Source: Sphingobium sp. Leaf26
Lineage (GTDB): Bacteria > Pseudomonadota > Alphaproteobacteria > Sphingomonadales > Sphingomonadaceae
DNA: 64,000 nt
Direction of reading: 5' to 3'
Assembly: GCF_001421665.1 (NCBI RefSeq)
Contig: NZ_LMKV01000023.1
Span: 189,879 to 253,878 of the forward strand
Made by a program: the position numbers and the translations under genes. Each line of letters starts with the position of its first letter. Position 1 is the first letter of the stretch. The notes beneath the pieces are model-generated. The model made no database searches and had not been told where the DNA came from. It saw nothing but the letters and a program-made list of their open reading frames with translations. Shown here piece after piece: positions 1 through 64,000 of the stretch.

Positions 1-982
1 CCACCAATTCCGGGATGAAGCTGTCCAGGTCGCTGTCGCCTTCGATGATGCCATGGATGCGATGGCCATAGGTGATGAGCGCAGCGAGATTGATGGAAAG
101 GCTGCTTTCCGGCCGGGGCGGCACACCGACCAGCCCCAGCAGGCCGTGGCTGCCAAGCGACGCCGGCGCCGCCTCCACCACCGCTTCCCGCCCGCTCGTC
201 TCGAACGCAAACTCGACGCCGTCCGCCACGATCGCGCGGATCGCGTCCGGCAGCGAAGGCTCTCCTGCCGGGTCGATCGCATGGGTCGCGCCCAGCGACA
301 GCGCCAGATCGCGGCGACTGGCCACGGGTTCGACCACGATGATCGTCGCGCACCCCTGGATCACCGCGCCCATCACCGCCGCCAGGCCCACCGGTCCCGC
401 GCCGAAGATGGCGATGCTCGATCCGGCCGGACAGGCGAGTGATCGCATCACCCCGCCCGCCCCGGTCTGGAACCCGCAGGCCAGCGGCCCCAGCAATTCC
501 AGCGGCACATCCGTCGCCTCGATCTTCACGACATTGCGCTCCTGCGCCAGCGCATGCCCGGCAAAGGAGGACTGGCCGAAGAAATGGCCGGACAACGCCG
601 CGTCACCCTGCCGCAGCCCCGAACTGCCGTCCGCTCGCGTGCCCGCATAGTTGAGCATGGGAAAGTCGCGGCAATAGGAGGGGAGATGCTCGTCGCACCG
701 CGCGCAATGGCCGCAACTGGCAAAGCCGATCACGACCCTGTCGCCCGGCACGACCTTGGTCACGCCATCACCCACTGCCTCGACGATGCCCGCCCCTTCA
801 TGCCCCAACACGGCGGGCAGCGGGATCGGGATGAACTGGTCCCGCGCGACCAGATCGGTATGGCACAGCCCGACCCCGACGATCCGTACCAGCACCTCGC
901 CCGGCCGGGGCGGATCGATGACGATCGGCTCGACCGTGAAGGGGTGATGCGGGGCGCGGGCGACGGCGGCGATACTGTCCAT
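1..982 (-). CDS. Zinc-dependent alcohol dehydrogenase, aryl/benzyl-alcohol type (3' end beyond window)
   Basis: Medium-chain NAD(P)-dependent alcohol dehydrogenase; about 327 residues are visible and the C-terminus is cut by the window edge. Catalytic zinc ligands are seen as Cys40 (GLCHTD), His61 (GHEGAG) and Cys169 (ACGFQTGAG). The structural zinc loop has Cys90, 93, 96 and 104. A Rossmann motif GAGPVGLAA follows, and an Asp after the next strand (VVDHEP) suggests NAD preference. The CGFQTGAG stretch resembles aryl- and benzyl-alcohol dehydrogenases. AAGGA overlaps the stop of the upstream SDR gene, 10 bases away, so this is the last visible gene of the P450 operon. It probably oxidises the alcohol made by the P450. 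The substrate is unknown. Confidence 0.9.
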   Translation of the reverse strand, partial: MDSIAAVARAPHHPFTVEPIVIDPPRPGEVLVRIVGVGLCHTDLVARDQFIPIPLPAVLGHEGAGIVEAVGDGVTKVVPGDRVVIGFASCGHCARCDEHLPSYCRDFPMLNYAGTRADGSSGLRQGDAALSGHFFGQSSFAGHALAQERNVVKIEATDVPLELLGPLACGFQTGAGGVMRSLACPAGSSIAIFGAGPVGLAAVMGAVIQGCATIIVVEPVASRRDLALSLGATHAIDPAGEPSLPDAIRAIVADGVEFAFETSGREAVVEAAPASLGSHGLLGLVGVPPRPESSLSINLAALITYGHRIHGIIEGDSDLDSFIPELV

Positions 983-992
983 GATATGTCCT

Positions 993-1784
993 TCAGGCTG
1001 CGGTATAGCCACCATCGGCAACGAACTCCGCGCCGGTGATGAAAGCGGCATCGTCACCGGCCAGGAAGGCGACGAGCGGGGCGATATCCTGCGCCACGCC
1101 CAGCCGCCCCATCGGGATCATCCGCGCCCAGGCGGCGAGCGCGACCTCCGGCGGGATCAGCGCCCCCGTCTCGTCGCGGGGCGGCTCCCAGTCGGCGCCC
1201 AAATTGGTCTGCACTGGCCCCGGCAGTACGCAATTGACGCGGATGCCGGTCTTGGCAAGCTCGACCGCGACCGCACGGCTCAGCGATCGGACCGCGCCTT
1301 TGGTGGCGCTGTAGGCCGCGAACTGCGCGCCCGCGACCATGCCATAGACCGATGCGATATTGATGATCGACGCGCCCTTCGCCCCATCGGCAATGGTGCG
1401 GCGCATCAGCGGCAATGCGGTCTGCATGCCGATATAAACGCTCTCCACGTTGATGCGGTTCTGCCGGCGCAGTAGCTCGACTGGCGCTTCCTCGAACGGC
1501 TGGGCCATCATGATACCGGCATTGTTGACCAATATGTCGAGCCGGCCGAAGCGCGCGTCGATTGCCGCCACGCCATCTGCCCATGCCGCTTCGCTGGTGA
1601 CGTCCTGCATCAGCGACAGGGTCGCCGCGCCGCTGCACAACCCGACGGTTTCCTCCAGCCCCGCCGGATTGATGTCGCCCAGCACGACGCTCGCGCCCTG
1701 CGCCACCAGCGCGATCGCGGTCGCCCGACCGATGCCCGATCCCGCACCCGTGACCCAGGCGACCTTGCCATCCAGCTTGCTCAT
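993..1784 (-). CDS. Short-chain dehydrogenase/reductase
   Basis: Classical SDR of 263 residues. The cofactor motif TGAGSGIG lies at about residues 12-19, NNAG near 90, a catalytic Ser in the NIASVYG segment and the YSATK pair near 160. The C-terminal FVADGGYTAA is typical of the glucose-dehydrogenase-like subfamily. It starts 1 base after the stop of the upstream GFA gene and is followed at 10 bases by the alcohol dehydrogenase, so the genes are co-transcribed and probably translationally coupled. It likely oxidises or reduces a hydroxy or keto intermediate of the pathway; the sequence does not name the substrate. Confidence 0.9.
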   Translation of the reverse strand: MSKLDGKVAWVTGAGSGIGRATAIALVAQGASVVLGDINPAGLEETVGLCSGAATLSLMQDVTSEAAWADGVAAIDARFGRLDILVNNAGIMMAQPFEEAPVELLRRQNRINVESVYIGMQTALPLMRRTIADGAKGASIINIASVYGMVAGAQFAAYSATKGAVRSLSRAVAVELAKTGIRVNCVLPGPVQTNLGADWEPPRDETGALIPPEVALAAWARMIPMGRLGVAQDIAPLVAFLAGDDAAFITGAEFVADGGYTAA

Positions 1785-1785
1785 C

Positions 1786-2205
1786 TCATTCTCCGATATT
1801 GGACCGCGCGAAACGCTGGTCGGTGATGGGCGGCATCCAGTTGAGCGCGCTGTCGCAATAGGCCTCCAGCATCGGCGGCCACTGGTCGGGCATGTCGAGC
1901 GTACCGGCCTTGACGATCGTCAACCCCGGCAGCGCCGCCGCCATCGACCGGATCGGCGACCCGCATGTGGCGCAGAAGTGGCGGTAGACCGCCGCGCCGC
2001 TTTCGCCGCGATCCGTGTAGATGCGGGTTTCGCCCCTTTCGCTATAGGCCTCGTCCGCGACCGCGCAGACCAGCGAGAAGGGCGCGCCGCCCTGCTTGCG
2101 GCAATGGGTGCAATGGCATAGCGCCACCAGCAGCGGATCGCCGGAAAAGCTGTAGCGCACCTGCCCGCACAGGCACCCGCCTTCATGGACGCTCAAGTCG
2201 CTCAT
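1786..2205 (-). CDS. GFA/CENP-V family zinc-binding protein
   Basis: Protein of 139 residues with the GFA (glutathione-dependent formaldehyde-activating-like) fold. Zinc-binding cysteines are visible as Cys11 and Cys13 (GGCLCGQVRY), Cys30, Cys32 and Cys35 (CHCTHCRKQGG), and Cys78 and Cys81 (HFCATCGSP). The family binds two zinc ions, and some members act with glutathione on small aldehydes, but most are uncharacterised. The start overlaps the end of the aldehyde dehydrogenase by 4 bases (ATGA). In this operon it may help handle an aldehyde by-product; that role is a guess. Confidence 0.88.
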   Translation of the reverse strand: MSDLSVHEGGCLCGQVRYSFSGDPLLVALCHCTHCRKQGGAPFSLVCAVADEAYSERGETRIYTDRGESGAAVYRHFCATCGSPIRSMAAALPGLTIVKAGTLDMPDQWPPMLEAYCDSALNWMPPITDQRFARSNIGE

Positions 2206-3668
2206 AATGCCACCACCACCGTCTTGGGTTCCAGATAGGCGTCCAGCACCTCGCTGCCATTTTCGCGGCCGATGCCGGACATCTTCATGCCGCCGAAGGG
2301 AAAGGCCGGATCGGCCAGCATCACGCAGTTGACGAAGGCCGTGCCGGCCTCCAGTCGCGCCGCCGTGCGATGCGCGGTTGCCAGGTCGCGGGTGAAGACA
2401 TGGGCGGCTAGGCCGTAGGGGCTGTCATTAGAGAGGTCGATCGCCTCGTCCAGATCGTCGAAGGCGGCGGTGGCCAGCACCGGTCCGAATATCTCCTCCC
2501 GCGCCGCCTCCGCATCGCGCGGCACATCACGCAGCAGGGTGGGCGGGAAATAATAGCCTTCGGCGGGCAGCGCCCCATGCGCCGCCACCGCCTCTATCCC
2601 CGCCGCCCGCGCGCGTTCGACATAGCCTGTCACCCGCTCATGCTGGCGCGCGCTGATCAGCGGACCGAGCGCGGTGCTACGATCCGCGCTGCTGCCCAGC
2701 GTCAATCCGGCGGCAAAGGTGGCTATGCCCTCCACCACCTCGTCATAGACAGACCGATGCACATAGAGGCGCGTGCCAGCATAACAGACCTGCCCGCTGT
2801 TGAAGAAACAGCCCATCGCCGCTTGCGGAATGGCGTTCGACAGGTCGGCGTCGGCGCAAATGATGGAGGGCGACTTGCCGCCGAGTTCCAGCGTGACCCG
2901 TTTCAATTCAGGCACGGACGCCCGTAATATCCCCTGCCCCGTCGCGGTCGATCCGGTGAAGGCGATCTTGGCGACGAGCGGATGCTCCACCAGCGCCGCG
3001 CCGGTCGCGCCGTCGCCGGTGACGACACTCAGCACGCCGTCGGGCAATCCCGCCTGCCGCGCCAGTTCCACCAGCCGCAGCGCGGACAGGGGCGTTTCCG
3101 GTGCAGGTTTCAGAACGACGGTGCATCCCGCCGCCAGCGCGGGCGCGATTTTCCACATCGCCAGCACCAGCGGGAAATTCCACGGCGTGATCGCCGCGAC
3201 CACACCGATCGGCTCGCGCCGCGTGTAGACATGCCACTGGCCCGGCATGGCGGACAATGTGCCCGCCCGGCCCGCCAGTTTGGTCGGCCAGCCGGCATAG
3301 GTGCGCAGCCATCCGATCGCGGCGGGAATATCGACTGTCTCCGTCACCGCGATCGGCTTGCCAGCGTCCAGCGCCTCCAGCGCTGCGAGCCGGGGCAAGT
3401 CTGCCTCGATCGCATCGGCAAAGCGGTGCAGCAGCCGCTCGCGCGCCAGCGGCGTCAGGTCGCGCCAGGCCGGATCATGGAACGCCCGGTGCGCCGCCTG
3501 TACGATTGCATCGACTTGGCTCCCATCGGCCACCGGTATCTGCGCAAAGGTCTGCGCCGTGCAGGGATCGATGTCGGCGATCGTCGCCCCGGTGGCCAGC
3601 CGATCGCCGCCTGCGCGTAACTTCATATCGGGCAGAACCAGTCCCTCGAAACCCTGAATGGCACTCAC
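2202..3668 (-). CDS. NAD(P)-dependent aldehyde dehydrogenase
   Basis: Full-length ALDH superfamily protein of 488 residues. The oxyanion Asn164 is in TPWNFP, the nucleotide-loop FTGS is near 237-240, general base Glu261 is in LELGGKSP and nucleophile Cys295 is in NSGQVCYAGTR. The family oxidises aldehydes to acids with NAD(P)+. It overlaps the AraC gene upstream and the GFA gene downstream by 4 bases each. It probably carries out the aldehyde-to-acid step after the P450 and alcohol dehydrogenase. A role as 2-oxoglutarate-semialdehyde dehydrogenase for the distant xylose operon cannot be excluded, but the operon context argues against it. Confidence 0.92.
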   Translation of the reverse strand: MSAIQGFEGLVLPDMKLRAGGDRLATGATIADIDPCTAQTFAQIPVADGSQVDAIVQAAHRAFHDPAWRDLTPLARERLLHRFADAIEADLPRLAALEALDAGKPIAVTETVDIPAAIGWLRTYAGWPTKLAGRAGTLSAMPGQWHVYTRREPIGVVAAITPWNFPLVLAMWKIAPALAAGCTVVLKPAPETPLSALRLVELARQAGLPDGVLSVVTGDGATGAALVEHPLVAKIAFTGSTATGQGILRASVPELKRVTLELGGKSPSIICADADLSNAIPQAAMGCFFNSGQVCYAGTRLYVHRSVYDEVVEGIATFAAGLTLGSSADRSTALGPLISARQHERVTGYVERARAAGIEAVAAHGALPAEGYYFPPTLLRDVPRDAEAAREEIFGPVLATAAFDDLDEAIDLSNDSPYGLAAHVFTRDLATAHRTAARLEAGTAFVNCVMLADPAFPFGGMKMSGIGRENGSEVLDAYLEPKTVVVAL

Positions 3669-4549
3669 TGAAGCGTCTCCTGACGGCGTCTGCGAAAATC
3701 GCTCGGCGTTTCGCCGGCAAACTGGCGGAAGGCGCGGGTGAAATGGCTCTGGCTGGTGAAGCCGAGCGCGTCGGCGATCGTCGCCATCGACGTGTCGGAC
3801 TGTTCCAGCATCTGCTGCGCCCGGTCGAGCCGCGCGCGCATGACATATTGATGCGGCGACACGCCCGTCGCCTTCTTGAACACGCGGCAGAAATGGGTCG
3901 GGGTGATGCCGGCCTGCGCCGCCAGTTCCTCCAGATTGTGACTGGCTTCGGGCCGGTCGAGAATGGCGTTCATGATCGCGTGGATGCGATAGGAGGAGAA
4001 AGCGGTGGTCGGGATTTCCGCGCTACTGGCGTTCACCGGCCCGCGCATCATATGGGCTTTGAGCGCATCGACGAGTGCGCCGACATAGACGTCCCGATCC
4101 TTCGTCTGCGGCGCATAGAGTTCGCCCAGCACCTGCCGCGTCAGCGCCACGCCCAGCGGATCGGAGAAGGCGAAGCGCATCCGCCTGAACTGGTCGAGCG
4201 CGGGCGCGCGTTGCAGGTCGGTGGACGCGACGCTCAGCGTCACGACGTCCAGTTCGCCATCGACCAGCCAGCCGGTCGGCTGCCCCGACGGAACGATGGT
4301 GGCGCATCCGGGCAGCGAACTCGTCTCGCTCCACCCGTCCCGTTCCCAGGTGCGGACATTGGGCTTGCCTGCGATATGCACGACGAACATCGGGTCGGGT
4401 AAAGCCGGCAAGGTGTAGCTGCCGACGAACTGACGCCAGCGGCACAGGCGCCAGCGTCCATGGTCGGCGCCCAACTGGATGTCGGGCGCACGGCCAAGCG
4501 CGTCGGAAATAATCTGTTCGTCGGTCGATCCGCGCGCCGGGTCCATCAT
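3665..4549 (-). CDS. AraC-family transcriptional regulator (paralogue of the gene at 9870)
   Basis: Regulator of 294 residues with a C-terminal AraC DNA-binding domain (about 190-290). Two helix-turn-helix units are visible: LEELAAQAGITPTHFCRVFK and MATIADALGFTSQSHFTRAF, followed by the typical GETPSDFR end. The N-terminal about 180 residues are a sensor region without a recognisable motif. It sits inside the operon between the P450 and the aldehyde dehydrogenase. It is closely similar over its whole length to a second regulator at 9870-10757 on the other side of the cluster. Likely an activator responding to the pathway substrate or an intermediate. Confidence 0.9.
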   Translation of the reverse strand: MMDPARGSTDEQIISDALGRAPDIQLGADHGRWRLCRWRQFVGSYTLPALPDPMFVVHIAGKPNVRTWERDGWSETSSLPGCATIVPSGQPTGWLVDGELDVVTLSVASTDLQRAPALDQFRRMRFAFSDPLGVALTRQVLGELYAPQTKDRDVYVGALVDALKAHMMRGPVNASSAEIPTTAFSSYRIHAIMNAILDRPEASHNLEELAAQAGITPTHFCRVFKKATGVSPHQYVMRARLDRAQQMLEQSDTSMATIADALGFTSQSHFTRAFRQFAGETPSDFRRRRQETLQ

Positions 4550-4556
4550 CCTCTCC

Positions 4557-5789
4557 TCATGCAGGCACCATCTGCACGTCCAGATTCTTCAACCCGTTGA
4601 TGAAGTTGGACCTGAATCGGCGTGGCGCCGCCATCACATTGAACCGGGCGACACGCTCCGCCAAGAGACTGAACGCCACCCTCAACTGCATTTCGGCGAG
4701 GCGCGATCCCACGCACACATGCTGGCCGGTGCCAAAGCCCAGATGCTGGATATTGCCCCGGTTTATGTCGAACCGGTCGGGGTCGGGAAAGACGCTCTCG
4801 TCGCGATTGGCCGCGATGTACCACAGCACTATCTTGTCGCCTTTGGCGATCGCCTGCCCGCCGATCTGGGTGTCCGCCGTCGCCGTCCGCCGCATGTGCA
4901 TGACGGGGCTGGCATAGCGCACCATTTCGCGCACGCCGTTCTTCAGCAAAGTCGGATCGGCACGGACCAAGTCCCACTGGTCGGGATTGGCGGCGAAGGC
5001 GGCGACACTGTGGCTCAGCGAATTGCGCGTCGTTTCGTTCGCACCGACCAGCGCCAGGATGAGGTTGCCGACAAACTCCTGGAACGTCACCGGCTGGCCG
5101 TTGACTTCCATGGTCGCCAGCAAGGTCGCCAGATCCTGCCCCGGCGTTGCTCGGCGCTCCTCGAACAGCCCCTGCGCAAAGGCCATGAACTCGCCCAGTA
5201 TCGCCGCCATCGCTTGCGGCGACTGGCGGAAGTCGGGGTCATCCTCCCCGACGAAGGCGTTGGTCCAGTCGTAGAGTTTGACCCACATGTCGGTCGGCAG
5301 GTCGAGCAATTCGCACAGGGTGAGCAACGGCAGCGGCGCGGACAGCAACGGCACCAGATCGACCGTTTCGCCAAGCGGAATCTTCTTGATCAGGCTGAGG
5401 CAGCGATCCCGGATGCGTTCTTCGATCCCGGCCAGCCGCCCCGGCGACAGAGCGGGCATGATGAACTTGCGATATTGGGTATGGAGTGGCGGATCGACCG
5501 AGATGAAGGGGATGCCGATCGCCGCCTCCCCCGCCCCGGTCAGGCCGACCTCATTTTCGTTGAAGATGCGATGGCCGCCATTGTCATAAGCGGACGAGAA
5601 GAGGCCGGGATTGCGCGACACTTCCACGATGTCGGCATAGCGGGTGAGCGCCCAGAAGCCCGCCCCGTCGCTTTCCGGGTTCCAGTAGACGGGCTGTTCC
5701 GCCCGGAGCCGCGCGAACAGGTCGTGCGGCGCCCGGTCGCAATAGAGATCGGGGTCTTTGAGATCCGGGGCGGCTGGCGTGGCGGTCAT
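4557..5789 (-). CDS. Cytochrome P450 monooxygenase
   Basis: Soluble bacterial (class I type) P450 of 410 residues. Visible hallmarks are the I-helix acid-alcohol pair in VGANETT (about 248-254), the K-helix ExxR (Glu288 to Arg291) and the haem loop FGTGQHVCVG with the cysteine ligand Cys359. There is no signal peptide or membrane anchor. The family inserts one oxygen atom into C-H bonds, using electrons from a ferredoxin and its reductase; neither partner gene is visible in this window. It is the second gene of the operon, 16 bases after the TonB receptor stop. With the alcohol and aldehyde dehydrogenases and the facing CoA ligase it suggests oxidation of a methyl or methylene group to a carboxylate. 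The substrate is unknown. Confidence 0.93.
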   Translation of the reverse strand: MTATPAAPDLKDPDLYCDRAPHDLFARLRAEQPVYWNPESDGAGFWALTRYADIVEVSRNPGLFSSAYDNGGHRIFNENEVGLTGAGEAAIGIPFISVDPPLHTQYRKFIMPALSPGRLAGIEERIRDRCLSLIKKIPLGETVDLVPLLSAPLPLLTLCELLDLPTDMWVKLYDWTNAFVGEDDPDFRQSPQAMAAILGEFMAFAQGLFEERRATPGQDLATLLATMEVNGQPVTFQEFVGNLILALVGANETTRNSLSHSVAAFAANPDQWDLVRADPTLLKNGVREMVRYASPVMHMRRTATADTQIGGQAIAKGDKIVLWYIAANRDESVFPDPDRFDINRGNIQHLGFGTGQHVCVGSRLAEMQLRVAFSLLAERVARFNVMAAPRRFRSNFINGLKNLDVQMVPA

Positions 5790-5805
5790 GGGCGCTCTCC
5801 CGCCG

Positions 5806-8040
5806 TCAGAAGCTGAAACGGCCGGTCACGCCGAAGGTGCGCGGCATGGCCGGGACGAGGAAATTATAAGGGAAGCCCGCCCCGCGCAGGTCCAGGCCAT
5901 AGCTGTAGGTCTTGCGGCTGAAGGCGTTGTTGATCCAGCCGCGTAATTGAAACGGCCCATGCGCCCAGGCCAGCGTGGCATTGACCTTGGCATAGCCCTT
6001 TTGCTGCAATTCCGCGTTGTTCTGCGCCGTGCCGACTGCATCGGTGCCGTTGAAGGGCGAGAAATATTGGCGGCTGAAATAATTGACCGTGGGCGAGAAG
6101 GTCAGGCTGTCGCTGCCCGTGTCGAAGATGGTCCAGTCGAACCCGGCCGTCCCTGTCCAGCGCGGGGCGAAGGGCAGATCGTTGCCAGACAGGTCCGTGC
6201 CCTGCAAGGTCAGTTCCTTGTAGGTGGCGTGGAGATAGCCGCCCGACAGGTTGATGACCAGGCCATCGAAGGGCCGCAGGCTGCCCTCCACCTCACCGCC
6301 ATAGACTTGCGATTTGGGCGCGTTGACCAGGAAGGACACCGGGCCGGGCCGCGTATCCTGTACCTGCTGGTTGCTATAGTCATAATAGAAGCCGGCGGCG
6401 GACAGGGTCAGTCTGTTGTCGAGGAAGCGGCCCTTGACGCCCACTTCATAGGCGTTGACCCGTTCGGGGTCGATATAGGTGATGCCGACCGATGACGTGT
6501 AGCCGCCGCCATTGAACGCGCCGGACCGATAGCCCCGGCTGTAGCTGGCATAGACCAGCGTTCCGCCGTCGAACGTGTAGCTCAAGGCCGCGCGGCCGGT
6601 CAGCGCCTTGTTGCTGCCGTCGATCGCGAAACGGGCGGCGGGATCATAGGCGCAGGTGCCCGGCACTCCGGCGCAGGGCACGGTGCTGGCAAGCGGCGTG
6701 CCCGCGCTGCCGAACGGGCCGGCGAACAGATAGGCATAGCCGTCGCCATAGCGCGCCTTGTCCCACGTGTAGCGCGCGCCCAGGGTCAGGACCAGTTTGT
6801 CGGTCAGGCTATAATCGCCCTGAAGGAAAGCGGCATAGGAGCGGCGGGTCTGGCGATAGTGCTGGAAGAAGCCGCCATCGACGCCCGGCCCCAGGGCGCT
6901 GCCGATGTTGAAGCGATTGTCGGTGATCGTGCGGTCCCAGCCATAGAAGCCGCCGCCGACCAGCTTCAGCCGATCGCCTTCATAATTGAGGCGCGCCTCC
7001 TCGCTGAACTGGCGGAAACTGGAGCGCCAGTTGATATTGAGCACGTCGAGCGGCGAACCGTCCGCCGCCTGTTGCAGGTTCTGCTTGCCGCCATCGTAGG
7101 AGGTGATGGACGTGAGCGTGACCGTCGGGCTGAGTTCCAGCGCGACATTGGCCGCCACGCCCCAGGCGTCGGTGCGGTTTTCGCCTACGTCATTTTCGTT
7201 GATGTCAAAAAAGCCCTGCCCCGGCGTGTTGGGACCGGTCAGCCCGTGAATGGCCGCCTGCGCGCCGCGATCGCGCCCGGCATAGGCGCGGATCTTGATA
7301 TCCAGCGGGCCATTGCCCGGCTTCATGCGCAGATAGACGCGGCCCTGCGCCGTATCGACGCTGTTGGAATCCCGGCCGCCCGGCGCGACATTGTGCAGCA
7401 TGCCGTCGCCCTTTTCATAATTGCCGGCGATGCGGATGCCCAGTTCATCCTCGACCATCGTGGTTTCGATCGCGGCCTGCGCCTTGAACGTGTTGAAATT
7501 GCCGTAGCCGACCTCGGCATAGCCGTTGGTGCCGGACAGCCTGGGCGCGCGCGTGATGAAGTTGATCGCGCCGCCGGTCGTGTTGCGACCGAACAAGGTG
7601 CCCTGAGGTCCACGCAGCACTTCCACCCGATCCAGGTCGAACAGACCCATGCCGTGGCTGGTCCGTGCGGCGATATAGACATCGTCGATGTATACGCCGA
7701 CGGGCGAGGCCTGGTTGCTGTTATATTCATTGGCGACGCTGATGCCGCGCAGCGAGAAATTGGGCTGGGTGCTGCCATAGGGGCTGCTGACCTGAAGATT
7801 GGGCACCGCCGTCGCCAGCGCGGCGGAATTGGAAATGCCCTTGTTCTGGAGCGTTTCGCCGCCCAGCGCGGAAATGGCCAATGGCACGGACAGCATGGAT
7901 TGCGACCGGCGCTGCGCGGTGACGATGATGTCTCCATTATCCGCTGCCGGTTGGGGCGCGCTCGCTTCCTGCGCCAGCGCGACCTGCGACACGCCGCTGC
8001 ACAGCAGAATCGCCAACGCCTTGCCCGTGATGACCTTCAT
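5806..8040 (-). CDS. TonB-dependent outer-membrane receptor (P450 cluster)
   Basis: TonB-dependent receptor of 744 residues. It has an N-terminal signal peptide (about 1-23, ending ALAQ), a TonB-box-like segment IIVTAQRRSQ near residue 38, a plug domain with VEVLRGPQGTLFGRN, and a beta-barrel ending in an aromatic residue (GRFSF). It imports a substrate across the outer membrane using the proton motive force through TonB-ExbBD. As first gene of the operon it probably takes up the compound attacked by the P450. It is shorter than, and of a different subgroup from, the xylan-locus receptor at 16901. An untranslated gap of about 240 bases separates it from the divergent acyl-CoA synthetase. Confidence 0.95.
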   Translation of the reverse strand: MKVITGKALAILLCSGVSQVALAQEASAPQPAADNGDIIVTAQRRSQSMLSVPLAISALGGETLQNKGISNSAALATAVPNLQVSSPYGSTQPNFSLRGISVANEYNSNQASPVGVYIDDVYIAARTSHGMGLFDLDRVEVLRGPQGTLFGRNTTGGAINFITRAPRLSGTNGYAEVGYGNFNTFKAQAAIETTMVEDELGIRIAGNYEKGDGMLHNVAPGGRDSNSVDTAQGRVYLRMKPGNGPLDIKIRAYAGRDRGAQAAIHGLTGPNTPGQGFFDINENDVGENRTDAWGVAANVALELSPTVTLTSITSYDGGKQNLQQAADGSPLDVLNINWRSSFRQFSEEARLNYEGDRLKLVGGGFYGWDRTITDNRFNIGSALGPGVDGGFFQHYRQTRRSYAAFLQGDYSLTDKLVLTLGARYTWDKARYGDGYAYLFAGPFGSAGTPLASTVPCAGVPGTCAYDPAARFAIDGSNKALTGRAALSYTFDGGTLVYASYSRGYRSGAFNGGGYTSSVGITYIDPERVNAYEVGVKGRFLDNRLTLSAAGFYYDYSNQQVQDTRPGPVSFLVNAPKSQVYGGEVEGSLRPFDGLVINLSGGYLHATYKELTLQGTDLSGNDLPFAPRWTGTAGFDWTIFDTGSDSLTFSPTVNYFSRQYFSPFNGTDAVGTAQNNAELQQKGYAKVNATLAWAHGPFQLRGWINNAFSRKTYSYGLDLRGAGFPYNFLVPAMPRTFGVTGRFSF

Positions 8041-8137
8041 TATACCCTCTCCTCCATCTTCCCCCTGTTGGCGGGGGATGCGGTTATGATGGAGCAGACC
8101 TAGCCCAGCCGAACCGGGAAGGCTTTACCCAGAGTTG

Positions 8138-8153
8138 ATGCCAGATTTGGCAT
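8138..8153. promoter_or_regulatory. Palindrome in the divergent promoter region of the P450 cluster
   Basis: ATGCCA-N4-TGGCAT is a perfect 6-bp inverted repeat inside the 244-base gap between the divergent TonB receptor (start 8040) and acyl-CoA synthetase (start 8285). It lies about 100 bases before the receptor start. It could be bound by one of the two AraC paralogues or by another regulator, though AraC sites are more often direct repeats. No other strong motif is recognised in the gap. Confidence 0.35.
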
Positions 8154-8284
8154 TTCTTGCGCTTGCCTTGAACTGGCGCGCAAACCGGGCCTCTGTAGCC
8201 ATCAAGCGCAAGACGCGAGCGATAGCGGCCCCGGCCGACCATGCTCCGCGCATCATGCTGCATGATTTTTGGAGAGGCTCACCC

Positions 8285-9835
8285 ATGCACCCCAGGCCAT
8301 TTGCGATCAGCGACCCGGATCGCCCGGCGATCATCCTGCCGGCGACCGACCAGACCATCAGCTACGCCCAGTTGGAGGCCGCCGCCAACCGTGGCGCCCA
8401 CCTGCTGCGCGCGCTCGGCTGTGTGCGGGGTGACGGGATCGCGCTCCTGATGGACAATGAAGCCGCGATCTTCGACATTGGCTGGGCAGCCCAGCGCATC
8501 GGCCTCTATCTCACCAGCATCTCGACCAAGCTGACCTTCACCGACATCGCCTATATCCTGCGGGATTCGGGCGCGCGCATCCTGGTCGCGTCCGACCGGC
8601 TCGCCCCGCTGGCACAGGCTGCGCTGGCGAAGGCGGACGGCGTACAGGGCTATCTGGTCGACAGCGCCATCGGCCCGCTCGAAAACTGGTCCGCCAGCGC
8701 CGCCCGCTATCCCGACACGCCCGTCCCGGACGAAAGCGCCGGAACCGACATGCTCTATTCGTCCGGCACCACCGGCCGGCCCAAGGGGGTGAAGCCCCCG
8801 CTGCCCGGTGGCTCACTGGACGCGCAGACCGCGCTGGAGGCCATGGGCACCAGCCTTTATGGCATGGGGGAAGACAGCATCTATCTCTCCACTTCCCCCC
8901 TCTATCATGCAGCGCCCCTGCGCTGGGCGATGACCATCCATCGGCTCGGCGGCACGGTGGTCGTGATGGATCGCTTCGACGCGGAGGAATCGCTGGCGCT
9001 GATCGAACGCTACCGCGTCACCCATGCGACCTGGGTGCCGACCCATTTCGTGCGGCTGCTGAAACTGCCGGCCGATGTCCGTACCCGCTACGATCATGGA
9101 TCGCTCGAAGCCGTCATCCACGCCGCCGCACCCTGCCCGGTGCCGGTCAAGCAGGCGATGATCGACTGGTGGGGACCGATCGTCCACGAATATTATTCCG
9201 GCACGGAATGTTGCGGCATCACGGCTCTGTCATCCTCCGAATGGCTGGCAAGGCCGGGATCGGTCGGCAAGGCAGTGCTCGGCAGGGTCCGTATCGTCGG
9301 AGAGGATGGGCAGGAAGTCGCAGCCAGCGAAACGGGCGACGTCTTTTTCTCGGATGGGCCGGCCTTCACCTATCATAATGACCCGGACAAGACAGCCGCC
9401 GCCCATGATGACCGGGGCTGGGCGACACTGGGCGATGTCGGCCATCTGGACGCGGACGGCTATCTCTTCCTGACCGACCGGCGCAGCTTCATGATCATCT
9501 CCGGCGGGGTGAACATCTATCCGCAGGAAATCGAAAACTGCCTTGTTACCCATCCTGATGTCGTCGACGCCGCCGTGATCGGCGTGCCGGACGAGGACAT
9601 GGGCGAACGGGTGCTGGCCATCATCCAGCCGGTCGAGGGCGTGACGGGCGACACCGCCCTGAATGAGAACCTCACATGCTTCGTCCGCGCCGCGCTCGGC
9701 AGCGTCAAGACGCCCCGCAGCTTCGCTTGGCGTGCGCAATTGCCGCGCGAACCCACCGGCAAATTGATGAAACGCAAACTGATGGATGAATTTCGCGGAC
9801 CAGACGCTAAGCTGGCGGAACAAGAAGGAGAGTGA
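8285..9835 (+). CDS. AMP-forming acyl-CoA synthetase/ligase
   Basis: ANL-superfamily adenylating enzyme of 516 residues. The phosphate-binding loop is YSSGTTGRPKGV (about 155-166). The core motif near 300 reads HEYYSGTECCG, and the hinge and C-terminal motifs are LTDRRSFMIISGGVNIYP and the Lys of PTGKLMKR. It activates a carboxylic acid to its CoA thioester via an acyl-AMP. The ATG at 8285 was chosen because GGAGAGG precedes it by about 9 bases; an ATG at 8255 and a longer frame from 8135 are also open but lack such a site. It is divergent from the P450 operon and probably activates the acid made by it. Confidence 0.92.
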   Translation: MHPRPFAISDPDRPAIILPATDQTISYAQLEAAANRGAHLLRALGCVRGDGIALLMDNEAAIFDIGWAAQRIGLYLTSISTKLTFTDIAYILRDSGARILVASDRLAPLAQAALAKADGVQGYLVDSAIGPLENWSASAARYPDTPVPDESAGTDMLYSSGTTGRPKGVKPPLPGGSLDAQTALEAMGTSLYGMGEDSIYLSTSPLYHAAPLRWAMTIHRLGGTVVVMDRFDAEESLALIERYRVTHATWVPTHFVRLLKLPADVRTRYDHGSLEAVIHAAAPCPVPVKQAMIDWWGPIVHEYYSGTECCGITALSSSEWLARPGSVGKAVLGRVRIVGEDGQEVAASETGDVFFSDGPAFTYHNDPDKTAAAHDDRGWATLGDVGHLDADGYLFLTDRRSFMIISGGVNIYPQEIENCLVTHPDVVDAAVIGVPDEDMGERVLAIIQPVEGVTGDTALNENLTCFVRAALGSVKTPRSFAWRAQLPREPTGKLMKRKLMDEFRGPDAKLAEQEGE

Positions 9836-9869
9836 AGATGATCGGTCCATTCGCCGGAGCCATCGCGTC

Positions 9870-10757
9870 ATGAAAGCGGCCTCGCATAGGGACGGCAGAT
9901 GGCATGGCGAGGCGATCATCGCCGATACGCTGAAGCGCGACCCGGAGGTGAAGCTGGAATCCTCCGACGGTCGCTGGCGCTTCAGTCGCTGGCGCCAGTT
10001 CGTCGGCAGCTATGCCCTGCCCCCTTTGCCCGATCCGCTGTTCGTGGTGCAACTGGCCGGCAAGACCAATGTGCGCACCTGGGATCGCGACGGGTGGAGC
10101 GAGACGACATCCTATCCCGGTGCCGCGACGATCGTGCCGGCGACGATGAGCACGAAATGGCTGGTCGACGGCGAACTGGACGTCGTGACGCTCAGCATCG
10201 ACGCAGACGATCTGAGATCGGCATCGGTACTGGACCAGTTTTCGCGCATGCGCTTCGCCTTCAACGATCCGCTGGGCGCCGCGCTTGCCCGCCAGATATT
10301 GGCCGAACTCTATACGCCATCGGACGGCCCGCGCGACCTCTATGTCTCGGCCCTGATCGACGCGCTCAAGGCGCATATGCTGCGCGGCCCGGTGAAGGCG
10401 GCGGCGCAGGACTTTCCGACCTCCGCCTTTTCCGCCTATCGCATCCATCACATCATGAATGCGATCCGGGAGCGGCCGGAGGCGGAGCATGGGCTGGACG
10501 AGATGGCGGCGCAGATCGGCATCACTCCGTCGCACCTCTGCCGCGTGTTCAAGAAAGCGACGGGCGTCAGTCCGCATCAATATGTGCTGAAGACCCGGCT
10601 GGAACGGGCGCAGGAAATGCTGGGCCAATCCGACGCCTCGATGAATTATATCGCCGAATTTCTGGGCTTTGCCAGCCAGAGCAGTTTCAATCGGGCGTTC
10701 CGCAACATGACCGGGGAAACCCCGTCCAGCTACCGCAGACGTAGGTTGGACGCATAA
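9870..10757 (+). CDS. AraC-family transcriptional regulator (paralogue of the gene at 3665)
   Basis: Regulator of 295 residues with a C-terminal AraC domain (LDEMAAQIGITPSHLCRVFK; MNYIAEFLGFASQSSFNRAF; GETPSSYRRR). It matches the regulator at 3665-4549 in nearly every segment, including RWRQFVGSY, WLVDGELDVVTLS and KKATGVSPHQYV, so the two are clear paralogues. The ATG at 9870 gives a protein the same size as its paralogue; an upstream frame from 9786 overlaps the CoA ligase. It is the second gene of the plus-strand half-operon. Confidence 0.88.
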   Translation: MKAASHRDGRWHGEAIIADTLKRDPEVKLESSDGRWRFSRWRQFVGSYALPPLPDPLFVVQLAGKTNVRTWDRDGWSETTSYPGAATIVPATMSTKWLVDGELDVVTLSIDADDLRSASVLDQFSRMRFAFNDPLGAALARQILAELYTPSDGPRDLYVSALIDALKAHMLRGPVKAAAQDFPTSAFSAYRIHHIMNAIRERPEAEHGLDEMAAQIGITPSHLCRVFKKATGVSPHQYVLKTRLERAQEMLGQSDASMNYIAEFLGFASQSSFNRAFRNMTGETPSSYRRRRLDA

Positions 10758-10837
10758 GCGAAAAGATTTGCACGCCGACGGAGAAATGCGGACATTGCCG
10801 CGTCCGTGCGATGCGGGATGGCAGGAGGAGGCTGGCG

Positions 10838-11197
10838 ATGCGTGTGATGGTGCTGGTGAAAGCGACCGAGGATAGCGAGAAAGGCTATCATCCTACGCCT
10901 GAGACGGAGGCGATGATGAATGCGATGGGGCGTTTCAACGACGCGCTGCGAGACGCCGGCATCCTCATCATGGCCGATGGGTTGATGCCATCTTCCGCGG
11001 GCAAGCGGGTCGCCTTCGACGGGCCGGACCGCAGGGTCATCGACGGCCCTTTCCCGGAGCCACGCCAACTGGTCGCCGGCTTCTGGCTGTGGGAGGTCAA
11101 GGACATGGAGGAGGCCGTCGCATGGGTGAAGCGCTGCCCCAACCCCATGCCCGGACCGAGCGAGATCGAAATCCGCCCTTTCCATGACCTGAACTGA
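10838..11197 (+). CDS. YCII-related (DGPF domain) protein
   Basis: Small dimeric-barrel protein of 119 residues. The family motif is visible in the IDGPFPEPRQLVAGFWLW segment; the N-terminal strand MRVMVLVKATEDSE and the C-terminal PGPSEIEIRP are also typical. The ATG at 10838 follows GGAGGAGG by about 7 bases. YCII-like proteins include a few enzymes of aromatic and chloroaromatic breakdown, but DGPF members are mostly of unknown function. It lies downstream of the second AraC regulator and convergent with putA, 11 bases from its stop. Confidence 0.8.
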   Translation: MRVMVLVKATEDSEKGYHPTPETEAMMNAMGRFNDALRDAGILIMADGLMPSSAGKRVAFDGPDRRVIDGPFPEPRQLVAGFWLWEVKDMEEAVAWVKRCPNPMPGPSEIEIRPFHDLN

Positions 11198-11208
11198 CGC
11201 GGCACACC

Positions 11209-14200
11209 TCAGCCGATCATCATCAGGCTGGCATTGCCGCCGGCCGCTGTCGTGTTCACCGATATGGCCTGTTCTTCCAGCAGCCAGTCGAGGCAATAGC
11301 CATGGCCATGATCGTCGGCATGCACCGACACGATCGGACCGGGCATATCCGCGACGCACTGGGCGGTCGCCGCGATCTTGGCGGCGTCGCCCTCGACCAG
11401 CGCGGCGGCGTAATGGCCGCTGGCATCGGTGCTGAAACAGGCGGCGACATCGGCCGGCAGGCCGGGCGGGACCGTCATCCCCTGCACCACGCCATGATTG
11501 CCGGTGGCGAGTATGGCCGCCATCTGGCGGAACAGGCCCTGACGGGTCGCCGGGCGCAACAGGATGCGACCGCGCGGATGCAGGGCGTAAAGGTTGCGTT
11601 CCCCCACCGGGCCGGGCAGCGCCAGTTCGACGCCGAGCGCCGAGGCATCGCCGGTGCGACGGGCCTGCGCGGCGGCCTCCCCTTCCCCCTGCTGGTCGAG
11701 CCAGTCGGCGAAGGCGTGGAGCGGCGAGCGTAGATGGCTGACACGCGCTGCGAAGACTGGCGGCGTCGTGACCAGTCGTCCAAGATAGAGCGGCCCGCCT
11801 GCCTTGGGGCCAGTGCCGGACAGACCGCAGCCGCCGAAGGGCTGAACACCCACGATCGCACCGATGACATTGCGATTTACATAGATATTGCCGGCTTTCA
11901 CGCGGGCCGTCACGCGGGCGACGGTTTCATCCAGCCGGGTGTGCAGGCCGAAGGTCAGGCCATAGCCGGTCGCATTGATCTGATCGACCAGCGCGTCCAG
12001 CCGGTCCCGCCTGAAGCGCAGGACATGGAGGACTGGACCGAAGACTTCTCGGCCAAGGTCGGCGATGGAGTCGATCTCGATGATCGTCGGCGGGACGAAG
12101 GTGCCATGCGCAGCCTCGACCGGCAGCACGCTCTGCTCCACCCTGCGGCCCAGCGCCGCCATGGCGTCGATATGTGTGTTGATGCCGTCGCGCGCTTCGG
12201 CGGAGATGACGGGGCCGATATCGACATTCAGCGCGTCGGTGCGACCGATCCGCAATTCGGCCAGCGCACCCTTGAGCATTGTCAGCGTGCGGTCAGCGAC
12301 CTCCGCCTGAAGGCAGAGGATGCGCAGCGCCGAACAGCGCTGACCGGCGCTGTCGAAGGCGGACGCGATGACGTCGGCGACGACTTGTTCAGCAAGCGCG
12401 CTGCTGTCCACGATCATCGCGTTCTGGCCGCCGGTTTCGGCGATCAGCGGAACGGGACGTCCGGTCGGCGACAGGCGCATGCCCAGTTGCCGCTGGATCA
12501 GGCGGGCGACTTCGGTCGATCCGGTGAACATGACGGCGGCGGTTTCGGGCGCGGCAACCAAAGCAGCGCCGATCCGGCCGTCACCGGGCAACAGTTGCAG
12601 CGCATCCGCTGGCACACCCGCTTCATGGAGCAGGCGAACCGCTTCGGCGGCAATCAGCGGCGTTTCCTCGGCCGGCTTGGCCAGCACCGGATTGCCCGCG
12701 ACCAGCGCCGCGGCCACTTGACCGGTGAAGATGGCGAGCGGGAAGTTCCAGGGGCTGATACAGGTGACGGGGCCAAGCGCCTGCTGCGCCGGGCCGAAGG
12801 TCGTGCGGGCCTGCGCAGCATAATAGCGCAGGAAGTCGATCGCCTCCCGCACTTCGGCGATGGCGTTTGGCAAGGACTTGCCAGCTTCACGGACGATGAG
12901 GCCGAGCAGGATCGGCATGCGCGCCTGCATCGCGTCGGCGGCATTATCCAGCGCTACAGCGCGGTCGGCGACCGGGCTGTTCGGCCAGCGCGACGCGGCG
13001 GCGCGAATGGCGGCGGCGCGGGCTTCCTCCGGCGATGCTTCGGTGACACGGCCCACCACATCGCGGTGATCGGCCGGATTGAAGACGGTGCGCGATGGCC
13101 CAGCCGCCGCTTCGGGCGCCGCAGCCCAGTTGATCGTCGCACTGCGCCGCAGCGCATCGCCCAATGCGGCGAGCGTCGTTTCGTTGCTGAGGTCCAGCCC
13201 TTCCGAATTACGCCGTTCGGGATAGAGATCGGCAGGCAGCGCGATCTGGTCGTGGCGGTGGCCGGGATGCGCCATGGCGTTCACCACATCGACCGGATCG
13301 GCGATCATTTCCTCGATCGAGACATCGGGGTCGGCGATGCGGTTGACGAAGCTGCTGTTGGCGCCATTTTCGAGCAGGCGACGGACCAGATAGGCCAGCA
13401 ATGTCTCATGCGTGCCGACGGGGGCATAGATGCGGCAGGGGCGGTTCAGCTTGTCCGCGCCAACGACCTGTTCGTAAAGTGGTTCGCCCATGCCGTGGAG
13501 GCACTGAAACTCATATCGGCCGATCTGAAAGTCCGGGCCGGCAAGCTGGTAGATGGTGGCCAGCGTCTGTGCGTTGTGAGTCGCGAATTGCGGGAAGACG
13601 GCGTCCGGCGCGGCGAGCAGTTTCTGCGCGCAGGCGATATAGGCGACATCGGTGTGCACTTTGCGGGTATAGACCGGGAAGTCGGCCAGGCCGTCCACCT
13701 GCGCCCGCTTGATCTCTGCGTCCCAATAGGCGCCCTTGACGAGGCGCACCATGATGCTGCGGTCGGCGCGGCGGGCCAGGTCGACGATCCAGTCGATTAC
13801 GAAGGGGCAACGCTTGCCATAGCCCTGCACCACGAAGCCAAGGCCGTTCCAGCCGGCAAGGTCGGGATCGGTCGCCAGACTTTCCAGCAGGTCGAGCGAG
13901 AGTTCGAGCCTGTCGGCCTCCTCCGCGTCGATGTTGAGGCCGATGTCATAGCCCTTCGACAACAGCGCCAGCTTTTTCACGGCAGGCAGCAGTTCGGCCA
14001 TGACCCGGTCGACCTGCGCCCGCACATAGCGGGGATGGAGCGCGGACAGCTTGATCGAGATGCCGGGGCCGGCATAGATGCCGCGCCCCGCCGACGCCTT
14101 GCCGATGGCATGGATCGCCTGTTCATAATCGGCATAATAGCGTTTCGCGTCGGCGGCGGTGGTGGCCGCTTCGCCCAGCATGTCGTAGCTGTAGGCGAAG

Positions 14201-14829
14201 CCCTTCGCCTCCAGTTCCCTTGCGCGCTTGAGCGCTTCCTTGATCGTCTCGCCGGTGACGAACTGTTCGCCCATCATCCGCATGGCGAGGTCGACGCCGC
14301 GGCGGATGACCGGTTCGCCGGCGCGGGCGACAAGCCGGGTCAGCGCCGCGCCAAGGCCGCGATCGTCCACGCTGCCGACCAGCTTGCCGGTGACGACCAG
14401 ACCCCAGGTGGCGGCGTTGACGAACAGCGACTTGTCACCGCCCAGATGCGAGCCCCAGTCACCGTCGGCGATCTTGTCACGGATCAGCGCGTCGCGGGTG
14501 GCGGTGTCGGGTATACGCAGCAGCGCTTCGGCCAGGCACATCAGCGCCACGCCCTCCTGACTGGAGAGCGCATATTCCTGCACCAGCCCTTCGACGCCGG
14601 TGCCCTTGTGATTGGCGCGCAGCGCGGTGACGAGGGTGCGGGCGGTGTCGGCAACCGCTGCTTTCATCTCGGCCGGCAGGGTCGAGGCGGCGATCAGCGG
14701 CGCGAGCGTTTCGGCCTCGTCGCGGCGGTAGGCGGCGGTGATCGCTGCACGCAGCGGGGTGGGCTGGCGGAGGACGGGGGCGAAGGCGGCGAAGGGGGGC
14801 TGTTCGGTCATGAAGGGAGAATAATCCAT
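11209..14829 (-). CDS. putA: Bifunctional proline dehydrogenase / L-glutamate-gamma-semialdehyde dehydrogenase PutA
   Basis: Protein of about 1206 residues that oxidises proline to glutamate in two steps, feeding electrons to the quinone pool and NAD+. The FAD-dependent proline dehydrogenase barrel (about 160-500) shows the YEFQCLHGMGEPLYE segment. The semialdehyde dehydrogenase domain (about 560-1000) has SPWNFP, the base Glu798 (IAETGGQN) and nucleophile Cys832 (SAGQRCSALR). A further about 200-residue C-terminal region matches the long 'type B' PutA class. There is no N-terminal ribbon-helix-helix DNA-binding domain, so it should not repress itself; the divergent Lrp-family gene is the likely regulator. 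Start chosen at ATG 14829; ATG 14811 is an alternative. Confidence 0.95.
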   Translation of the reverse strand: MDYSPFMTEQPPFAAFAPVLRQPTPLRAAITAAYRRDEAETLAPLIAASTLPAEMKAAVADTARTLVTALRANHKGTGVEGLVQEYALSSQEGVALMCLAEALLRIPDTATRDALIRDKIADGDWGSHLGGDKSLFVNAATWGLVVTGKLVGSVDDRGLGAALTRLVARAGEPVIRRGVDLAMRMMGEQFVTGETIKEALKRARELEAKGFAYSYDMLGEAATTAADAKRYYADYEQAIHAIGKASAGRGIYAGPGISIKLSALHPRYVRAQVDRVMAELLPAVKKLALLSKGYDIGLNIDAEEADRLELSLDLLESLATDPDLAGWNGLGFVVQGYGKRCPFVIDWIVDLARRADRSIMVRLVKGAYWDAEIKRAQVDGLADFPVYTRKVHTDVAYIACAQKLLAAPDAVFPQFATHNAQTLATIYQLAGPDFQIGRYEFQCLHGMGEPLYEQVVGADKLNRPCRIYAPVGTHETLLAYLVRRLLENGANSSFVNRIADPDVSIEEMIADPVDVVNAMAHPGHRHDQIALPADLYPERRNSEGLDLSNETTLAALGDALRRSATINWAAAPEAAAGPSRTVFNPADHRDVVGRVTEASPEEARAAAIRAAASRWPNSPVADRAVALDNAADAMQARMPILLGLIVREAGKSLPNAIAEVREAIDFLRYYAAQARTTFGPAQQALGPVTCISPWNFPLAIFTGQVAAALVAGNPVLAKPAEETPLIAAEAVRLLHEAGVPADALQLLPGDGRIGAALVAAPETAAVMFTGSTEVARLIQRQLGMRLSPTGRPVPLIAETGGQNAMIVDSSALAEQVVADVIASAFDSAGQRCSALRILCLQAEVADRTLTMLKGALAELRIGRTDALNVDIGPVISAEARDGINTHIDAMAALGRRVEQSVLPVEAAHGTFVPPTIIEIDSIADLGREVFGPVLHVLRFRRDRLDALVDQINATGYGLTFGLHTRLDETVARVTARVKAGNIYVNRNVIGAIVGVQPFGGCGLSGTGPKAGGPLYLGRLVTTPPVFAARVSHLRSPLHAFADWLDQQGEGEAAAQARRTGDASALGVELALPGPVGERNLYALHPRGRILLRPATRQGLFRQMAAILATGNHGVVQGMTVPPGLPADVAACFSTDASGHYAAALVEGDAAKIAATAQCVADMPGPIVSVHADDHGHGYCLDWLLEEQAISVNTTAAGGNASLMMIG

Positions 14830-14911
14830 ATCAGATTTTCGTTCCGCCTTATGAATGGCCCCTATCCGGTCGGAGTGACTTATTAAGTGGCTCCTGCTAG
14901 GCATATCAGAT
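14827..14911. promoter_or_regulatory. putA/lrp divergent control region with a 10-bp direct repeat
   Basis: CATATCAGAT occurs at 14827-14836 and again at 14902-14911. The first copy covers the putA start codon and the second overlaps the start codon of the Lrp-family gene. Lrp-type regulators usually bind several spaced sites in such divergent regions, so these may be contact sites. The repeats could also be chance. Confidence 0.4.
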
Positions 14912-15401
14912 GGAGAATAAGCCCATCATAGTCGAACTGGACGAGTTCGACCGACGGATCATAGCCGCTTTGGTCGAGGATGGCCGGATGACCGTCACCG
15001 ATCTGGCTGCTTTTGTTGGGCTTTCCAAGACGCCCTGCCAGGTGCGGCTGAAGCGGTTGCAGGAAGCTGGCGTCATTCGCGGCTTTCGGGCGATCGTGGA
15101 CCCCGCAAAACTGGGGATGGATCATATCGCCTTTACCGAAGTGAAGCTGTCCGACACGCGGGAGGCGGCCTTGCGGGAGTTCAATGCAGCGGTGCGGCGC
15201 ATCCCGGAAGTGGAGGAATGTCATATGCTGGCAAGCAATTTCGACTATCTGCTCAAGGTGCGGACGTCCGATATCCGGCGATATCGGGTCGTTCTGGGCG
15301 AGAAGATCAGCGCCCTGCCCCATGTCGCCAGCACATCCACCTTCGTCGCGATGGAGACGGTGCTGGAGGCCGGGCACAGGCGGGTCAGTCGAAAAGGCTG
15401 A
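14910..15401 (+). CDS. Lrp/AsnC-family regulator, probable proline-responsive activator of putA
   Basis: Protein of 163 residues with the Lrp layout: an N-terminal winged helix-turn-helix (LDEFDRRIIAALVEDGRMTV, then LAAFVGLSKTPCQVRLKRLQ, about 8-55) and a C-terminal RAM effector domain (about 70-155) with the EVEECHMLASNFDYLLKVR segment. In alphaproteobacteria an Lrp-type protein next to putA (PutR) activates it in response to proline; the divergent layout here fits that. Its last 17 bases overlap the end of the convergent SGNH hydrolase gene. Confidence 0.9.
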   Translation: MENKPIIVELDEFDRRIIAALVEDGRMTVTDLAAFVGLSKTPCQVRLKRLQEAGVIRGFRAIVDPAKLGMDHIAFTEVKLSDTREAALREFNAAVRRIPEVEECHMLASNFDYLLKVRTSDIRRYRVVLGEKISALPHVASTSTFVAMETVLEAGHRRVSRKG

Positions 15402-16614
15402 GCGGGATCGCCTCCCCCATCGCCCTATACCCTGTTGGCGAGGGGTGAAGCGCGTCGCCGTCATCATAAGCAGGGAGCAGCCGTTCGGGATGGGCGGGAT
15501 CGCGCGTCACGCGGTCGAAGTCGATCAGTGCGTCGAAATTGCCCGGCTTCCTGATCCAATCATTCACCGCCTGCCGATCAGCCTCATTCTGTGCGTCGGC
15601 ATGATAATAATCATTGCCGACGAAGGGCATGATGGTCGCGCCGATCACCTTGATACCCTTCGCATGGGCGCGGGCGATGATCTGGCGATAGGCGCCGATG
15701 ATGCGGGCGACATGGGCCTGATGGTCCGCCACGCTGACCGGCGCGTCGCGGGTCAGCATGCCAAGATCGTTGATTCCTTCCAACAGGATCATGTGCGTCA
15801 CGCCGGGCTGGGCCAGCAGATCGCGATCGAGCCGCGCCAGAGCATTGGGGCCAAGGCCGTCGTTGAGCAGGCGGTTGCCGCCGATGCCCTGATTGACGAC
15901 CGCGATGTGGCGGCGCTTCGGATCGACCTGAAGCCGCTGCGCCAATATATCGGTCCAGCGGTCGTTGCCGTTGGTGGTGGAGCCTTTGCCATCGGTGATG
16001 GAATCGCCCAGCGCGACGATGAGGTTCGCTGGCGCGCACCGCTCCACCTCCAGCGCGGCGAGATTGAACCAGTGGTCGAAGCTGGCGGCGCCGGACATCG
16101 CCTCGTCGGTCAGATGGTTACCGGGCAGATGCCATGACGTCGCGCGCGATCCGGGGTGGGAGGTCTGTTCCGGCTCACCATCATAGCGGATCGAAACGGC
16201 GATAGTGTCGAGCGCTTTGGTCGGCAGCGCTACCGGGTCGGAAAGATAGTCGGCACCGGCGGGGATCACCACTTCGGGCGCGCCGTCGAAACGCAGCGAG
16301 ATGAGCGTGCCGGGATCGACGGCCGGCGATGCGCTGCCCCGTGCGCGGGCGATGCTGGCGCCGGCGATGCGCAGCGGCTGCGTGCCGGCGAGGTTGGAAA
16401 AGCGGACGCGCAGACGGTCCCCGGAAACGGAGGGGCGCACGATCTGGCGCAGCGTCTGGTCGCGCAACGTGCCGGCGGGCAGTTCCGCGTCGCCGGTGGG
16501 GCGAACTTGCGAGGAGGCCCAGCCAGCGACCCAGGTAGGGGTGCAGGTCCTTGCCTCGACCGGCATCGCGATCAGGGCGAGCGGGAGACCGAAGAGGAGA
16601 GAGAGACGCATCAT
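15385..16614 (-). CDS. Secreted SGNH/GDSL hydrolase, XynE-like carbohydrate esterase
   Basis: Protein of 409 residues with a signal peptide (about 1-21). A beta-rich N-terminal part (to about 190) precedes an SGNH domain: nucleophile Ser205 in VALGDSITDGKGST, the GIGGNR block, the EGIND block with its Asn, and the DALHPSPTGY block with the catalytic Asp-His pair. The GDSITDG..NRW pattern and two-part layout resemble the XynE-like group found in xylanase clusters, so an acetyl or acyl esterase acting on decorated xylan is likely. The ATG at 16614 starts a good signal peptide. It lies downstream of the xylan-locus TonB receptor in the same direction but beyond that gene's terminator. Confidence 0.85.
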   Translation of the reverse strand: MMRLSLLFGLPLALIAMPVEARTCTPTWVAGWASSQVRPTGDAELPAGTLRDQTLRQIVRPSVSGDRLRVRFSNLAGTQPLRIAGASIARARGSASPAVDPGTLISLRFDGAPEVVIPAGADYLSDPVALPTKALDTIAVSIRYDGEPEQTSHPGSRATSWHLPGNHLTDEAMSGAASFDHWFNLAALEVERCAPANLIVALGDSITDGKGSTTNGNDRWTDILAQRLQVDPKRRHIAVVNQGIGGNRLLNDGLGPNALARLDRDLLAQPGVTHMILLEGINDLGMLTRDAPVSVADHQAHVARIIGAYRQIIARAHAKGIKVIGATIMPFVGNDYYHADAQNEADRQAVNDWIRKPGNFDALIDFDRVTRDPAHPERLLPAYDDGDALHPSPTGYRAMGEAIPLSLFD

Positions 16615-16848
16615 CGCCTTGCCTTTTGACCCTGTGGCGCGCCACCGAAGCGACGGCCGAAGTTCACACCGTTGTCGCCCTTTTCGGGGCCGAAGCGTTC
16701 GCGAAGCGCTCGTCATGCGCTCGCCAGGCCCTCGCGAAGCGTCACGTCCTACATCGGGCTTGTGCTCCCTTGGAACATGGCCCGGATAGATCAGATAAAA
16801 TCCAACATTGGAAGCATCCGATCCCGATCGCGGCCCGATCCCCCGCGA

Positions 16849-16878
16849 AGAAAAAGGGCCGGCGTTGCGGCCGGCCCT
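16849..16878 (-). terminator. Rho-independent terminator after the xylan-locus TonB receptor
   Basis: Read on the minus strand, a 9-bp stem (AGGGCCGGC with GCCGGCCCT, loop of 6) is followed by a run of five T with further pyrimidines. It starts 22 bases past the receptor stop at 16901. The remaining sequence to 16615 contains no gene that I can support. Confidence 0.85.
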
Positions 16879-16900
16879 GTCAGTTGGTCCTTGGGGAGGA

Positions 16901-19759
16901 TCAGAAATTCGCCCGGATGCCGGCCAAAACCGAGGTGCCCGGATAATAGACCGAATAGGCGGCGTTGGAATATTCGAAGGTGGTGCGGATCGGCTCGTTG
17001 GTGATGTTGAGCACATCGAGCGTCAGGCGCATCGCCTTGTTGAAGAACGGCAGTTCATAGCCGGCCGACAGATCGAACTGACCGCGCGCATCGGCCTTCA
17101 GGTCCGCACCGGTGATGCCGTTCTGTGGGCCGTTGAGCGCGATGGACTTGCCGTTCCAGACATAGTTCAGGCTGACCGACAGGCCATGATTTTCATAGAA
17201 GCCCTGAAGGTTGTAGGAATATTTCGACACGCCTTCGGCCACCAGACCCGACGAGGAGGACTGCTTGAGATAGGTGCCGTTGGCCGAGAATCCGAGGCCC
17301 TTGACGAAGAAGTCCAGCGGCTGGACCCAGGTTCCTTCCAGACCCTTGATCTTCAGGTCGCTGAGGTTGACCGGGCGTTGCACGGTGATGGCGAGGTCGT
17401 TGACCGCCACCCCGGTTGCCGTCGCACGATCGTTCAGCGCATTCTGCTGGGTCGACAGCAGGCTGCTGAAGGGAATGTTCAGCGATCCGAAGGTCGCCTG
17501 CGTCGACTGCGTCACAGTGAAGCCCTGCACATTCTTCATGAACGCCGACAGACCGATATAGCCGATTCCGCCGGTGTAGAATTCGCCGCCCAGATCATAA
17601 TTATCCGAGGTGTAGGGCTTCAGGTCCGGGTTGCCTGCGCTGGCCACCAGCGCCGACGGATCGGAGAAGGTGACGCCCGGCAGGATCTGGCCGGCGTCGG
17701 GACGGGTCATCGTCCGCGAAGCCGATGCGCGCAGCTTGATATTATCGGCCACGTCATAAGTCAGATTGATCGACGGCAGGAAATTTTCATATTTGGAGCG
17801 CGAGGTGATGTCGACGATCGCCGTGCCGACCTGGCTGGGGCCGATTACTTCCTGATCGGTATGCGCATAACGCATGCCGGTGTTGATATGCAGGTCGCGG
17901 CCAGCGATTTCGGTCACGCCGTTCAGCTCGAAATAGGCGCCCAGCACCTTTTCGTCCATGTCACCGGTCGCGCCGCCGGTCACGGCACCGCGCGTTTCCG
18001 GCGCGCTGTCACGATAGCTGGCATAGTCGGTCGCCTGCTTGATGGCATTGAAGTCGGGCACGACGAAGCCGGCAGTCGAGGAACTCTTCAGATATTGCGC
18101 GATCTGACTGTTGGGGATCGTCCCGGTCGCGCCGGTGCAGCCCGTGCCGCAAACCGACAACTGATAGGCCGAGCTGTTGTCATAGGCGCGGATCGAGCGG
18201 ATCGCCTGGTCATAGGCAGCGCCGACCTTCACGTTGAACATGTCGTCGCCATACATGACGTCCAAATGCGCACCCTTGGTTTCCGTCTTGCGGCGGACGA
18301 TCTGGATGTTCTGACGATACCACTGCCAGCTACCATTGTCGGGATCGTTGAGGTCGAGGTTCGACGTGATCGACGGATAATCGCCGCCATTATTTTCATA
18401 ATAGGTGTCGACGCCCGAATTCGGCGTAGTCTGGAACGCCCAGGTCGGCTGCTCGCGGAAGAAACGACTCTTGGAATAGTTGGCGCTGAGGTTGACCTTC
18501 AGATTGTCGGTCGGTTCCCAGCTCACGCTGGGGTTGATGTTCCAGAATTTCGTGGTCTGCTTGAACAGGCTGGCTTCCAGGAAATAGGACGAATTGGCGA
18601 AGGTCCCGCTGGTCACGACATTATTGTCGTCCACGGTCAGGTCGATCGGGATCATGCCGCCGGTCGACTGGGCGCTGGTGCCCGGACCGGAGTTGCGGAC
18701 CTGCCAGTTCATGTTGACCTTGGTATAATCGCGGGTCGACTTGGCCCACAGCCCGTCGATCGCGAAATGCAGCGTGTCGCTGGGGCGCCATTCGAGCGAA
18801 GCCAGCGCCGAAATGCGCGAGCGCGTCCCCTCGGTCAGGCTTTCGCGGCCAAGACGCGGCAGCAGCGCAGTGCTGAGTTGCGAACGGGTGAGGCCCGATG
18901 TCGCGACGACATCGACCGGATCGCCGGCGACCAGGCCATGGCCGGCATTGGCGGGGACGACCGAGGCCCAGGAGAAGTTGTTGCCGCCAGCATCGCCGAC
19001 ACCCAGGTTTCCATCGGTCCAGCCGACCGATTCAAAGCCCTTGATGCGAGTCTTGGTCTTTACGCCAGCGACGCCGACCAGGATACCGAACGTGTCGGTG
19101 GTGTGGCTGGCGACGATCGCGCCGCGCGGGCTGATCTTGTCATTGGGGCTGGTATATTGGCCCTGCGCGACGACGGTGATGTGCGTGCCTTCCTTGTCGA
19201 AGGGACGCGCGTTGCGCAGGTTGACGGTGCCGGCGATGCCGCCTTCCAGCGTGGAGGGCGACGGGCTTTTCGCGAGGTCGAGGCGGGTGAAGAGTTCCGA
19301 CGGGAAGAAGTCGAGATCGACTTCGCGGTTGGCGCTGCCGCCATTGGTGCCGCCATCCGACGCCACCTGAATCTGTGAGCCGTTCAGCAACACCTTCGAG
19401 AAGCTGGGGCCAAGACCGCGGATCGACACCTGCGTGCCTTCACCATTATTATCGCGCTTCAGGCGCACGCCCGGCATGCGGTTGAGTGTTTCGGCGAGGT
19501 TGGTGGCGGGCAGCTTGCCGATGTCTTCGGCGAAGATCGAGTCGCCGAATGCCACCGCGTCCTTCTTGGCGTTGGTAGCGCTCTGCAACGACGCGCGAAT
19601 GCCGGTGACGACGATGTCGGCAACGTCGCCATCCTGGGGTGCGACGGCATCGGCCTGCGGCGCGGCGTCCTGCGCCGACGCGGCTTGCGCGAGACTGAGC
19701 GAGCCGATGGCGGACGCGGCGAACAGCGCGACACGAAAAATCTGGGTGCGTGAAGACAT
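16901..19759 (-). CDS. Large TonB-dependent receptor of the glucuronoxylan locus
   Basis: Receptor of 952 residues. A signal peptide (about 1-28, ending ASAQ) is followed by a TonB-box-like IVVTGIRASLQSA and a plug with AETLNRMPGVRL and SIRGLGPSFSKVLLNG; it ends in GIRANF. The size and GIRASLQSA start match the Caulobacter/Xanthomonas carbohydrate-receptor subgroup. It probably imports xylo- or glucurono-xylo-oligosaccharides. The ATG at 19759 follows AGGAGAGGGG; an upstream in-frame start at 19825 would overlap the operator. A strong promoter and a LacI-type operator lie directly upstream, and a terminator follows, so it is its own transcription unit at the end of the uronate operon. Confidence 0.95.
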   Translation of the reverse strand: MSSRTQIFRVALFAASAIGSLSLAQAASAQDAAPQADAVAPQDGDVADIVVTGIRASLQSATNAKKDAVAFGDSIFAEDIGKLPATNLAETLNRMPGVRLKRDNNGEGTQVSIRGLGPSFSKVLLNGSQIQVASDGGTNGGSANREVDLDFFPSELFTRLDLAKSPSPSTLEGGIAGTVNLRNARPFDKEGTHITVVAQGQYTSPNDKISPRGAIVASHTTDTFGILVGVAGVKTKTRIKGFESVGWTDGNLGVGDAGGNNFSWASVVPANAGHGLVAGDPVDVVATSGLTRSQLSTALLPRLGRESLTEGTRSRISALASLEWRPSDTLHFAIDGLWAKSTRDYTKVNMNWQVRNSGPGTSAQSTGGMIPIDLTVDDNNVVTSGTFANSSYFLEASLFKQTTKFWNINPSVSWEPTDNLKVNLSANYSKSRFFREQPTWAFQTTPNSGVDTYYENNGGDYPSITSNLDLNDPDNGSWQWYRQNIQIVRRKTETKGAHLDVMYGDDMFNVKVGAAYDQAIRSIRAYDNSSAYQLSVCGTGCTGATGTIPNSQIAQYLKSSSTAGFVVPDFNAIKQATDYASYRDSAPETRGAVTGGATGDMDEKVLGAYFELNGVTEIAGRDLHINTGMRYAHTDQEVIGPSQVGTAIVDITSRSKYENFLPSINLTYDVADNIKLRASASRTMTRPDAGQILPGVTFSDPSALVASAGNPDLKPYTSDNYDLGGEFYTGGIGYIGLSAFMKNVQGFTVTQSTQATFGSLNIPFSSLLSTQQNALNDRATATGVAVNDLAITVQRPVNLSDLKIKGLEGTWVQPLDFFVKGLGFSANGTYLKQSSSSGLVAEGVSKYSYNLQGFYENHGLSVSLNYVWNGKSIALNGPQNGITGADLKADARGQFDLSAGYELPFFNKAMRLTLDVLNITNEPIRTTFEYSNAAYSVYYPGTSVLAGIRANF

Positions 19760-19810
19760 GAACAATCCCCTCTCCTGAGCGCCGCCCCCGACTATCCGGT
19801 GGGCGTAAAC

Positions 19811-19824
19811 TGGTAGCGCTATCA
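19811..19824 (-). promoter_or_regulatory. LacI-type operator 1 at the TonB receptor promoter
   Basis: TGGTAGCGCTATCA is a near-perfect palindrome with core TAGCGCTA. It lies 8 bases downstream of the predicted -10 box, so it covers the likely transcription start. The identical 14 bases recur at 36289-36302 and a close form at 30266-30279. The likely binder is the LacI-family protein encoded at 32584. A much weaker relative (10/14) is at 19879-19892. Confidence 0.82.
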
Positions 19825-19832
19825 CTATGGCT

Positions 19833-19860
19833 TCAATAAACCTGTCATCTGCTTTGTCAA
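19833..19860 (-). promoter_or_regulatory. Sigma-70-type promoter for the xylan TonB receptor
   Basis: On the minus strand TTGACA (19855-19860) is separated by 16 bases from TATTGA (19833-19838). The predicted start falls near 19826, inside or beside the operator, about 65 bases before the receptor ATG. The arrangement explains repression by a LacI-type protein. Confidence 0.65.
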
Positions 19861-19904
19861 GGCATCAGGCAGCAACAATGGTAACGATATAGGTGACTAC
19901 GTTG

Positions 19905-21386
19905 TCAGTGGCGGAAAGCCGCCAGCGCGGCGAGCGCACCCTTTTCTTCCAATATGACCAGCCAACGGGTCAGCGCTGTGCTGAAGCGATCATCGGCGAC
20001 AAGCGCGGCGGGAATCATGGCGTCAAAAGCGAGGATGGCGGCGATGCGATCCTGCGGAGTCCCGGCATCGGCGAGCGCAGCGGCGATCGGTGCGGCAAGC
20101 GGATCGTCCACCTGATGCTCGTTCCCCCTATCGTCCCGGCCTGCCTGCCAGCGGATCCAGGCCGCGACGGCGAGCGAGAGGGCGTCGATCCCCTGCCCGG
20201 CCGCCAGTCGCGCGGCGATGGGTGCAAGCAGACGCTGGGGCAGTTTTTGCGACCCGTCCATCGCGATCTGGCGCGTACGGTGCCGCAGCGTCGGATTGTC
20301 GAAGCGCGCCATGAGGTCACGGCGATAGGCGGCGACATCCAGTTCGGGCGGCGGCGACAGCGTGGTTTCCGCCTCGTCCCAGAGCGCTTCGACAAAGGCG
20401 CGCGCTTCCGGCAGCGCCAGCACGTCATGGACATGGTCGATCGCGGCGAGGCCACCCAGATAGGCGATGCCGCTATGTGCGCCGTTGAGCAGCCGCAGCT
20501 TGGCTTCCTCCCATGGGGCGACCGCCTGCGTCAGTTGCACGCCGGCGCCGAAGTCCGGGCGGGGGCCGCAGAATTTGTCTTCGATCACCCATTGGAGGAA
20601 GGGTTCGGTCTTCACCATCGCCTGATCCTCGATGCCGAGGCGCTTGGCGAGCGCGGCGATTTCGTCCGGCGTGGTGGCGGGGACGATGCGATCGACCATG
20701 GTTTCGGGAAAGGCGCCGTGCGCCGCGATCCAGTCGGCCAGATCGGCGTCATGACGACGCGCCAGTTCCAGCACGGCACCCCGCAACCGCGCGCCATTAT
20801 GCGGGAGGTTGTCGCAACTGATGGCGGTAAAAGGCGCAAGATCGGCCGCCCGGCGCAGGGCCAGCGCGGCGACCAGATAGCCGGGGGCAGTCTGCGGGCT
20901 TTCGAGCGAGGCGAGGTCAGCGGCGAGTTGCGGATCGTCCGCGATCAGCGCCCCGGTCGACGGGTCGAGCTTATAGCCCTTTTCCGTGATGGTCAGGGTG
21001 ACGATGTGCGTGTCGGGCGAGGCCAGCGCGGCGAGCAGTGCCTGCGGGTCTTCCGGGGCGACGATCACCTGCTGCACCGCGCCGATGATGCGGGCCTGCT
21101 CTGCTGCGCCGTCACGCACCAGCATGGTGTAGAGTCCGTCCTGCGGCTGCATCTGGTCGCGCACGCCGGGCGATCGCAGCGAAGCGGCGACGATGCCCCA
21201 GCGCAGGTCGCCGGCATTGAGGGCGTCATCGAACACCACCGCCTGATGCGCGCGGTGGAAGGCGCCGATGCCGATATGGACGACGCCGCAAGTGACGGCG
21301 GCGCGATCATAGGCCTGCAGGAGGACATCGGCGGGCAAGTGCGCCAGCGTGGCGGAGGACAGCCTGGCGGATGACAGCCGGCTCAC
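19905..21386 (-). CDS. uxuB: D-mannonate oxidoreductase / fructuronate reductase (mannitol dehydrogenase family)
   Basis: Polyol-specific long-chain dehydrogenase of 493 residues. The N-terminal Rossmann start VVHIGIGAFHRAHQAVVFDD (about 35-54), the TITEKGY motif and the C-terminal helical domain with GAHSGIAYLG are visible. The family covers mannitol dehydrogenase, fructuronate reductase and tagaturonate reductase. Because it overlaps uronate isomerase by 4 bases and lies in an operon with mannonate dehydratase, the likely reaction is D-fructuronate + NADH to D-mannonate. It is the last gene of the GH3-to-uxuB operon. Confidence 0.87.
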   Translation of the reverse strand: MSRLSSARLSSATLAHLPADVLLQAYDRAAVTCGVVHIGIGAFHRAHQAVVFDDALNAGDLRWGIVAASLRSPGVRDQMQPQDGLYTMLVRDGAAEQARIIGAVQQVIVAPEDPQALLAALASPDTHIVTLTITEKGYKLDPSTGALIADDPQLAADLASLESPQTAPGYLVAALALRRAADLAPFTAISCDNLPHNGARLRGAVLELARRHDADLADWIAAHGAFPETMVDRIVPATTPDEIAALAKRLGIEDQAMVKTEPFLQWVIEDKFCGPRPDFGAGVQLTQAVAPWEEAKLRLLNGAHSGIAYLGGLAAIDHVHDVLALPEARAFVEALWDEAETTLSPPPELDVAAYRRDLMARFDNPTLRHRTRQIAMDGSQKLPQRLLAPIAARLAAGQGIDALSLAVAAWIRWQAGRDDRGNEHQVDDPLAAPIAAALADAGTPQDRIAAILAFDAMIPAALVADDRFSTALTRWLVILEEKGALAALAAFRH

Positions 21387-22798
21387 AGCTTGTACGCCGC
21401 CTTGGCGAGGTCATAGGCGAGCGCGCGGGCCAGTTCCAACGCCTCATCCTCTTCCAGCCGATGTTCGGCGACCAGTTGCGCCAGCCAGGCGCAATCCATG
21501 CGGCGGGCGACGTCATGGCGGGCCGGGATCGACAGGAAGGCGCGGGTGTCGTCGTTGAAGCCGACCGTGTTGTAGAAGCCGGCCGTTTCAGTGGTGCGCT
21601 CGCGGAAACGGCGCATGCCTTCCGGGCTGTCATGGAACCACCAGGGCGGCCCCAGCTTGAGCGCGGGATAATGGCCGGCGAGCGGGGCGAGTTCGCGCGC
21701 ATAGACATCCTCGTCCAGGGTGAAGAGGATCAGCGTCAGGCGCGGGTCGTTGCCATGGGCATCGAGCAGCGGTTTCAACGCCTGCACGAACTCGCCGGCG
21801 GTCGGGATATCGCCGCCCTTGTCCTTGCCGAAACGGGCCAGCACGGCGGCATTGTGGCTGCGATGGACGCCGGGATGCAATTGCATCACCATGCCGTCCG
21901 CGATCGCCATGCGCGCCATTTCGGTCAGCATATGACCACGGAACAGTTCGGCCTCGTGCGCGGTGGCGGGGCCTGTGGTGACCTTGGCGTAGAGCGCCTC
22001 GATCTCATCGCGCGGCAGGTTGGCGGTGAAGGCGGACGGGTGGCCATGGTCGGTGGAGGTGGCGCCAGCCTCGCGGAAATCGGCGCGGCGCTTTTCATGG
22101 GCGCGCAGGTAGCCGGCGAAGCTGGAGGGGTCTTCGCCCGCCATCTCGCAGAAACGCTGGACATTGGCGATGAAGCGCGGATCGTCGGGGTCGAGCACCG
22201 GGTCGGGGCGATAGGCGGTGACGACCTTGCCGCTCCAACCCGACGCGCGGATCGCACGGTGATGGTCGAGCGGGTCGAGCGGCCCTTCGGTGGTGGCGAT
22301 CACTTCGATATTATAGCGCTCGAACAAAGCGCGCGGGCGGAAGGCGTCCGTTTTCAGCGCGGCGTCGATGACGTCATAATAATGATCGGCGGTCTCGGCG
22401 CTGAGTTGCACGTCGATGCCGAAGGCTTCGGCGAAGACCCAGTCCATCCACATCCGGGTCGGCGTGCCGCGGAACAGGTCATAGCGCTCGGCAAAACGGC
22501 GCCAGATGGCGCGCGGATCGCTTTCCGTGGCGCTGCCGTCCACCGTCGGGATGCCCAGTTCCTCCAGCTTCACGCCCTGGCTCATCAGCATGCGGAAGGC
22601 ATAATGATCGGGCACGATCAGCAGGTCGGCGGGATTGGCGAAGGGTTCGTCATAGGCGAACCAGCGCGGATCGGTATGGCCGTGGGGCGACACGATCGGC
22701 AGATCCTTCACCGTCGCATAGAGGCGACGGGCAATATCGCGGGTGGCGGGGTCCGACGGGAAGAGGCGGTCGGGGTGCAGGCTGAGCGGCTTGGTCAT
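21383..22798 (-). CDS. uxaC: Uronate (glucuronate) isomerase
   Basis: Amidohydrolase-superfamily isomerase of 471 residues, the usual UxaC length. Conserved segments include PIVSPHGHTDPRWFA (about 35-49), DYVIAE-like MWMDWVFAEAFGID, TTEGPLDPLDHH and FNDDTRAFLSIPARHDVARR near the C-terminus. It converts D-glucuronate to D-fructuronate, the first step after glucuronate is released from xylan side chains. It overlaps the transporter upstream and uxuB downstream by 4 bases each, so translation is coupled. Confidence 0.95.
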   Translation of the reverse strand: MTKPLSLHPDRLFPSDPATRDIARRLYATVKDLPIVSPHGHTDPRWFAYDEPFANPADLLIVPDHYAFRMLMSQGVKLEELGIPTVDGSATESDPRAIWRRFAERYDLFRGTPTRMWMDWVFAEAFGIDVQLSAETADHYYDVIDAALKTDAFRPRALFERYNIEVIATTEGPLDPLDHHRAIRASGWSGKVVTAYRPDPVLDPDDPRFIANVQRFCEMAGEDPSSFAGYLRAHEKRRADFREAGATSTDHGHPSAFTANLPRDEIEALYAKVTTGPATAHEAELFRGHMLTEMARMAIADGMVMQLHPGVHRSHNAAVLARFGKDKGGDIPTAGEFVQALKPLLDAHGNDPRLTLILFTLDEDVYARELAPLAGHYPALKLGPPWWFHDSPEGMRRFRERTTETAGFYNTVGFNDDTRAFLSIPARHDVARRMDCAWLAQLVAEHRLEEDEALELARALAYDLAKAAYKL

Positions 22799-24105
22799 GC
22801 GGCACTTTCGGGAACAGAGGCGACCACCGGCTGGTAGCGGGGCAGCAGGAGATGGATGACCGCCAGCGCGATCAGATAGGCGATGGAAGCGACCGCGAAG
22901 ATCGGGCCGAAACTGCCGACGGTTTCGAGGATCATGCCGGCGAACTTGGCCATCAGCATGCCGCCGACCGCGCCCGCCAGGCCGCCCAGGCCGACGACCG
23001 ACCCGGCCATCCAGCGCGGAAAGACGTCACCGGGGAGCGCGTAGAGATTGGCGGAGAAGCCCTGATGCCCGGCACAGGCCAAACCGATCAGGCCGACCGC
23101 GATCCACATGGACGGCGCATGGGCAGCAAAGGCGATCGGCACGGCGCACAGCGCGGCGAGGAACATGGCGGACTTGCGCGACCGGTTGAGGCTCCAGCCC
23201 CGACCCATGAAGCGCGACGAGGCCCAGCCGCCGGCGATCGATCCGACATCGGCGAGCAGATAGACGGCGATCAACGGCGGACCGAAGTCCAGCATCTTGA
23301 CGCCATATTGTTTGTTGAAGAAGTCGGGCAGCCAGAAGAGGAAGGTCCACCACACCGGGTCGATCAGGAACCGGCCGGACATATAGGCCCAGGTCTGGCG
23401 ATGGCGGAACAGGGTGGCCCATTTGACCGGGCGCTTTTCTTCGATGGGATCGGTTTCGATCCAGGCCAGTTCTTCCGCGCTGAGGCTCTTCTTGTCTCGC
23501 GGGCGGCGATAGAAGGTCAGCCATGCGGCCAGCCAGAAGACGGTGAGCAACCCGGTCAGGATGAAGGCCCAGCGCCAGCCCAGCGTCACCGCGATGATAG
23601 GCACCACCAGCGGGGTCAGGATCGCGCCGACATTGGACCCGGCATTGAAGATGCCGATGGCGAACGCCCGCTCCTTCTTGGGAAACCATTCGTTGGTTGC
23701 GGCGATGGCGGCGGGGAACGTCCCCGCCTCCCCCATGGCCAGCGGGATGCGGGCGATCAGCATGCCGGCGGTGGAGGTGAAGAAGATGTGCGCGACATGG
23801 CCGATCGTCCACAGCGTCACGGCAAGCGCGTAGCCCGCCCGCGCACCGATCCGGTCGATCAGTCGGCCGAAGATGACATAGGCGATGCCGTAGCCCGCCT
23901 GAAACCAGATGGCGAGGCTGGCATAGCCGCTCTCGCTCCAGCCATAGCGGGCCTGAAGATCGGGCTTGAGCGTCGGCAGGACGAGGCGATCCACATAGGA
24001 GAGGACCACGGCGGCAAAGAGCAGGCCGCAGACGATCCAGCGGACTTTGCCGGAGGGTTTGGGGATGGCGGGTTTGGGGATGGCGGGTTTGGGGATGTCC
24101 GTCAT
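22795..24105 (-). CDS. exuT: MFS hexuronate transporter (ExuT-like)
   Basis: Major facilitator superfamily protein of 436 residues with about 12 membrane segments of the ACS (anion:cation symporter) type. Visible are VDRLVLPTLKPDLQARYGWSE in the first loop, RIPLAMGEAGTFPAAIAATNEWFPKKERA in the TM4-TM5 region and a central basic loop. The ACS group carries hexuronates, glucarate and related acids, and the place between mannonate dehydratase and uronate isomerase fits glucuronate uptake over the inner membrane. The ATG at 24105 follows GGAGGGG. The N-terminus carries a threefold I/A-P-K-P repeat (see 24055). Confidence 0.9.
   Translation of the reverse strand: MTDIPKPAIPKPAIPKPSGKVRWIVCGLLFAAVVLSYVDRLVLPTLKPDLQARYGWSESGYASLAIWFQAGYGIAYVIFGRLIDRIGARAGYALAVTLWTIGHVAHIFFTSTAGMLIARIPLAMGEAGTFPAAIAATNEWFPKKERAFAIGIFNAGSNVGAILTPLVVPIIAVTLGWRWAFILTGLLTVFWLAAWLTFYRRPRDKKSLSAEELAWIETDPIEEKRPVKWATLFRHRQTWAYMSGRFLIDPVWWTFLFWLPDFFNKQYGVKMLDFGPPLIAVYLLADVGSIAGGWASSRFMGRGWSLNRSRKSAMFLAALCAVPIAFAAHAPSMWIAVGLIGLACAGHQGFSANLYALPGDVFPRWMAGSVVGLGGLAGAVGGMLMAKFAGMILETVGSFGPIFAVASIAYLIALAVIHLLLPRYQPVVASVPESAA
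24055..24099 (-). repeat. Three 15-bp tandem copies coding the N-terminal PKPAI repeat of the transporter
   Basis: The plus-strand unit GGGTTTGGGGATGGC occurs three times end to end (24055-24069, 24070-24084, 24085-24099; the last copy has one change). It encodes repeated Ile-Pro-Lys-Pro-Ala at residues about 3-17, before the first membrane helix. Such units change length by slippage; with 15 bases per unit the frame is kept. Confidence 0.9.
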
Positions 24106-24128
24106 TCGCCCCTCCAATCAAAAGCGTT

Positions 24129-24217
24129 CGTCATCCCCGCGCAGGCGGGGATCCATCTCCTTAGCAATGCGGAGACGCGAGGCCGGGAGATGGATTCCCG
24201 CCTGCGCGGGAATGACG
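24129..24217. repeat. Long intergenic inverted repeat between manD and the transporter
   Basis: Two 32-base arms (24129-24160 and 24186-24217) are reverse complements with 2 mismatches around a 25-base centre. The outer ends read CGTCATCCCCGC and GCGGGAATGACG. This is a REP-like element of a type I recognise from sphingomonad intergenic regions. It sits inside an otherwise tightly packed operon and would fold into a strong hairpin in the mRNA, so it may reduce or stabilise expression of the three downstream genes. Confidence 0.9.
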
Positions 24218-24243
24218 ATGATAAGAGGGGACGGGTCACTCGA

Positions 24244-25455
24244 TCACCAGTTGAACATGGTGCCGTCTTCCAACCGGTTCACCGGCAGGAAGGCGCGATT
24301 ATATTCATATTTGGCGGCCAGTTCCTCATCGATGTCGACGCCCAGACCCGGCGCTTCGCCAGGGTGCATGGCGCCGTCGGCAAAGGTGTAGGCGTGCGGG
24401 AATACGGCGTCGGTTTCCGGCGTGTGGCGCATATATTCCTGTACGCCGAAATTGGGCACGCTGAGGTCGAAATGCAGCGCGGCGGCCATGCAGACCGGTG
24501 ACAGGTCGGTCGCGCCGTGGCAGCCGGTGCGAACCTGATACAGGTCGGCGAGGTTGGCGATCTTGCGCAGATGGCTGATGCCGCCGGCATGGACCACGGT
24601 GGCGCGGATATAATCGATCAACTGGTTTTCGATCAGTTCGCGGCAATCATGGATCGAATTGAAGATTTCGCCCACGGCGAGCGGCGTGGTGGTGTGCTGG
24701 CGGATCAGCTTGAAGGCTTCCTGATTTTCCGCAGGCGTCGCATCTTCCAGCCAGAAGGGGCGATATTGCTCCAGATCCTTGCCGAGGCGACCGGCTTCGA
24801 TCGGGGTCAGGCGGTGGTGGATGTCGTGCAGCAGATGGACGTCCCAGCCCAGCGCTTCGCGCGCGGCTTTAAACAATTCGGGAACGACGCGGAGGTACTT
24901 GCTGGTATTCCAGACATTTTCGGTCGGCAGGTCGGCGTCGGCCGGTTCGTAGAAATATTTGTCTTTGCTGACGCCATAGGTGGACGCCATGCCCGGCACG
25001 CCGCACTGGATGCGGATCGCCTTGTAACCCTGCGCCTGATATTCCAGCGCGGTCTTGACCGTATCCTCGATCGTGGTGCCGTTGGCATGGCCATAGACCA
25101 TGACGCTTTCACGGCTGGCGCCGCCCAGCAACTGGTAGACCGGCAGGCCAGCCAGCTTGCCCTTGATATCCCACAGCGCGGTGTCGACGGCAGCGATGGC
25201 GGACATGGTGACGGGACCGCGACGCCAATAGGCGCCCTTGTAGAGATATTGCCAGATGTCCTCGATCCGGTGCGCGTCGCGGCCGATCAGGCAGGGGATG
25301 ACATGATCCTGCAAATAGCTGGCGACCGAGAGTTCGCGGCCGTTGAGCGTGGCGTCGCCCAAGCCATAGACGCCGTCTTCGGTGATGATCTTCAAGGTGA
25401 CGAAATTGCGGCCGGGGCTGGTGACGATGACCTTTGCATCAATGATCTTAGGCAT
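24244..25455 (-). CDS. manD: D-mannonate dehydratase, enolase superfamily (ManD)
   Basis: Enolase-superfamily dehydratase of 403 residues that converts D-mannonate to 2-keto-3-deoxy-D-gluconate. The Mg2+ ligands are Asp211, Glu237 and Glu263, with catalytic Tyr160, Arg148 and His213. From memory these are the positions known for Novosphingobium aromaticivorans ManD, shifted by one. The N-terminal [10 protein letters not shown] and [17 protein letters not shown] segments are also characteristic. The ATG at 25455 gives the family length. It lies 14 bases after the first GH3 gene stop and before the long inverted repeat. Confidence 0.96.
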
Positions 25456-25469
25456 TTGGGCAATCCTGT

Positions 25470-27839
25470 TCAGATGATTTCGAGCGTGACGGTCTGAAGA
25501 TTCTGGCTGTCGGGTCCGACCATGATGTCGAACAGGCCGGGTTCGACCACTTCCTCCATGTCGAGATTCCACAGGGTGAAGGCGTCGGGGCCGAGCGGCA
25601 GGCGCACGGTCTTCGTTTCACCGGGCGCAAGCGTGATGCGTTCGAAGCCCTTCAATTCCTTGATCGGGCGGGTGACGCTGGCGACCTGGTCATGGACATA
25701 GAGCTGGACGACCTCGTCCCCTGCCCGGCTGCCGACATTGCGCACGTCGACTTCGACCGTGACGGTCCCGCCCGTACCGATGCGCGGGGAAGAAAGTCGT
25801 GGTTTTCCAATATCGAACTTCGTGTAGCTGAGGCCGTAACCGAAGGGGAAGAGCGGCGAGATATCCTCGAACACATAGCCGCGCCGGGCGCTGGGCTTGC
25901 GATTGTAGAAGATCGGTATCTGCCCTTCGTCACGGGCGACGGTGACGGGCAGCTTGGCACCGGGATTGACGTCCCCGAACAGGATATCGGCCATGGCGGT
26001 GCCGCCCTCCTGCCCCGGATACCAGCATTCGAGCAGGGCGTTGGCACCTTCGACCACAGCAGGGTAGCTGGGTGGGCGACCGTTGATCGCGCAGACCACG
26101 ACAGGCTTGCCGGTCGCCTTCATCGCGGCGAACAATTCATTCTGTTCGCCGACCAGATCGAGGCTGGTGCGGTCGCCCAGATGGTTCTTCGCGAATCCTT
26201 CGCGGCTCGTCTGTTCGGTGTCGCCGATGGCGAGCAGGATGATGTCGGCGTTTTTCGCGACCTCCACCGCTTCTGCGATCAACTGGCGGTTCTTGGCGGG
26301 GTCGGCCAGATAGACTTCATCGACCGAGCGATCTTCGCTCCGGGTGATGAAGACGCCCTGGGCATGGACGACCTCCGCCTTGCCCTTGAGCTTCGCCTGT
26401 ACGCCTTCGAGCAGCGAAACGTCCTGACGCGGGATCGAGGAATAGCCGCCCAGCCGGGCAATGGCGGCATTGGGGCCGATCACCGCGACCCGCTTGTGCG
26501 CGCCGGGGGTGAGCGGCAGCGTGCCGTCATTCTTGAGCAGCGCGATCGATTTGTGCGCGGCCTTCAGCGCCAGCGCGCGCGCCTCACGGTTGCCGGTCAG
26601 CGCGTCGAAATCGCGGCGGGGCCAGGGATTTTCGAACAGGCCCGCGCGGAACTTGAGCGTCAACATGCGCGTGCAGGCGATGTCGATCGCTTCGGAGGGC
26701 ACCTTGCCCGCGCGGACCTGTTCCACGAGCGTCCGATAGGTCTGGCCATCGGGCAACTCGCAATCGACACCGGCGCGGAGGGCGGCGCGGGCCGATGCCT
26801 CCGGGTCGGGCTGAACATGGTGGATCGTGTCGAGTTCGTGGACCGCGCCATAATCGCTGACCACCGCGCCGTCGAAACGCCATTCGCCGCGCAGGATGTC
26901 GCCCAGCAGCCATTTATTCTGATGCGACGGCACGCCATCAATCTCGTTATATGACGGCATGACGGCGGCGATGCCGGTGCGCTTCACCACCTGACGGAAG
27001 GGCGGGAAGAAATTCTCGCGCAATTCCCGCTGGCTGATCGGCGCGGGCGCGATATTCTCGCCGCTCTGGGGCTGGCCGTGGCCGGTCATATGCTTGAGCG
27101 TGGCCATGACCTTGTCGGGGCCGAGCTGCTTGCTTTCCCCTTGCAGGCCGAGCACGGCGGCGACGCCCATTTCGCCACAGAGATAGGGATCTTCGCCAAA
27201 GGTTTCTTCGATACGGCCCCAGCGCGGGTCGCGGGCGATGTCCACCACAGGCGAGAGCGCCAGATGAACGCCGCGCGCGCGCACTTCGCGGGCGATGACC
27301 GACTGGACATCCTGCATCAGTTGCCGGTCGAAGCTGCCTGCCATGCCGATCGCCATCGGAAACATCGTGGCGTCCGTGGCCATATAACCATGGAGTGATT
27401 CTTCGTGGAACAGGACCGGGATGCCGAGGCGGGTTTCCTGCGTCGCCCATTTCTGGACGGCGGTGATGAAGGCGACGGTATCGGCAGGCGTGCGCCAGCG
27501 TGCGCCGACGCCGCCGGCCTGCTGCGATCCGTCGGGGGCGCCGCGCCGGTCGGACGGGCGGGTGATCTGGCCGAAGCTCTGCGGATAGGCCTTGCTCGCC
27601 TTGGCGGGCGAAAAGGTCAGGTCGTCCATGATGTCCGCCTTGGTCGCCCAGAGCGCGATGATCTGGCCGACTTTCTCCTCCAGCGTCATGCGGCCCAGCA
27701 GGTCGCGCACGCGCAGGTCGATCGGGGCGGAGGCATCCTTGTAGAGCGGGCCGTTCTTCCCTTTCGCAACCGCCGGGGCTGCCGCGAAGAGCGAGGTGGA
27801 AGCGAGCAGGCCAAGCGCCTGACGACGTGCGAGGCTCAT
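25470..27839 (-). CDS. Glycoside hydrolase family 3 (beta-xylosidase/beta-glucosidase), first of tandem pair
   Basis: Exported GH3 enzyme of 789 residues. The N-terminus [14 protein letters not shown] has paired arginines and may be a Tat or Sec signal (to about 26). The TIM-barrel domain has [14 protein letters not shown], the KH pair at 249-250 and nucleophile Asp329 in VVSDYGA. The sandwich domain and a C-terminal fibronectin-III-like domain (from about 690, [15 protein letters not shown]) follow. In this locus removal of xylose from xylo-oligosaccharides is the best guess; GH3 sequence alone does not separate xylosidase from glucosidase. Its ATG overlaps the stop of the preceding GH3 gene by 4 bases. 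The two GH3 proteins are paralogues. Confidence 0.92.
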
Positions 27840-30211
27840 GGCGTCACCGTCAGCGTAGCGGATTTCAGCGCAACCGAGCTGTTGCCGGTCATGATATCGA
27901 AATCGCCCGGTTCCACGACGCGCTCCATATGGTCGTTCCACATCCACAGGCTTTCGGGGCTGATGGTGAAGGTGACCGTGCGGATTTCGCCGGGTTTAAG
28001 GGTGATGCGCTGGAAGCCCTTCAATTCCTTGATCGGGCGCGTGACGCTGCTGATCTTGTCGCGGATATAGAGCTGGACGACTTCGTCGCCTTCGCGCGCG
28101 CCGCTGTTGCGGACATCGACCGAGACAGTGGTTTTGCCGCCCGTGCCGATGCTGGTCGCGGCCAGACGTGGGGCCGACAGGTCGAACGTCGTGTAGCTGA
28201 GGCCGAAGCCGAATGGATAGAGCGGGTCGGTGGTATCGAACAGATAGCCGCGCCGCGCCGAGGGCTTGGCATTGTAGAACATCGGCAACTGACCGACCGA
28301 GCGCGGCACGGTGACGGGCAGCTTCGCGCCGGGATTCACATCGCCGAACAGGACGTCCGCGACGGCATTGCCGCCCTGCTCGCCCAGATACCAGCCTTCC
28401 AGGATGGCGTTGGCCTGTTCGCTGACCTTCACGGTCGATGCCGGACGGCCGTTGATGAGGACGACGGTGATCGGCTTGCCGAGTGCCTTGAGCGCATCGA
28501 ACAACGCCTGCTGTTCGCCGACCAGATCGAGCGACGGGCGATCGCCCAGATGGTTGTCGGCCCAGCCTTCGCGGCTCGATTGTTCGGTGTCGCCCAGCGT
28601 CAGGACGATGCGGTCCACGCCCTTGGCCGCTTCCACCGCCTGCGCGATCAGTTTGCGGTTTTCGGCGGGATCGGACTTGGTGACGCTGTCTTCCCACCAG
28701 TCGTCATTTTCGGTGATCTTCACCCCCTGCGCGAAGACGATGTTCGCGCGTGCGCCGACCTTCGCCTTGATCCCGTCGAGGATCGACACCGTATGCGGCG
28801 GCTGGCCATAATAGCCGCCCAGCCGCGCCACGGCGGCGCTTGGGCCGATGACGGCGATCGTGCCTTCGGGCTTCAATGGCAGCATGCCGTCATTCTTGAG
28901 CAGGGTGATGGAGCGCTGCGCCGATTTCAGCGCCAGGGCGCGGGCTTGCGCGTTGTTGGTGATCTTTTCCGACGCGGCGGCGTCGGCATAGGGATGTTCG
29001 AACAGGCCGGCGCGGAATTTCAGGTCCAGCATGCGGCGCACGGCCAGATCGACCTTGGCCTCGCTCACCTTGCCTTCGCGCACCAGCTTGCCCAGCGTGG
29101 CGTAGGACAGGCCATCGGGCAGGTCGGCGTCGACGCCGGCGTCGAGCGCGCGGATCGCGGCATCCTCCAGATTGGCGGCGATATGGTGGATGCTCATCAA
29201 CTGGTCGATCGCCGAATAGTCGGAGACGACCGCACCCTTGAAACCCCATTCCTCGCGCAGGATATTTTCCAGCAACCAGCGGTTCGCGTGGCTGGGGACG
29301 CCGTCGATTTCGTTATAGCTGGCCATGACGGCTTCGATCCCGGTGCGCTTGACCACCTGCTCGAAGGGCGGGAAGAAATTCTCGCGCAGTTCGCGTTCGC
29401 TGACCGGCGCGGGGCCGACATTGGTGCCGCTTTCGGGCTGGCCATGGCCGGTCAGATGCTTGAGCGTGGCGAACACCTTGCCGTCGCGCAGATTGCGTTC
29501 ACGGCCGACGCCTTGCAGGCCCTCGACCGCAGCGACGCCCATTTCACCGACCAGATAGGGATCTTCGCCATAGGTTTCCTCGATCCGGCCCCAGCGCGGG
29601 TCGCGTGCGATATCGACCACTGGCGACAGGATCATCGGCACGCCGCGCGAGCGTATCTCGCGGGCAATCACGCTGTTCACATCGCGCAGCATGTCCGTGT
29701 CGAAGGAGGAGGCCATGGCGATCGACTGGGGGAAGCTGGTCGCGCCGACGGCCGCATAGCCATGCAGCCCTTCTTCATGGAAGAGGATCGGGATGCCGAG
29801 CCGCGTCTGCGTCGTCGCCCATTTCTGGAGCGCGTTGACGAGCGCGACCGTCTGGCGCGGATTGCGTCCCGGTGCGACCCGAGGACTGACGGCCCCCTTC
29901 GCATCGGAAGGGCGCGTGAAATGACCGAGACCATTGGGATATTGCGCCGCCAGCTTGGCGGGATCGAGTTGCAGTTGGTCGTCGAAAATCTTGACCTTGT
30001 CGAGCCAGACGGTGGTGATCTGGGCGATCTTTTCATCCAGCGTCATGCGCGAGAGGAGATCATCGACGCGCGCCTCGATCGGGGCGCCGGCATCCTTATA
30101 GACCGGCTTCGCCGTCGCGGCTGCGGGCGCCGCGAGAACAGGCGCCATCGGCAAGGCGACGGCGAAGGCCAGCGCCGATGCGGCGCACAAGATTTTGCGG
30201 TTACGGATCAT
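27836..30211 (-). CDS. Glycoside hydrolase family 3 (beta-xylosidase/beta-glucosidase), second of tandem pair and operon leader
   Basis: GH3 enzyme of 791 residues with a Sec-type signal peptide (about 1-27, ending VLAAPA). Barrel motifs match its neighbour: LGIPILFHEEGLHGYA, ATLKHLTGHGQ and nucleophile Asp331 in VVSDYSA. The C-terminal domain shows [15 protein letters not shown]. The ATG at 30211 follows GGAGAGGGG and starts a good signal peptide. First gene of the operon GH3-GH3-manD-exuT-uxaC-uxuB; its promoter region holds operator 2. It probably acts in the periplasm on xylo-oligosaccharides after GH67 has removed glucuronate. Confidence 0.92.
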   Translation of the reverse strand: MIRNRKILCAASALAFAVALPMAPVLAAPAAATAKPVYKDAGAPIEARVDDLLSRMTLDEKIAQITTVWLDKVKIFDDQLQLDPAKLAAQYPNGLGHFTRPSDAKGAVSPRVAPGRNPRQTVALVNALQKWATTQTRLGIPILFHEEGLHGYAAVGATSFPQSIAMASSFDTDMLRDVNSVIAREIRSRGVPMILSPVVDIARDPRWGRIEETYGEDPYLVGEMGVAAVEGLQGVGRERNLRDGKVFATLKHLTGHGQPESGTNVGPAPVSERELRENFFPPFEQVVKRTGIEAVMASYNEIDGVPSHANRWLLENILREEWGFKGAVVSDYSAIDQLMSIHHIAANLEDAAIRALDAGVDADLPDGLSYATLGKLVREGKVSEAKVDLAVRRMLDLKFRAGLFEHPYADAAASEKITNNAQARALALKSAQRSITLLKNDGMLPLKPEGTIAVIGPSAAVARLGGYYGQPPHTVSILDGIKAKVGARANIVFAQGVKITENDDWWEDSVTKSDPAENRKLIAQAVEAAKGVDRIVLTLGDTEQSSREGWADNHLGDRPSLDLVGEQQALFDALKALGKPITVVLINGRPASTVKVSEQANAILEGWYLGEQGGNAVADVLFGDVNPGAKLPVTVPRSVGQLPMFYNAKPSARRGYLFDTTDPLYPFGFGLSYTTFDLSAPRLAATSIGTGGKTTVSVDVRNSGAREGDEVVQLYIRDKISSVTRPIKELKGFQRITLKPGEIRTVTFTISPESLWMWNDHMERVVEPGDFDIMTGNSSVALKSATLTVTP

Positions 30212-30265
30212 GATGCCCCTCTCCATTTTATTGCACGACAATCTTTCCGCTTGCCGCGATAGAAC

Positions 30266-30279
30266 TGATAGCGTTACCA
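30266..30279. promoter_or_regulatory. LacI-type operator 2 in the divergent GH3/GH67 promoter
   Basis: TGATAGCGTTACCA is the reverse-complement form of operator 1 with one core change. It lies 55 bases before the GH3 ATG and 75 bases before the GH67 GTG, so one bound repressor could block both directions. On the minus strand a TTGACA at 30300-30305 is placed so that the -10 region would overlap the operator. Confidence 0.8.
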
Positions 30280-30353
30280 TTGCTTCGACAAGAGAGACTT
30301 GTCAATGCCCGATCAATGGGCTTTGACGTTCGGGGACAAGGGAGAGGATCTTC

Positions 30354-32510
30354 GTGAAAGCGCGCCTGTTTTGCTGGATGATTGCCATGGCCGGAACGGC
30401 GCTAACGCCGGTTCTGACCCCCGTGGCGCAGGCCGAGGACGGCTATGATCTGTGGCTGCGCTATGCGCCTGCGGACAACGCGCGCGCACCGGTTCTGGCG
30501 GCGCATGCAACCGCTATCGTGGCGGCGGGGACCAGCCCGACGCTGGCCATCGCAACCCAGGAATTGCAGCGCGGCATCGCCGGCATGACCGGGAGGACGC
30601 CCGCCCTGTCAGCAACGATCCAGCAAGGTGCGCTGCTGCTGGCGACGCCCGCCTCCACCCCTGCCCTGCCGGTGGAAACGGACGGACTGGGTATGGAAGG
30701 CTATGCGATTCGCACGACGATGATCCACGGCAAGGCGGTGACGGTCATCGCCGCGAACAGCGATGTGGGTCTGCTCCACGGCACTTATCACTGGCTGCGC
30801 CTTGCACAAAGCGGCGAGAGCCTCGACAATCTGGACATTCGCAGCGCGCCCAAGATCGGCCTGCGCCTGCTCAACCATTGGGATAATCTGAACGGCACGG
30901 TCGAGCGCGGCTATGCCGGGCAATCCATCTGGGACTGGTGGCGGCTGCCCGACTGGAAGGGGCCGCGCTATACCGACTATGCCAGAGCCAATGCGTCGAT
31001 CGGCATCAACGGCACCGTCCTCAACAACGTCAATGCAAAGGCCGACAGCCTGACCGCGCCCTATATCGAAAAGGCGGCGGCGCTGGCGGACATATTCCGG
31101 CCCTATGGCATCAAGGTCTATCTGTCGGTCAAATGGACCGCGCCGATGGAACTGGATGGCCTCAAGACCGCCGATCCGCTCGACCCTCAGGTCGCCGCAT
31201 GGTGGGAGGCGAAGGCGAACGAAATCTACAAGGCGATCCCCGACTTTGGCGGCTTCCTCGTCAAGGCGAACAGCGAGGGCCAGCCGGGGCCGCAGGATTA
31301 TAACCGCACCCATGCCGATGGCGCGAACATGCTGGCCGTCGCAGTGAAGCCGCATGGCGGCATCGTGATGTGGCGCGCCTTCGTCTATGCCCATGACAAT
31401 CCCGACGACCGCGCGAAGCAGGCCTATACCGACTTCAAGCCGCTGGACGGCAAATTCGCCGACAATGTCATCGTGCAGGTGAAGAATGGCGCAATCGACT
31501 TCCAGCCGCGCGAACCCTTCCATCCGCTGTTCGGCGCGATGCCCAAGACGCCGCTGATGATGGAATTCCAGATCACCAAGGAATATCTGGGCCAGTCGAC
31601 GCACCTCACCTATCTCGGCCCGTTGTTCGAGGAGACGCTGGACGCGGACACCTATGCCAAGGGCAAGGGATCGACCGTGGCGAAGGTGATCGACGGATCG
31701 CTGGACGGGCACAAACTGACCGGCATTGCCGGCGTCGCCAATATCGGCGTCGATCGCGACTGGAGCGGGTCGATCTTCAATCAGGCGGACTGGTATGCCT
31801 TTGGCCGTCTGGCATGGGATACCAGCCTGTCGGCGGAGGCGATCGCGAAGGAATGGGCGGAATTGACCTTCTCGCCCGACCAGAAAGTCGTGCAGCCGGT
31901 CGTGACGATGATGATGGGATCGCGCGAGGCGGCGGTCGATTATATGACGCCGCTGGGCCTCGCCCATGTCATGGACACCGGCCATCACTACGGTCCGGGG
32001 CCATGGGTGTCGGATTTGGCGCGGCCCGAATGGAACCCGGTCTATTATCATAAGGCGGATGCGAACGGCATCGGCTTTGACCGGACGAAGAGCGGCAGCG
32101 ACGCCGTGGACCAATATGCCGCGCCGGTGGCGAAGCGGCTGGCCAATGTGAAGACCACGCCGGAGCGCGACCTGCTCTGGTTCCATCATGTGTCCTGGGA
32201 CTATCGCCTGCAATCGGGCGAGACGCTGTGGGACGGCCTCGTCCATCGCTATGATCGCGGTGTCCGCTATGTCGCGGACATGCAGACGACATGGGCGTCG
32301 CTCAAACCCTATGTCGATGCGGAGCGGTTCGCGGAGACGGACAGCTTCCTGACCATCCAGCATCGTGAGGCGCAGTGGTGGCGGGATGCCAGCATCGCCT
32401 ATTTCCAGTCGGTGTCGAAACGCCCCCTGCCCGCCGGATCGGCCACGCCCGCGCATGATCTTAACTGGTACAAGGCGCTGAAATTCCCCTATGCGCCGGG
32501 GCATAATTGA
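30354..32510 (+). CDS. aguA: GH67 alpha-glucuronidase
   Basis: Alpha-glucuronidase of 718 residues with a signal peptide (about 1-27, ending AQAED). It releases (4-O-methyl-)glucuronate from the end of aldouronic acids made from glucuronoxylan. The inferred acid is Glu308 (VKANSEGQPGP); the bases are Asp382 (GAIDFQPREPF) and Glu410 (QITKEYLGQ). The spacing of about 74 and 28 residues matches that known for GH67 enzymes. The start is GTG at 30354 after GGAGAGG. It is divergent from the GH3 operon and followed at once by the regulator gene. Confidence 0.96.
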   Translation: MKARLFCWMIAMAGTALTPVLTPVAQAEDGYDLWLRYAPADNARAPVLAAHATAIVAAGTSPTLAIATQELQRGIAGMTGRTPALSATIQQGALLLATPASTPALPVETDGLGMEGYAIRTTMIHGKAVTVIAANSDVGLLHGTYHWLRLAQSGESLDNLDIRSAPKIGLRLLNHWDNLNGTVERGYAGQSIWDWWRLPDWKGPRYTDYARANASIGINGTVLNNVNAKADSLTAPYIEKAAALADIFRPYGIKVYLSVKWTAPMELDGLKTADPLDPQVAAWWEAKANEIYKAIPDFGGFLVKANSEGQPGPQDYNRTHADGANMLAVAVKPHGGIVMWRAFVYAHDNPDDRAKQAYTDFKPLDGKFADNVIVQVKNGAIDFQPREPFHPLFGAMPKTPLMMEFQITKEYLGQSTHLTYLGPLFEETLDADTYAKGKGSTVAKVIDGSLDGHKLTGIAGVANIGVDRDWSGSIFNQADWYAFGRLAWDTSLSAEAIAKEWAELTFSPDQKVVQPVVTMMMGSREAAVDYMTPLGLAHVMDTGHHYGPGPWVSDLARPEWNPVYYHKADANGIGFDRTKSGSDAVDQYAAPVAKRLANVKTTPERDLLWFHHVSWDYRLQSGETLWDGLVHRYDRGVRYVADMQTTWASLKPYVDAERFAETDSFLTIQHREAQWWRDASIAYFQSVSKRPLPAGSATPAHDLNWYKALKFPYAPGHN

Positions 32511-32529
32511 TTTTAGCTTAGATATTCCA

Positions 32530-32563
32530 GATGATGTCGCTACCATCCGGTCGCGACATCATC
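32530..32563. promoter_or_regulatory. Operator-like site and perfect inverted repeat in front of the LacI gene
   Basis: TGATGTCGCTACCA at 32532-32545 matches the operator consensus at 12 of 14 positions. It is embedded in a perfect 11-bp inverted repeat, GATGATGTCGC (32530-32540) with GCGACATCATC (32553-32563) and a 12-base centre. It lies between the GH67 stop (32510) and the TTG start of the regulator at 32584, suggesting autoregulation. A hairpin acting on transcription out of GH67 is the alternative. Confidence 0.6.
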
Positions 32564-32583
32564 CCAGCGAAAGCCTATCCATT

Positions 32584-33654
32584 TTGAGCGACGTCCGATC
32601 TTCCCGCCGCCAGCGCAACGCGCCCACCATCAACGACGTCGCCGTCCATGCCGGCGTGTCGCCGATGACGGTGTCGCGCGTCATCAATGGGGAGCAGGTG
32701 GTGCGCACCGCCACGCGGGAGAAGGTGGAGGCGGCGATCGCTGCGCTCAACTATGCGCCCAGCGCGGCGGCGCGGACATTGGCGGGCGGTGACGAGACGC
32801 GGATCGGCCTGCTCTATTCCAACCCGTCTTCCTCTTATCTCAGCGAGTTTCTGGTCGGCAGCCTGGATCAGGCCAGCCGCAGCAGCGTCGATCTGGTCGT
32901 GGAAAAATGGGATGAGGAAACGTCCGTCGCATCGGTCGTCGCCCATCTGAAGCGTGGGCGGATCGACGGGGTGATCCTGCCGCCGCCACTGTGCGACCTG
33001 CCGGACCTGGTGAATGCCCTTGATGCAGCGGGCATCCCTGCCGTTGCCGTCGCGACCGGGCGCGCGCCGGGCGAACTGGCCGCCGTCAGCATCGACGACC
33101 GGGTTGCCGCCTATGAAATGACGCGCCATCTGATCGCGCTCGGCCATAGCCGCATCGGCTTCATCAAGGGCAATCCCAACCAGAGCGCGAGTGCAAAGCG
33201 GTTCGAGGGCTATGTCGAGGCGCTGGGCGAAGCCGGCCTGCCGGTGCAGGACGAACTGATCGCGCAGGGTTTCTTCACCTACCGGTCCGGGCTGGATGCG
33301 GCCGAGCATATATTGTCGCTGCTCGATCCGCCGACCGCCATTTTCGCCAGCAATGACGACATGGCCGCCGCCACGGTCGCGATCGCGCATCGCACCGGGC
33401 TGGACGTGCCGGGCGACCTGACGGTATGCGGATTCGACGATACCTCGCTCGCCACCACCATCTGGCCGGAACTGACCACCATCCGCCAGCCGATCAGCGC
33501 CATGGCGCGCGCGGCAGTGGAAGTGCTGGTGCGACAGTTGAAGGGCCGGCGCGGCGGGGACGCAGAGGTCGAGCATCTGGTGCTGGACCATGCGCTGATC
33601 CGCCGGCAGTCGGACGCTGCGCCAAGGATGCGACCCCGGATGGGCTCCAGATAA
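32584..33654 (+). CDS. LacI-family regulator of the glucuronoxylan/xylose regulon
   Basis: LacI/GalR-family repressor, 356 residues from TTG 32584. The helix-turn-helix TINDVAVHAGVSPMTVSRVI (about 15-34) and hinge are followed by the periplasmic-binding-protein-like effector domain with GFIKGNPNQSAS, ASNDDMAAATVAIA and CGFDDTSLATTIWPELTTIRQP. An ATG at 32491 is open in frame, but it would overlap GH67 and place the operator-like site inside the gene, so a start after 32545 is preferred; the TTG has only a weak ribosome site. It is the obvious candidate to bind the shared operators. The ligand may be xylose, a xylo-oligosaccharide or a uronate product. Confidence 0.88.
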   Translation: MSDVRSSRRQRNAPTINDVAVHAGVSPMTVSRVINGEQVVRTATREKVEAAIAALNYAPSAAARTLAGGDETRIGLLYSNPSSSYLSEFLVGSLDQASRSSVDLVVEKWDEETSVASVVAHLKRGRIDGVILPPPLCDLPDLVNALDAAGIPAVAVATGRAPGELAAVSIDDRVAAYEMTRHLIALGHSRIGFIKGNPNQSASAKRFEGYVEALGEAGLPVQDELIAQGFFTYRSGLDAAEHILSLLDPPTAIFASNDDMAAATVAIAHRTGLDVPGDLTVCGFDDTSLATTIWPELTTIRQPISAMARAAVEVLVRQLKGRRGGDAEVEHLVLDHALIRRQSDAAPRMRPRMGSR

Positions 33655-33661
33655 GGTTCAT

Positions 33662-33699
33662 CCCGTTCGGGCTGAGCCTGTCAGCTCAACCCGAACGGG
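33662..33699. repeat. REP-like hairpin between convergent lacI-type gene and purB
   Basis: CCCGTTCGGGCTGAGC (33662-33677) pairs with GCTCAACCCGAACGGG (33684-33699), one wobble, loop of 6. The sequence belongs to the same family as the elements at 56551 and 58571. It fills the 60-base gap between two convergent genes and has no T-run, so it is a repeat that may also stop transcripts from both sides. Confidence 0.85.
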
Positions 33700-33714
33700 C
33701 CTGAAAGGAAGGCT

Positions 33715-35031
33715 TTACGCCTCGCCGAACACGCGCTGGAAGATCGTGTCGACCTGCTTGAAATGATAATCGAGGTTGAACTTGTCCTCGATCTCCTGCG
33801 CGGAGAGCGCAGCGGCGACGTCATCGTCGGCCTTGAGCAGTTCGAGCAGCGAGAGCTGGCCGTCCGATTCCCACACCTTCATGGCGTTGCGCTGGACGTA
33901 GCGATAGCTGTCTTCGCGGCTGACGCCCGCCTGGGTCAGCGCCAGCAGCACGCGCTGCGAGTGGACGAGGCCGCCCATCTTGTCGAGATTCTTCATCATC
34001 CGCTCGGGGTAGATGAGCAGCTTGTCGATGACCCCGGTCAGCCGCGCCAGCGCGAAGTCGAGCGTGATGGTCGCGTCGGGGCCGAAGAAGCGCTCGACCG
34101 ACGAATGGCTGATATCGCGCTCATGCCAGAGCGCCACATTTTCCAGCGCCGGCACCACGGCCGCGCGCACCACGCGGGCGAGGCCGGTGAGATTCTCGGT
34201 CAGCACCGGGTTGCGCTTGTGCGGCATGGCCGACGAACCCTTCTGGCCGGGCGAGAAATATTCCTCGGCTTCCAGAACCTCAGTGCGCTGAAGGTGACGG
34301 ACTTCGACGGCGAGACGTTCGATGGACGAGGCGATCACGCCCAGCGTGGCGAAGAACATGGCATGGCGATCGCGCGGGATGACCTGCGTCGATACCGGCT
34401 CGATGGCGAGGCCCAGCTTTTGCGCGACATGTTCCTCTACGCGCGGGTCGATATTGGCGAATGTGCCGACCGCGCCTGAAATGGCGCAGGTCGCGATTTC
34501 TTCGCGCGCCGCGATCAGGCGGGTCTTGCAGCGGCTGAATTCGGCATAGGCTTCGGCCATCTTCAGGCCGAACGTCACCGGCTCGGCATGGATGCCGTGG
34601 CTGCGGCCGATGGTCGGGGTCAGCTTATGTTCGAAGGCGCGGCGCTTGATGACCTCCAGCAGCTTGTCGAGGTCTTCGATCAATATATCGGCGGCGCGGG
34701 CCAGTTGCACGGCAAGGCAGGTGTCGAGCACGTCCGACGACGTCATGCCCTGATGCATGAAGCGGGCTTCGTCGCCCACCTGCTCGGCCACCCAGGTCAG
34801 GAAGGCGATGACGTCATGCTTGGTCACGGCCTCGATCGCGTCGATCGCGGGAACGTCGATCGCGGGGTTTGTCGCCCACCAGTCCCACAGGGCCTTGGCG
34901 GCCGAGTGCGGGACGACGCCCAGTTCGCCCAGCTTCTCGGTCGCATGCGCCTCTATCTCGAACCAGATTTTGAAGCGGGCTTCCGGTTCCCAGAGGGCGG
35001 TCATTGCGGGGCGGGCGTAGCGTGGGACCAT
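33715..35031 (-). CDS. purB: Adenylosuccinate lyase
   Basis: Fumarase/aspartase-superfamily lyase of 438 residues that acts twice in purine synthesis, on SAICAR and on adenylosuccinate. The family signature GSSAMPHKRNP (about 265-275), the HQGMTSSDVLDT segment and GRSHGIHAEP are visible. The ATG at 35031 (MVPRYARPAMTALW) matches the usual N-terminus. The upstream 277 bases to the EF-hand gene hold no supported gene. It separates the uronate locus from the xylose operon although both share an operator. Confidence 0.96.
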   Translation of the reverse strand: MVPRYARPAMTALWEPEARFKIWFEIEAHATEKLGELGVVPHSAAKALWDWWATNPAIDVPAIDAIEAVTKHDVIAFLTWVAEQVGDEARFMHQGMTSSDVLDTCLAVQLARAADILIEDLDKLLEVIKRRAFEHKLTPTIGRSHGIHAEPVTFGLKMAEAYAEFSRCKTRLIAAREEIATCAISGAVGTFANIDPRVEEHVAQKLGLAIEPVSTQVIPRDRHAMFFATLGVIASSIERLAVEVRHLQRTEVLEAEEYFSPGQKGSSAMPHKRNPVLTENLTGLARVVRAAVVPALENVALWHERDISHSSVERFFGPDATITLDFALARLTGVIDKLLIYPERMMKNLDKMGGLVHSQRVLLALTQAGVSREDSYRYVQRNAMKVWESDGQLSLLELLKADDDVAAALSAQEIEDKFNLDYHFKQVDTIFQRVFGEA

Positions 35032-35308
35032 GGCGCGAATCCTTAGCGTCTGAAGGAGGAAAACGTGCCGCGCGCCTAGCAGCGTCGGCCGACCGGGGCA
35101 AATCTGGAAAGCCAAACCAGCAAGAACCCGGCTCCTAATGTCCTGCCGATAGAAAAGACCGACGAATGGACCATATTTTCAAGACGAATGAAGCAACATG
35201 AATGGATGTTCAGGAACATTAGCCAGTCCCCATTCATTATTACACCATCATAAACGAACTTCCGGCACATATTGTGATCCGGCTCACTCAAGGTAGCAGG
35301 AGATTGCC

Positions 35309-35722
35309 ATGGTCCGCACAGTCCTATTCACCGCTGCGCTGGCGATAGCGGCGCCGGCGATGGCGCAGCAGGCACCGGTCGAAGGCGCCATGCCCGCGAC
35401 TCCGGCGACACCCGCCGCGCCAGCTTCGCCGCAGGCAGCAACGCCAGCGGCACCAGCCAATCCCGCTGCGTCGGTCGCCGCGATCGTGGATGCGGAATTC
35501 CCGGCTTATGACGCCAACAAGGATGGCCAGCTCGACCAGCCGGAATTCACTCGCTGGATGGTCGCGCTCAAGAGCCAGGAAATGAAGGCAACCGGTTCCA
35601 CCCTGCCGGCCGATCAGGTGTCCGCCTGGGCCAGTGGCGCATTCACCACGGCCGACAAGGACAAGAGCATATCGGTCAGCAAGACCGAACTGGTCGGCTA
35701 TCTGAGCGGTGGCGCGGTCTGA
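35309..35722 (+). CDS. Secreted EF-hand domain protein
   Basis: Protein of 137 residues with a signal peptide (about 1-19, APAMAQ), an Ala/Pro/Thr-rich linker (about 20-52) and an EF-hand pair. The first loop is canonical (DANKDGQLDQPEF, about 69-81). The second (ADKDKSISVSKTEL) is looser, with Lys and Ser where Gly is usual. Such small periplasmic calcium-binding proteins are common in sphingomonads; the function is unknown. GTAGCAGGAGATTGCC precedes the ATG and gives a ribosome site. A strong terminator follows at 35786. Confidence 0.82.
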   Translation: MVRTVLFTAALAIAAPAMAQQAPVEGAMPATPATPAAPASPQAATPAAPANPAASVAAIVDAEFPAYDANKDGQLDQPEFTRWMVALKSQEMKATGSTLPADQVSAWASGAFTTADKDKSISVSKTELVGYLSGGAV

Positions 35723-35785
35723 CGATATAAAAGTTCCCCCCCTGTCACGAAGGCGGGGACATAAGAGCCCGAAGGGTCGCACCCG

Positions 35786-35823
35786 GAGGCGGCATGGAAC
35801 GAAGGCCATGCCGCCTCTTTTTT
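35786..35823 (+). terminator. Strong rho-independent terminator after the EF-hand gene
   Basis: A 12-bp perfect stem, GAGGCGGCATGG (35786-35797) with CCATGCCGCCTC (35806-35817), loop of 8, is followed by six T. The 60 bases before it contain another GC-rich stem (CCCC/GGGG near 35738-35759), so the 3' end of this transcript is highly folded. Confidence 0.92.
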
Positions 35824-35847
35824 ATGCACCGGTGCCTGGAGAAAACG

Positions 35848-35874
35848 CCATTCGGGCCGAGCCTGTCAAAGCCC
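35848..35874. repeat. Partial REP element
   Basis: ATTCGGGCCGAGCCTGTCAA resembles one arm of the elements at 33662 and 56551 (CGTTCGGGCTGAGCCTGTCG). The mirrored arm is not recognisable, so this looks like a decayed or single copy in the gap before the small membrane-protein gene. Confidence 0.55.
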
Positions 35875-35957
35875 TGCCCACTCCTGCTCACAGGAGAAAC
35901 GAAGAGAAGCCCTTCACCTGCTCGGGGCGAACGGCTTCCATACGAAATTGTCGGGCG

Positions 35958-36167
35958 TCAGCCCTTTTTGCGGCTGTAAAGCAAGGCCGCCACGATCGCG
36001 GCGGAGCCAATGCCGACGGCAGCGCCTGCCCATACGCCCTTGCCGGCCGACCGGATCGCCGCAGTGGCGAGATCGACCCTGGTCTTGTCCTTGGCCTTGT
36101 CGGCTGAGGGAGTTTCGGGAGCGGCGGCTGCGCCAGTCTCTGGCGCCGAGTCTTCGGTCTTGCTCAT
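35958..36167 (-). CDS. Small single-pass membrane protein of unknown function
   Basis: Protein of 69 residues. A hydrophilic Ala/Glu/Pro/Lys-rich N-terminal half (about 1-40) precedes one membrane segment GVWAGAAVGIGSAAIVAALLYS (about 43-64) and a basic end RKKG, which would place the C-terminus inside. No known motif. It stands alone between the EF-hand gene and the xylose operon. Codon use and the clean membrane helix support a real gene. Confidence 0.62.
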   Translation of the reverse strand: MSKTEDSAPETGAAAAPETPSADKAKDKTRVDLATAAIRSAGKGVWAGAAVGIGSAAIVAALLYSRKKG

Positions 36168-36288
36168 GATCCTTGCAGCTATGCCGCAAAGCAGCCGTGG
36201 GGAAAAGCCGTTACACGCCGCTGTCCTACGACTTTCCGCTGACGCGCCTTTTGCGCAACACCTCTTGACTTCATAGGCAGTTCGATGT

Positions 36289-36302
36289 TGGTAGCGCTAT
36301 CA
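36289..36302 (+). promoter_or_regulatory. LacI-type operator 3 at the Weimberg operon promoter
   Basis: TGGTAGCGCTATCA, identical over 14 bases to operator 1. It ends 28 bases before the xylX ATG. A TTGACT at 36265-36270 is a plausible -35 box, which would put the -10 region and start inside the operator, as at operators 1 and 2. Confidence 0.82.
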
Positions 36303-36330
36303 ATTTAAAACCGCCTTTTAGGAGTTGATG

Positions 36331-37476
36331 ATGCCGGGGGAAACCTCCTTGCCTGCCGCTAATCTGGCAGACTGCCTGCCCGCAGACTGGCGCGAAGCCC
36401 TGTTTGTCGGCCGCGTCCTGACCGCCGATGGTCCCAGCCCGATCCTGGTGGACAAGGGCATCGCCTATGACATGAGCCGCGTCGCGCCTACCGTGGCGCA
36501 ACTTGTCGAAAAGCTGCCGCTTGACGCCTCCACCGGTGAAGAACTCGGTCCCATCGATACGCTCGCCCTGCCCCTGCTCAGCCCGGTCGACCTGCAATGC
36601 GTCAAGGCCTGCGGTGTGACCTTCGCCCTGTCCGCGCTGGAGCGCGTAATCGAGGAACGCGCCCGTGGTGACGCCAGCGCCGCCGCCGAGATTCGCGGTC
36701 GTCTGGAAGAGCGCGTCGGTGGTTCCATCCGCGCCGTCGTGCCCGGATCACCCGAAGCCGCCGCGCTCAAGACCGCGCTGATCGAGGATGGCCTCTGGTC
36801 GCAATATCTGGAAGTCGCGATCGGCCCGGACGCGGAAGTCTTCACCAAGTCGCCGGTCCTGTCGACCGTCGGTCTGGGCGCGGAGATCGGCATCCGGTCG
36901 GATTCCACCTGGAACAACCCAGAGCCGGAGGTCGTGCTGCTGGTCAATGCGGCTGGGAGAGCTATCGGCGCGACGCTGGGCAACGACGTCAATTTGCGTG
37001 ACTTTGAAGGGCGATCCGCACTGCTGCTGGGCAAGGCGAAGGACAATAATGCGTCCTGCTCGCTCGGCCCGCTCGTGCGCCTGTTCGATGGGGATTTCAC
37101 CATCGACGATGTGCGCAATGCCGAACTGGAACTGACCATCGACGGGCCGGAAGGTTATCGGCTGGAGGGACATAGCAGCATGAACCAGATCAGCCGCGAT
37201 CCGCTGGAACTGGTGCGCCAGACGTTGTCCGAACATCAATATCCCGATGGCTTCACGCTTTTCCTCGGCACGCTGTTCGCGCCGGTGCAGGATCGCGACG
37301 AACCGGGCCGCGGTTTCACGCACAAGGTCGGCGATGTCGTCGCCATTTCGACGCCGCGCCTCGGCAAGCTGGTCAACAGCGTCGTGACGTCGAAGGACGC
37401 CACGCCCTGGACCTATGGCCTGACCGCCCTGTTCACCAATCTGGCCGCACGCGGCCTGCTGAAAGAAAACGCATGA
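36331..37476 (+). CDS. xylX: 2-keto-3-deoxy-D-xylonate dehydratase (fumarylacetoacetate hydrolase family), XylX
   Basis: Fumarylacetoacetate-hydrolase-fold protein of 381 residues. Metal-binding acids are likely in the EVGLGAEIGIRSDSTWNNPEPEV-like segment around 185-210. It also has the GNDVNLRDFEGRSALLLGKAKDNNASCSLGP stretch typical of the sugar-acid dehydratase branch. In the Caulobacter Weimberg pathway XylX turns 2-keto-3-deoxyxylonate into 2-oxoglutarate semialdehyde. Start codons TTG, ATG and ATG follow each other at 36325, 36328 and 36331; the last fits TTAGGAG best. First gene of the operon, with operator 3 just upstream. Confidence 0.9.
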   Translation: MPGETSLPAANLADCLPADWREALFVGRVLTADGPSPILVDKGIAYDMSRVAPTVAQLVEKLPLDASTGEELGPIDTLALPLLSPVDLQCVKACGVTFALSALERVIEERARGDASAAAEIRGRLEERVGGSIRAVVPGSPEAAALKTALIEDGLWSQYLEVAIGPDAEVFTKSPVLSTVGLGAEIGIRSDSTWNNPEPEVVLLVNAAGRAIGATLGNDVNLRDFEGRSALLLGKAKDNNASCSLGPLVRLFDGDFTIDDVRNAELELTIDGPEGYRLEGHSSMNQISRDPLELVRQTLSEHQYPDGFTLFLGTLFAPVQDRDEPGRGFTHKVGDVVAISTPRLGKLVNSVVTSKDATPWTYGLTALFTNLAARGLLKENA

Positions 37477-38231
37477 GCCGTGCCATCTACCCCAGCCTGA
37501 AGGGCAAGCGGGTCTTTATCAGTGGCGGCGGCAGCGGCATCGGCGAAGGGCTGGTCGAGGCGTTCGTCGGCCAGGGAGCGCATGTCGCCTTCTGCGATAT
37601 CGCGGTGGAACAAAGCGAGGCGCTGGCCGCTCGCCTGTCCGGCGCGGCGTTCACGCCGATCTTCCACGCCGTTGACCTGCGCGACATCGATGCGGTGCAC
37701 GCGATGATCGGCACGGTCGAGCAGCAACTGGGCGGGATCGACATATTGATCAACAATGCCGCCAATGACGATCGGCACACGATCGCGGAAGTGACGCCCG
37801 CTTATTGGGACGAACGGATGGCGGTCAATCTGCGCCATCTCTTCTTCGCGGCGCAGGCGGCGGTTCCGGCGATGAAGCGCGCGGGCGGCGGCGTGATCCT
37901 GAATTTCGGGTCGATAAGCTGGCACCTCGCTTTGCCCGAACTGACACTGTACCAGACCGCCAAGGCGGCGATCGAGGGACTGACCCGCAGCCTCGCCCGC
38001 GACCTTGGCCGCGACAATATCCGCGTCAACACCATCATTCCCGGCAATGTGAAGACGCCGCGTCAGGAAAAATGGTACACGCCCGAAGGCGAGGCGGAGA
38101 TCGTCGCGGCGCAATGCCTGGACGGCCGCATCCTGCCAGTGGACGTCGCCGCGCTGGCAATGTTCCTGGCATCGGACGATGCCCGCTATTGCACTGCGCA
38201 TGACTATTTCATCGATGCCGGCTGGCGCTGA
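37473..38231 (+). CDS. xylB: NAD-dependent D-xylose 1-dehydrogenase XylB (SDR)
   Basis: SDR of 252 residues with SGGGSGIG (about 17-24), NNAANDDRH, the catalytic Ser in FGSISWHL and LYQTAKAA with Tyr and Lys. The start MSRAIYPSLKGKRVFISGGG, the NVKTPRQEKWYTPEGEAEIV segment and the end IDAGWR are close to what I recall of Caulobacter XylB. It oxidises D-xylose to D-xylonolactone. It overlaps xylX by 4 bases. Confidence 0.94.
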   Translation: MSRAIYPSLKGKRVFISGGGSGIGEGLVEAFVGQGAHVAFCDIAVEQSEALAARLSGAAFTPIFHAVDLRDIDAVHAMIGTVEQQLGGIDILINNAANDDRHTIAEVTPAYWDERMAVNLRHLFFAAQAAVPAMKRAGGGVILNFGSISWHLALPELTLYQTAKAAIEGLTRSLARDLGRDNIRVNTIIPGNVKTPRQEKWYTPEGEAEIVAAQCLDGRILPVDVAALAMFLASDDARYCTAHDYFIDAGWR

Positions 38232-38235
38232 TAGC

Positions 38236-39123
38236 ATGAGCGCCGATCCGCAGAGCGTGCTGTCCGTCGGTGCGACGCTGGGCGAAGGACCGGTCTGGGT
38301 GGCGCGCGACGCCGCCCTGTGGTTCGTCGATATCAAGGGACACCGTATCCACCGCTACGATCCGGCGATCGACGTCGGGCGCAGTTGGGCGGCGCCCTGT
38401 CAGGTCGGCTGGATCGTTCCGACCGACGACGGGCTGTTGGCAGTCGGTTTGCAGACCGGCGTGCATCGCTTCGATCCGGCTCTGGATCTGGCGGAGGGGG
38501 GCAGCTTCACGCTGATCCACGCACCCGAAACGCATCTGCCCGGCAATCGCCAGAATGATGCCTGCGTCGCGCCCGATGGCGCATTATGGTTCGGGTCGAT
38601 GGATGATGCGGAGGAAGTCGACAGCGGCTATTTCTATCGCTTCCATAAGGGCAAATGCGTCGAAACCGGCCTGCCCGCCGTGTCGATCACCAACGGTCCG
38701 GCCCTGTCGCCCGATGGCCGGACGCTCTATCATACCGACACGCTGGGCAAGCGGATCTGGCGCACGGACCTGAACGACGACGGATCGGTCGGCAATACCA
38801 GCCTGTTCACGAAGATCGAAGCGGATGCAGGCTATCCCGACGGGCCGACCGTGGACGCGGAAGGCTGCCTATGGACCGGTCTGTTCGGCGGATGGGCGGT
38901 GCGCCGCTACGACCCGGCCGGCAAGCTGATGCGGGAGATTCACTTCCCCGTCAGCAACATCACCAAAATCGCCTTTGGCGGCGAGGGACTGACGACGGCC
39001 TATGCGACCACGGCGCGCAAAGGGCTGGACAGGGCGGCGTTGACACAGCAGCCCCTGGCAGGTGATCTCTTCGCCTTCGACCCCGGCGTGGCCGGGCTGC
39101 CGGGCCATATCGCCACATTATAA
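38236..39123 (+). CDS. xylC: Xylonolactonase XylC (SMP-30/gluconolactonase family)
   Basis: Six-bladed propeller lactonase of 295 residues. SMP-30 hallmarks are TLGEGPVW (metal Glu, about 15), NRQNDACVAPDGALWFGSM, NGPALSPDGRTLYHTDT and AGYPDGPTVDAEGCLWTGLFGG with metal Asn and Asp positions. It hydrolyses xylonolactone to xylonate. The ATG at 38236 begins 4 bases after the xylB stop, so the two are coupled. Confidence 0.92.
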   Translation: MSADPQSVLSVGATLGEGPVWVARDAALWFVDIKGHRIHRYDPAIDVGRSWAAPCQVGWIVPTDDGLLAVGLQTGVHRFDPALDLAEGGSFTLIHAPETHLPGNRQNDACVAPDGALWFGSMDDAEEVDSGYFYRFHKGKCVETGLPAVSITNGPALSPDGRTLYHTDTLGKRIWRTDLNDDGSVGNTSLFTKIEADAGYPDGPTVDAEGCLWTGLFGGWAVRRYDPAGKLMREIHFPVSNITKIAFGGEGLTTAYATTARKGLDRAALTQQPLAGDLFAFDPGVAGLPGHIATL

Positions 39124-39160
39124 GTCGCAACGATGATAAGAATTGGAAGGATGAAGACGG

Positions 39161-40573
39161 ATGAGTGAGGGGAGCGCGGAAAAGGTCAATATGGCCTTTA
39201 TCGCCGCGATCGTGGCCGTGGCGACGATCGGCGGGTTCATGTTCGGCTATGACAGCGGCGTCATCAACGGCACGCAAAAGGGGCTGGAAGCGGCCTTCGA
39301 TCTTGGCAAGCTGGGCATCGGCATCAATGTCGGCGCCATTCTGGTGGGATCGTCCATCGGCGCGTTCGGCGCGGGCCGCATGGCCGACCTGATCGGCCGG
39401 CGCGGCGTGATGATGGCCGCCGCCATCCTCTTCCTCGTCAGTGCCCTGCTTGCGGGCGCTGCAAGCTCTTCCGCCATCTTCATTTTCGCCCGCATCATCG
39501 GCGGCCTCGGGGTCGGCGCGGCGAGCGTCATTTCGCCCGTCTACATCTCCGAAGTCACCCCCGCCAATGTGCGCGGCCGGCTGTCTTCGGTGCAGCAGGT
39601 GATGATCATTTCCGGCCTGACCGGCGCGTTCGTCGCGAACTTCGTGCTGGCCCGCTATGCCGGTGGGTCGACCGCGCCGCTGTGGCTGGACTTCCCGGCC
39701 TGGCGCTGGATGTTCTGGTTGCAGGCGATCCCGGCCGCCATCTATTTCTTCGCCCTGCTCGTCATCCCGGAAAGCCCCCGCTACCTGGTCGCGCGTGGAC
39801 AGGATGAGCGCGCGCTGGCCGTGCTGACCCGCCTGTTCGGGCCGCAGGAAGCCGCGCGCACGGTGGCCGAGATTCGCGCCAGCCTGTCCGCCGATCATCA
39901 TCGCCCGAAACTGAGCGACCTGATCAGCAAGACCACGGGCAAGATCCGCCCGATCGTGTGGACCGGCATCGGCCTGGCCGTGTTCCAGCAACTGGTCGGC
40001 ATCAATGTCGTCTTCTATTATGGCGCGACCCTGTGGGAGGCCGTAGGCTTCTCCGAAGACAATGCGTTGCAGATCAACATCCTGTCGGGCGTTCTGTCGA
40101 TCGGCGCGTGCCTGGGCACGATCATGCTGGTGGACAAGATCGGCCGCAAGCCGCTGCTGCTGATCGGCTCTGCGGGCATGGCGGTGACGCTGGCAATCGT
40201 CGCCTACGCCTTCTCCACCGCCGTGACCGGCGCGAACGGCGCGGTGTCGCTGCCCGGTCATAACGGCCTGATGGCGCTGATCGCCGCGAACCTCTATGTG
40301 ATCTTCTTCAACCTCAGTTGGGGTCCGATCATGTGGGTGATGCTGGGCGAGATGTTCCCGAACCAGATTCGCGGATCGGGTCTGGCCGTCGCCGGCTTCG
40401 CGCAGTGGATCGCCAACGCGGCGATCTCGGTCAGCTTCCCGGCGCTGGCCGTGTCGCCGGGGCTGGTCGTCACTTATGCCGGCTACGCCTTCTTCGCGTT
40501 CATCAGCTTCTTCTTCGTCCGCGCCATGGTGCATGAGACGAAGGGGCGCGAGCTTGAGGATATGGTCGGCTGA
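39161..40573 (+). CDS. MFS sugar porter, probable D-xylose/H+ symporter
   Basis: Sugar-porter-family MFS protein of 470 residues with 12 predicted membrane segments. Family signatures are GFMFGYDSGVINGTQ (TM1), GRMADLIGRRGVM (loop 2-3), PESPRYLVARGQ (end of the first half), QQLVGINVVFYYG (TM7) and DKIGRKPLLLIG (loop 8-9). The QQLxGIN motif and the Weimberg operon context point to xylose uptake, similar to XylE. GGAAGGA lies upstream of the ATG. Inner membrane. Confidence 0.92.
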   Translation: MSEGSAEKVNMAFIAAIVAVATIGGFMFGYDSGVINGTQKGLEAAFDLGKLGIGINVGAILVGSSIGAFGAGRMADLIGRRGVMMAAAILFLVSALLAGAASSSAIFIFARIIGGLGVGAASVISPVYISEVTPANVRGRLSSVQQVMIISGLTGAFVANFVLARYAGGSTAPLWLDFPAWRWMFWLQAIPAAIYFFALLVIPESPRYLVARGQDERALAVLTRLFGPQEAARTVAEIRASLSADHHRPKLSDLISKTTGKIRPIVWTGIGLAVFQQLVGINVVFYYGATLWEAVGFSEDNALQINILSGVLSIGACLGTIMLVDKIGRKPLLLIGSAGMAVTLAIVAYAFSTAVTGANGAVSLPGHNGLMALIAANLYVIFFNLSWGPIMWVMLGEMFPNQIRGSGLAVAGFAQWIANAAISVSFPALAVSPGLVVTYAGYAFFAFISFFFVRAMVHETKGRELEDMVG

Positions 40574-40590
40574 GCAGCGATAGCATCATA

Positions 40591-41460
40591 TTGCGGGCGG
40601 GAGGGCTGGAAGCGGCCCTGTCGCCCGCTGTCGGCGGGTCGCTGCTCTGGCTGGCGCTGGACGGCGTCGACCTGCTGCGACGCGCGCCGGACAGGGCCGG
40701 CGATCCGCTCGCCATGGCGAGTTTTCCGCTGGTGCCCTATGCCAACCGGATTGCGGGCGGGCGCTTTACTTTCGAGGATGTGGACTATCGGTTGCCGCTC
40801 AATTTCGGCGATCATCCGCACAGCATCCACGGCTTTGGCTGGCAGGCAAGTTGGACAGCGAGTGAGACAGGTGATGTGTCCACCCGACTTATCCACGACC
40901 ATCGCGGCACCGATCATTGGCCGTCTGCCCATCGGGCCGAACAGCGGGTCGCGCTGACACCATCGCAACTGTCCATGTCGTTGTCCGTAACCAATATCGG
41001 TGATGTGGCGATGCCGATCGGCCTGGGGTTCCATCCCTATTTCCTCGCCGACGAAGCGACCACGCTGACCTTCGGCGCGCGGGGTCTGTGGCTGTCCACG
41101 CCGGACATGCTGCCCGACAGGCAAGCGCCCGCCGATACGCTGGGCGACTGGTCCAGTCCCACCATCGTGCGCGGCACCAGTCTGGTCGACAATGCCTATA
41201 CAGGCTGGGACGGGACCGCGATCGTGCAGCGCGGTGACGGACTGCGACTGACGGTGATGGCGACCGGGGCGGACTGGCTGCACGTCTATCGCCCGCCCGA
41301 CAGCGTCGATTTCTGTCTGGAACCGGTCAGCCATATGCCCGATGCGATCAACCGCGGTGGCATGCCGGTTCTGGCCCCCGGCGAGACGGCGAGCCTGTCC
41401 ATGACCATCGCCATCGACAAAATCGATCCAGCGCTTCCGAAATCCGCCGCAATCGCCTAA
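40591..41460 (+). CDS. Aldose 1-epimerase (mutarotase)
   Basis: Galactose-mutarotase-like protein of about 289 residues. Visible are PYANRIAGGRFTFEDVDYRLPLNFGDHPHSIHGFGW (catalytic-type His and Arg; about 51-86), GLGFHPYF and the C-terminal ICLEPVSH-like FCLEPVSHMPDAIN with the base Glu. It interconverts alpha and beta anomers of xylose or another sugar, supplying the anomer used by XylB. No ATG opens the frame. TTG 40591 is one choice; CTG 40570 overlaps the transporter stop (CTGA) and has GAGGA 9 bases upstream, so the true start may be 40570. Confidence 0.88.
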   Translation: MRAGGLEAALSPAVGGSLLWLALDGVDLLRRAPDRAGDPLAMASFPLVPYANRIAGGRFTFEDVDYRLPLNFGDHPHSIHGFGWQASWTASETGDVSTRLIHDHRGTDHWPSAHRAEQRVALTPSQLSMSLSVTNIGDVAMPIGLGFHPYFLADEATTLTFGARGLWLSTPDMLPDRQAPADTLGDWSSPTIVRGTSLVDNAYTGWDGTAIVQRGDGLRLTVMATGADWLHVYRPPDSVDFCLEPVSHMPDAINRGGMPVLAPGETASLSMTIAIDKIDPALPKSAAIA

Positions 41461-41494
41461 GCTGCCCTCCACCAACAGCAAGAGGGTCTAGCCT

Positions 41495-41851
41495 ATGCAG
41501 TTTTTGCGGACAGCCTTTTGGGTCGTGATCGCCGTGGCGCTCGCCTTTTTTTGTATGGCGAATTACGTCCCCGTGACCGTGCGCCTGTGGGGCGACATGG
41601 TGATGGAAACCAAGCTGCCCGTGCTGCTGATCCTCGCCTTCCTGCTGGGCGCCCTGCCCTTCTGGATCATGGCGCGGGCGACGCGCTGGCGGTTGAAGCG
41701 TCGGCTCGACAGCAGCGAACGCGCGCTCGCGGCGGCCACGGCTGTCACCCCGCCACCGCCGCCGCCCGCCTTTTCGGATGCACCCGGCCTGACGACCGTG
41801 GCGGACCCGCTCCCTTCCGCTCCCCCTCCAACCATTACAGGACCAGCATGA
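41495..41851 (+). CDS. LapA-like (DUF1049) inner-membrane protein
   Basis: Protein of 118 residues with two membrane segments (about 5-23 and 42-60), a short loop with the NYVPVTVRLWG pattern of the lipopolysaccharide-assembly protein A family, and a charged then proline-rich cytoplasmic tail (PPPPPPAFSD). The family is small and often sits before pyrF, as here, with an ATGA overlap. A role in envelope assembly is inferred from family membership only. Confidence 0.82.
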   Translation: MQFLRTAFWVVIAVALAFFCMANYVPVTVRLWGDMVMETKLPVLLILAFLLGALPFWIMARATRWRLKRRLDSSERALAAATAVTPPPPPPAFSDAPGLTTVADPLPSAPPPTITGPA

Positions 41852-42522
41852 GCAGCCCGATCTATGTCGCCATCGACACGCCCGACCTGACCAAAGCCCA
41901 GACGCTGGCCGGTCAAGTGCGGCATCATGTCGGCGGGCTGAAGCTGGGCCTCGAATTCTTCTGCGCCAACGGCCATCATGGCGTGCATGAGATGATGAAG
42001 TTCGGCCTGCCGATCTTCCTCGACCTCAAGCTGCATGACATTCCCAATACGGTGGCGAAGGCAGTGCAGGCGCTGCATATGCTGGAACCGGCGGTGCTGA
42101 CCGTCCATGCCGCCGGCGGCCGGGCCATGCTGGAGGATGCGAAGGCGGCGGCGGGCGTGAAGACCAAGGTTGTGGCCGTGACCGTGCTGACCAGCCTGGA
42201 CGATGGCGACCTGCTGGACATCGGCGTGGGCGGGAAAGCGGAGGATCAGGTCCGCCGTCTGGCCGACCTGGCGCAGAGCGCCGGGCTGGACGGCATCGTC
42301 TGTTCGGGCGCGGAAGTGGCGATCGCCAAGGCGGCCTGGCCTGACGGCTATTTCGTGGTGCCGGGCGTGCGCCCGACCGGTGGCACGATGGGCGACCAGA
42401 AACGCGCCGTAACCCCGCGCGAGGCGCTGGACCGGGGCGCGTCGATGCTGGTCATCGGCCGCCCGATCAGCCAGGCGGACGATCCGGACATGGCGGCGCG
42501 GGAGATCGAGGCGACGCTGTAG
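41848..42522 (+). CDS. pyrF: Orotidine 5'-phosphate decarboxylase
   Basis: OMP decarboxylase of 224 residues, last step of UMP synthesis. The catalytic DxKxxD is seen as Asp59-Lys61-Asp64 in FLDLKLHDIPNTV. The phosphate-binding PGVRPTGG and VIGRPIS segments are near the C-terminus. The ATG at 41848 overlaps the lapA-like stop and follows ACAGGACC. Confidence 0.96.
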   Translation: MSSPIYVAIDTPDLTKAQTLAGQVRHHVGGLKLGLEFFCANGHHGVHEMMKFGLPIFLDLKLHDIPNTVAKAVQALHMLEPAVLTVHAAGGRAMLEDAKAAAGVKTKVVAVTVLTSLDDGDLLDIGVGGKAEDQVRRLADLAQSAGLDGIVCSGAEVAIAKAAWPDGYFVVPGVRPTGGTMGDQKRAVTPREALDRGASMLVIGRPISQADDPDMAAREIEATL

Positions 42523-42637
42523 AGAGGAGTCGGCTTTCGACCATTTCTTGCCGTTCAGCGTTAGACTGGTGCGTCTCGATTGCGGACATTCAGCTTCTTT
42601 GCCAATGTGACATTTGGCCAATGAAGGAGAAGTTGGT

Positions 42638-42853
42638 GTGATCCCTTACATTTTACATCGCTACGCTTTCCTCATCGCCTTAGCGATCGGGCTGATTGTG
42701 CCGCCACTCGTCCTATCCGACGATGCAAAATGGTGGGTAAAATTCGGAGTGATGCTGCCATTCACGCTGCTCATCTACTGGCTACTCTATAAAGACGGCA
42801 TTACCGAAAACCGCTCGCCGGGCCACAAGCCGCCATGGCGACAATGGGATTGA
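42638..42853 (+). CDS. Small two-pass membrane protein of unknown function
   Basis: Protein of 71 residues from GTG 42638, which follows AAGGAG by 8 bases; a longer TTG start at 42614 lacks such a site. Two hydrophobic helices (about 7-22 and 34-50) are separated by a short acidic loop (SDDAKWWVK); the tail is Pro/Gly/Trp-rich. No motif recognised. It lies in a pocket that looks less GC-rich than its surroundings, together with the SUKH-type gene. Confidence 0.6.
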   Translation: MIPYILHRYAFLIALAIGLIVPPLVLSDDAKWWVKFGVMLPFTLLIYWLLYKDGITENRSPGHKPPWRQWD

Positions 42854-42927
42854 GAATTATGCAGTCGTCAATGCTGCTGGTCGATGAACGACCAAAGTTG
42901 GAAGTCGAGAGCTTCATTTTACATTGC

Positions 42928-42950
42928 CTAAAGCTGACGTTAGGCTTTAG
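42928..42950. terminator. Possible bidirectional hairpin between convergent small genes
   Basis: CTAAAGC (42928-42934) and GCTTTAG (42944-42950) form a 7-bp stem with a 9-base loop. It overlaps the stop codon of the minus-strand SUKH-type gene and lies 75 bases past the plus-strand membrane-protein gene. No T-run is present, so terminator function is uncertain. Confidence 0.35.
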
Positions 42951-43312
42951 CTCCAATCAACTGAAACTGGCAGGCATTCCCCCGTATCGTGATCCCAGAT
43001 GAGAACCTGATCTCCGTCTGCTAATAGAATAATTTGATCGCCGTTGCCATTAGCTGCCAACGGAATACCTTCGGGCGGGAACAATGCCCAAGAGCGCGCA
43101 ACCTCTGTTTCCCTAACGATATGTCCCGCCGTTCGCCCCATCGTCTTCCGATCTGACGGGTCCCAGACCGGATGAATGAGCCAGTCATCGTCAGCAGCGA
43201 CGATCTCGCCTCCGTTGTCGCGGAGCAATCGCGCTCGTAACTCCACGGGAAATTTCCGCCCGAGTGCCTGTTCAGCTTCGGCTATTTGCGGCTCTGCTAC
43301 AGGAAACGGCAT
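42947..43312 (-). CDS. SMI1/KNR4 (SUKH) family protein
   Basis: Protein of 121 residues with the SUKH layout: an N-terminal EAEQALGRKFPVELRARLLRDNGGEI helix (about 12-36), PVWDPSDRK, then WALFPPEGIPLAANGNGDQIIL (about 75-96) and a final VLIWDHDTGE strand. SUKH proteins are often immunity proteins against contact-delivered toxins. No toxin, RHS or secretion gene is nearby, so it is an orphan here. The surrounding bases look less GC-rich than the window average. Confidence 0.78.
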   Translation of the reverse strand: MPFPVAEPQIAEAEQALGRKFPVELRARLLRDNGGEIVAADDDWLIHPVWDPSDRKTMGRTAGHIVRETEVARSWALFPPEGIPLAANGNGDQIILLADGDQVLIWDHDTGECLPVSVDWS

Positions 43313-43400
43313 TGCACCTCCAATGTCTGCTTACCGCTCTTAATGGCGGCACAACCGCCATTCCGCCATCCACCCATTGCGGACATAAACGCCCCTCGCA

Positions 43401-43820
43401 TCAGCCGCGCTCTTCCCCGTCATCCGAAGCGAAAAACCGGTCGATCACTTCGCGTGTCAACCGCGCGGGGCGCAGGCTGCTGGCGTCGATACAGCACCAG
43501 CTTGATTTGACTTCGGCCAGCACTTCCTCGCCACGGCGGATCACCGTTTCGTAGAAGGCGCGGGCGCCCTGCACCTTTTCCAGCAGCACCGTGGCGATCA
43601 CGTCGTCGTCCAGAAAGGTAGGCTTGCGATAGGTGATCTCATGCTTGAGCGCGACCCAGAGATGCTGGGCGACCGCTTCGGACGGGGCGAGCGCGCGCCA
43701 ATGGTCCAGCACGGCCTCCTGCACCCATTTCAGGTAACTGGCATTGTTGACATGACCCATGAAGTCGATGTCGGTCGGATCGATGCCGATCGGGAAGCGG
43801 TGGGGAATCGCGTTACTCAC
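43401..43820 (-). CDS. Acyl-CoA thioesterase, YbgC/4HBT hotdog family
   Basis: Hotdog-fold protein of 139 residues from GTG 43820. The 4HBT active-site motif DFMGHVNNASYLKW places the catalytic Asp at residue 19. HEITYRKPTFLDDDVIATVLLEKV follows. The family hydrolyses short or aromatic acyl-CoA esters. A longer frame runs back to 43928, but it would include the terminator at 43879-43908, so the GTG start is preferred; its ribosome site is poor. Confidence 0.86.
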   Translation of the reverse strand: MSNAIPHRFPIGIDPTDIDFMGHVNNASYLKWVQEAVLDHWRALAPSEAVAQHLWVALKHEITYRKPTFLDDDVIATVLLEKVQGARAFYETVIRRGEEVLAEVKSSWCCIDASSLRPARLTREVIDRFFASDDGEERG

Positions 43821-43878
43821 AACAGTGTCAATAACAGGGCTGCGCGCCCCCTGATAGAGGGGATAGGCGGATGCACGC

Positions 43879-43908
43879 AAAAAGGGGCCGATCCGATGAC
43901 CGGCCCCT
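43879..43908 (-). terminator. Rho-independent terminator of the outer-membrane barrel gene
   Basis: On the minus strand an 8-bp stem (AGGGGCCG with CGGCCCCT, loop of 10) is followed by a run of T (43883-43879). It lies about 100 bases past the stop of the gene at 44008. Confidence 0.82.
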
Positions 43909-43937
43909 CTCCTTTGCTTCGGCATCAACCATCCGTC

Positions 43938-43958
43938 ATCGAAGGAAAATCCTTCGAT
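43938..43958. repeat. Perfect 9-bp hairpin
   Basis: ATCGAAGGA and TCCTTCGAT are separated by AAA. It lies between the stop of the barrel gene at 44008 and its terminator, so it would be a second stem in the 3' untranslated end of that mRNA and may protect it from 3' decay. Confidence 0.75.
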
Positions 43959-44007
43959 ACCCCGCTTTGACAGGCTTAGCGGCTATGCAGGACGCATGGT
44001 GGCTGGC

Positions 44008-44661
44008 TTAGAAACGCCAGCCGACGCTGCCGACCACCTGATGACGGTCGGTGTCGATGCCGAATTCGTCGCTGGTGGCGCCATTGGCGAAGTCGATATG
44101 CGCATCCTCATATTTCGAATAGCGATATTCGATCTTGGCGAAGGTGTTGGCGTTGATGGCGCGTTCCACGCCCGCACCGATGCGCCAGCCGTCCAGCTTG
44201 AAATTGGTGTCGGTTTCCTGGTCGCTGTCGCCAGCCAGCACGTCCAGTTTCGTGTTGGTATAGCCGCCCTTTACATAGACCAGCGTGGCGGGATCGGCCA
44301 AGATACCGGCGCGCGCGCCGATATAGAGGTCGCGGCCCTGCTTGACGCGGCCAAAGCCGAACTGGTCGGAGAAGTCGCGGCGGCTGCTCTTGGCGGTGGA
44401 GTCGGTATATTCGCCTTCGACGCCGACGACTGCGCTGCCCAGGTTCATGTCATAGCCGGCGCCGACGCCGTAGAGCAGGCCGTCGATCTTCTGATCGTCA
44501 TTGCCATTGTCATTGTCCACGTCGCTGCCGGCCCCGGTCCGGTCATAGCCCAGGATCGCTTCGACGCGCGGACCGGTGAAGGTCGGGCCGACATCCTGTG
44601 CGAAAACCGGGGTGGCGACAGTGGCGCCGGCGAGAAGGGTTGCGACCATCAACTTACGCAT
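44008..44661 (-). CDS. Outer-membrane beta-barrel protein (Omp25/OmpA-like 8-strand)
   Basis: Protein of 217 residues with a signal peptide (about 1-21, VFAQ) and alternating barrel strands: RVEAILGYDR, LLYGVGAGYDMNL, AVVGVEGEY, LYIGARAGIL, TLVYVKGGYTN, WRIGAGVERAI, TFAKIEYRYSKY. It ends in the outer-membrane signal GWRF with a terminal Phe. The Asp/Asn-rich first loop (SDVDNDNGNDDQK) may bind cations. ATG 44661 follows CGGAG. Function is general outer-membrane structure; no specific role visible. Confidence 0.88.
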   Translation of the reverse strand: MRKLMVATLLAGATVATPVFAQDVGPTFTGPRVEAILGYDRTGAGSDVDNDNGNDDQKIDGLLYGVGAGYDMNLGSAVVGVEGEYTDSTAKSSRRDFSDQFGFGRVKQGRDLYIGARAGILADPATLVYVKGGYTNTKLDVLAGDSDQETDTNFKLDGWRIGAGVERAINANTFAKIEYRYSKYEDAHIDFANGATSDEFGIDTDRHQVVGSVGWRF

Positions 44662-44841
44662 AACAAATACTCCGTGTGTCATTCTTCCCCTCTCTCAGGG
44701 GGTGAGACGCACAAGCCGGAGCGGCCGAGTTAGTTTCATGAACGGCAGATAAACGATTGATTCTGTGTTATTAATGTCACGAAACCTACTCCATTCGCCG
44801 TGCAACCGTGCCGTTTGGGCGATGAAGCGACGGAACGTTTT

Positions 44842-46236
44842 TCAACATTCCACCACATTGACGGCCAGACCGCCGAGCGAGGTTTCCTTGTAGCGGCTGG
44901 CCATATCCTCGCCGGTCTGGCGCATGGTTTCGATCACGGCGTCCAGGCTGACGATGTGACGGCCGTCGCCTTGCAGGGCGAGATAAGCGGCGTTGATCGC
45001 CTTGACCGCGCCCATCGTGTTGCGTTCGATGCAGGGGATCTGGACGAGGCCGCCGATCGGATCGCAGGTGAGGCCGAGATTATGTTCCATGCCGATTTCC
45101 GCGGCATTTTCGACCTGTGTATTGGTGCCGCCCAGCACGGCGGCGAGGCCGGCGGCGGCCATGGAACAGGCGACGCCGACTTCGCCCTGACAGCCCATTT
45201 CGGCGGCGGAGATGGAGGCCCGCTTCTTGTAAAGGAAGCCGATCGCGGCGGCGGTGAGCAGGAAGCGGCGCTCCCCGTCGCGGTCGGCACCGGGCACGAA
45301 ACGGCGATAATAATGTAGCACTGCCGGGATGACGCCAGCCGCACCATTGGTGGGGGCGGTGACGACGCGGCCGCCGGCGGCATTTTCCTCATTCACGGCG
45401 AGCGCGAACAGGCTCACCCATTCGAAAATCTGCGCCGGGCCGAGGGCGTCCTGCTGCAAGCGCAACCGCTGGTGGATGGCGCGGGCGCGGCGGCGGACCT
45501 TGAGGCCGCCGGGCAGCAGACCTTCCTGCATCAGGCCCCGGTCAATAGACGCGCTCATGGCGTCGATGACATTGTCGAGAAAGGCTTCGGTGTCCGCCTG
45601 CACCCGCCATGCACCTTCGTTGCGCAATACCAAAGTCGCGATGGACAGGCCGCTGACGTCGCCCTGCGCCAGCATTTCCGCGCCGGATGAGAAGGGCCAG
45701 GGCTGGACGACATTATGGCCGAGCGGTGCGTCGTCGCTGACAGGCGCCACGCCGGGAAGCACCGCGCCGCCGCCGATGGAATAATAGTCGCGCACGACCG
45801 GATCGTCGCGCCCGTCGATCCAGGCGGTGAAGCGCATGCCATTGCTGTGCGCCTCCAAAAACTCGCCCATGCGGAACAGCAGGTCGCGCGCTTCCTCGAA
45901 CGGCAGCCAGTGATCCACGGCGCTGCCCGCCCGGATACGGCCATCGTTGCGGATCGCCGTCAGGATCGACCCGATCGCGTCCGGGGCGACGCTTTCCGGG
46001 CGATAGCCCGACAGGCCGAGCAGGATGGCGCTGTCCGTCGCATGACCCCGGCCGGTGAGCGCCAGCGATCCGAACAATTCGCACTGCACCCGCGTCGGCG
46101 TGGCGGGCAGGGTATCCATGAACAGGAGCGCGGCGCGCATCGGCCCCACCGTGTGCGAGCTGGAAGGACCGATGCCGATGGTGAACAGGTCCATCACGCT
46201 GATCGCGGTGGCGGCGTCGATCGCGCTCTTCGTCAC
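44842..46236 (-). CDS. sdaA: L-serine ammonia-lyase, iron-sulfur type
   Basis: Single-chain L-serine dehydratase of 464 residues that makes pyruvate and ammonia. The N-terminal beta domain carries [16 protein letters not shown] (about 22-37). The alpha domain has [15 protein letters not shown] and the Fe-S cysteines in [17 protein letters not shown] and [18 protein letters not shown]. Start GTG 46236 follows AAGGA by 8 bases and lies 1 base after the tamB stop; an ATG at 46194 is the alternative. Confidence 0.95.
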
Positions 46237-46237
46237 G

Positions 46238-49200
46238 TCAATAATCCTTGGAAATACGTACGTTGGCGCTTTCGCGGCCAAGGGTGGAGATGGCCGCCAG
46301 CAGGGACAGCCAGCGTGTGACCTGATATTCCATGCGGGTGGCGCTGTAGCCCTGACCATCCGTGATCAGTTCGACATAGGTCTTGCGCGTCAGATATTTG
46401 CCCGCCGCGATCGACGTGCCCTGCCCCTGCGTCGGGTCGGCGGCGATGATGCGCAGCCGGTCGAGGCCTGCCGCCTTGCGCACCGCGTTGATCGGGTCGA
46501 GGCCGCCATTGCCCTGCAATGATCCCACGGCGGAGGCGAGTTGCAACGCTTCGGGCGCGGACAGGTTGGTGATCGACGTGCCGAACAGGATGCGAGAGAG
46601 CAGTTCGTCCTGCGGCAGCGCAGGGATACTAGTGAAAGTGATGTCGGGTTTCAGGCCCGTGCCGCCGACATGGATGGTGGCGCTGAGGTCGCTGACGTCC
46701 GCTTCGGCGCTGATATCCAGCGTCGGGTTGACCGGTACCTTACCGTCGAACTGGATATTGCCTTCGCGCAACTCGAAGCGGCGGCCGGCAAATTCATAGC
46801 CGCCGCGCACCAGTTGCGCGCGACCGGCGATGGCCGGATTGGTCACGGTGCCGCCGATATCGAGGTCTGCCCGCCATTCGCTGTCGAGGCCAAGACCGGT
46901 GACGGTCAGGCGGTTGCGCGCGCGCGCCTTGATCGCCAGCGCCCAGGGAACGTTGGTGCGGGGGCGTTCGATCTCGTCGCCGCGCCGGTTGATTTCAACC
47001 ACTTTGAGTTCGGGGATCTGCGCCACGGCGGCGGCGCGGCCCATCGTGAAACGGCTCTTGTTGAGCACCAGATCGCCGCCGATCGTGCCGCCCACGCCGT
47101 CGGATCGCAGGGTGATGGGACCGGTGACGGCCGCGGCGATATCGTCCCGCTCCAGCAGGGCGGCATTGTCGGCTTGCAGGTTCAGGTCCATGCCGACGCC
47201 GGCGATGCCATTGAAGGTGAAGCGGCCGGTGCCGTTGACGGTGCCGCCATTTTGCGCCGTCGCCGCAAAGCTGGAAATGACCAGTTGCGCGCCGGAGAAG
47301 CGGCCCCGCGCCTTCACGCCCTTCAACCGCATGCCGGTGACAGGGCTGGTAATGGCGGCATTGTCGGTCGTGAAATTGCCGGTGATGACCGGTGCGCCCA
47401 GCGTGCCGCGCATGTCCGCCGACACGCCGACCATGCCAGCGATATCGACGATCTCCACTCCGGTCAGGCGCCAGAGCGTGTCGGCCGTGCCGTTGAAGCG
47501 CAACTGGCCGAAGAAGGGCGCGCTGTTGAGCCGGGCGGCAAGGCCACCCTCACTCCCCAGCGGATTGAGCAGTGCCTGCGCCTGGCCGATCGTCTTGCCA
47601 TCGGCGACGAAGACCATGCGGGTGGCAAGCCGATCCCCGGTCAGCGCGGCGTTGACGCCGACATCGACCGGGCGGCTGCTGAGCGAGAGGCCGGAGCGGG
47701 ACAGGCCACGGATGCGCAGTTCCGCCTTGCCGGTGGGCAGGCCGCCACGCGGCTGGGCGTAGCTGAGCGATCCGGTCGCCATGCCGCCCAGGCCCAGATT
47801 GTCATAGGCGATGTCGAGCAGCGCCAGCGGCAGCTTCTGCATCCGCGCCTCGATATGGGTGGAGGCGCCGCCCAGTTCACCGGCCAGTTGCAGCGATCCG
47901 CCGGCATAGCTGATCGTCGCGGGCGACAGGCGCCAGCCATCCTCCGTCCGCGTCAGCACGGCGGCTCTGGTCAGGCGGATGGGCCGCTTGTCGATCGTGC
48001 CGGCAGCGGTGAGGCGGATGCTGTCGGGTTCGACCTGCGCCTCGCCCTGCACATCGAACAGCCGCCCGCGCTGGCCCGACAGGCTGCCGCTGATCTTGCC
48101 CTTGCCATCGACCAGTTCGGCATTGGCGGCGAAGCGGCCGAGCAATATGCCGCCAACGCGCAGACCGCGCGCCTGCGCCGTGGCCGTGACCGTGGTGCCC
48201 GATGGATCGAGCAGGATGGTGCCATCCAGCGTGCCGCGCCGGACCTCTATGACGGTCGGGCCTTCAAAGCTGGCGTCATTGGCGGTCAGTTTCAACTGCA
48301 CCTGCTGATTGGCGTCGACCGGCTTGAAATTGATATAGCCCGTGACCGGCCCCATGACGCTGAGTTGGCCGTCGAGGCCGCCGTCGACGGGACGGATATC
48401 GCCGCTGGCGGTGACGCCCGACACGGCCAGATTGGCGACCCGCACCACCGCCTGCCCGCCTTGCGGCAGCAGGATCACGCCCCGCCCCGTAAAGGGACCA
48501 AGCGTCGATCCGCCAATGGCGGTATAGCTGTAGCCATTGGCATCCGGGATCAGCTTCGCCCGCACATCGCGCAGGCCCAGCGCATCCATCGGCCGGGCGA
48601 GCAACAGGTCGACGGTCGGCCGCTCGATCATGCCGTCCAGCGTCAGCGTGACCGGGCCATACCGTCCATGCCGGCCGCTGCCCTCCAGATGAAGCGATCC
48701 GTCGCGATGACGTATGCCGCGCGCCGTCAGATTGAGCAGGGGCGATGTCAGTTGCATGTCGGACAGCGCGAACTGGCCGTCCTTCATAAGTTCCAGCCTG
48801 CTGCGCAAGGTCGGCAGGCCACCGCCCAGCGTGCGCAGGAAATCATTGTCCAGCCGCCGGACCCGCGCCAGCGCATTGCCGCTGAGGCCGAAGCCGCCAT
48901 CGGCGCGCGGCACGGCGCGCAGCTTGGAGGTCAGGTCTACGATGCCCAGTCCACGGATGAACAGGCCGTTGATCTGGCCGTCCAGTCCCGCATCATAGCG
49001 GCCGGTCGCCAGGTCGGCGATCACCGTCAGCTTGCCCCGCAACTTGTCCGATCGCAACTGCATCGGATTGCTGACGATTGTCTGCCCGTTCAGTTGCAGC
49101 ACGCCGTCGAGTTGAAAATTGCGGACGATCCCGCCGACCAGATCGCCCTGCCCGTCCAGACTGCGGGCGCGCAGGCGCAGCGGAATCAGCGCCGGCCCCT

Positions 49201-50431
49201 TGCCGGTGGTGCGGCCCTTGCCCTCGGCCCGAACGTCGTTGATGATCGCCTTATCGAAGGCGATCTGGCGCGCGGTGAGCAGATATTCGTAGCCAAGCGC
49301 GGTGAAGGCGCCGTCCAGCCGGATTTTGGCGGCAATATCCTTGCCGCGCATGGTCTTGATCAGCGCTGCGGGCCGGGCCAGTTTCACGTCCACGCGCATA
49401 TTGTCGAGCGCATTGTTGCGCAGGTCGATCGCGCCATCGGCGGTCATGTCCAGCGCGGCCGAGCGGAGCGACAGGCGGCCGTCGATGACCCGCTCGACCA
49501 TCGTGCCGTCGGCCCGCACGGTCAGGCGCGGCGCGGCGATGCGGCGGAGCAGGCCATTGCCGGCGATCGCGTCCCCCTCCACCGTGCCGCGCGCCGAATA
49601 GGCACCGCTGCGAGCGGCAAGCGTGAAGTCGGCGACCGGCGCGGCGTCGAGCGTGGCGGACAAGCGCCCGTCCCATTGGCTCCAGCTACCCTTGCCACCG
49701 ATGCGCAGGTTTGCGTCCTGCTTCAGACCAGCCATCGCCGCCAGAACGCCGGTTTTCGGCGCGTTCACGGTGACGTCGAGGGAGAAGCGATCCTTGTCCG
49801 GCCGGCTGTCGAGCGCGATGGTCAGCGCGTCGCTGCCGTCCAGCGTGCGGGCGGACAGGTCGATGATCGCGCGACCGCCGCGAATGTCTGCATCGCCGGA
49901 CATGGTGGCGCGCTGCACCCGGCCGGTGACGCCCGGCGCGATATCCAGTTGGCCGACCGAAAATTGCATGAGGCGTATATCGAAGCCGGGCAGGATCGGC
50001 CCGCGTCGCGCGGTAGGGTTCAGCTTGGGCAATTTGTGCAGGGTCGCGCGCGGGATCACCAGCCGGTCGATATCCAGCCGGTTCGACAGCCAGGCGAAGG
50101 GCCACCAGTCCAGTTCGACGCGGGGTGCCTCCAGAAACTTTCCCTTGGGATCGGACAGGATCAGGTCGCGCAGCACCGCCTTGCGATAGATGCTGCCCTC
50201 TATGGCGCCGACATGGATGCGCAGGCCCGACGAGGATTTGATGGTGGCGATGCGGGTGGCGAGGAAGCGATGGCCGCCGCTCGTGTCCAGCCATGCCACC
50301 GCCGCCGCGACGATCAGCACCAGCGTCAGCAACAGTCCGGCCAGCCAGCGCTGCCAGCGGCCGTCCCATGCACGCCGGCGCGGCGCGGGCGCGGGGGACG
50401 GCGGGACGGGCAGGGCTGCGTCGTCGGCCAT
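46238..50431 (-). CDS. tamB: TamB-like translocation and assembly module subunit (DUF490)
   Basis: AsmA-like protein of 1397 residues. A cytoplasmic Pro/Arg-rich N-terminus precedes one membrane anchor (about 28-50, [19 protein letters not shown]). A long repeated beta-rich region follows, then the conserved C-terminal DUF490 part with [42 protein letters not shown] and ending RISKDY. It spans the periplasm and works with TamA in outer-membrane protein insertion or lipid transport. It begins at the stop of tamA (ATGA-type overlap), as in the usual tamAB pair. Confidence 0.93.
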
Positions 50432-52548
50432 CAGAAAGCCTGCCCCAGCGAGACATAGACCGCGACCTTCGGATCGCCCGATTGCGGATTGAGCGGGGTG
50501 CCGACATCGACCCGGATCGGGCCGAAATTGCTGTAATAGCGCAGGCCCATGCCCGCGCCGATGCGCAGGTCGCGGAAGCGCGGCAGGAAGCTGGTCGAGA
50601 TATTGCCGGCGTCGACAAAGGGCACGACGCCGAAATTGCCGAAACGGATGCGGGTTTCGAGCGAAAATTCGGCCAGGCTCTTGCCGCCGACCGGATCATT
50701 GTCATCGCCGTAGCGCGGACCGATCGCCTGATAGCCATAGCCGCGCACCGACGCGCCGCCGCCGGCGTAGAAGCGGCGGGACGGCGCGATCTGCTCGACG
50801 GTCGACCCGAAGATGGTGCCGAAACGGGATCGGGCGGCAAGAACGACCCGGTCGCCGACCGGCTGATAGACGCTGCCGTCCACCTGCACGCGGGCATAGC
50901 CGAAGGTCGTGTTCTGGAAGGAGAGTTCGGGGCTGACCCGCGCGCCGAGGCGGAAGCCCTTGGACGGGTTCAGCAAATCGTCGCTGCCGTCATAGGTCAG
51001 GCTGACCGGCACCGCACCGATCAGGAAGGTACGGCGCGCGCCGCCGCTGAAGGCATCGGCTTCGTCCGACGCGATCAGCTCGCCGCCGAAGCGCCAGACC
51101 CACTTCTTCTGGAACAGGATGTTGCTCTGCCGCTCGATCGCGCCCGACAGGTTGATGGTGCGCGCGTCATAGGCATCGCGGCGGATATTGCTGATCGACA
51201 CCAGCCCGGTCAGCACATTGTCGCGCCGTTTGAAATTGTTGCGTCGGTAGGTGAAGGAGGCGGTCTGCTCCTGCGTGCCGAGCACGCCGCGCACCGTCAC
51301 CGCGCCTTCGGGCGGGAAGAAGTTGCGATGCTGCCAACTGACTTCGGCGCGATAGCCTTCGCCGGTGCCATAGCCCAGTTCGCCGGCGATGGTGCGCAGC
51401 GGCGCGGGGCGCAGGTCCACGTCCAGATTGACATGCTCGCCATCGCCGGCATCGACCGGTTTCAGACTGACCGAGGAGACGAGGCCGGTGGCGACGATGG
51501 CCCGGCGCAAATCCTCGACGTCGGAGGCCATATAGGTGTCGCCGGGATGGAAGCGGGCGATTTCCTGCACATGATGGGCGTCGAACAGCCTGGTATCGTC
51601 CATCTGGATCGCGCCGAAGCGACGGAAGCCGCCGGGCGCGACGATGATGTCGAGGTCGCCGTTGCGCTCCTCATGGTCGATCCGCACTTCCGGTTCATCG
51701 ACGCGGGCGAAGGGGAAGCCGCTTTCGGCCAGCGCGGTGCCGAGCGCGTCGCGGCCCGCCAATATCTTGTCCGCGTCCACCGGATCGCCGACCTTGGGCG
51801 GGAAGGCAGCACGCAGCCGCGCCTCCTGCCCCGCGGTCTCCAAAAGGCCGGTGACATCGACCGATTCCAGGAGATATTGCGTGCCCGGCACGATATCGAA
51901 GGTCACGGACAGGCGGTCGCTGCCCGGCGGCGGCGCGGCGACGGCGCTGCGGATGCGGGCGGCATAATAGCCCTTCGCCCGCAGCAGCCGGTCGAGCAGT
52001 TCGCCATCTTCCTTCATGCGGCGATTGATCTGGGCGAGGTTGGCGGGCTTGCCCTGCCCCTGGCGCAGCACCGACAATTCATCGAAGCGCAGGGTGAATT
52101 GCGCGTCCGCAATGGCATCCAGTCCGCTAAGCTGGACCGTATAACGGCGTTCCTCGCTGGCGTCGGCGAAGCTGGCGCTCTCCTCGGCCGGCGCGGTGGT
52201 CGCATCATCGTCCTCGCTGGGCAGGGCCAATGCGGGGGACTGGGGCACCGCCGGGTCGTCCGGTGCGGCGGGATCGGTCGGCGCAGGCGCCGTTGCCTGC
52301 ATATCGGCCGGATCGTCGGGCAGCGGCGCGATGCTGTCAGGCTGGCCCATATCCGGCCAATCGACGCCGATGTCGGGCATGGCGTCCAGCGCCTGGCCAG
52401 GCGCCTGATCCGGCTCCGGCACGACAGACGGCGCCGCGTCCTGCGCCCGCACCGATGCGGGCGCAATCAGCAGAAGCGGTGCGAGCAGAAGCCGGGTGGC
52501 TTGCGGGCAGCCTGAAAAGCGGCGTCGGGTCCGCAAACCATCGGTCAT
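50431..52548 (-). CDS. tamA: TamA-like outer-membrane assembly protein (BamA/Omp85 family)
   Basis: Protein of 705 residues: a signal sequence (to about 36), an unusually Pro/Asp/Ala-rich spacer (about 37-125), POTRA domains (about 130-370) and a 16-strand surface-antigen barrel. The barrel includes FYAGGGASVRGYGYQAIGP, the VRGY-type motif of Omp85 proteins, and ends in VYVSLGQAF with terminal Phe. The barrel opens to help insert outer-membrane proteins together with TamB. The low-complexity spacer before POTRA is not in the E. coli protein. Confidence 0.93.
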   Translation of the reverse strand: MTDGLRTRRRFSGCPQATRLLLAPLLLIAPASVRAQDAAPSVVPEPDQAPGQALDAMPDIGVDWPDMGQPDSIAPLPDDPADMQATAPAPTDPAAPDDPAVPQSPALALPSEDDDATTAPAEESASFADASEERRYTVQLSGLDAIADAQFTLRFDELSVLRQGQGKPANLAQINRRMKEDGELLDRLLRAKGYYAARIRSAVAAPPPGSDRLSVTFDIVPGTQYLLESVDVTGLLETAGQEARLRAAFPPKVGDPVDADKILAGRDALGTALAESGFPFARVDEPEVRIDHEERNGDLDIIVAPGGFRRFGAIQMDDTRLFDAHHVQEIARFHPGDTYMASDVEDLRRAIVATGLVSSVSLKPVDAGDGEHVNLDVDLRPAPLRTIAGELGYGTGEGYRAEVSWQHRNFFPPEGAVTVRGVLGTQEQTASFTYRRNNFKRRDNVLTGLVSISNIRRDAYDARTINLSGAIERQSNILFQKKWVWRFGGELIASDEADAFSGGARRTFLIGAVPVSLTYDGSDDLLNPSKGFRLGARVSPELSFQNTTFGYARVQVDGSVYQPVGDRVVLAARSRFGTIFGSTVEQIAPSRRFYAGGGASVRGYGYQAIGPRYGDDNDPVGGKSLAEFSLETRIRFGNFGVVPFVDAGNISTSFLPRFRDLRIGAGMGLRYYSNFGPIRVDVGTPLNPQSGDPKVAVYVSLGQAF

Positions 52549-52625
52549 GGGGCCGGTCTAGACCAGAAACGGGCGCGAACGCCAGCCCTAGAAGACGGGA
52601 ATCGCCTTGCTTTACGGGCCAAAGG

Positions 52626-53105
52626 TCAGAATGCGGTATTCAACCGGTCGAGCAGCGCACGCGCAGGGCTGGCCAGCGCCGTCGCGGCCGCACTGCCCAT
52701 GACGTCGATCCGATCCTGCAACCGGGCGACGCGCCCATACAGTTCCTGGCTGGCGTCGATCAGCGCGCGCGCGGCAAAGGGAAAGCTCGCGGCCAGTGCT
52801 GCGTCGGTGTGCGATGCGCGGCCCAGCCGGTATTTTTCATCGCTCAGGTCGATCTGTTCGATTTCACCGCGCTGCCAGGCCCGCTGGCTGAGCAGCCAGG
52901 CGATGATGTGCATCAGCCGGGTCGTCACCTTGAGCGATTCGCAGGCGAAGGCGACCCGGCGCATCGGATCGTCCACCCCATCGTCCAGCGATGCGCTGCC
53001 ATCGAAATAGGCGCGCGCCTCATCCGCCATGACCATAGCTTCCAGATAAAGACCGTCCACCAGCCGGCGATGGAGGCCAGGATCAAGGAAAGCGGGGTTC
53101 TGCAT
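52626..53105 (-). CDS. rcdA: RcdA-like regulator of CtrA degradation (DUF1465)
   Basis: All-helical protein of 159 residues. The central AFACESLKVTTRLMHIIAWLLSQRA (about 52-76) matches the three-helix bundle of Caulobacter RcdA. RcdA is an adaptor that, with CpdR and PopA, brings cell-cycle proteins such as CtrA to ClpXP. A CtrA-box-like sequence lies 81 bases upstream. Confidence 0.85.
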   Translation of the reverse strand: MQNPAFLDPGLHRRLVDGLYLEAMVMADEARAYFDGSASLDDGVDDPMRRVAFACESLKVTTRLMHIIAWLLSQRAWQRGEIEQIDLSDEKYRLGRASHTDAALAASFPFAARALIDASQELYGRVARLQDRIDVMGSAAATALASPARALLDRLNTAF

Positions 53106-53185
53106 CCTGCGTTGCTGCCATAATTTCGCAACCTTGTCAGGCCCATTGCCGGGTCACGACCGCCCTTTGTCCCATTTGTGATCGG

Positions 53186-53200
53186 TTAGCGCGGTGTTAA
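53186..53200. promoter_or_regulatory. CtrA-box-like site upstream of rcdA
   Basis: TTAG-N7-TTAA, one base off the full CtrA consensus TTAA-N7-TTAA. It lies between the ydcH-like gene (stop 53216) and rcdA (start 53105). Control of rcdA by CtrA is plausible since RcdA acts on CtrA in Caulobacter. Confidence 0.45.
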
Positions 53201-53215
53201 CGAAAAAAGATCCGG

Positions 53216-53413
53216 TCAGGCGATGATGTCGGGGACCAGCGCGTCTTCCAGCGTGGATATTTCGTCCCGCAGGCGCAGTTTGCGCTTCTTGAGGCGGGCG
53301 ATCTGCATCTGGTCGCTACCTCCGGCGTCGATCAGCGCGGCGATCGCACTATCGAGATCGCGATGCTCGACCCGCAACAATTCCAGTCGACGCATGATGT
53401 CTTCCCGGCTCAC
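53216..53413 (-). CDS. YdcH-family (DUF465) small protein
   Basis: Protein of 65 residues, a predicted helical hairpin: RRLELLRVEHRDLDSAIAAL, then DQMQIARLKKRKLRLRDEI. This LxxEHxxLD...LKKxKLxLKDEI pattern defines the DUF465 family, whose function is unknown. It lies upstream of rcdA on the same strand. A second, shorter family member is on the other strand at 53587. Confidence 0.85.
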   Translation of the reverse strand: MSREDIMRRLELLRVEHRDLDSAIAALIDAGGSDQMQIARLKKRKLRLRDEISTLEDALVPDIIA

Positions 53414-53586
53414 TGCGCCTCCCTGCCCTTCGTTTCGCTACCTAAGCCATGCCTGATAACGCGGGCAGGCGATGCGGACCATCGCAAATTTTCGTGCGGC
53501 CCGTCGCAAAGGCCGAATCACCACGAGACAAGCGGGGCGAATCATGATTTATTTGATCATCCATCACCCCTCGTAAGGAGAACGTC

Positions 53587-53745
53587 ATGGAAAATAGCCA
53601 CATCTCAGCCCTTTCAGCCAAGCATGCCGGCCTTGAAGCCCGAATCAAGGCAGAATCGAGTCGGCCCATGCCCGACGATATCCTCGTGGCGTCGCTCAAG
53701 AAGCAGAAATTGCGGTTGAAGGAAGAGTTGGCGGCGCAGCACTGA
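53587..53745 (+). CDS. Second, very short YdcH-family (DUF465) protein
   Basis: Short frame of 52 residues: MENSHISALSAKHAGLEARI, then SRPMPDDILVASLKKQKLRL and KEELAAQH. The L..KHxxLE...LKKQKLRLKEE pattern is that of DUF465. A clear ribosome site (AAGGAG, 7 bases before the ATG) supports it. It is divergent from the 65-residue member at 53216-53413. Function unknown. Confidence 0.85.
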   Translation: MENSHISALSAKHAGLEARIKAESSRPMPDDILVASLKKQKLRLKEELAAQH

Positions 53746-53875
53746 GACGCTGGTAAGGTCTGTAAAGGAGGTTGGGGCCGCGCGACGCCGATCGCCGCCC
53801 CTCCCTCCGCACAGATAGGCTACAGGCTGCCTGGAGCGCGCTGCGTCCAATCCTGCGCAGGTCGCGCGCTCTGGT

Positions 53876-53909
53876 TTTTTACCATCGTTTTATTTTTACC
53901 ATCGTTTTA
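53876..53909. repeat. 17-bp perfect tandem duplication
   Basis: TTTTTACCATCGTTTTA occurs twice end to end (53876-53892 and 53893-53909) in the non-coding stretch 53746-54028. The T-rich unit stands out from its GC-rich surroundings. No gene is seen in this stretch; the purpose of the repeat is unknown. Confidence 0.9.
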
Positions 53910-53970
53910 AGCGAATAACCGGTTCCCACTTTTTCGCACGATGCTCCGGGAATGGAAATCCGGCCCACGC

Positions 53971-54002
53971 AAAAAGCCCCGGAGCGGGCCGGCTCGCGGG
54001 GC
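53971..54002 (-). terminator. Rho-independent terminator after the PilZ gene
   Basis: On the minus strand GCCCCG and CGGGGC close a stem with an inner GAGC/GCTC pair and one bulge, followed by five T (53975-53971). It begins 27 bases past the PilZ stop at 54029. Confidence 0.75.
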
Positions 54003-54028
54003 ATTTTCATATCGTGGATATGGGCAGA

Positions 54029-54403
54029 TCAGCGCCGGATGGTGCCGCGCTGGTGCATCCGCAGATAGTCGGGGACATTCGCCTTCTGCGCGCCGCTGCC
54101 CACCGGCTTGCGCGCCAGTTGCGGATCGATCGGTTCGTCAAAGGCGATGCCGATCTTTTCCTCCCGCGACCAGGCGACCGATCCGGCCACAGGTCCGATA
54201 CCCCGCAATTCGCAGATGATCTTGATGCCCGACGGCACTGCCCGCTCACAATCCGCCATCAGCCCGGTGGCGGACAGATTGCGCACGCGGGCCTTGCCCA
54301 GTTGCGCACCATCCGGCGTGGTGAGCGTGGTGAGCAGGAACAGGCTGTCACGCGGCGCGGCGCGCGCCGGTCCCCGGTCCGAAATATCCTGTTCGTCGTC
54401 CAT
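54029..54403 (-). CDS. PilZ domain protein
   Basis: Protein of 124 residues. PilZ features are the basic start ARAAPRDSLFLLTTL, the NLSATGLMADCE strand (matching the family DxSxxG pattern with Asn for Asp) and GSVAWSREEKIGIAFDEPI. PilZ domains often bind cyclic-di-GMP through RxxxR and D/NxSxxG. Here the first motif is weak, so binding is uncertain. ATG 54403 chosen; GTG 54415 is possible. It is followed by a terminator and lies downstream of dksA on the same strand. Confidence 0.8.
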   Translation of the reverse strand: MDDEQDISDRGPARAAPRDSLFLLTTLTTPDGAQLGKARVRNLSATGLMADCERAVPSGIKIICELRGIGPVAGSVAWSREEKIGIAFDEPIDPQLARKPVGSGAQKANVPDYLRMHQRGTIRR

Positions 54404-54468
54404 GCAAAAACCCACGGTTAAGATAGCTGTGATGCCAGCATCCTAGCCGTGGGGTGATGGAAAAACCG

Positions 54469-54933
54469 TTAATCGTCGCGCGATATCTTTTCCTGCCGCT
54501 CGTGACGCTCCTGCGCCTCGACCGTCATGGTCGCGATCGGCCGCGCCTCCAGCCGACCGAGCGAGATCGGTTCGCCGGTGACTTCGCAATAGCCATATTC
54601 GCCGTCGTCGATGCGGCGCAGGGCGGAGTCGATCTTGGAGATGAGCTTGCGCTGGCGGTCGCGGGTGCGCAGTTCGATCGACCAGTCGGTTTCGCTCGAC
54701 GCGCGATCGTTCAGGTCGGGCTCGCGCAGCGGTTCATTCTGCAACACGGCCAGCGTGCCTTCCGCTTCGGTCAGGATCTGCTTCTTCCAGTCCCAAAGGC
54801 GCTGCCGGAAATATTCCTGTTGCAGCGGATTCATAAATTCTTCGTCAGCCGACGGGCGGTAATCGGCGGGAAGCGTCACATTCGATTTGGGCGGCTTTTC
54901 ACCGTCTTTATCGGAATTCAGGACCGATGCCAT
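54469..54933 (-). CDS. dksA: DksA-type RNA polymerase-binding transcription factor
   Basis: DksA of 154 residues from ATG 54933 (GGAGAG upstream). A coiled coil (about 35-110) has the tip motif Asp73-x-x-Asp76-x-Ala78 that reaches the polymerase active site. The zinc-finger region YGYCEVTGEPISLGRLEARP keeps only one of the four cysteines (Cys116). Such low-cysteine DksA proteins occur in alphaproteobacteria and can work without zinc. With ppGpp the protein adjusts transcription of stress and ribosomal genes. Longer frames to 55095 are open but lack conserved sequence. Confidence 0.93.
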   Translation of the reverse strand: MASVLNSDKDGEKPPKSNVTLPADYRPSADEEFMNPLQQEYFRQRLWDWKKQILTEAEGTLAVLQNEPLREPDLNDRASSETDWSIELRTRDRQRKLISKIDSALRRIDDGEYGYCEVTGEPISLGRLEARPIATMTVEAQERHERQEKISRDD

Positions 54934-55235
54934 CTGGCTCTCCGACTCATCAGGCCCCGGCGCTTGATATTCCGGGCGCCCAAATATTGATTGTGCGGGC
55001 CTCATAGCCATCGGCGCAGACCGACACAAGCGGGCAATCAACGATCGGAAATATGGATTAAACCATTTTTTCCAATAGATGACAGGCGTTGTCATGGACG
55101 GCGATTTTGCGCCATGCTGCGGCGGGCCGCCCGGCCCGCACGTTCAGACCTGCGCCTCCGGCCGTTCCATAGTGGGACGTTAACCATTTACCTTCAGCAG
55201 ACGGTAGCTTTTCCTGCGACTTCAACGCTATATTG

Positions 55236-55269
55236 AGGGTTAACGGGATTGCAGTTAACCCTTTTTTTT
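55236..55269 (+). terminator. Intrinsic terminator or leader attenuator with no gene in front
   Basis: AGGGTTAAC and GTTAACCCT form a perfect 9-bp stem with a 9-base loop, followed by eight T. It lies in the 427-base gap 54934-55360 between dksA (minus strand) and the Ser/Gly-rich protein (plus strand). No plus-strand gene precedes it for about 1.5 kb, so it ends an unannotated RNA or lies in the leader of the downstream gene. I see nothing else supportable in the gap. Confidence 0.8.
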
Positions 55270-55360
55270 GCGTTCTATACGCATAGGAAGTTCCCGTGAA
55301 ACCTGGCGCTGGAGGGGATTCGGCAAAGGGTGCAGGGGTAATGAGAAAAGAGTAGATCCT

Positions 55361-56455
55361 ATGTCGGTTCGGATGGCTTTGGCAAAATTGTGCGCCTGCA
55401 CCTGTGGCGGGGCGATCATCGGCGGCGGCGCCGTCCATGTCGCGGAGAATGCGCGCCCGGCCGTGGTCCAGAGCACCAAGAGCGTGAAGGCAGCGCCCAA
55501 GAAGCGCCTGGCCGTCCGCACCGTCAAGCGCAAGGTCGTCAAGACCGTCCGCGTGGCCGCAGCACCTCAGGTCGTGACCGTCACGACCCAGCCCGCGCCC
55601 ATTCCCCTGCCCGCGCCGATGGCCGAAATGCCGATGATGTCGGGCGGCGGCAGCGCCGTGCCGGTCGTGATGGGCGGTGGCGGCGGCTTTGGCGGCGGCG
55701 GATTCATCGGCGGCTTCTTCGGCGGCGGCGGTGGCGGCGGCGGGGGCGGATCGGTCGTGATCTCCTCGACCAGCAGTTCGACCGGCGGCATCAGCAGTTC
55801 GACCAGTTCGACCACGGGCGGCGTGTCCACGTCCACGGGCGGGGTTTCGACCTCGACCGGTGGCGTCTCGACTTCGTCGGGTAACGTGTCCACGTCGTCG
55901 GGCAATGTGTCGACCTCGTCGGGCAATGTGTCGACCTCGTCGGGCAATGTTTCGACCTCCTCGGGCAACGTCAGCAGCAGCTCGTCTTCCTCGTCCAGCT
56001 CCAGTTCTTCCTCCTCGTCCAGTTCCTCTTCGAGCAGCTCTGGCGGGTCGAGCGGCGGCAAGCCGGGCCATCCGGGCAAGCCCGACCATCCGGGTTCTTC
56101 GGGCGGCAGCAGTGGTTCCAGCGGCAGTTCGGGATCGAGCGGCAGCAGCGGTAGCTCCGGCAGCAGCGGCGGGTCGTCCAGTTCGTCGTCCAGCTCCTCT
56201 TCGAGCAGCAGCTCGTCGTCGGGTGGTTCTTCGAGCTTCGGTAGCAGCGGCAGCACGGGCAGCACCGGGTCGAGCGGCAGTTCCTCTTCGTCTTCGAGCA
56301 GCAGCTCGTCATCCAGCAGTTCGAGCGGAGGTTCGAGCAGCACCGGCGGCACCGATGTTCCGGCCCCGCCCATGATACTCCTGTTCGGCGCCGCCGCCGT
56401 GGCGCTCGTCGCCCGCCGCCGCTTTGCCGAACGCAAGGCGCAAGCCGCCGCCTGA
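55361..56455 (+). CDS. Ser/Gly-rich exported protein with PEP-CTERM-like C-terminal anchor
   Basis: Protein of 364 residues of low complexity. An N-terminal hydrophobic stretch (about 6-27, with Cys11, 13 and 15) may be a signal or anchor. A Lys/Arg/Val-rich part (about 40-66) and a Pro-rich part (about 78-92) follow, then poly-Gly (about 104-130), eight 7-residue repeats of the GxVSTSS type (about 153-205) and long Ser and SSG runs. The end is VPAPP, a membrane helix MILLFGAAAVALVA and RRRF, the layout of PEP-CTERM sorting tails though without the Glu. The Ser codons vary (TCG, AGC, AGT, TCC, TCT), so the Ser content is kept at protein level. No exosortase is in the window. A cell-surface or matrix role is inferred. 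Confidence 0.75.
   Translation: MSVRMALAKLCACTCGGAIIGGGAVHVAENARPAVVQSTKSVKAAPKKRLAVRTVKRKVVKTVRVAAAPQVVTVTTQPAPIPLPAPMAEMPMMSGGGSAVPVVMGGGGGFGGGGFIGGFFGGGGGGGGGGSVVISSTSSSTGGISSSTSSTTGGVSTSTGGVSTSTGGVSTSSGNVSTSSGNVSTSSGNVSTSSGNVSTSSGNVSSSSSSSSSSSSSSSSSSSSSSSGGSSGGKPGHPGKPDHPGSSGGSSGSSGSSGSSGSSGSSGSSGGSSSSSSSSSSSSSSSSGGSSSFGSSGSTGSTGSSGSSSSSSSSSSSSSSSSGGSSSTGGTDVPAPPMILLFGAAAVALVARRRFAERKAQAAA
55817..55975 (+). repeat. 21-bp repeats coding GxVSTSS heptads
   Basis: About eight in-frame units encode GGVSTST (first copies) and GNVSTSS (later copies). Later units are nearly identical at DNA level (repeated GTCGGGCAATGTGTCGACCT), showing recent expansion. The copy number is likely to vary among relatives. 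Confidence 0.85.
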
Positions 56456-56472
56456 ACGCGGAACGGCGCATG

Positions 56473-56511
56473 AAAAAGGGGCGCCCCCGCCAGTCGGGGC
56501 CGCCCCTTTTT
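56473..56511. terminator. Bidirectional terminator after the Ser/Gly-rich gene
   Basis: AAAAAGGGGCG (56473-56483) pairs with CGCCCCTTTTT (56501-56511), with an inner CCCC/GGGG pair and one bulged base. The A-run and T-run make it usable in both directions. It begins 18 bases past the stop at 56455. Confidence 0.88.
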
Positions 56512-56550
56512 CGTGTCAGTCGCACTGGGGAATCACGTTTTCGCTAACGC

Positions 56551-56638
56551 CCGTTCGCCCTGAGCCTGTCGAAGGGCTATTTTTCGCTCAACAACGGAAT
56601 GCGGAAGGCCGGGGCTTCGACAGGCTCAGCCCGAACGG
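56551..56638. repeat. REP-like inverted repeat element
   Basis: Two 24-base arms (56551-56574 and 56615-56638) are reverse complements with 2 mismatches. The core of the arm reads TGAGCCTGTCGAAG. The element lies between the terminator of the Ser/Gly-rich gene and the stop of the minus-strand gene at 56672. Relatives are at 33662, 35848 and 58571. Confidence 0.88.
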
Positions 56639-56671
56639 ATGTAAGGTAATACCGATCTAATCCCGCTCCAG

Positions 56672-57109
56672 TTAGTTCGCGGCGATCAGCTTCTCGATCT
56701 CCGCCACCGGGTGATTGGTCAGATCCTTGGCGATTTCGCCCACCAGCCGGTTCTGCACTTCCTTGTGCAGGTGCTTGCGCATCTCGCCGAGCGCGGATGG
56801 CGGTGCGACGATGATGAGCTTCTCATAATCCTGCGCGAAGGCGCGGCGCTTGAGCAGATCGGCGGCGTGGGCGGCGAAGCGCTGTTCCTCCAGTTCGTGG
56901 AAATTATTCTCGCCCATCGTGCCGGACGCGGTGCCGGTGGAGGACGATTGCCCGGCCTTGTCCGACGCCTGTTCCAGATGGGCCGGATTGTCCTGCACCT
57001 CGACCGTTTCTGCCTCCAGTTGCGGATAGGCGCTATCGCCCTTGTTGCGGAAAAAGAGCAGCTTGCGGCCGTCCGCCACCAATATCATCGCGTCATGATC
57101 GATCTGCAT
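56672..57109 (-). CDS. Host-attachment family protein (baeRF-like)
   Basis: Protein of 145 residues: a VLVADGRKLLFFRNKG-type N-terminal strand (ILVADGRKLLFF, about 9-20), a Glu/Asn/Ser/Thr-rich middle, then EEQRFAAHAADLLKRRAFAQDYEKLIIVAPPSALGEMRKHL (about 73-113). This matches the family named for a protein needed for attachment to host cells, related to archaeal release-factor folds. The true function is unknown. ATG 57109 follows AGGAGA. Divergent from serS with 92 bases between. Confidence 0.82.
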   Translation of the reverse strand: MQIDHDAMILVADGRKLLFFRNKGDSAYPQLEAETVEVQDNPAHLEQASDKAGQSSSTGTASGTMGENNFHELEEQRFAAHAADLLKRRAFAQDYEKLIIVAPPSALGEMRKHLHKEVQNRLVGEIAKDLTNHPVAEIEKLIAAN

Positions 57110-57192
57110 CGCCGTCTCCTGTGTTTTTCGTAGGTGGAGGACCAACGGACGGCGGCGCACAGGGTTGCGCGGTTCGTCGCACGGCGGCATAG

Positions 57193-58479
<1,287 letters not shown>

Positions 58480-58529
58480 CAGGACAGTCCGCGCGCTGTG
58501 CGACAGCGAGTTGGACAGGTCAATGCACG

Positions 58530-58563
58530 GGGATAATTCGTTAGCCTGCTAACGAATTATCCC
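58530..58563. repeat. Perfect 15-bp AT-rich inverted repeat after serS
   Basis: GGGATAATTCGTTAG (58530-58544) and CTAACGAATTATCCC (58549-58563) are separated by CCTG. The arms are AT-rich in a GC-rich region and no T-run follows. It lies 50 bases past serS and directly before a REP element. It may act as a terminator-like or mRNA-protecting stem. Confidence 0.92.
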
Positions 58564-58570
58564 TGTTGCG

Positions 58571-58632
58571 TTCCGTTCGAGCCTGTCGAGAACAAGGCGC
58601 AAGGGGCCTCGACAGGCGCGGACCGAACGGAA
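58571..58632. repeat. REP-like inverted repeat element
   Basis: TTCCGTTCGAGCCTGTCGAG (58571-58590) pairs with the segment 58608-58632, with a 5-base insertion in the second arm. Same family as the element at 56551. It lies between serS and the NlpD-like lipoprotein gene. Confidence 0.82.
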
Positions 58633-58696
58633 GTTGCTCAAAGAACAAAAGGCCGTTGGTTAAGGAGTGGAAACCATTGCGCGATACGGTACATGA

Positions 58697-59764
58697 ATGC
58701 CGATGCTGCGCCCGTCCCTCCCGATCACGTCCTTCCTGATCCTGCCGTTGGGTTCGCTGTTGCTGGCGGCCTGTATTCCCAATCAGGCGGAGCGGGCCGA
58801 CCCCGCGCCGACACCGCCGCCGCGCATGGATGCCGACGCCTCCACCGTGAAGCTGGCCGAACCGCAGCCGGTCTGGACCGCGCAGCAGGTCGTGCCGGGC
58901 GCGCGGACCATCCCCGCCTCCACCTACATCGTCCAGCCGGGCGACACGCTGCGCGGCATCGGCAATCGCACCGGCGCGGGATCGGAAGCGATCGCGCGGG
59001 CCAATGGCCTGACGCCGCCCTATGGCGTGCGCGCCGGGCAGAAGCTGCAAATTCCCGGCGGTCGATACCATCTGGTGGCGGAGGGCGAGACGGGCATCGC
59101 CATCGCGGCGGCTTATGGTGTGCCATGGCGGCAGATCGTGGACGTCAACGGGCTGGACGAACCCTATATGCTGCGGCGGGGGCAAAGGCTGCTCCTGCCC
59201 GGCAACACGCCCGTACGGGCGCCCAGCAGCATGGAACAGCGGGCGTCCGCCTTCCGCATCGACATTGACGATGTGCTGACCGGCGGCCAGCCCGCGATAG
59301 CCGACAATGCGCCCAAGGCGGTCGCATCGAGCGCGCCCAGGCCCCTGCCCTCCAATGTCCCGGCGGCCCAGCCGGCGCGCTTTGCCGGCAGCTTCGTCTG
59401 GCCGGTCAGGGGGACGATCCTGTCGCGCTTCGGTCCCGGCGAGAGCGGTGCGAAGAATAATGGCATCGACATCGCGACGCCCATGGGCACGCCGATCCGC
59501 GCGAGCGCCGATGGCGTCGTCGCCTATGCGGGGGACAAGGTGGCGGTGTTCGGCGGACTGGTGCTGATCAACCATGGCAGTAGCTGGGTCAGCGCCTATG
59601 GCCATGCCAGCCGCGTCGATGTGGTGCGCGGGCAGAAGGTGAAGCAAGGGCAGGTCATCGGCCTGACCGGCGACACCGGCTATGCCAGCAAGCCCAAGCT
59701 GCATTTCGAACTGCGCAGGGACCGCGTGCCCGTAAACCCGATCGCGCAGTTGCCCCCGGCATGA
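58697..59764 (+). CDS. NlpD-like lipoprotein: two LysM domains and a degenerate M23 (LytM) domain
   Basis: Lipoprotein of 355 residues with lipobox LLAAC (Cys26). Two LysM peptidoglycan-binding units follow (about 77-120, YIVQPGDTL; about 124-168, YHLVAEGET). The C-terminal M23 fold (about 232-350) has NNGIDIATPMGTPI, AYGHASR and KPKLHFELR. Two zinc ligands of active M23 peptidases are replaced (Asn254 and Lys334 where His is expected), as in E. coli NlpD. It is therefore more likely an activator of a cell-wall amidase at division than an enzyme. It overlaps the K+ channel gene by 4 bases. Confidence 0.86.
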   Translation: MPMLRPSLPITSFLILPLGSLLLAACIPNQAERADPAPTPPPRMDADASTVKLAEPQPVWTAQQVVPGARTIPASTYIVQPGDTLRGIGNRTGAGSEAIARANGLTPPYGVRAGQKLQIPGGRYHLVAEGETGIAIAAAYGVPWRQIVDVNGLDEPYMLRRGQRLLLPGNTPVRAPSSMEQRASAFRIDIDDVLTGGQPAIADNAPKAVASSAPRPLPSNVPAAQPARFAGSFVWPVRGTILSRFGPGESGAKNNGIDIATPMGTPIRASADGVVAYAGDKVAVFGGLVLINHGSSWVSAYGHASRVDVVRGQKVKQGQVIGLTGDTGYASKPKLHFELRRDRVPVNPIAQLPPA

Positions 59765-60822
59765 GGATCAGACCGACGATCTCGTCATCGGCCGCCTCTT
59801 CGGCCACGGCCGGTTTCCTGCGACGGCGGTCGGCCATGCCGCTGTGGGCCGATCTGGTCTGGCGGCTTGGGCTGGTGTTCGGGCTGATCGCGCTGGTGCT
59901 GCTGCTCCACTGGGTCGGGCACGACGGGCTGAAGGACAATTACGACAACCAGATCAGTTTTATCGACGTCCTTTATTTCACTACCGTAACAGTTACGACG
60001 GTGGGCTATGGCGACATCGTGCCGGTGACACCGGAAGCGCGCCTGTTCGAATCCATCTTCGTGACGCCGATCCGGTTGTTCGTCTGGCTGATCTTCCTCG
60101 GCACGGCCTATAATCTCTTTCTCCGCAACATCCTCTACAGGTGGCGCATGGCGCGTATTCAGGCTGATCTGCACAATCACATCATCGTCACCGGTTTCGG
60201 CACCAGCGGGCAGGAGGCGGTGAACGAACTGCTGGCGCGCGGCACCGACCCGCGCGAGATCGTCGTCATCGACGGCAATGAAAAGGCGCTGGAACTGGCG
60301 GAGGCGCAAGGGTGCAACATATTGTGCGGCGATTCCACGCGGGACAAGACGTTGAAGGATGTCGCCATCCACCGCGCCCGCATCATGATCGTGTCGGCGG
60401 GGCGGGACGATACCTCCATCCTCATCACGCTCACTGCCCGGCATCTGGCCCCGCGCCTGCCGATCAGCATCGTCGTGCGCAACGAGGACAATGAACTGCC
60501 CGCGCGGCAGGCGGGCGCGACCACGGTCATCAACCCGGTCAGCTTCGCCGGCCTGTTGCTGGCGGGCAGCACCAGCGGGCGGCATATCGCGGATTATATG
60601 ACCGATCTGGCGGCAACCGGCGGGCGCATCAAGCTGAATGAGCGCGCGGTGTTGCCGCAGGAGATTGGCGGGCCGCTGTCGGCGATCAGGACCGGGCTTG
60701 GCCTGCGCATTTATCGCGACGATCGGCCGATCGGCTTCTGGGAGGAAGGCGCGCAGCGGCTCCAGACCGGCGATTGCATTATCGAGGTGACCGAAGGTGA
60801 CGGCGCTCCGTCCGACCAATAG
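59761..60822 (+). CDS. Potassium channel with RCK/TrkA-N domain
   Basis: Two-membrane-helix K+ channel of 353 residues. Helix 1 is about 33-50, the selectivity filter TVGYGD is at 80-85 in TTVTVTTVGYGDIVP, and helix 2 is about 98-118. A cytoplasmic RCK domain with GFGTSG (145-150), VVIDGNEKALE and CGDSTRDKTLK follows, then a C-terminal TrkA-C-like part to 350. It would pass K+ over the inner membrane under nucleotide or ligand control. The ATGA overlap supports the start at 59761; Met26 (59836) is an alternative. Confidence 0.92.
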   Translation: MRIRPTISSSAASSATAGFLRRRSAMPLWADLVWRLGLVFGLIALVLLLHWVGHDGLKDNYDNQISFIDVLYFTTVTVTTVGYGDIVPVTPEARLFESIFVTPIRLFVWLIFLGTAYNLFLRNILYRWRMARIQADLHNHIIVTGFGTSGQEAVNELLARGTDPREIVVIDGNEKALELAEAQGCNILCGDSTRDKTLKDVAIHRARIMIVSAGRDDTSILITLTARHLAPRLPISIVVRNEDNELPARQAGATTVINPVSFAGLLLAGSTSGRHIADYMTDLAATGGRIKLNERAVLPQEIGGPLSAIRTGLGLRIYRDDRPIGFWEEGAQRLQTGDCIIEVTEGDGAPSDQ

Positions 60823-60850
60823 AGCCTGCGCAGAGACGAACTGTTGCGTT

Positions 60851-60870
60851 TTGTTGCAGAGCAGCAACAA
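60851..60870. promoter_or_regulatory. Perfect inverted repeat upstream of the third TonB receptor
   Basis: TTGTTGC-N6-GCAACAA lies in the 172-base gap between the K+ channel gene and the receptor at 60995. It is followed at 60878-60891 by TATTAGCGCTATAT, which shares only the TAGCGCTAT core with the LacI operators. A regulator site is plausible; the binder is unknown. Confidence 0.45.
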
Positions 60871-60994
60871 CTTGCAATATTAGCGCTATATCTCATCCGG
60901 CCAGCCGCCACCCCGATTGCTATACTGTTGTAAAACGCAAACACTCTTTCCGCAGAACCTGTGCCAGACAGGTCGCTGAAATAAGGGGTGTATC

Positions 60995-63820
60995 ATGCGC
61001 TTTAAAAGTGCCTTGCAATGTGGCGTCATGCTGTCCGTCGTCGCCTGGACCGTTCCCGCCTTCGCCCAATCCGTCGAACCGCAGGCCGAAGATGGCACCG
61101 CGATCATCGTCACCGGATCGCGCATCCGCAGAGACCCGCTGGATCAGGACAAGCCGATCGTCACGGTCGATCAGGCGTCGATCGCGCGCACCGGCCTCAC
61201 CTCCATCGCGGATGTGTTGCAGCGCATCCCCAGCGCGGCCGGCGGCCTCAACACCAAGACCAACAATGCCGGCAATATCGGTGGCCCGCCGGACGGCACC
61301 GGCGTTTCATCGGGTTCGGCGGAAATCGACCTGCGCTATCTGGGCGCCAAGCGGACGCTCGTGTTGGTCGACGGCATGCGGTACGTCAACGGATCGGCGG
61401 CGGGCGGCATCCCGGCCTCGGTCGATCTCAACACCATTCCGCAAAGCATGATCGAGCGGGTGGAAGTGCTGCAATCGGGCGCGTCCCCGCTTTACGGGTC
61501 GGACGCGGTTGCGGGCGTGGTCAACATCATCACCCGCCAGTCGCAAAAGGGCCTGGACATGTCGGCCCAGTTCGGCACCTTCCGTCAGGGCGACGGCCAT
61601 ACCTATGACGTCAACGCCAGCTATGGCTTCCAGAGCGACCGGGTATCGGTCGTCGTCGGCGGCAATTATGTGAAGCAGGAAGGGGTCAGCACCGCCGACC
61701 GTTCCATATCGCAATGGCCGGCGGCGGGCGGCAGCAGTTGCGCCGATGGCGGTTGCTCCAGCGCCACGCCCAATGGCCGTTACGACGTATTGGGACAAAG
61801 CCTGACGCTGGGCAGCCCGGTCATCGGCCGCGCGCCGGTCGTGGGCGACTATCGCCCCTATAGCTCCTCGACCGACTCGTTCAATTTCGCGCCCTATAAT
61901 TATCTGCTGACCCCGTCGGAACGCTATGGCGCGTTCCTGAACGGCAAGTTCGAATTTTCCGACGCCGTCAGCCTGCGCACGCGGCTGGTCTATCAGCATC
62001 GCGAATCGACCACGCAGGCGGCGTTCCTGCCGCTGTTCATCGGGCCGGATGCGGGCAACGGCAATCTGCTCGACACCATATCGGTCGATGCCAGCAATCC
62101 GTTCAATCCGTTCGGCGTGACGCTGTCGTCCGGCGCGGATGGCAATGCGGCCAATTATTCGACCATCCGCCGCCGCTTCGTGGAGGGCGGGCCACGCATC
62201 TTCAGTCAGGAAGTCGATACGCTGACCATGGCGGCGACGCTGGAGGGCAGTTTCGATGTCGGCGACCATAAATGGTATTGGGACGTCAACGGCAGTTACG
62301 GCACCAACAATGCGCACCAGACCTTCACCGGCAACCTGAACGCGGCCAAGCTGGCGCGGGCGCTCGGCCCGGTCGCGGACTGCGCTGGCGATTGCGTGCC
62401 GTTCAATATCTTCGGTGGCGCGGGTTCGATTACGCAGGCGATGCTCGATTATGTGACCTTCGACCAGCATGACCGCAGCGAGCAGGAATTGTGGGACGTC
62501 ACCGCCAACCTGTCCGGCGACCTGTTCAACCTGCCCGCCGGCGCGGTGGGCTTTGCCATCGGCTATGAACATCGCGACCAGCAGGCCAGCTACACGCCCG
62601 ACCCGCTGATTGCTGCCGGCCTTGGCGCGGACGTGCCGACCAGTCCGGCGCGCGGCGGCTTCAACGTCGATGAATTTTACGGCGAACTGCGCATCCCGAT
62701 CCTGGCCGACACGCCCTTCTTCCACAAGCTGGAGCTGGATGGCGCGGTGCGTCATTCCAACTATAGCAGCTTTGGCAGCAACACGACCTATACCGTGTCG
62801 GGCCTGTGGAAGCCGACCCGCGACCTGTTGCTGCGCGGCGGCTATGCCGAAAGCCTGCGCGCGCCTAGCATCGGCGAGTTGTATGCCGGCCGGTCGCGTA
62901 CCGACGCCACGATCAACGATCCGTGCACGAACGTACCGGGCAGCGCGTGGCAGACCAACGCCACGGTGCGGGCCAACTGCATCGCCAATGGCGTGCCGGC
63001 CAGCGGCAGCTATCAAGAACCGCAGGGCGGCCAGCTCGGCGTCTTCTCGCAGGGCTTCGCCGGCCTGAAGCCGGAAACGTCCAAGACCTGGACCGCAGGC
63101 GGCGTATACAGCCCGGCCTGGGCGCGCGACAGCTTCGCCAGCCAGTTCAGCATCGAGGTGAATTATTACACGATCACGCTGAAGAACGCGATCGACTCGG
63201 TGCCAGCGTCGCTGACGCTGCAACGCTGCGCGTTCGAGGCTGACCCGATCAGTTGCGCCGCCATCACCCGCACCGGCAGCGGCGCGGTGGCCGGCATCGA
63301 CGGCGTGCTCCAGAACCTGAACGCGATCGAGACGGACGGGATCGACGGGACGCTGAACTATCGGTCGAAGATGGTTGGCAATGGCTCCGTCGGCCTCAAC
63401 ATCAACGCCGCCTATCTGCTGAAATATAATATCAAGCCGCCAGCGGATCTGGGCGCGCCGACGATCAAATGCGCCGGTACGGAACGGTGCGGGGCGAGCG
63501 ACCAGGCCTATCCGCATTTCAAGGCGAACGCGACGATCGACTATTCGACCGAAGCCTATGGCCTGTCCTTCACCGGCCGTTATCTGAGCAAAGTGACCGA
63601 GGGCGACGGCAACGTCATGAAGGCGACCTTCTATGGCGACATGCAGGCCTATTTCTCGCCCGGCTGGATGGACCATCGCGCGCGCTTCACGATCGGCGTC
63701 AACAATCTGTTCAATCAGGACCCGCCGCTGTGCGGCACCTGCGACGGCGCCAATTTCGACACGACCAGCTATGACGTGCCGGGCCAGTTCGGCTATCTGC
63801 GCCTGTCCTATAAAATGTAG
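60995..63820 (+). CDS. TonB-dependent outer-membrane receptor
   Basis: Receptor of 941 residues: signal peptide (about 1-25, PAFAQ), TonB-box-like [11 protein letters not shown], plug with [31 protein letters not shown] and [25 protein letters not shown], then a large barrel ending in LSYKM. The GSRIRR start and long barrel are typical of the sphingomonad/Caulobacter receptors for oligosaccharides, peptides or other large solutes. No partner gene reveals the substrate. It stands alone with a terminator behind it. Confidence 0.93.
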
Positions 63821-63846
63821 GCGATCCGGTCGCTTGATCATGAGAG

Positions 63847-63881
63847 GGGCGTGCCGGCGACGGCGCGCCCTTCTTCATTTT
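63847..63881 (+). terminator. Terminator after the third TonB receptor
   Basis: GGGCGTGCCG and CGGCGCGCCC form a 10-bp stem (one G-T pair, loop GCGA), followed by TTCTTCATTTT. It begins 27 bases past the receptor stop. Confidence 0.78.
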
Positions 63882-63930
63882 CGCGCCCCTCGTGACATTT
63901 GCCGCAAAAATCCCTATGTGCGCGGCGATC

Positions 63931-64000
63931 ATGGCAACCAAAATCCCAGACGCGCCGAAAATCGGCATGGTTTCGCTCGGCTGTCCGAAAAACCTCGTCG
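63931..64000 (+). CDS. rimO: Start of ribosomal protein S12 methylthiotransferase RimO (cut by window end)
   Basis: The last 70 bases encode [20 protein letters not shown] and then NLV. The VSLGCPKN motif carries the first iron-sulfur cysteine of the methylthiotransferase N-terminal domain and is typical of RimO. RimO is a radical-SAM enzyme that modifies an Asp of S12. An in-frame ATG at 63916 is an alternative start. The rest lies beyond the window. Confidence 0.85.

Follow-up and report, generated by a model that had tools for sequence, protein, structure and literature searches.

A P450-centred gene cluster in Sphingobium sp. Leaf26 as a candidate unit for branched terpenoid catabolism

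On balance, we read the P450-centred genes at the start of the window (the whole 64,000-nucleotide stretch that was analysed) as part of a single unit, inducible and catabolic and roughly 20 kb long (C23:180347-200635), rather than as two half-clusters. Its substrate is probably branched and terpenoid, degraded by a route that would pass through a 4-hydroxyacyl-CoA. A first-pass annotation had confined the cluster to positions 1-11197, and every gene it listed is real, in the order and on the strands it gave, as judged from open reading frames and Pfam/NCBIfam profiles. The range was too short: further left lies a beta-oxidation block with a TetR gene at its flank. The features are as follows.

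1..982, minus strand: zinc alcohol dehydrogenase (ADH), truncated at the edge of the window (3' end L006:14755 = C23:189754); start 982 was preferred for its position after the stop of SDR, the longest reading beginning at a GTG at 1057
993..1784, minus strand: short-chain dehydrogenase (SDR), Pfam match
1786..2205, minus strand: GFA-domain protein (PF04828, 107.6 bits)
2202..3668, minus strand: aldehyde dehydrogenase (ALDH; PF00171, 551 bits)
3665..4549, minus strand: AraC1, AraC-family regulator (HTH_18)
4557..5789, minus strand: cytochrome P450 whose clade lies near CYP125/CYP124/CYP153
5806..8040, minus strand: TonB-dependent outer-membrane receptor (PF00593 and PF07715)
8095..8170, minus strand: conserved 76-bp promoter element, a putative operator, between receptor and ligase
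8255..9835, plus strand: acyl-CoA ligase, ANL superfamily, FadD4/FadD13-like (the ORF opens at 8135; the start is probably at 8255 or 8285)
9870..10757, plus strand: AraC2, paralog of AraC1 (longest ORF from 9786; 9870 is the chosen start)
10811..11197, plus strand: YCII-domain protein (PF03795), adjoining the cluster and not conserved with it
C23:180347-187802 (L006:5348-12803): TetR gene and seven-gene beta-oxidation block, the block ending about 2 kb left of the window

The block encodes an SDR, an ACAD, a kinase, two enoyl-CoA hydratases, a thiolase and a FabK/nitronate-monooxygenase-like flavoprotein, with the TetR gene at its flank. The ACAD gene spans L006:6828-8015 and the kinase gene L006:7952-9079. 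Related loci were sought using only the P450 as the probe, and the best 80 of 99 matches were kept; 78 related loci were compared. The YCII gene, counted as a member in the first-pass annotation, was rejected, with 0 relatives in those 78 loci (tblastn, E 1e-3; best 80 of 99 matches). So were uLLM, uFADNAD, uSBP and a first ACAD left of the block (L006:106-5299), which are not conserved with the cluster; the lone exception is one 34% match to LLM, in L112.

A conserved promoter element and a duplicated regulator

The 76-bp element has the consensus GCGCAAGAAATGtCAAA..cGc..CAag.c.gg.tAAAGCC, and we propose it as a candidate operator shared by the receptor/P450 and ligase units. Searched over 1.96 Mb, a model trained on 13 receptor promoters finds 57 sites at E<0.01, of which 44 lie in sequences that the training had not used; all 57 adjoin cluster genes, and the reversed control returned 0. 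The window's site is still found, at E 1.4e-14, with the window and the three nearest Sphingobium rows left out of training, and a strict version of the pattern has a single match across the genome's 4.82 Mb. Among the loci of the P450 scan (best 80 of 99 matches), 47 of the 60 with this AraC carry the element against 0 of the 18 without it, a comparison confounded by kinship in that the AraC-less loci are also more distant. Thirteen AraC-bearing loci have no element at E<0.01; in four of them (L039, L066, L071 and L076) the locus starts no more than 2.5 kb from the P450, and L067 and L074 are whole loci with the AraC, yet without the element. An inverted repeat inside the window's copy, ATGCCAAATCTGGCAT, was discarded, as it is not kept in more distant relatives.

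The two AraC proteins are paralogous along their whole length, sensor included, just as the first reading had it: 68.1% identity over 279 aa, with 67% in the sensor half and 71% in the DNA-binding part. They are each other's only close matches in their own genome, the third match reaching 30% over residues 156-288. Both have the C-terminal double HTH (HTH_18, 94.9 and 90.2 bits). Named AraC families align almost only with the DNA-binding part; FeaR reaches the sensor half at 55 bits, under its cut-off of 199.

It had been suggested that each half-cluster answers to its own AraC, with different ligands such as substrate and acid. That the copies are 32% different, across both domains, speaks for such a division, as do weak element matches before AraC2 in L092 (E 0.018) and L038 (E 0.082), from which AraC2 may also be a target of the first regulator. 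Only a single element lies between the halves, however, with one strict match in the genome. AraC2 forms a clade nested among AraC1 rows (in a midpoint-rooted tree with several long branches), and loci with AraC2 only (L040, L109 and the plasmid L116, within the available locus DNA) retain the element of AraC1-only loci: a model built from seven of the latter finds their sites at E 3.3e-7 to 1.9e-8. Both copies occur together in just 4 of the 78 loci (L037, L038, L068 and L092; best 80 of 99 matches, some cut by contig ends). Because of this nesting and the element kept in AraC2-only loci, one regulator per half is not supported, and we consider separate control quite unlikely. AraC2 looks like a later duplicate that would use the AraC1-type element, although in Sphingobium each copy may respond to a different ligand.

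One unit or two neighbouring pathways

The receptor, P450 and AraC1 are found together in 52 of the 78 loci (best 80 of 99 matches), a grouping that is more than chance. In a synteny built from mechanical ORFs and best BLAST hits, where greedy ORF picking lost some genes, three or more of the seven block genes are present in 20 of the 78 loci (best 80 of 99 matches). Near-complete sets occur in Acinetobacter baylyi (L067, 7/7 block genes), Azospirillum (L074, 7/7), the A. soli plasmid pGFJ1 and Novosphingobium resinovorum (L109 and L116). In Azospirillum, GFA, SDR and ADH run with the block on one strand; in Acinetobacter baylyi a PF13557 outer-membrane protein occupies the position of the TonB receptor. 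SDR and GFA are both present in 13 of the 14 loci with a relative of either (GFA at least 40%, SDR at least 60%; best 80 of 99 matches), and the GFA protein is by all appearances an accessory paired with the SDR.

We also sampled 298 genomes from the larger family, and in each we scored the 6 to 8 top candidates. The P450 (at least 63%) is in 10 of them. AraC1 accompanies it in 9 of those 10 genomes, against 2 of the other 288, and Fisher tests on such co-occurrence are confounded by kinship. An LvaC-like ACAD is found in 66 of the 288 genomes without the P450, and so is a general module. Four of the 10 P450 genomes have it no more than 12 kb from the P450, and a fifth has it at 28 kb; two have it on the P450 contig at a great distance, and in the remaining three its best match is on another contig.

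Could the P450 unit and the beta-oxidation block be separate neighbouring pathways, the former merely detoxifying or modifying a compound? The block does occur without the P450 (L145, for example), and it is unlinked in some P450 genomes. We nevertheless hold this to be unlikely, since the LvaC-like ACAD co-occurs with the P450 in 10 of 10 genomes, block genes adjoin the P450 in Acinetobacter, Pseudomonas and Azospirillum, and ten loci have an extra element at the ligase/beta-oxidation unit besides one at the receptor or P450. These ten are sphingomonads and one Brevundimonas (L048, L049, L051, L053, L054, L058, L060, L061, L063 and L072; the receptor copy is weak, E 0.02, in L049 and L051). 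In the window genome itself, nhmmer over L006 and the strict pattern, which matches once genome-wide, gave no copy at the block, so there the link between block and cluster rests on position and relatives. The halves are not unrelated: synteny, co-occurrence and the common element join receptor and P450, ligase and block. As for the remark that no described cluster has this exact order, we found none in the open-licence literature, by titles and abstract openings.

The predicted route and its substrate

In the P450, the haem motif reads FGTGQHVCVG and the I-helix motif GANETT. Membership of a P450 family calls for more than 40% identity to its members. The classification suggested at the outset places our protein near CYP125, CYP124 and CYP153, and inside neither CYP125 nor CYP153: the listed natural structures are 32-34% identical for CYP125 and 32-37% for CYP153. 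Its best solved relative, at 42%, is a reconstructed ancestor, CYP125MRCA, one entry of which is sitosterol-bound. A stretch of its own, GGHRIFNENE, is exact in 20 of 22 aligned relatives, a figure that is partly selection, as part of the stretch was one of six search patterns. The structure model has a mean pLDDT of 86.5, falling below 50 at residues 77-94, which overlap the end of this stretch.

A steroid side-chain pathway, with the P450 as a proteobacterial CYP125 acting on sterols, would sit well with the sitosterol-bound ancestor. The thiolase also matches a steroid 3-ketoacyl-CoA thiolase model (363 bits, far under the cut-off of 515) and the ligase matches CasG (236 bits, far under 750). 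Given the low identity to natural CYP125 structures, and with no steroid-ring gene among the neighbours profiled or annotated, we regard it as very unlikely.

LvaA/LvaC and mammalian ACAD10/11 are described as removing the 4-hydroxyl from acyl-CoAs (PMC12440821, PMC11342911), and an Arg, HCMR and a catalytic Asp are given as the hallmarks of such an ACAD (PMC12440821). The block ACAD carries them all, in VRLSPARLSHCMR and IYDGPTEVH. All relatives at 60% or above (41 of 41) carry both patterns, as does the one at 45-60%, against 0 of the 32 below 45%; the canonical ACAD of L054 is without HCMR. The kinase belongs to the APH family (PF01636, 183 bits), has the catalytic motifs HGDFRCDN and DWE expected of the partner kinase, and over residues 27-354 aligns with the kinase domain of ACAD11 (261 bits); its best PDB match, ahead of ACAD11, is 3dxp (421 bits), a 'putative acyl-CoA dehydrogenase'. 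We infer that the pair is a split LvaA/LvaC (ACAD11-type) module for 4-hydroxyacyl-CoA.

In the PDB, ADH matches 5tnx (a zinc ADH, substrate unnamed; 375 bits) and benzyl alcohol dehydrogenase 1f8f (306 bits). The best NCBIfam relative of ALDH is StyD (555 bits, cut-off 850), and the ligase scores 602 bits to FadD4 (cut-off 850) and 216 to FadD13.

Hydroxylation, two oxidations and CoA activation, as first proposed, would then make one route. The TonB receptor may import a branched, lipophilic compound through the outer membrane. CYP125, CYP153 and CYP124 are terminal hydroxylases, and by likeness to them the P450 would hydroxylate a terminal methyl. By their families, ADH and ALDH would oxidise the alcohol stepwise to an acid, and the ligase would form the CoA ester, which the neighbouring block, with its TetR-type regulator, would take through beta-oxidation. 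The kinase is predicted to phosphorylate a 4-hydroxyacyl-CoA, and the ACAD to eliminate the phosphate to give a 2-enoyl-CoA. An AraC1-type regulator would act at the element between receptor and ligase. The substrate that fits best is a branched isoprenoid, possibly of plant origin, leaving a gamma-hydroxyl after shortening.

A narrower version, speculative and in our view unlikely, has the cluster degrade tertiary terpene alcohols like linalool/nerolidol or terpineol: terminal oxidation by the P450, one round of beta-oxidation, then dehydroxylation by the split kinase/lyase of a tertiary gamma-hydroxyacyl-CoA, which ordinary beta-oxidation could not use. N. aromaticivorans carries the linalool enzyme CYP111A2, and no locus titled with that species is among our 78, a weak negative from a pattern-limited scan (best 80 of 99 matches). 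CYP111A2 is listed as linalool 8-hydroxylase in a paper that gives P450 family counts (PMC8197338); another did not identify CYP111 in its bacterial isolates and predicted it in some metagenomes (PMC7492740). ACIAD1575 of A. baylyi ADP1 is annotated, and only annotated, as 'linalool 8-monooxygenase linC' (PMC6971185); we infer it to be the counterpart of the P450 of L067. If true, the terpene-alcohol route would put 4-phosphoacyl-CoA chemistry to a new use, and it would account for the kinase/ACAD pair accompanying the P450 in hosts ranging from sphingomonads to a plasmid of Acinetobacter.

The broader reading, a single unit acting through 4-hydroxyacyl-CoA, turns a P450 cluster of 'unknown substrate' into a testable pathway, for which it names a class of intermediate, a candidate operator and the smallest set of genes. 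Tractable hosts are at hand, as the Acinetobacter baylyi type strain has a relative of the cluster. This reading would connect P450 catabolism in the environment with a lipid pathway of mammals (ACAD10/11) that was explained recently, and GGHRIFNENE is a candidate hallmark for annotating the P450 clade.

Comparison with known systems

Four systems invite comparison. The P450 has its fold and nearest solved sequences in common with CYP125, CYP153 and CYP124, but is only 32-37% identical to their natural members, surpassing this only with the reconstructed ancestor. The terp (CYP108) and linalool CYP111 systems are P450-initiated terpene clusters and, like ours, combine a P450 with alcohol and aldehyde oxidation and CoA entry; unlike terp, our P450 is distant from P450terp and CYP108D1 (199-200 bits only). 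AraC/XylS catabolic activators also have HTH_18, a regulator inside the operon and an element at a divergent promoter, whereas the regulator here is duplicated in Sphingobium and named families match mostly its DNA-binding part. The lva operon of Pseudomonas putida and ACAD10/ACAD11 likewise pair a kinase with an atypical Arg/HCMR/Asp ACAD, and the expected reaction, 4-hydroxyacyl-CoA to 2-enoyl-CoA, would be the same. Unlike lva (compared through LvaA/LvaC only), the pair here belongs to a seven-gene beta-oxidation block whose neighbours are a P450, ADH, ALDH, ligase and TonB receptor; its substrate would first have to be oxidised.

A probable catabolic unit reaching beyond the window

The cluster sits in a genome of 4.82 Mb and 33 contigs, where the window corresponds to G000:C23:189879-253878. 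We confirmed the first-pass description of it: every named gene was recovered in the stated order, from profile matches and open reading frames. The ADH is truncated by the window's left edge, and we took its remainder from L006, a stretch of C23 left of the window. AraC1, the regulator inside the P450 operon, and AraC2, which follows the acyl-CoA ligase on the divergent strand, are indeed paralogs over their full length (68.1% identical across 279 aa, with 67% for the sensor half and 71% for the DNA-binding part), and are the only close copies of this AraC in their own genome. Adjoining the cluster on the opposite strand is a trifunctional PutA (window 11209-14904; NCBIfam PRK11809, above cut-off); among 78 loci from the best 80 of 99 P450 matches, only L085 has a relative of it (51%).

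The catabolic unit probably extends leftward out of the window, past the range first marked, into a seven-gene beta-oxidation block accompanied by a TetR gene:

L006:5348-12803 (C23:180347-187802), opposite strand, convergent with the P450 operon: TetR plus SDR, ACAD, APH-type kinase, enoyl-CoA hydratase, thiolase, FabK/nitronate-monooxygenase-like protein and second hydratase

Further left (L006:106-5299; C23:175105-180298) are another ACAD, an NMT1-type binding protein, an FAD-NAD(P)-binding protein and an NtaA/DmoA-type FMN monooxygenase, which look like an organosulfur scavenging set.

Block genes adjoin P450 genes in relatives too. Acinetobacter baylyi has the order block, ligase, outer-membrane protein, P450, AraC, ALDH, ADH, 2Fe-2S ferredoxin, oxidoreductase (which we take for the reductase of that ferredoxin) and TetR. 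The two sets are neighbors on the A. soli plasmid pGFJ1 (from annotation), in Pseudomonas chlororaphis and in Novosphingobium resinovorum, and in Azospirillum GFA-SDR-ADH and the block form a single same-strand run. Across the 78 loci, which came from one contig scan with the P450 (best 80 of 99 matches) and in which contig ends and the 10-kb flank conceal some genes, receptor, P450 and AraC1 occur together in 52; a ligase relative (at least 45%) is found in 26, and 20 hold three or more of the seven block genes; GFA and SDR are both present in 13 of the 14 having either.

Some loci stood out in other ways. In Acinetobacter an outer-membrane protein (PF13557 in L067, "transporter" in L115) replaces the TonB receptor beside the P450, and P. 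chlororaphis seems to have the same replacement, judged from a similar protein start (loci L067, L114 and L115). L049, titled Arthrobacter sp. TPD3018, has the gene order of Sphingomonas aquatilis L051 and the AraC nearest to it, and is probably a mislabeled Sphingomonas. L097 and L098, metagenome-assembled genomes doubtfully titled Klebsiella pneumoniae, have a P450 relative (53%) among different neighbors; neither an AraC relative nor the promoter element described below was found in them.

One promoter element, two AraC copies

Alignment of receptor promoters gave one gap-free block of 76 bp, conserved in 13 loci. A profile built from these and searched over 102 sequences (1.96 Mb) found 57 sites at E<0.01, spread over 49 sequences; 44 of them lie outside the training sequences, and the reversed control gave none. 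The window's copy is:

Window 8095-8170, between receptor and ligase: predicted operator element (profile and strict pattern)

With up to 3 mismatches allowed, the strict pattern has this one match in the whole genome and none in the control. All 57 sites adjoin cluster genes: the receptor has 43 (12 of which also serve the ligase side and 7 an ALDH), the P450 has 3, the ligase (L063) and AraC1 (L041) have one each, and the other 9 belong to the ligase/beta-oxidation unit. Of these last, 7 were unnamed by automatic labeling and placed within about 200 bp upstream of the unit's canonical ACAD. The profile had no match in L006, nor in 20 stretches around other ACADs. Of the 60 loci with this AraC, 47 carry the element (35 of the 48 not used for training); of the 18 without this AraC, none does.

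In a tree of 66 AraC rows, AraC2-type proteins form one clade (7 rows, support 100/100), which midpoint rooting places inside the AraC1 rows, adjoining the Sphingobium type, with modest support (94/73). Four of the 78 loci (best 80 of 99 matches) carry both copies (L037, L038, L068, L092) and two AraC2 without AraC1 (L040, L109), as does plasmid stretch L116. Because a model from seven AraC1-only loci matches the AraC2-only loci (L116, 1.9e-8; L109, 2.4e-8; L040, 3.3e-7), both copies most likely act at one and the same element, so that the whole unit may be served by either, though they may differ in ligand. Upstream of AraC2, weak matches in L092 (E 0.018) and L038 (E 0.082) hint that AraC2 may itself be regulated in this way. 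The first-pass interpretation was of P450-initiated catabolism with a separate AraC for each half; the former is supported, the latter is not, since one AraC-linked element is common to both halves.

The P450, its companions and a possible substrate

Among solved sequences a reconstructed CYP125 ancestor comes nearest to the P450 (357 bits; 42%, Foldseek), followed by CYP153, CYP125 and CYP124 structures at 32-37%, identities that place it outside natural CYP125 and CYP153. Of 22 aligned relatives, 20 carry the motif GGHRIFNENE unchanged, although HRIFNENE was itself among the six patterns that found them. These neighbors, none giving direct substrate transfer, suggest hydroxylation of a terminal methyl.

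Relatives of the P450 at 63% or more occur in 10 of 298 family genomes, the next-best matches being at 40-41%. AraC1 (E <= 1e-60) accompanies it in 9 of 10 vs 2 of 288 other genomes (Fisher p 1e-14, kinship uncorrected), and an ACAD relative (E <= 1e-150) in 10 of 10 vs 66 of 288 (p 7e-7, likewise uncorrected). In four of the ten that ACAD is no more than 12 kb from the P450 and in a fifth it is at 28 kb; two more have it far away but on one contig with the P450, and for three the best match falls on a different contig. Its presence in P450-less genomes and frequent lack of linkage argue for the kinase/ACAD pair being a general module that this cluster has recruited. Among 20 stretches around such ACADs, 19 come from genomes without a close P450: L145 has most of the block, in order; L134 has the pair with a hydratase, a receptor and relatives of the ADH (76%), SDR (65%) and GFA (59%), which may be this route joined at the alcohol; in the other 17 the ACAD or pair is accompanied by few or no block-gene relatives, most of them weaker (e.g., L136). 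L152, from a P450 genome, has TetR, ACAD and hydratase.

On paper, 8-oxidation of linalool and then loss of propionyl-CoA would give 4-hydroxy-4-methyl-5-hexenoyl-CoA, with which the gene set is compatible. ACIAD1575 of A. baylyi ADP1 is annotated linC in PMC6971185, an annotation that points to linalool and is not proof of function. We think it unlikely that the cluster degrades tertiary terpene alcohols. More generally, the gene set suggests a substrate with an oxidizable methyl whose breakdown yields a 4-hydroxyacyl-CoA.

Mammalian ACAD10/11 and LvaC of Pseudomonas putida are distinguished, according to PMC12440821, by an upstream Arg, an HCMR motif and a catalytic Asp; the block's ACAD has all three. 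Both hallmark patterns occur in all 41 ACAD relatives at 60% or above and in the only one at 45-60%, and together in none of 32 below 45% (29 neither, 2 the first only, 1 the second only). The block's kinase aligns with the kinase domain of ACAD11 at 261 bits, and best of all in the PDB with 3dxp (421 bits), named a putative acyl-CoA dehydrogenase; the ACAD aligns with the dehydrogenase domain of ACAD11 at 173 bits, behind the putative ACAD 4hr3 (185 bits). ACAD10 domains are replaceable by Burkholderia orthologs, according to PMC11342911. From the hallmark residues and the relationship to ACAD11 and LvaC, the pathway would be expected to pass through a 4-hydroxyacyl-CoA. The cluster probably combines P450-initiated catabolism with a module of the LvaAC/ACAD11 type and an AraC-linked element common to both halves.
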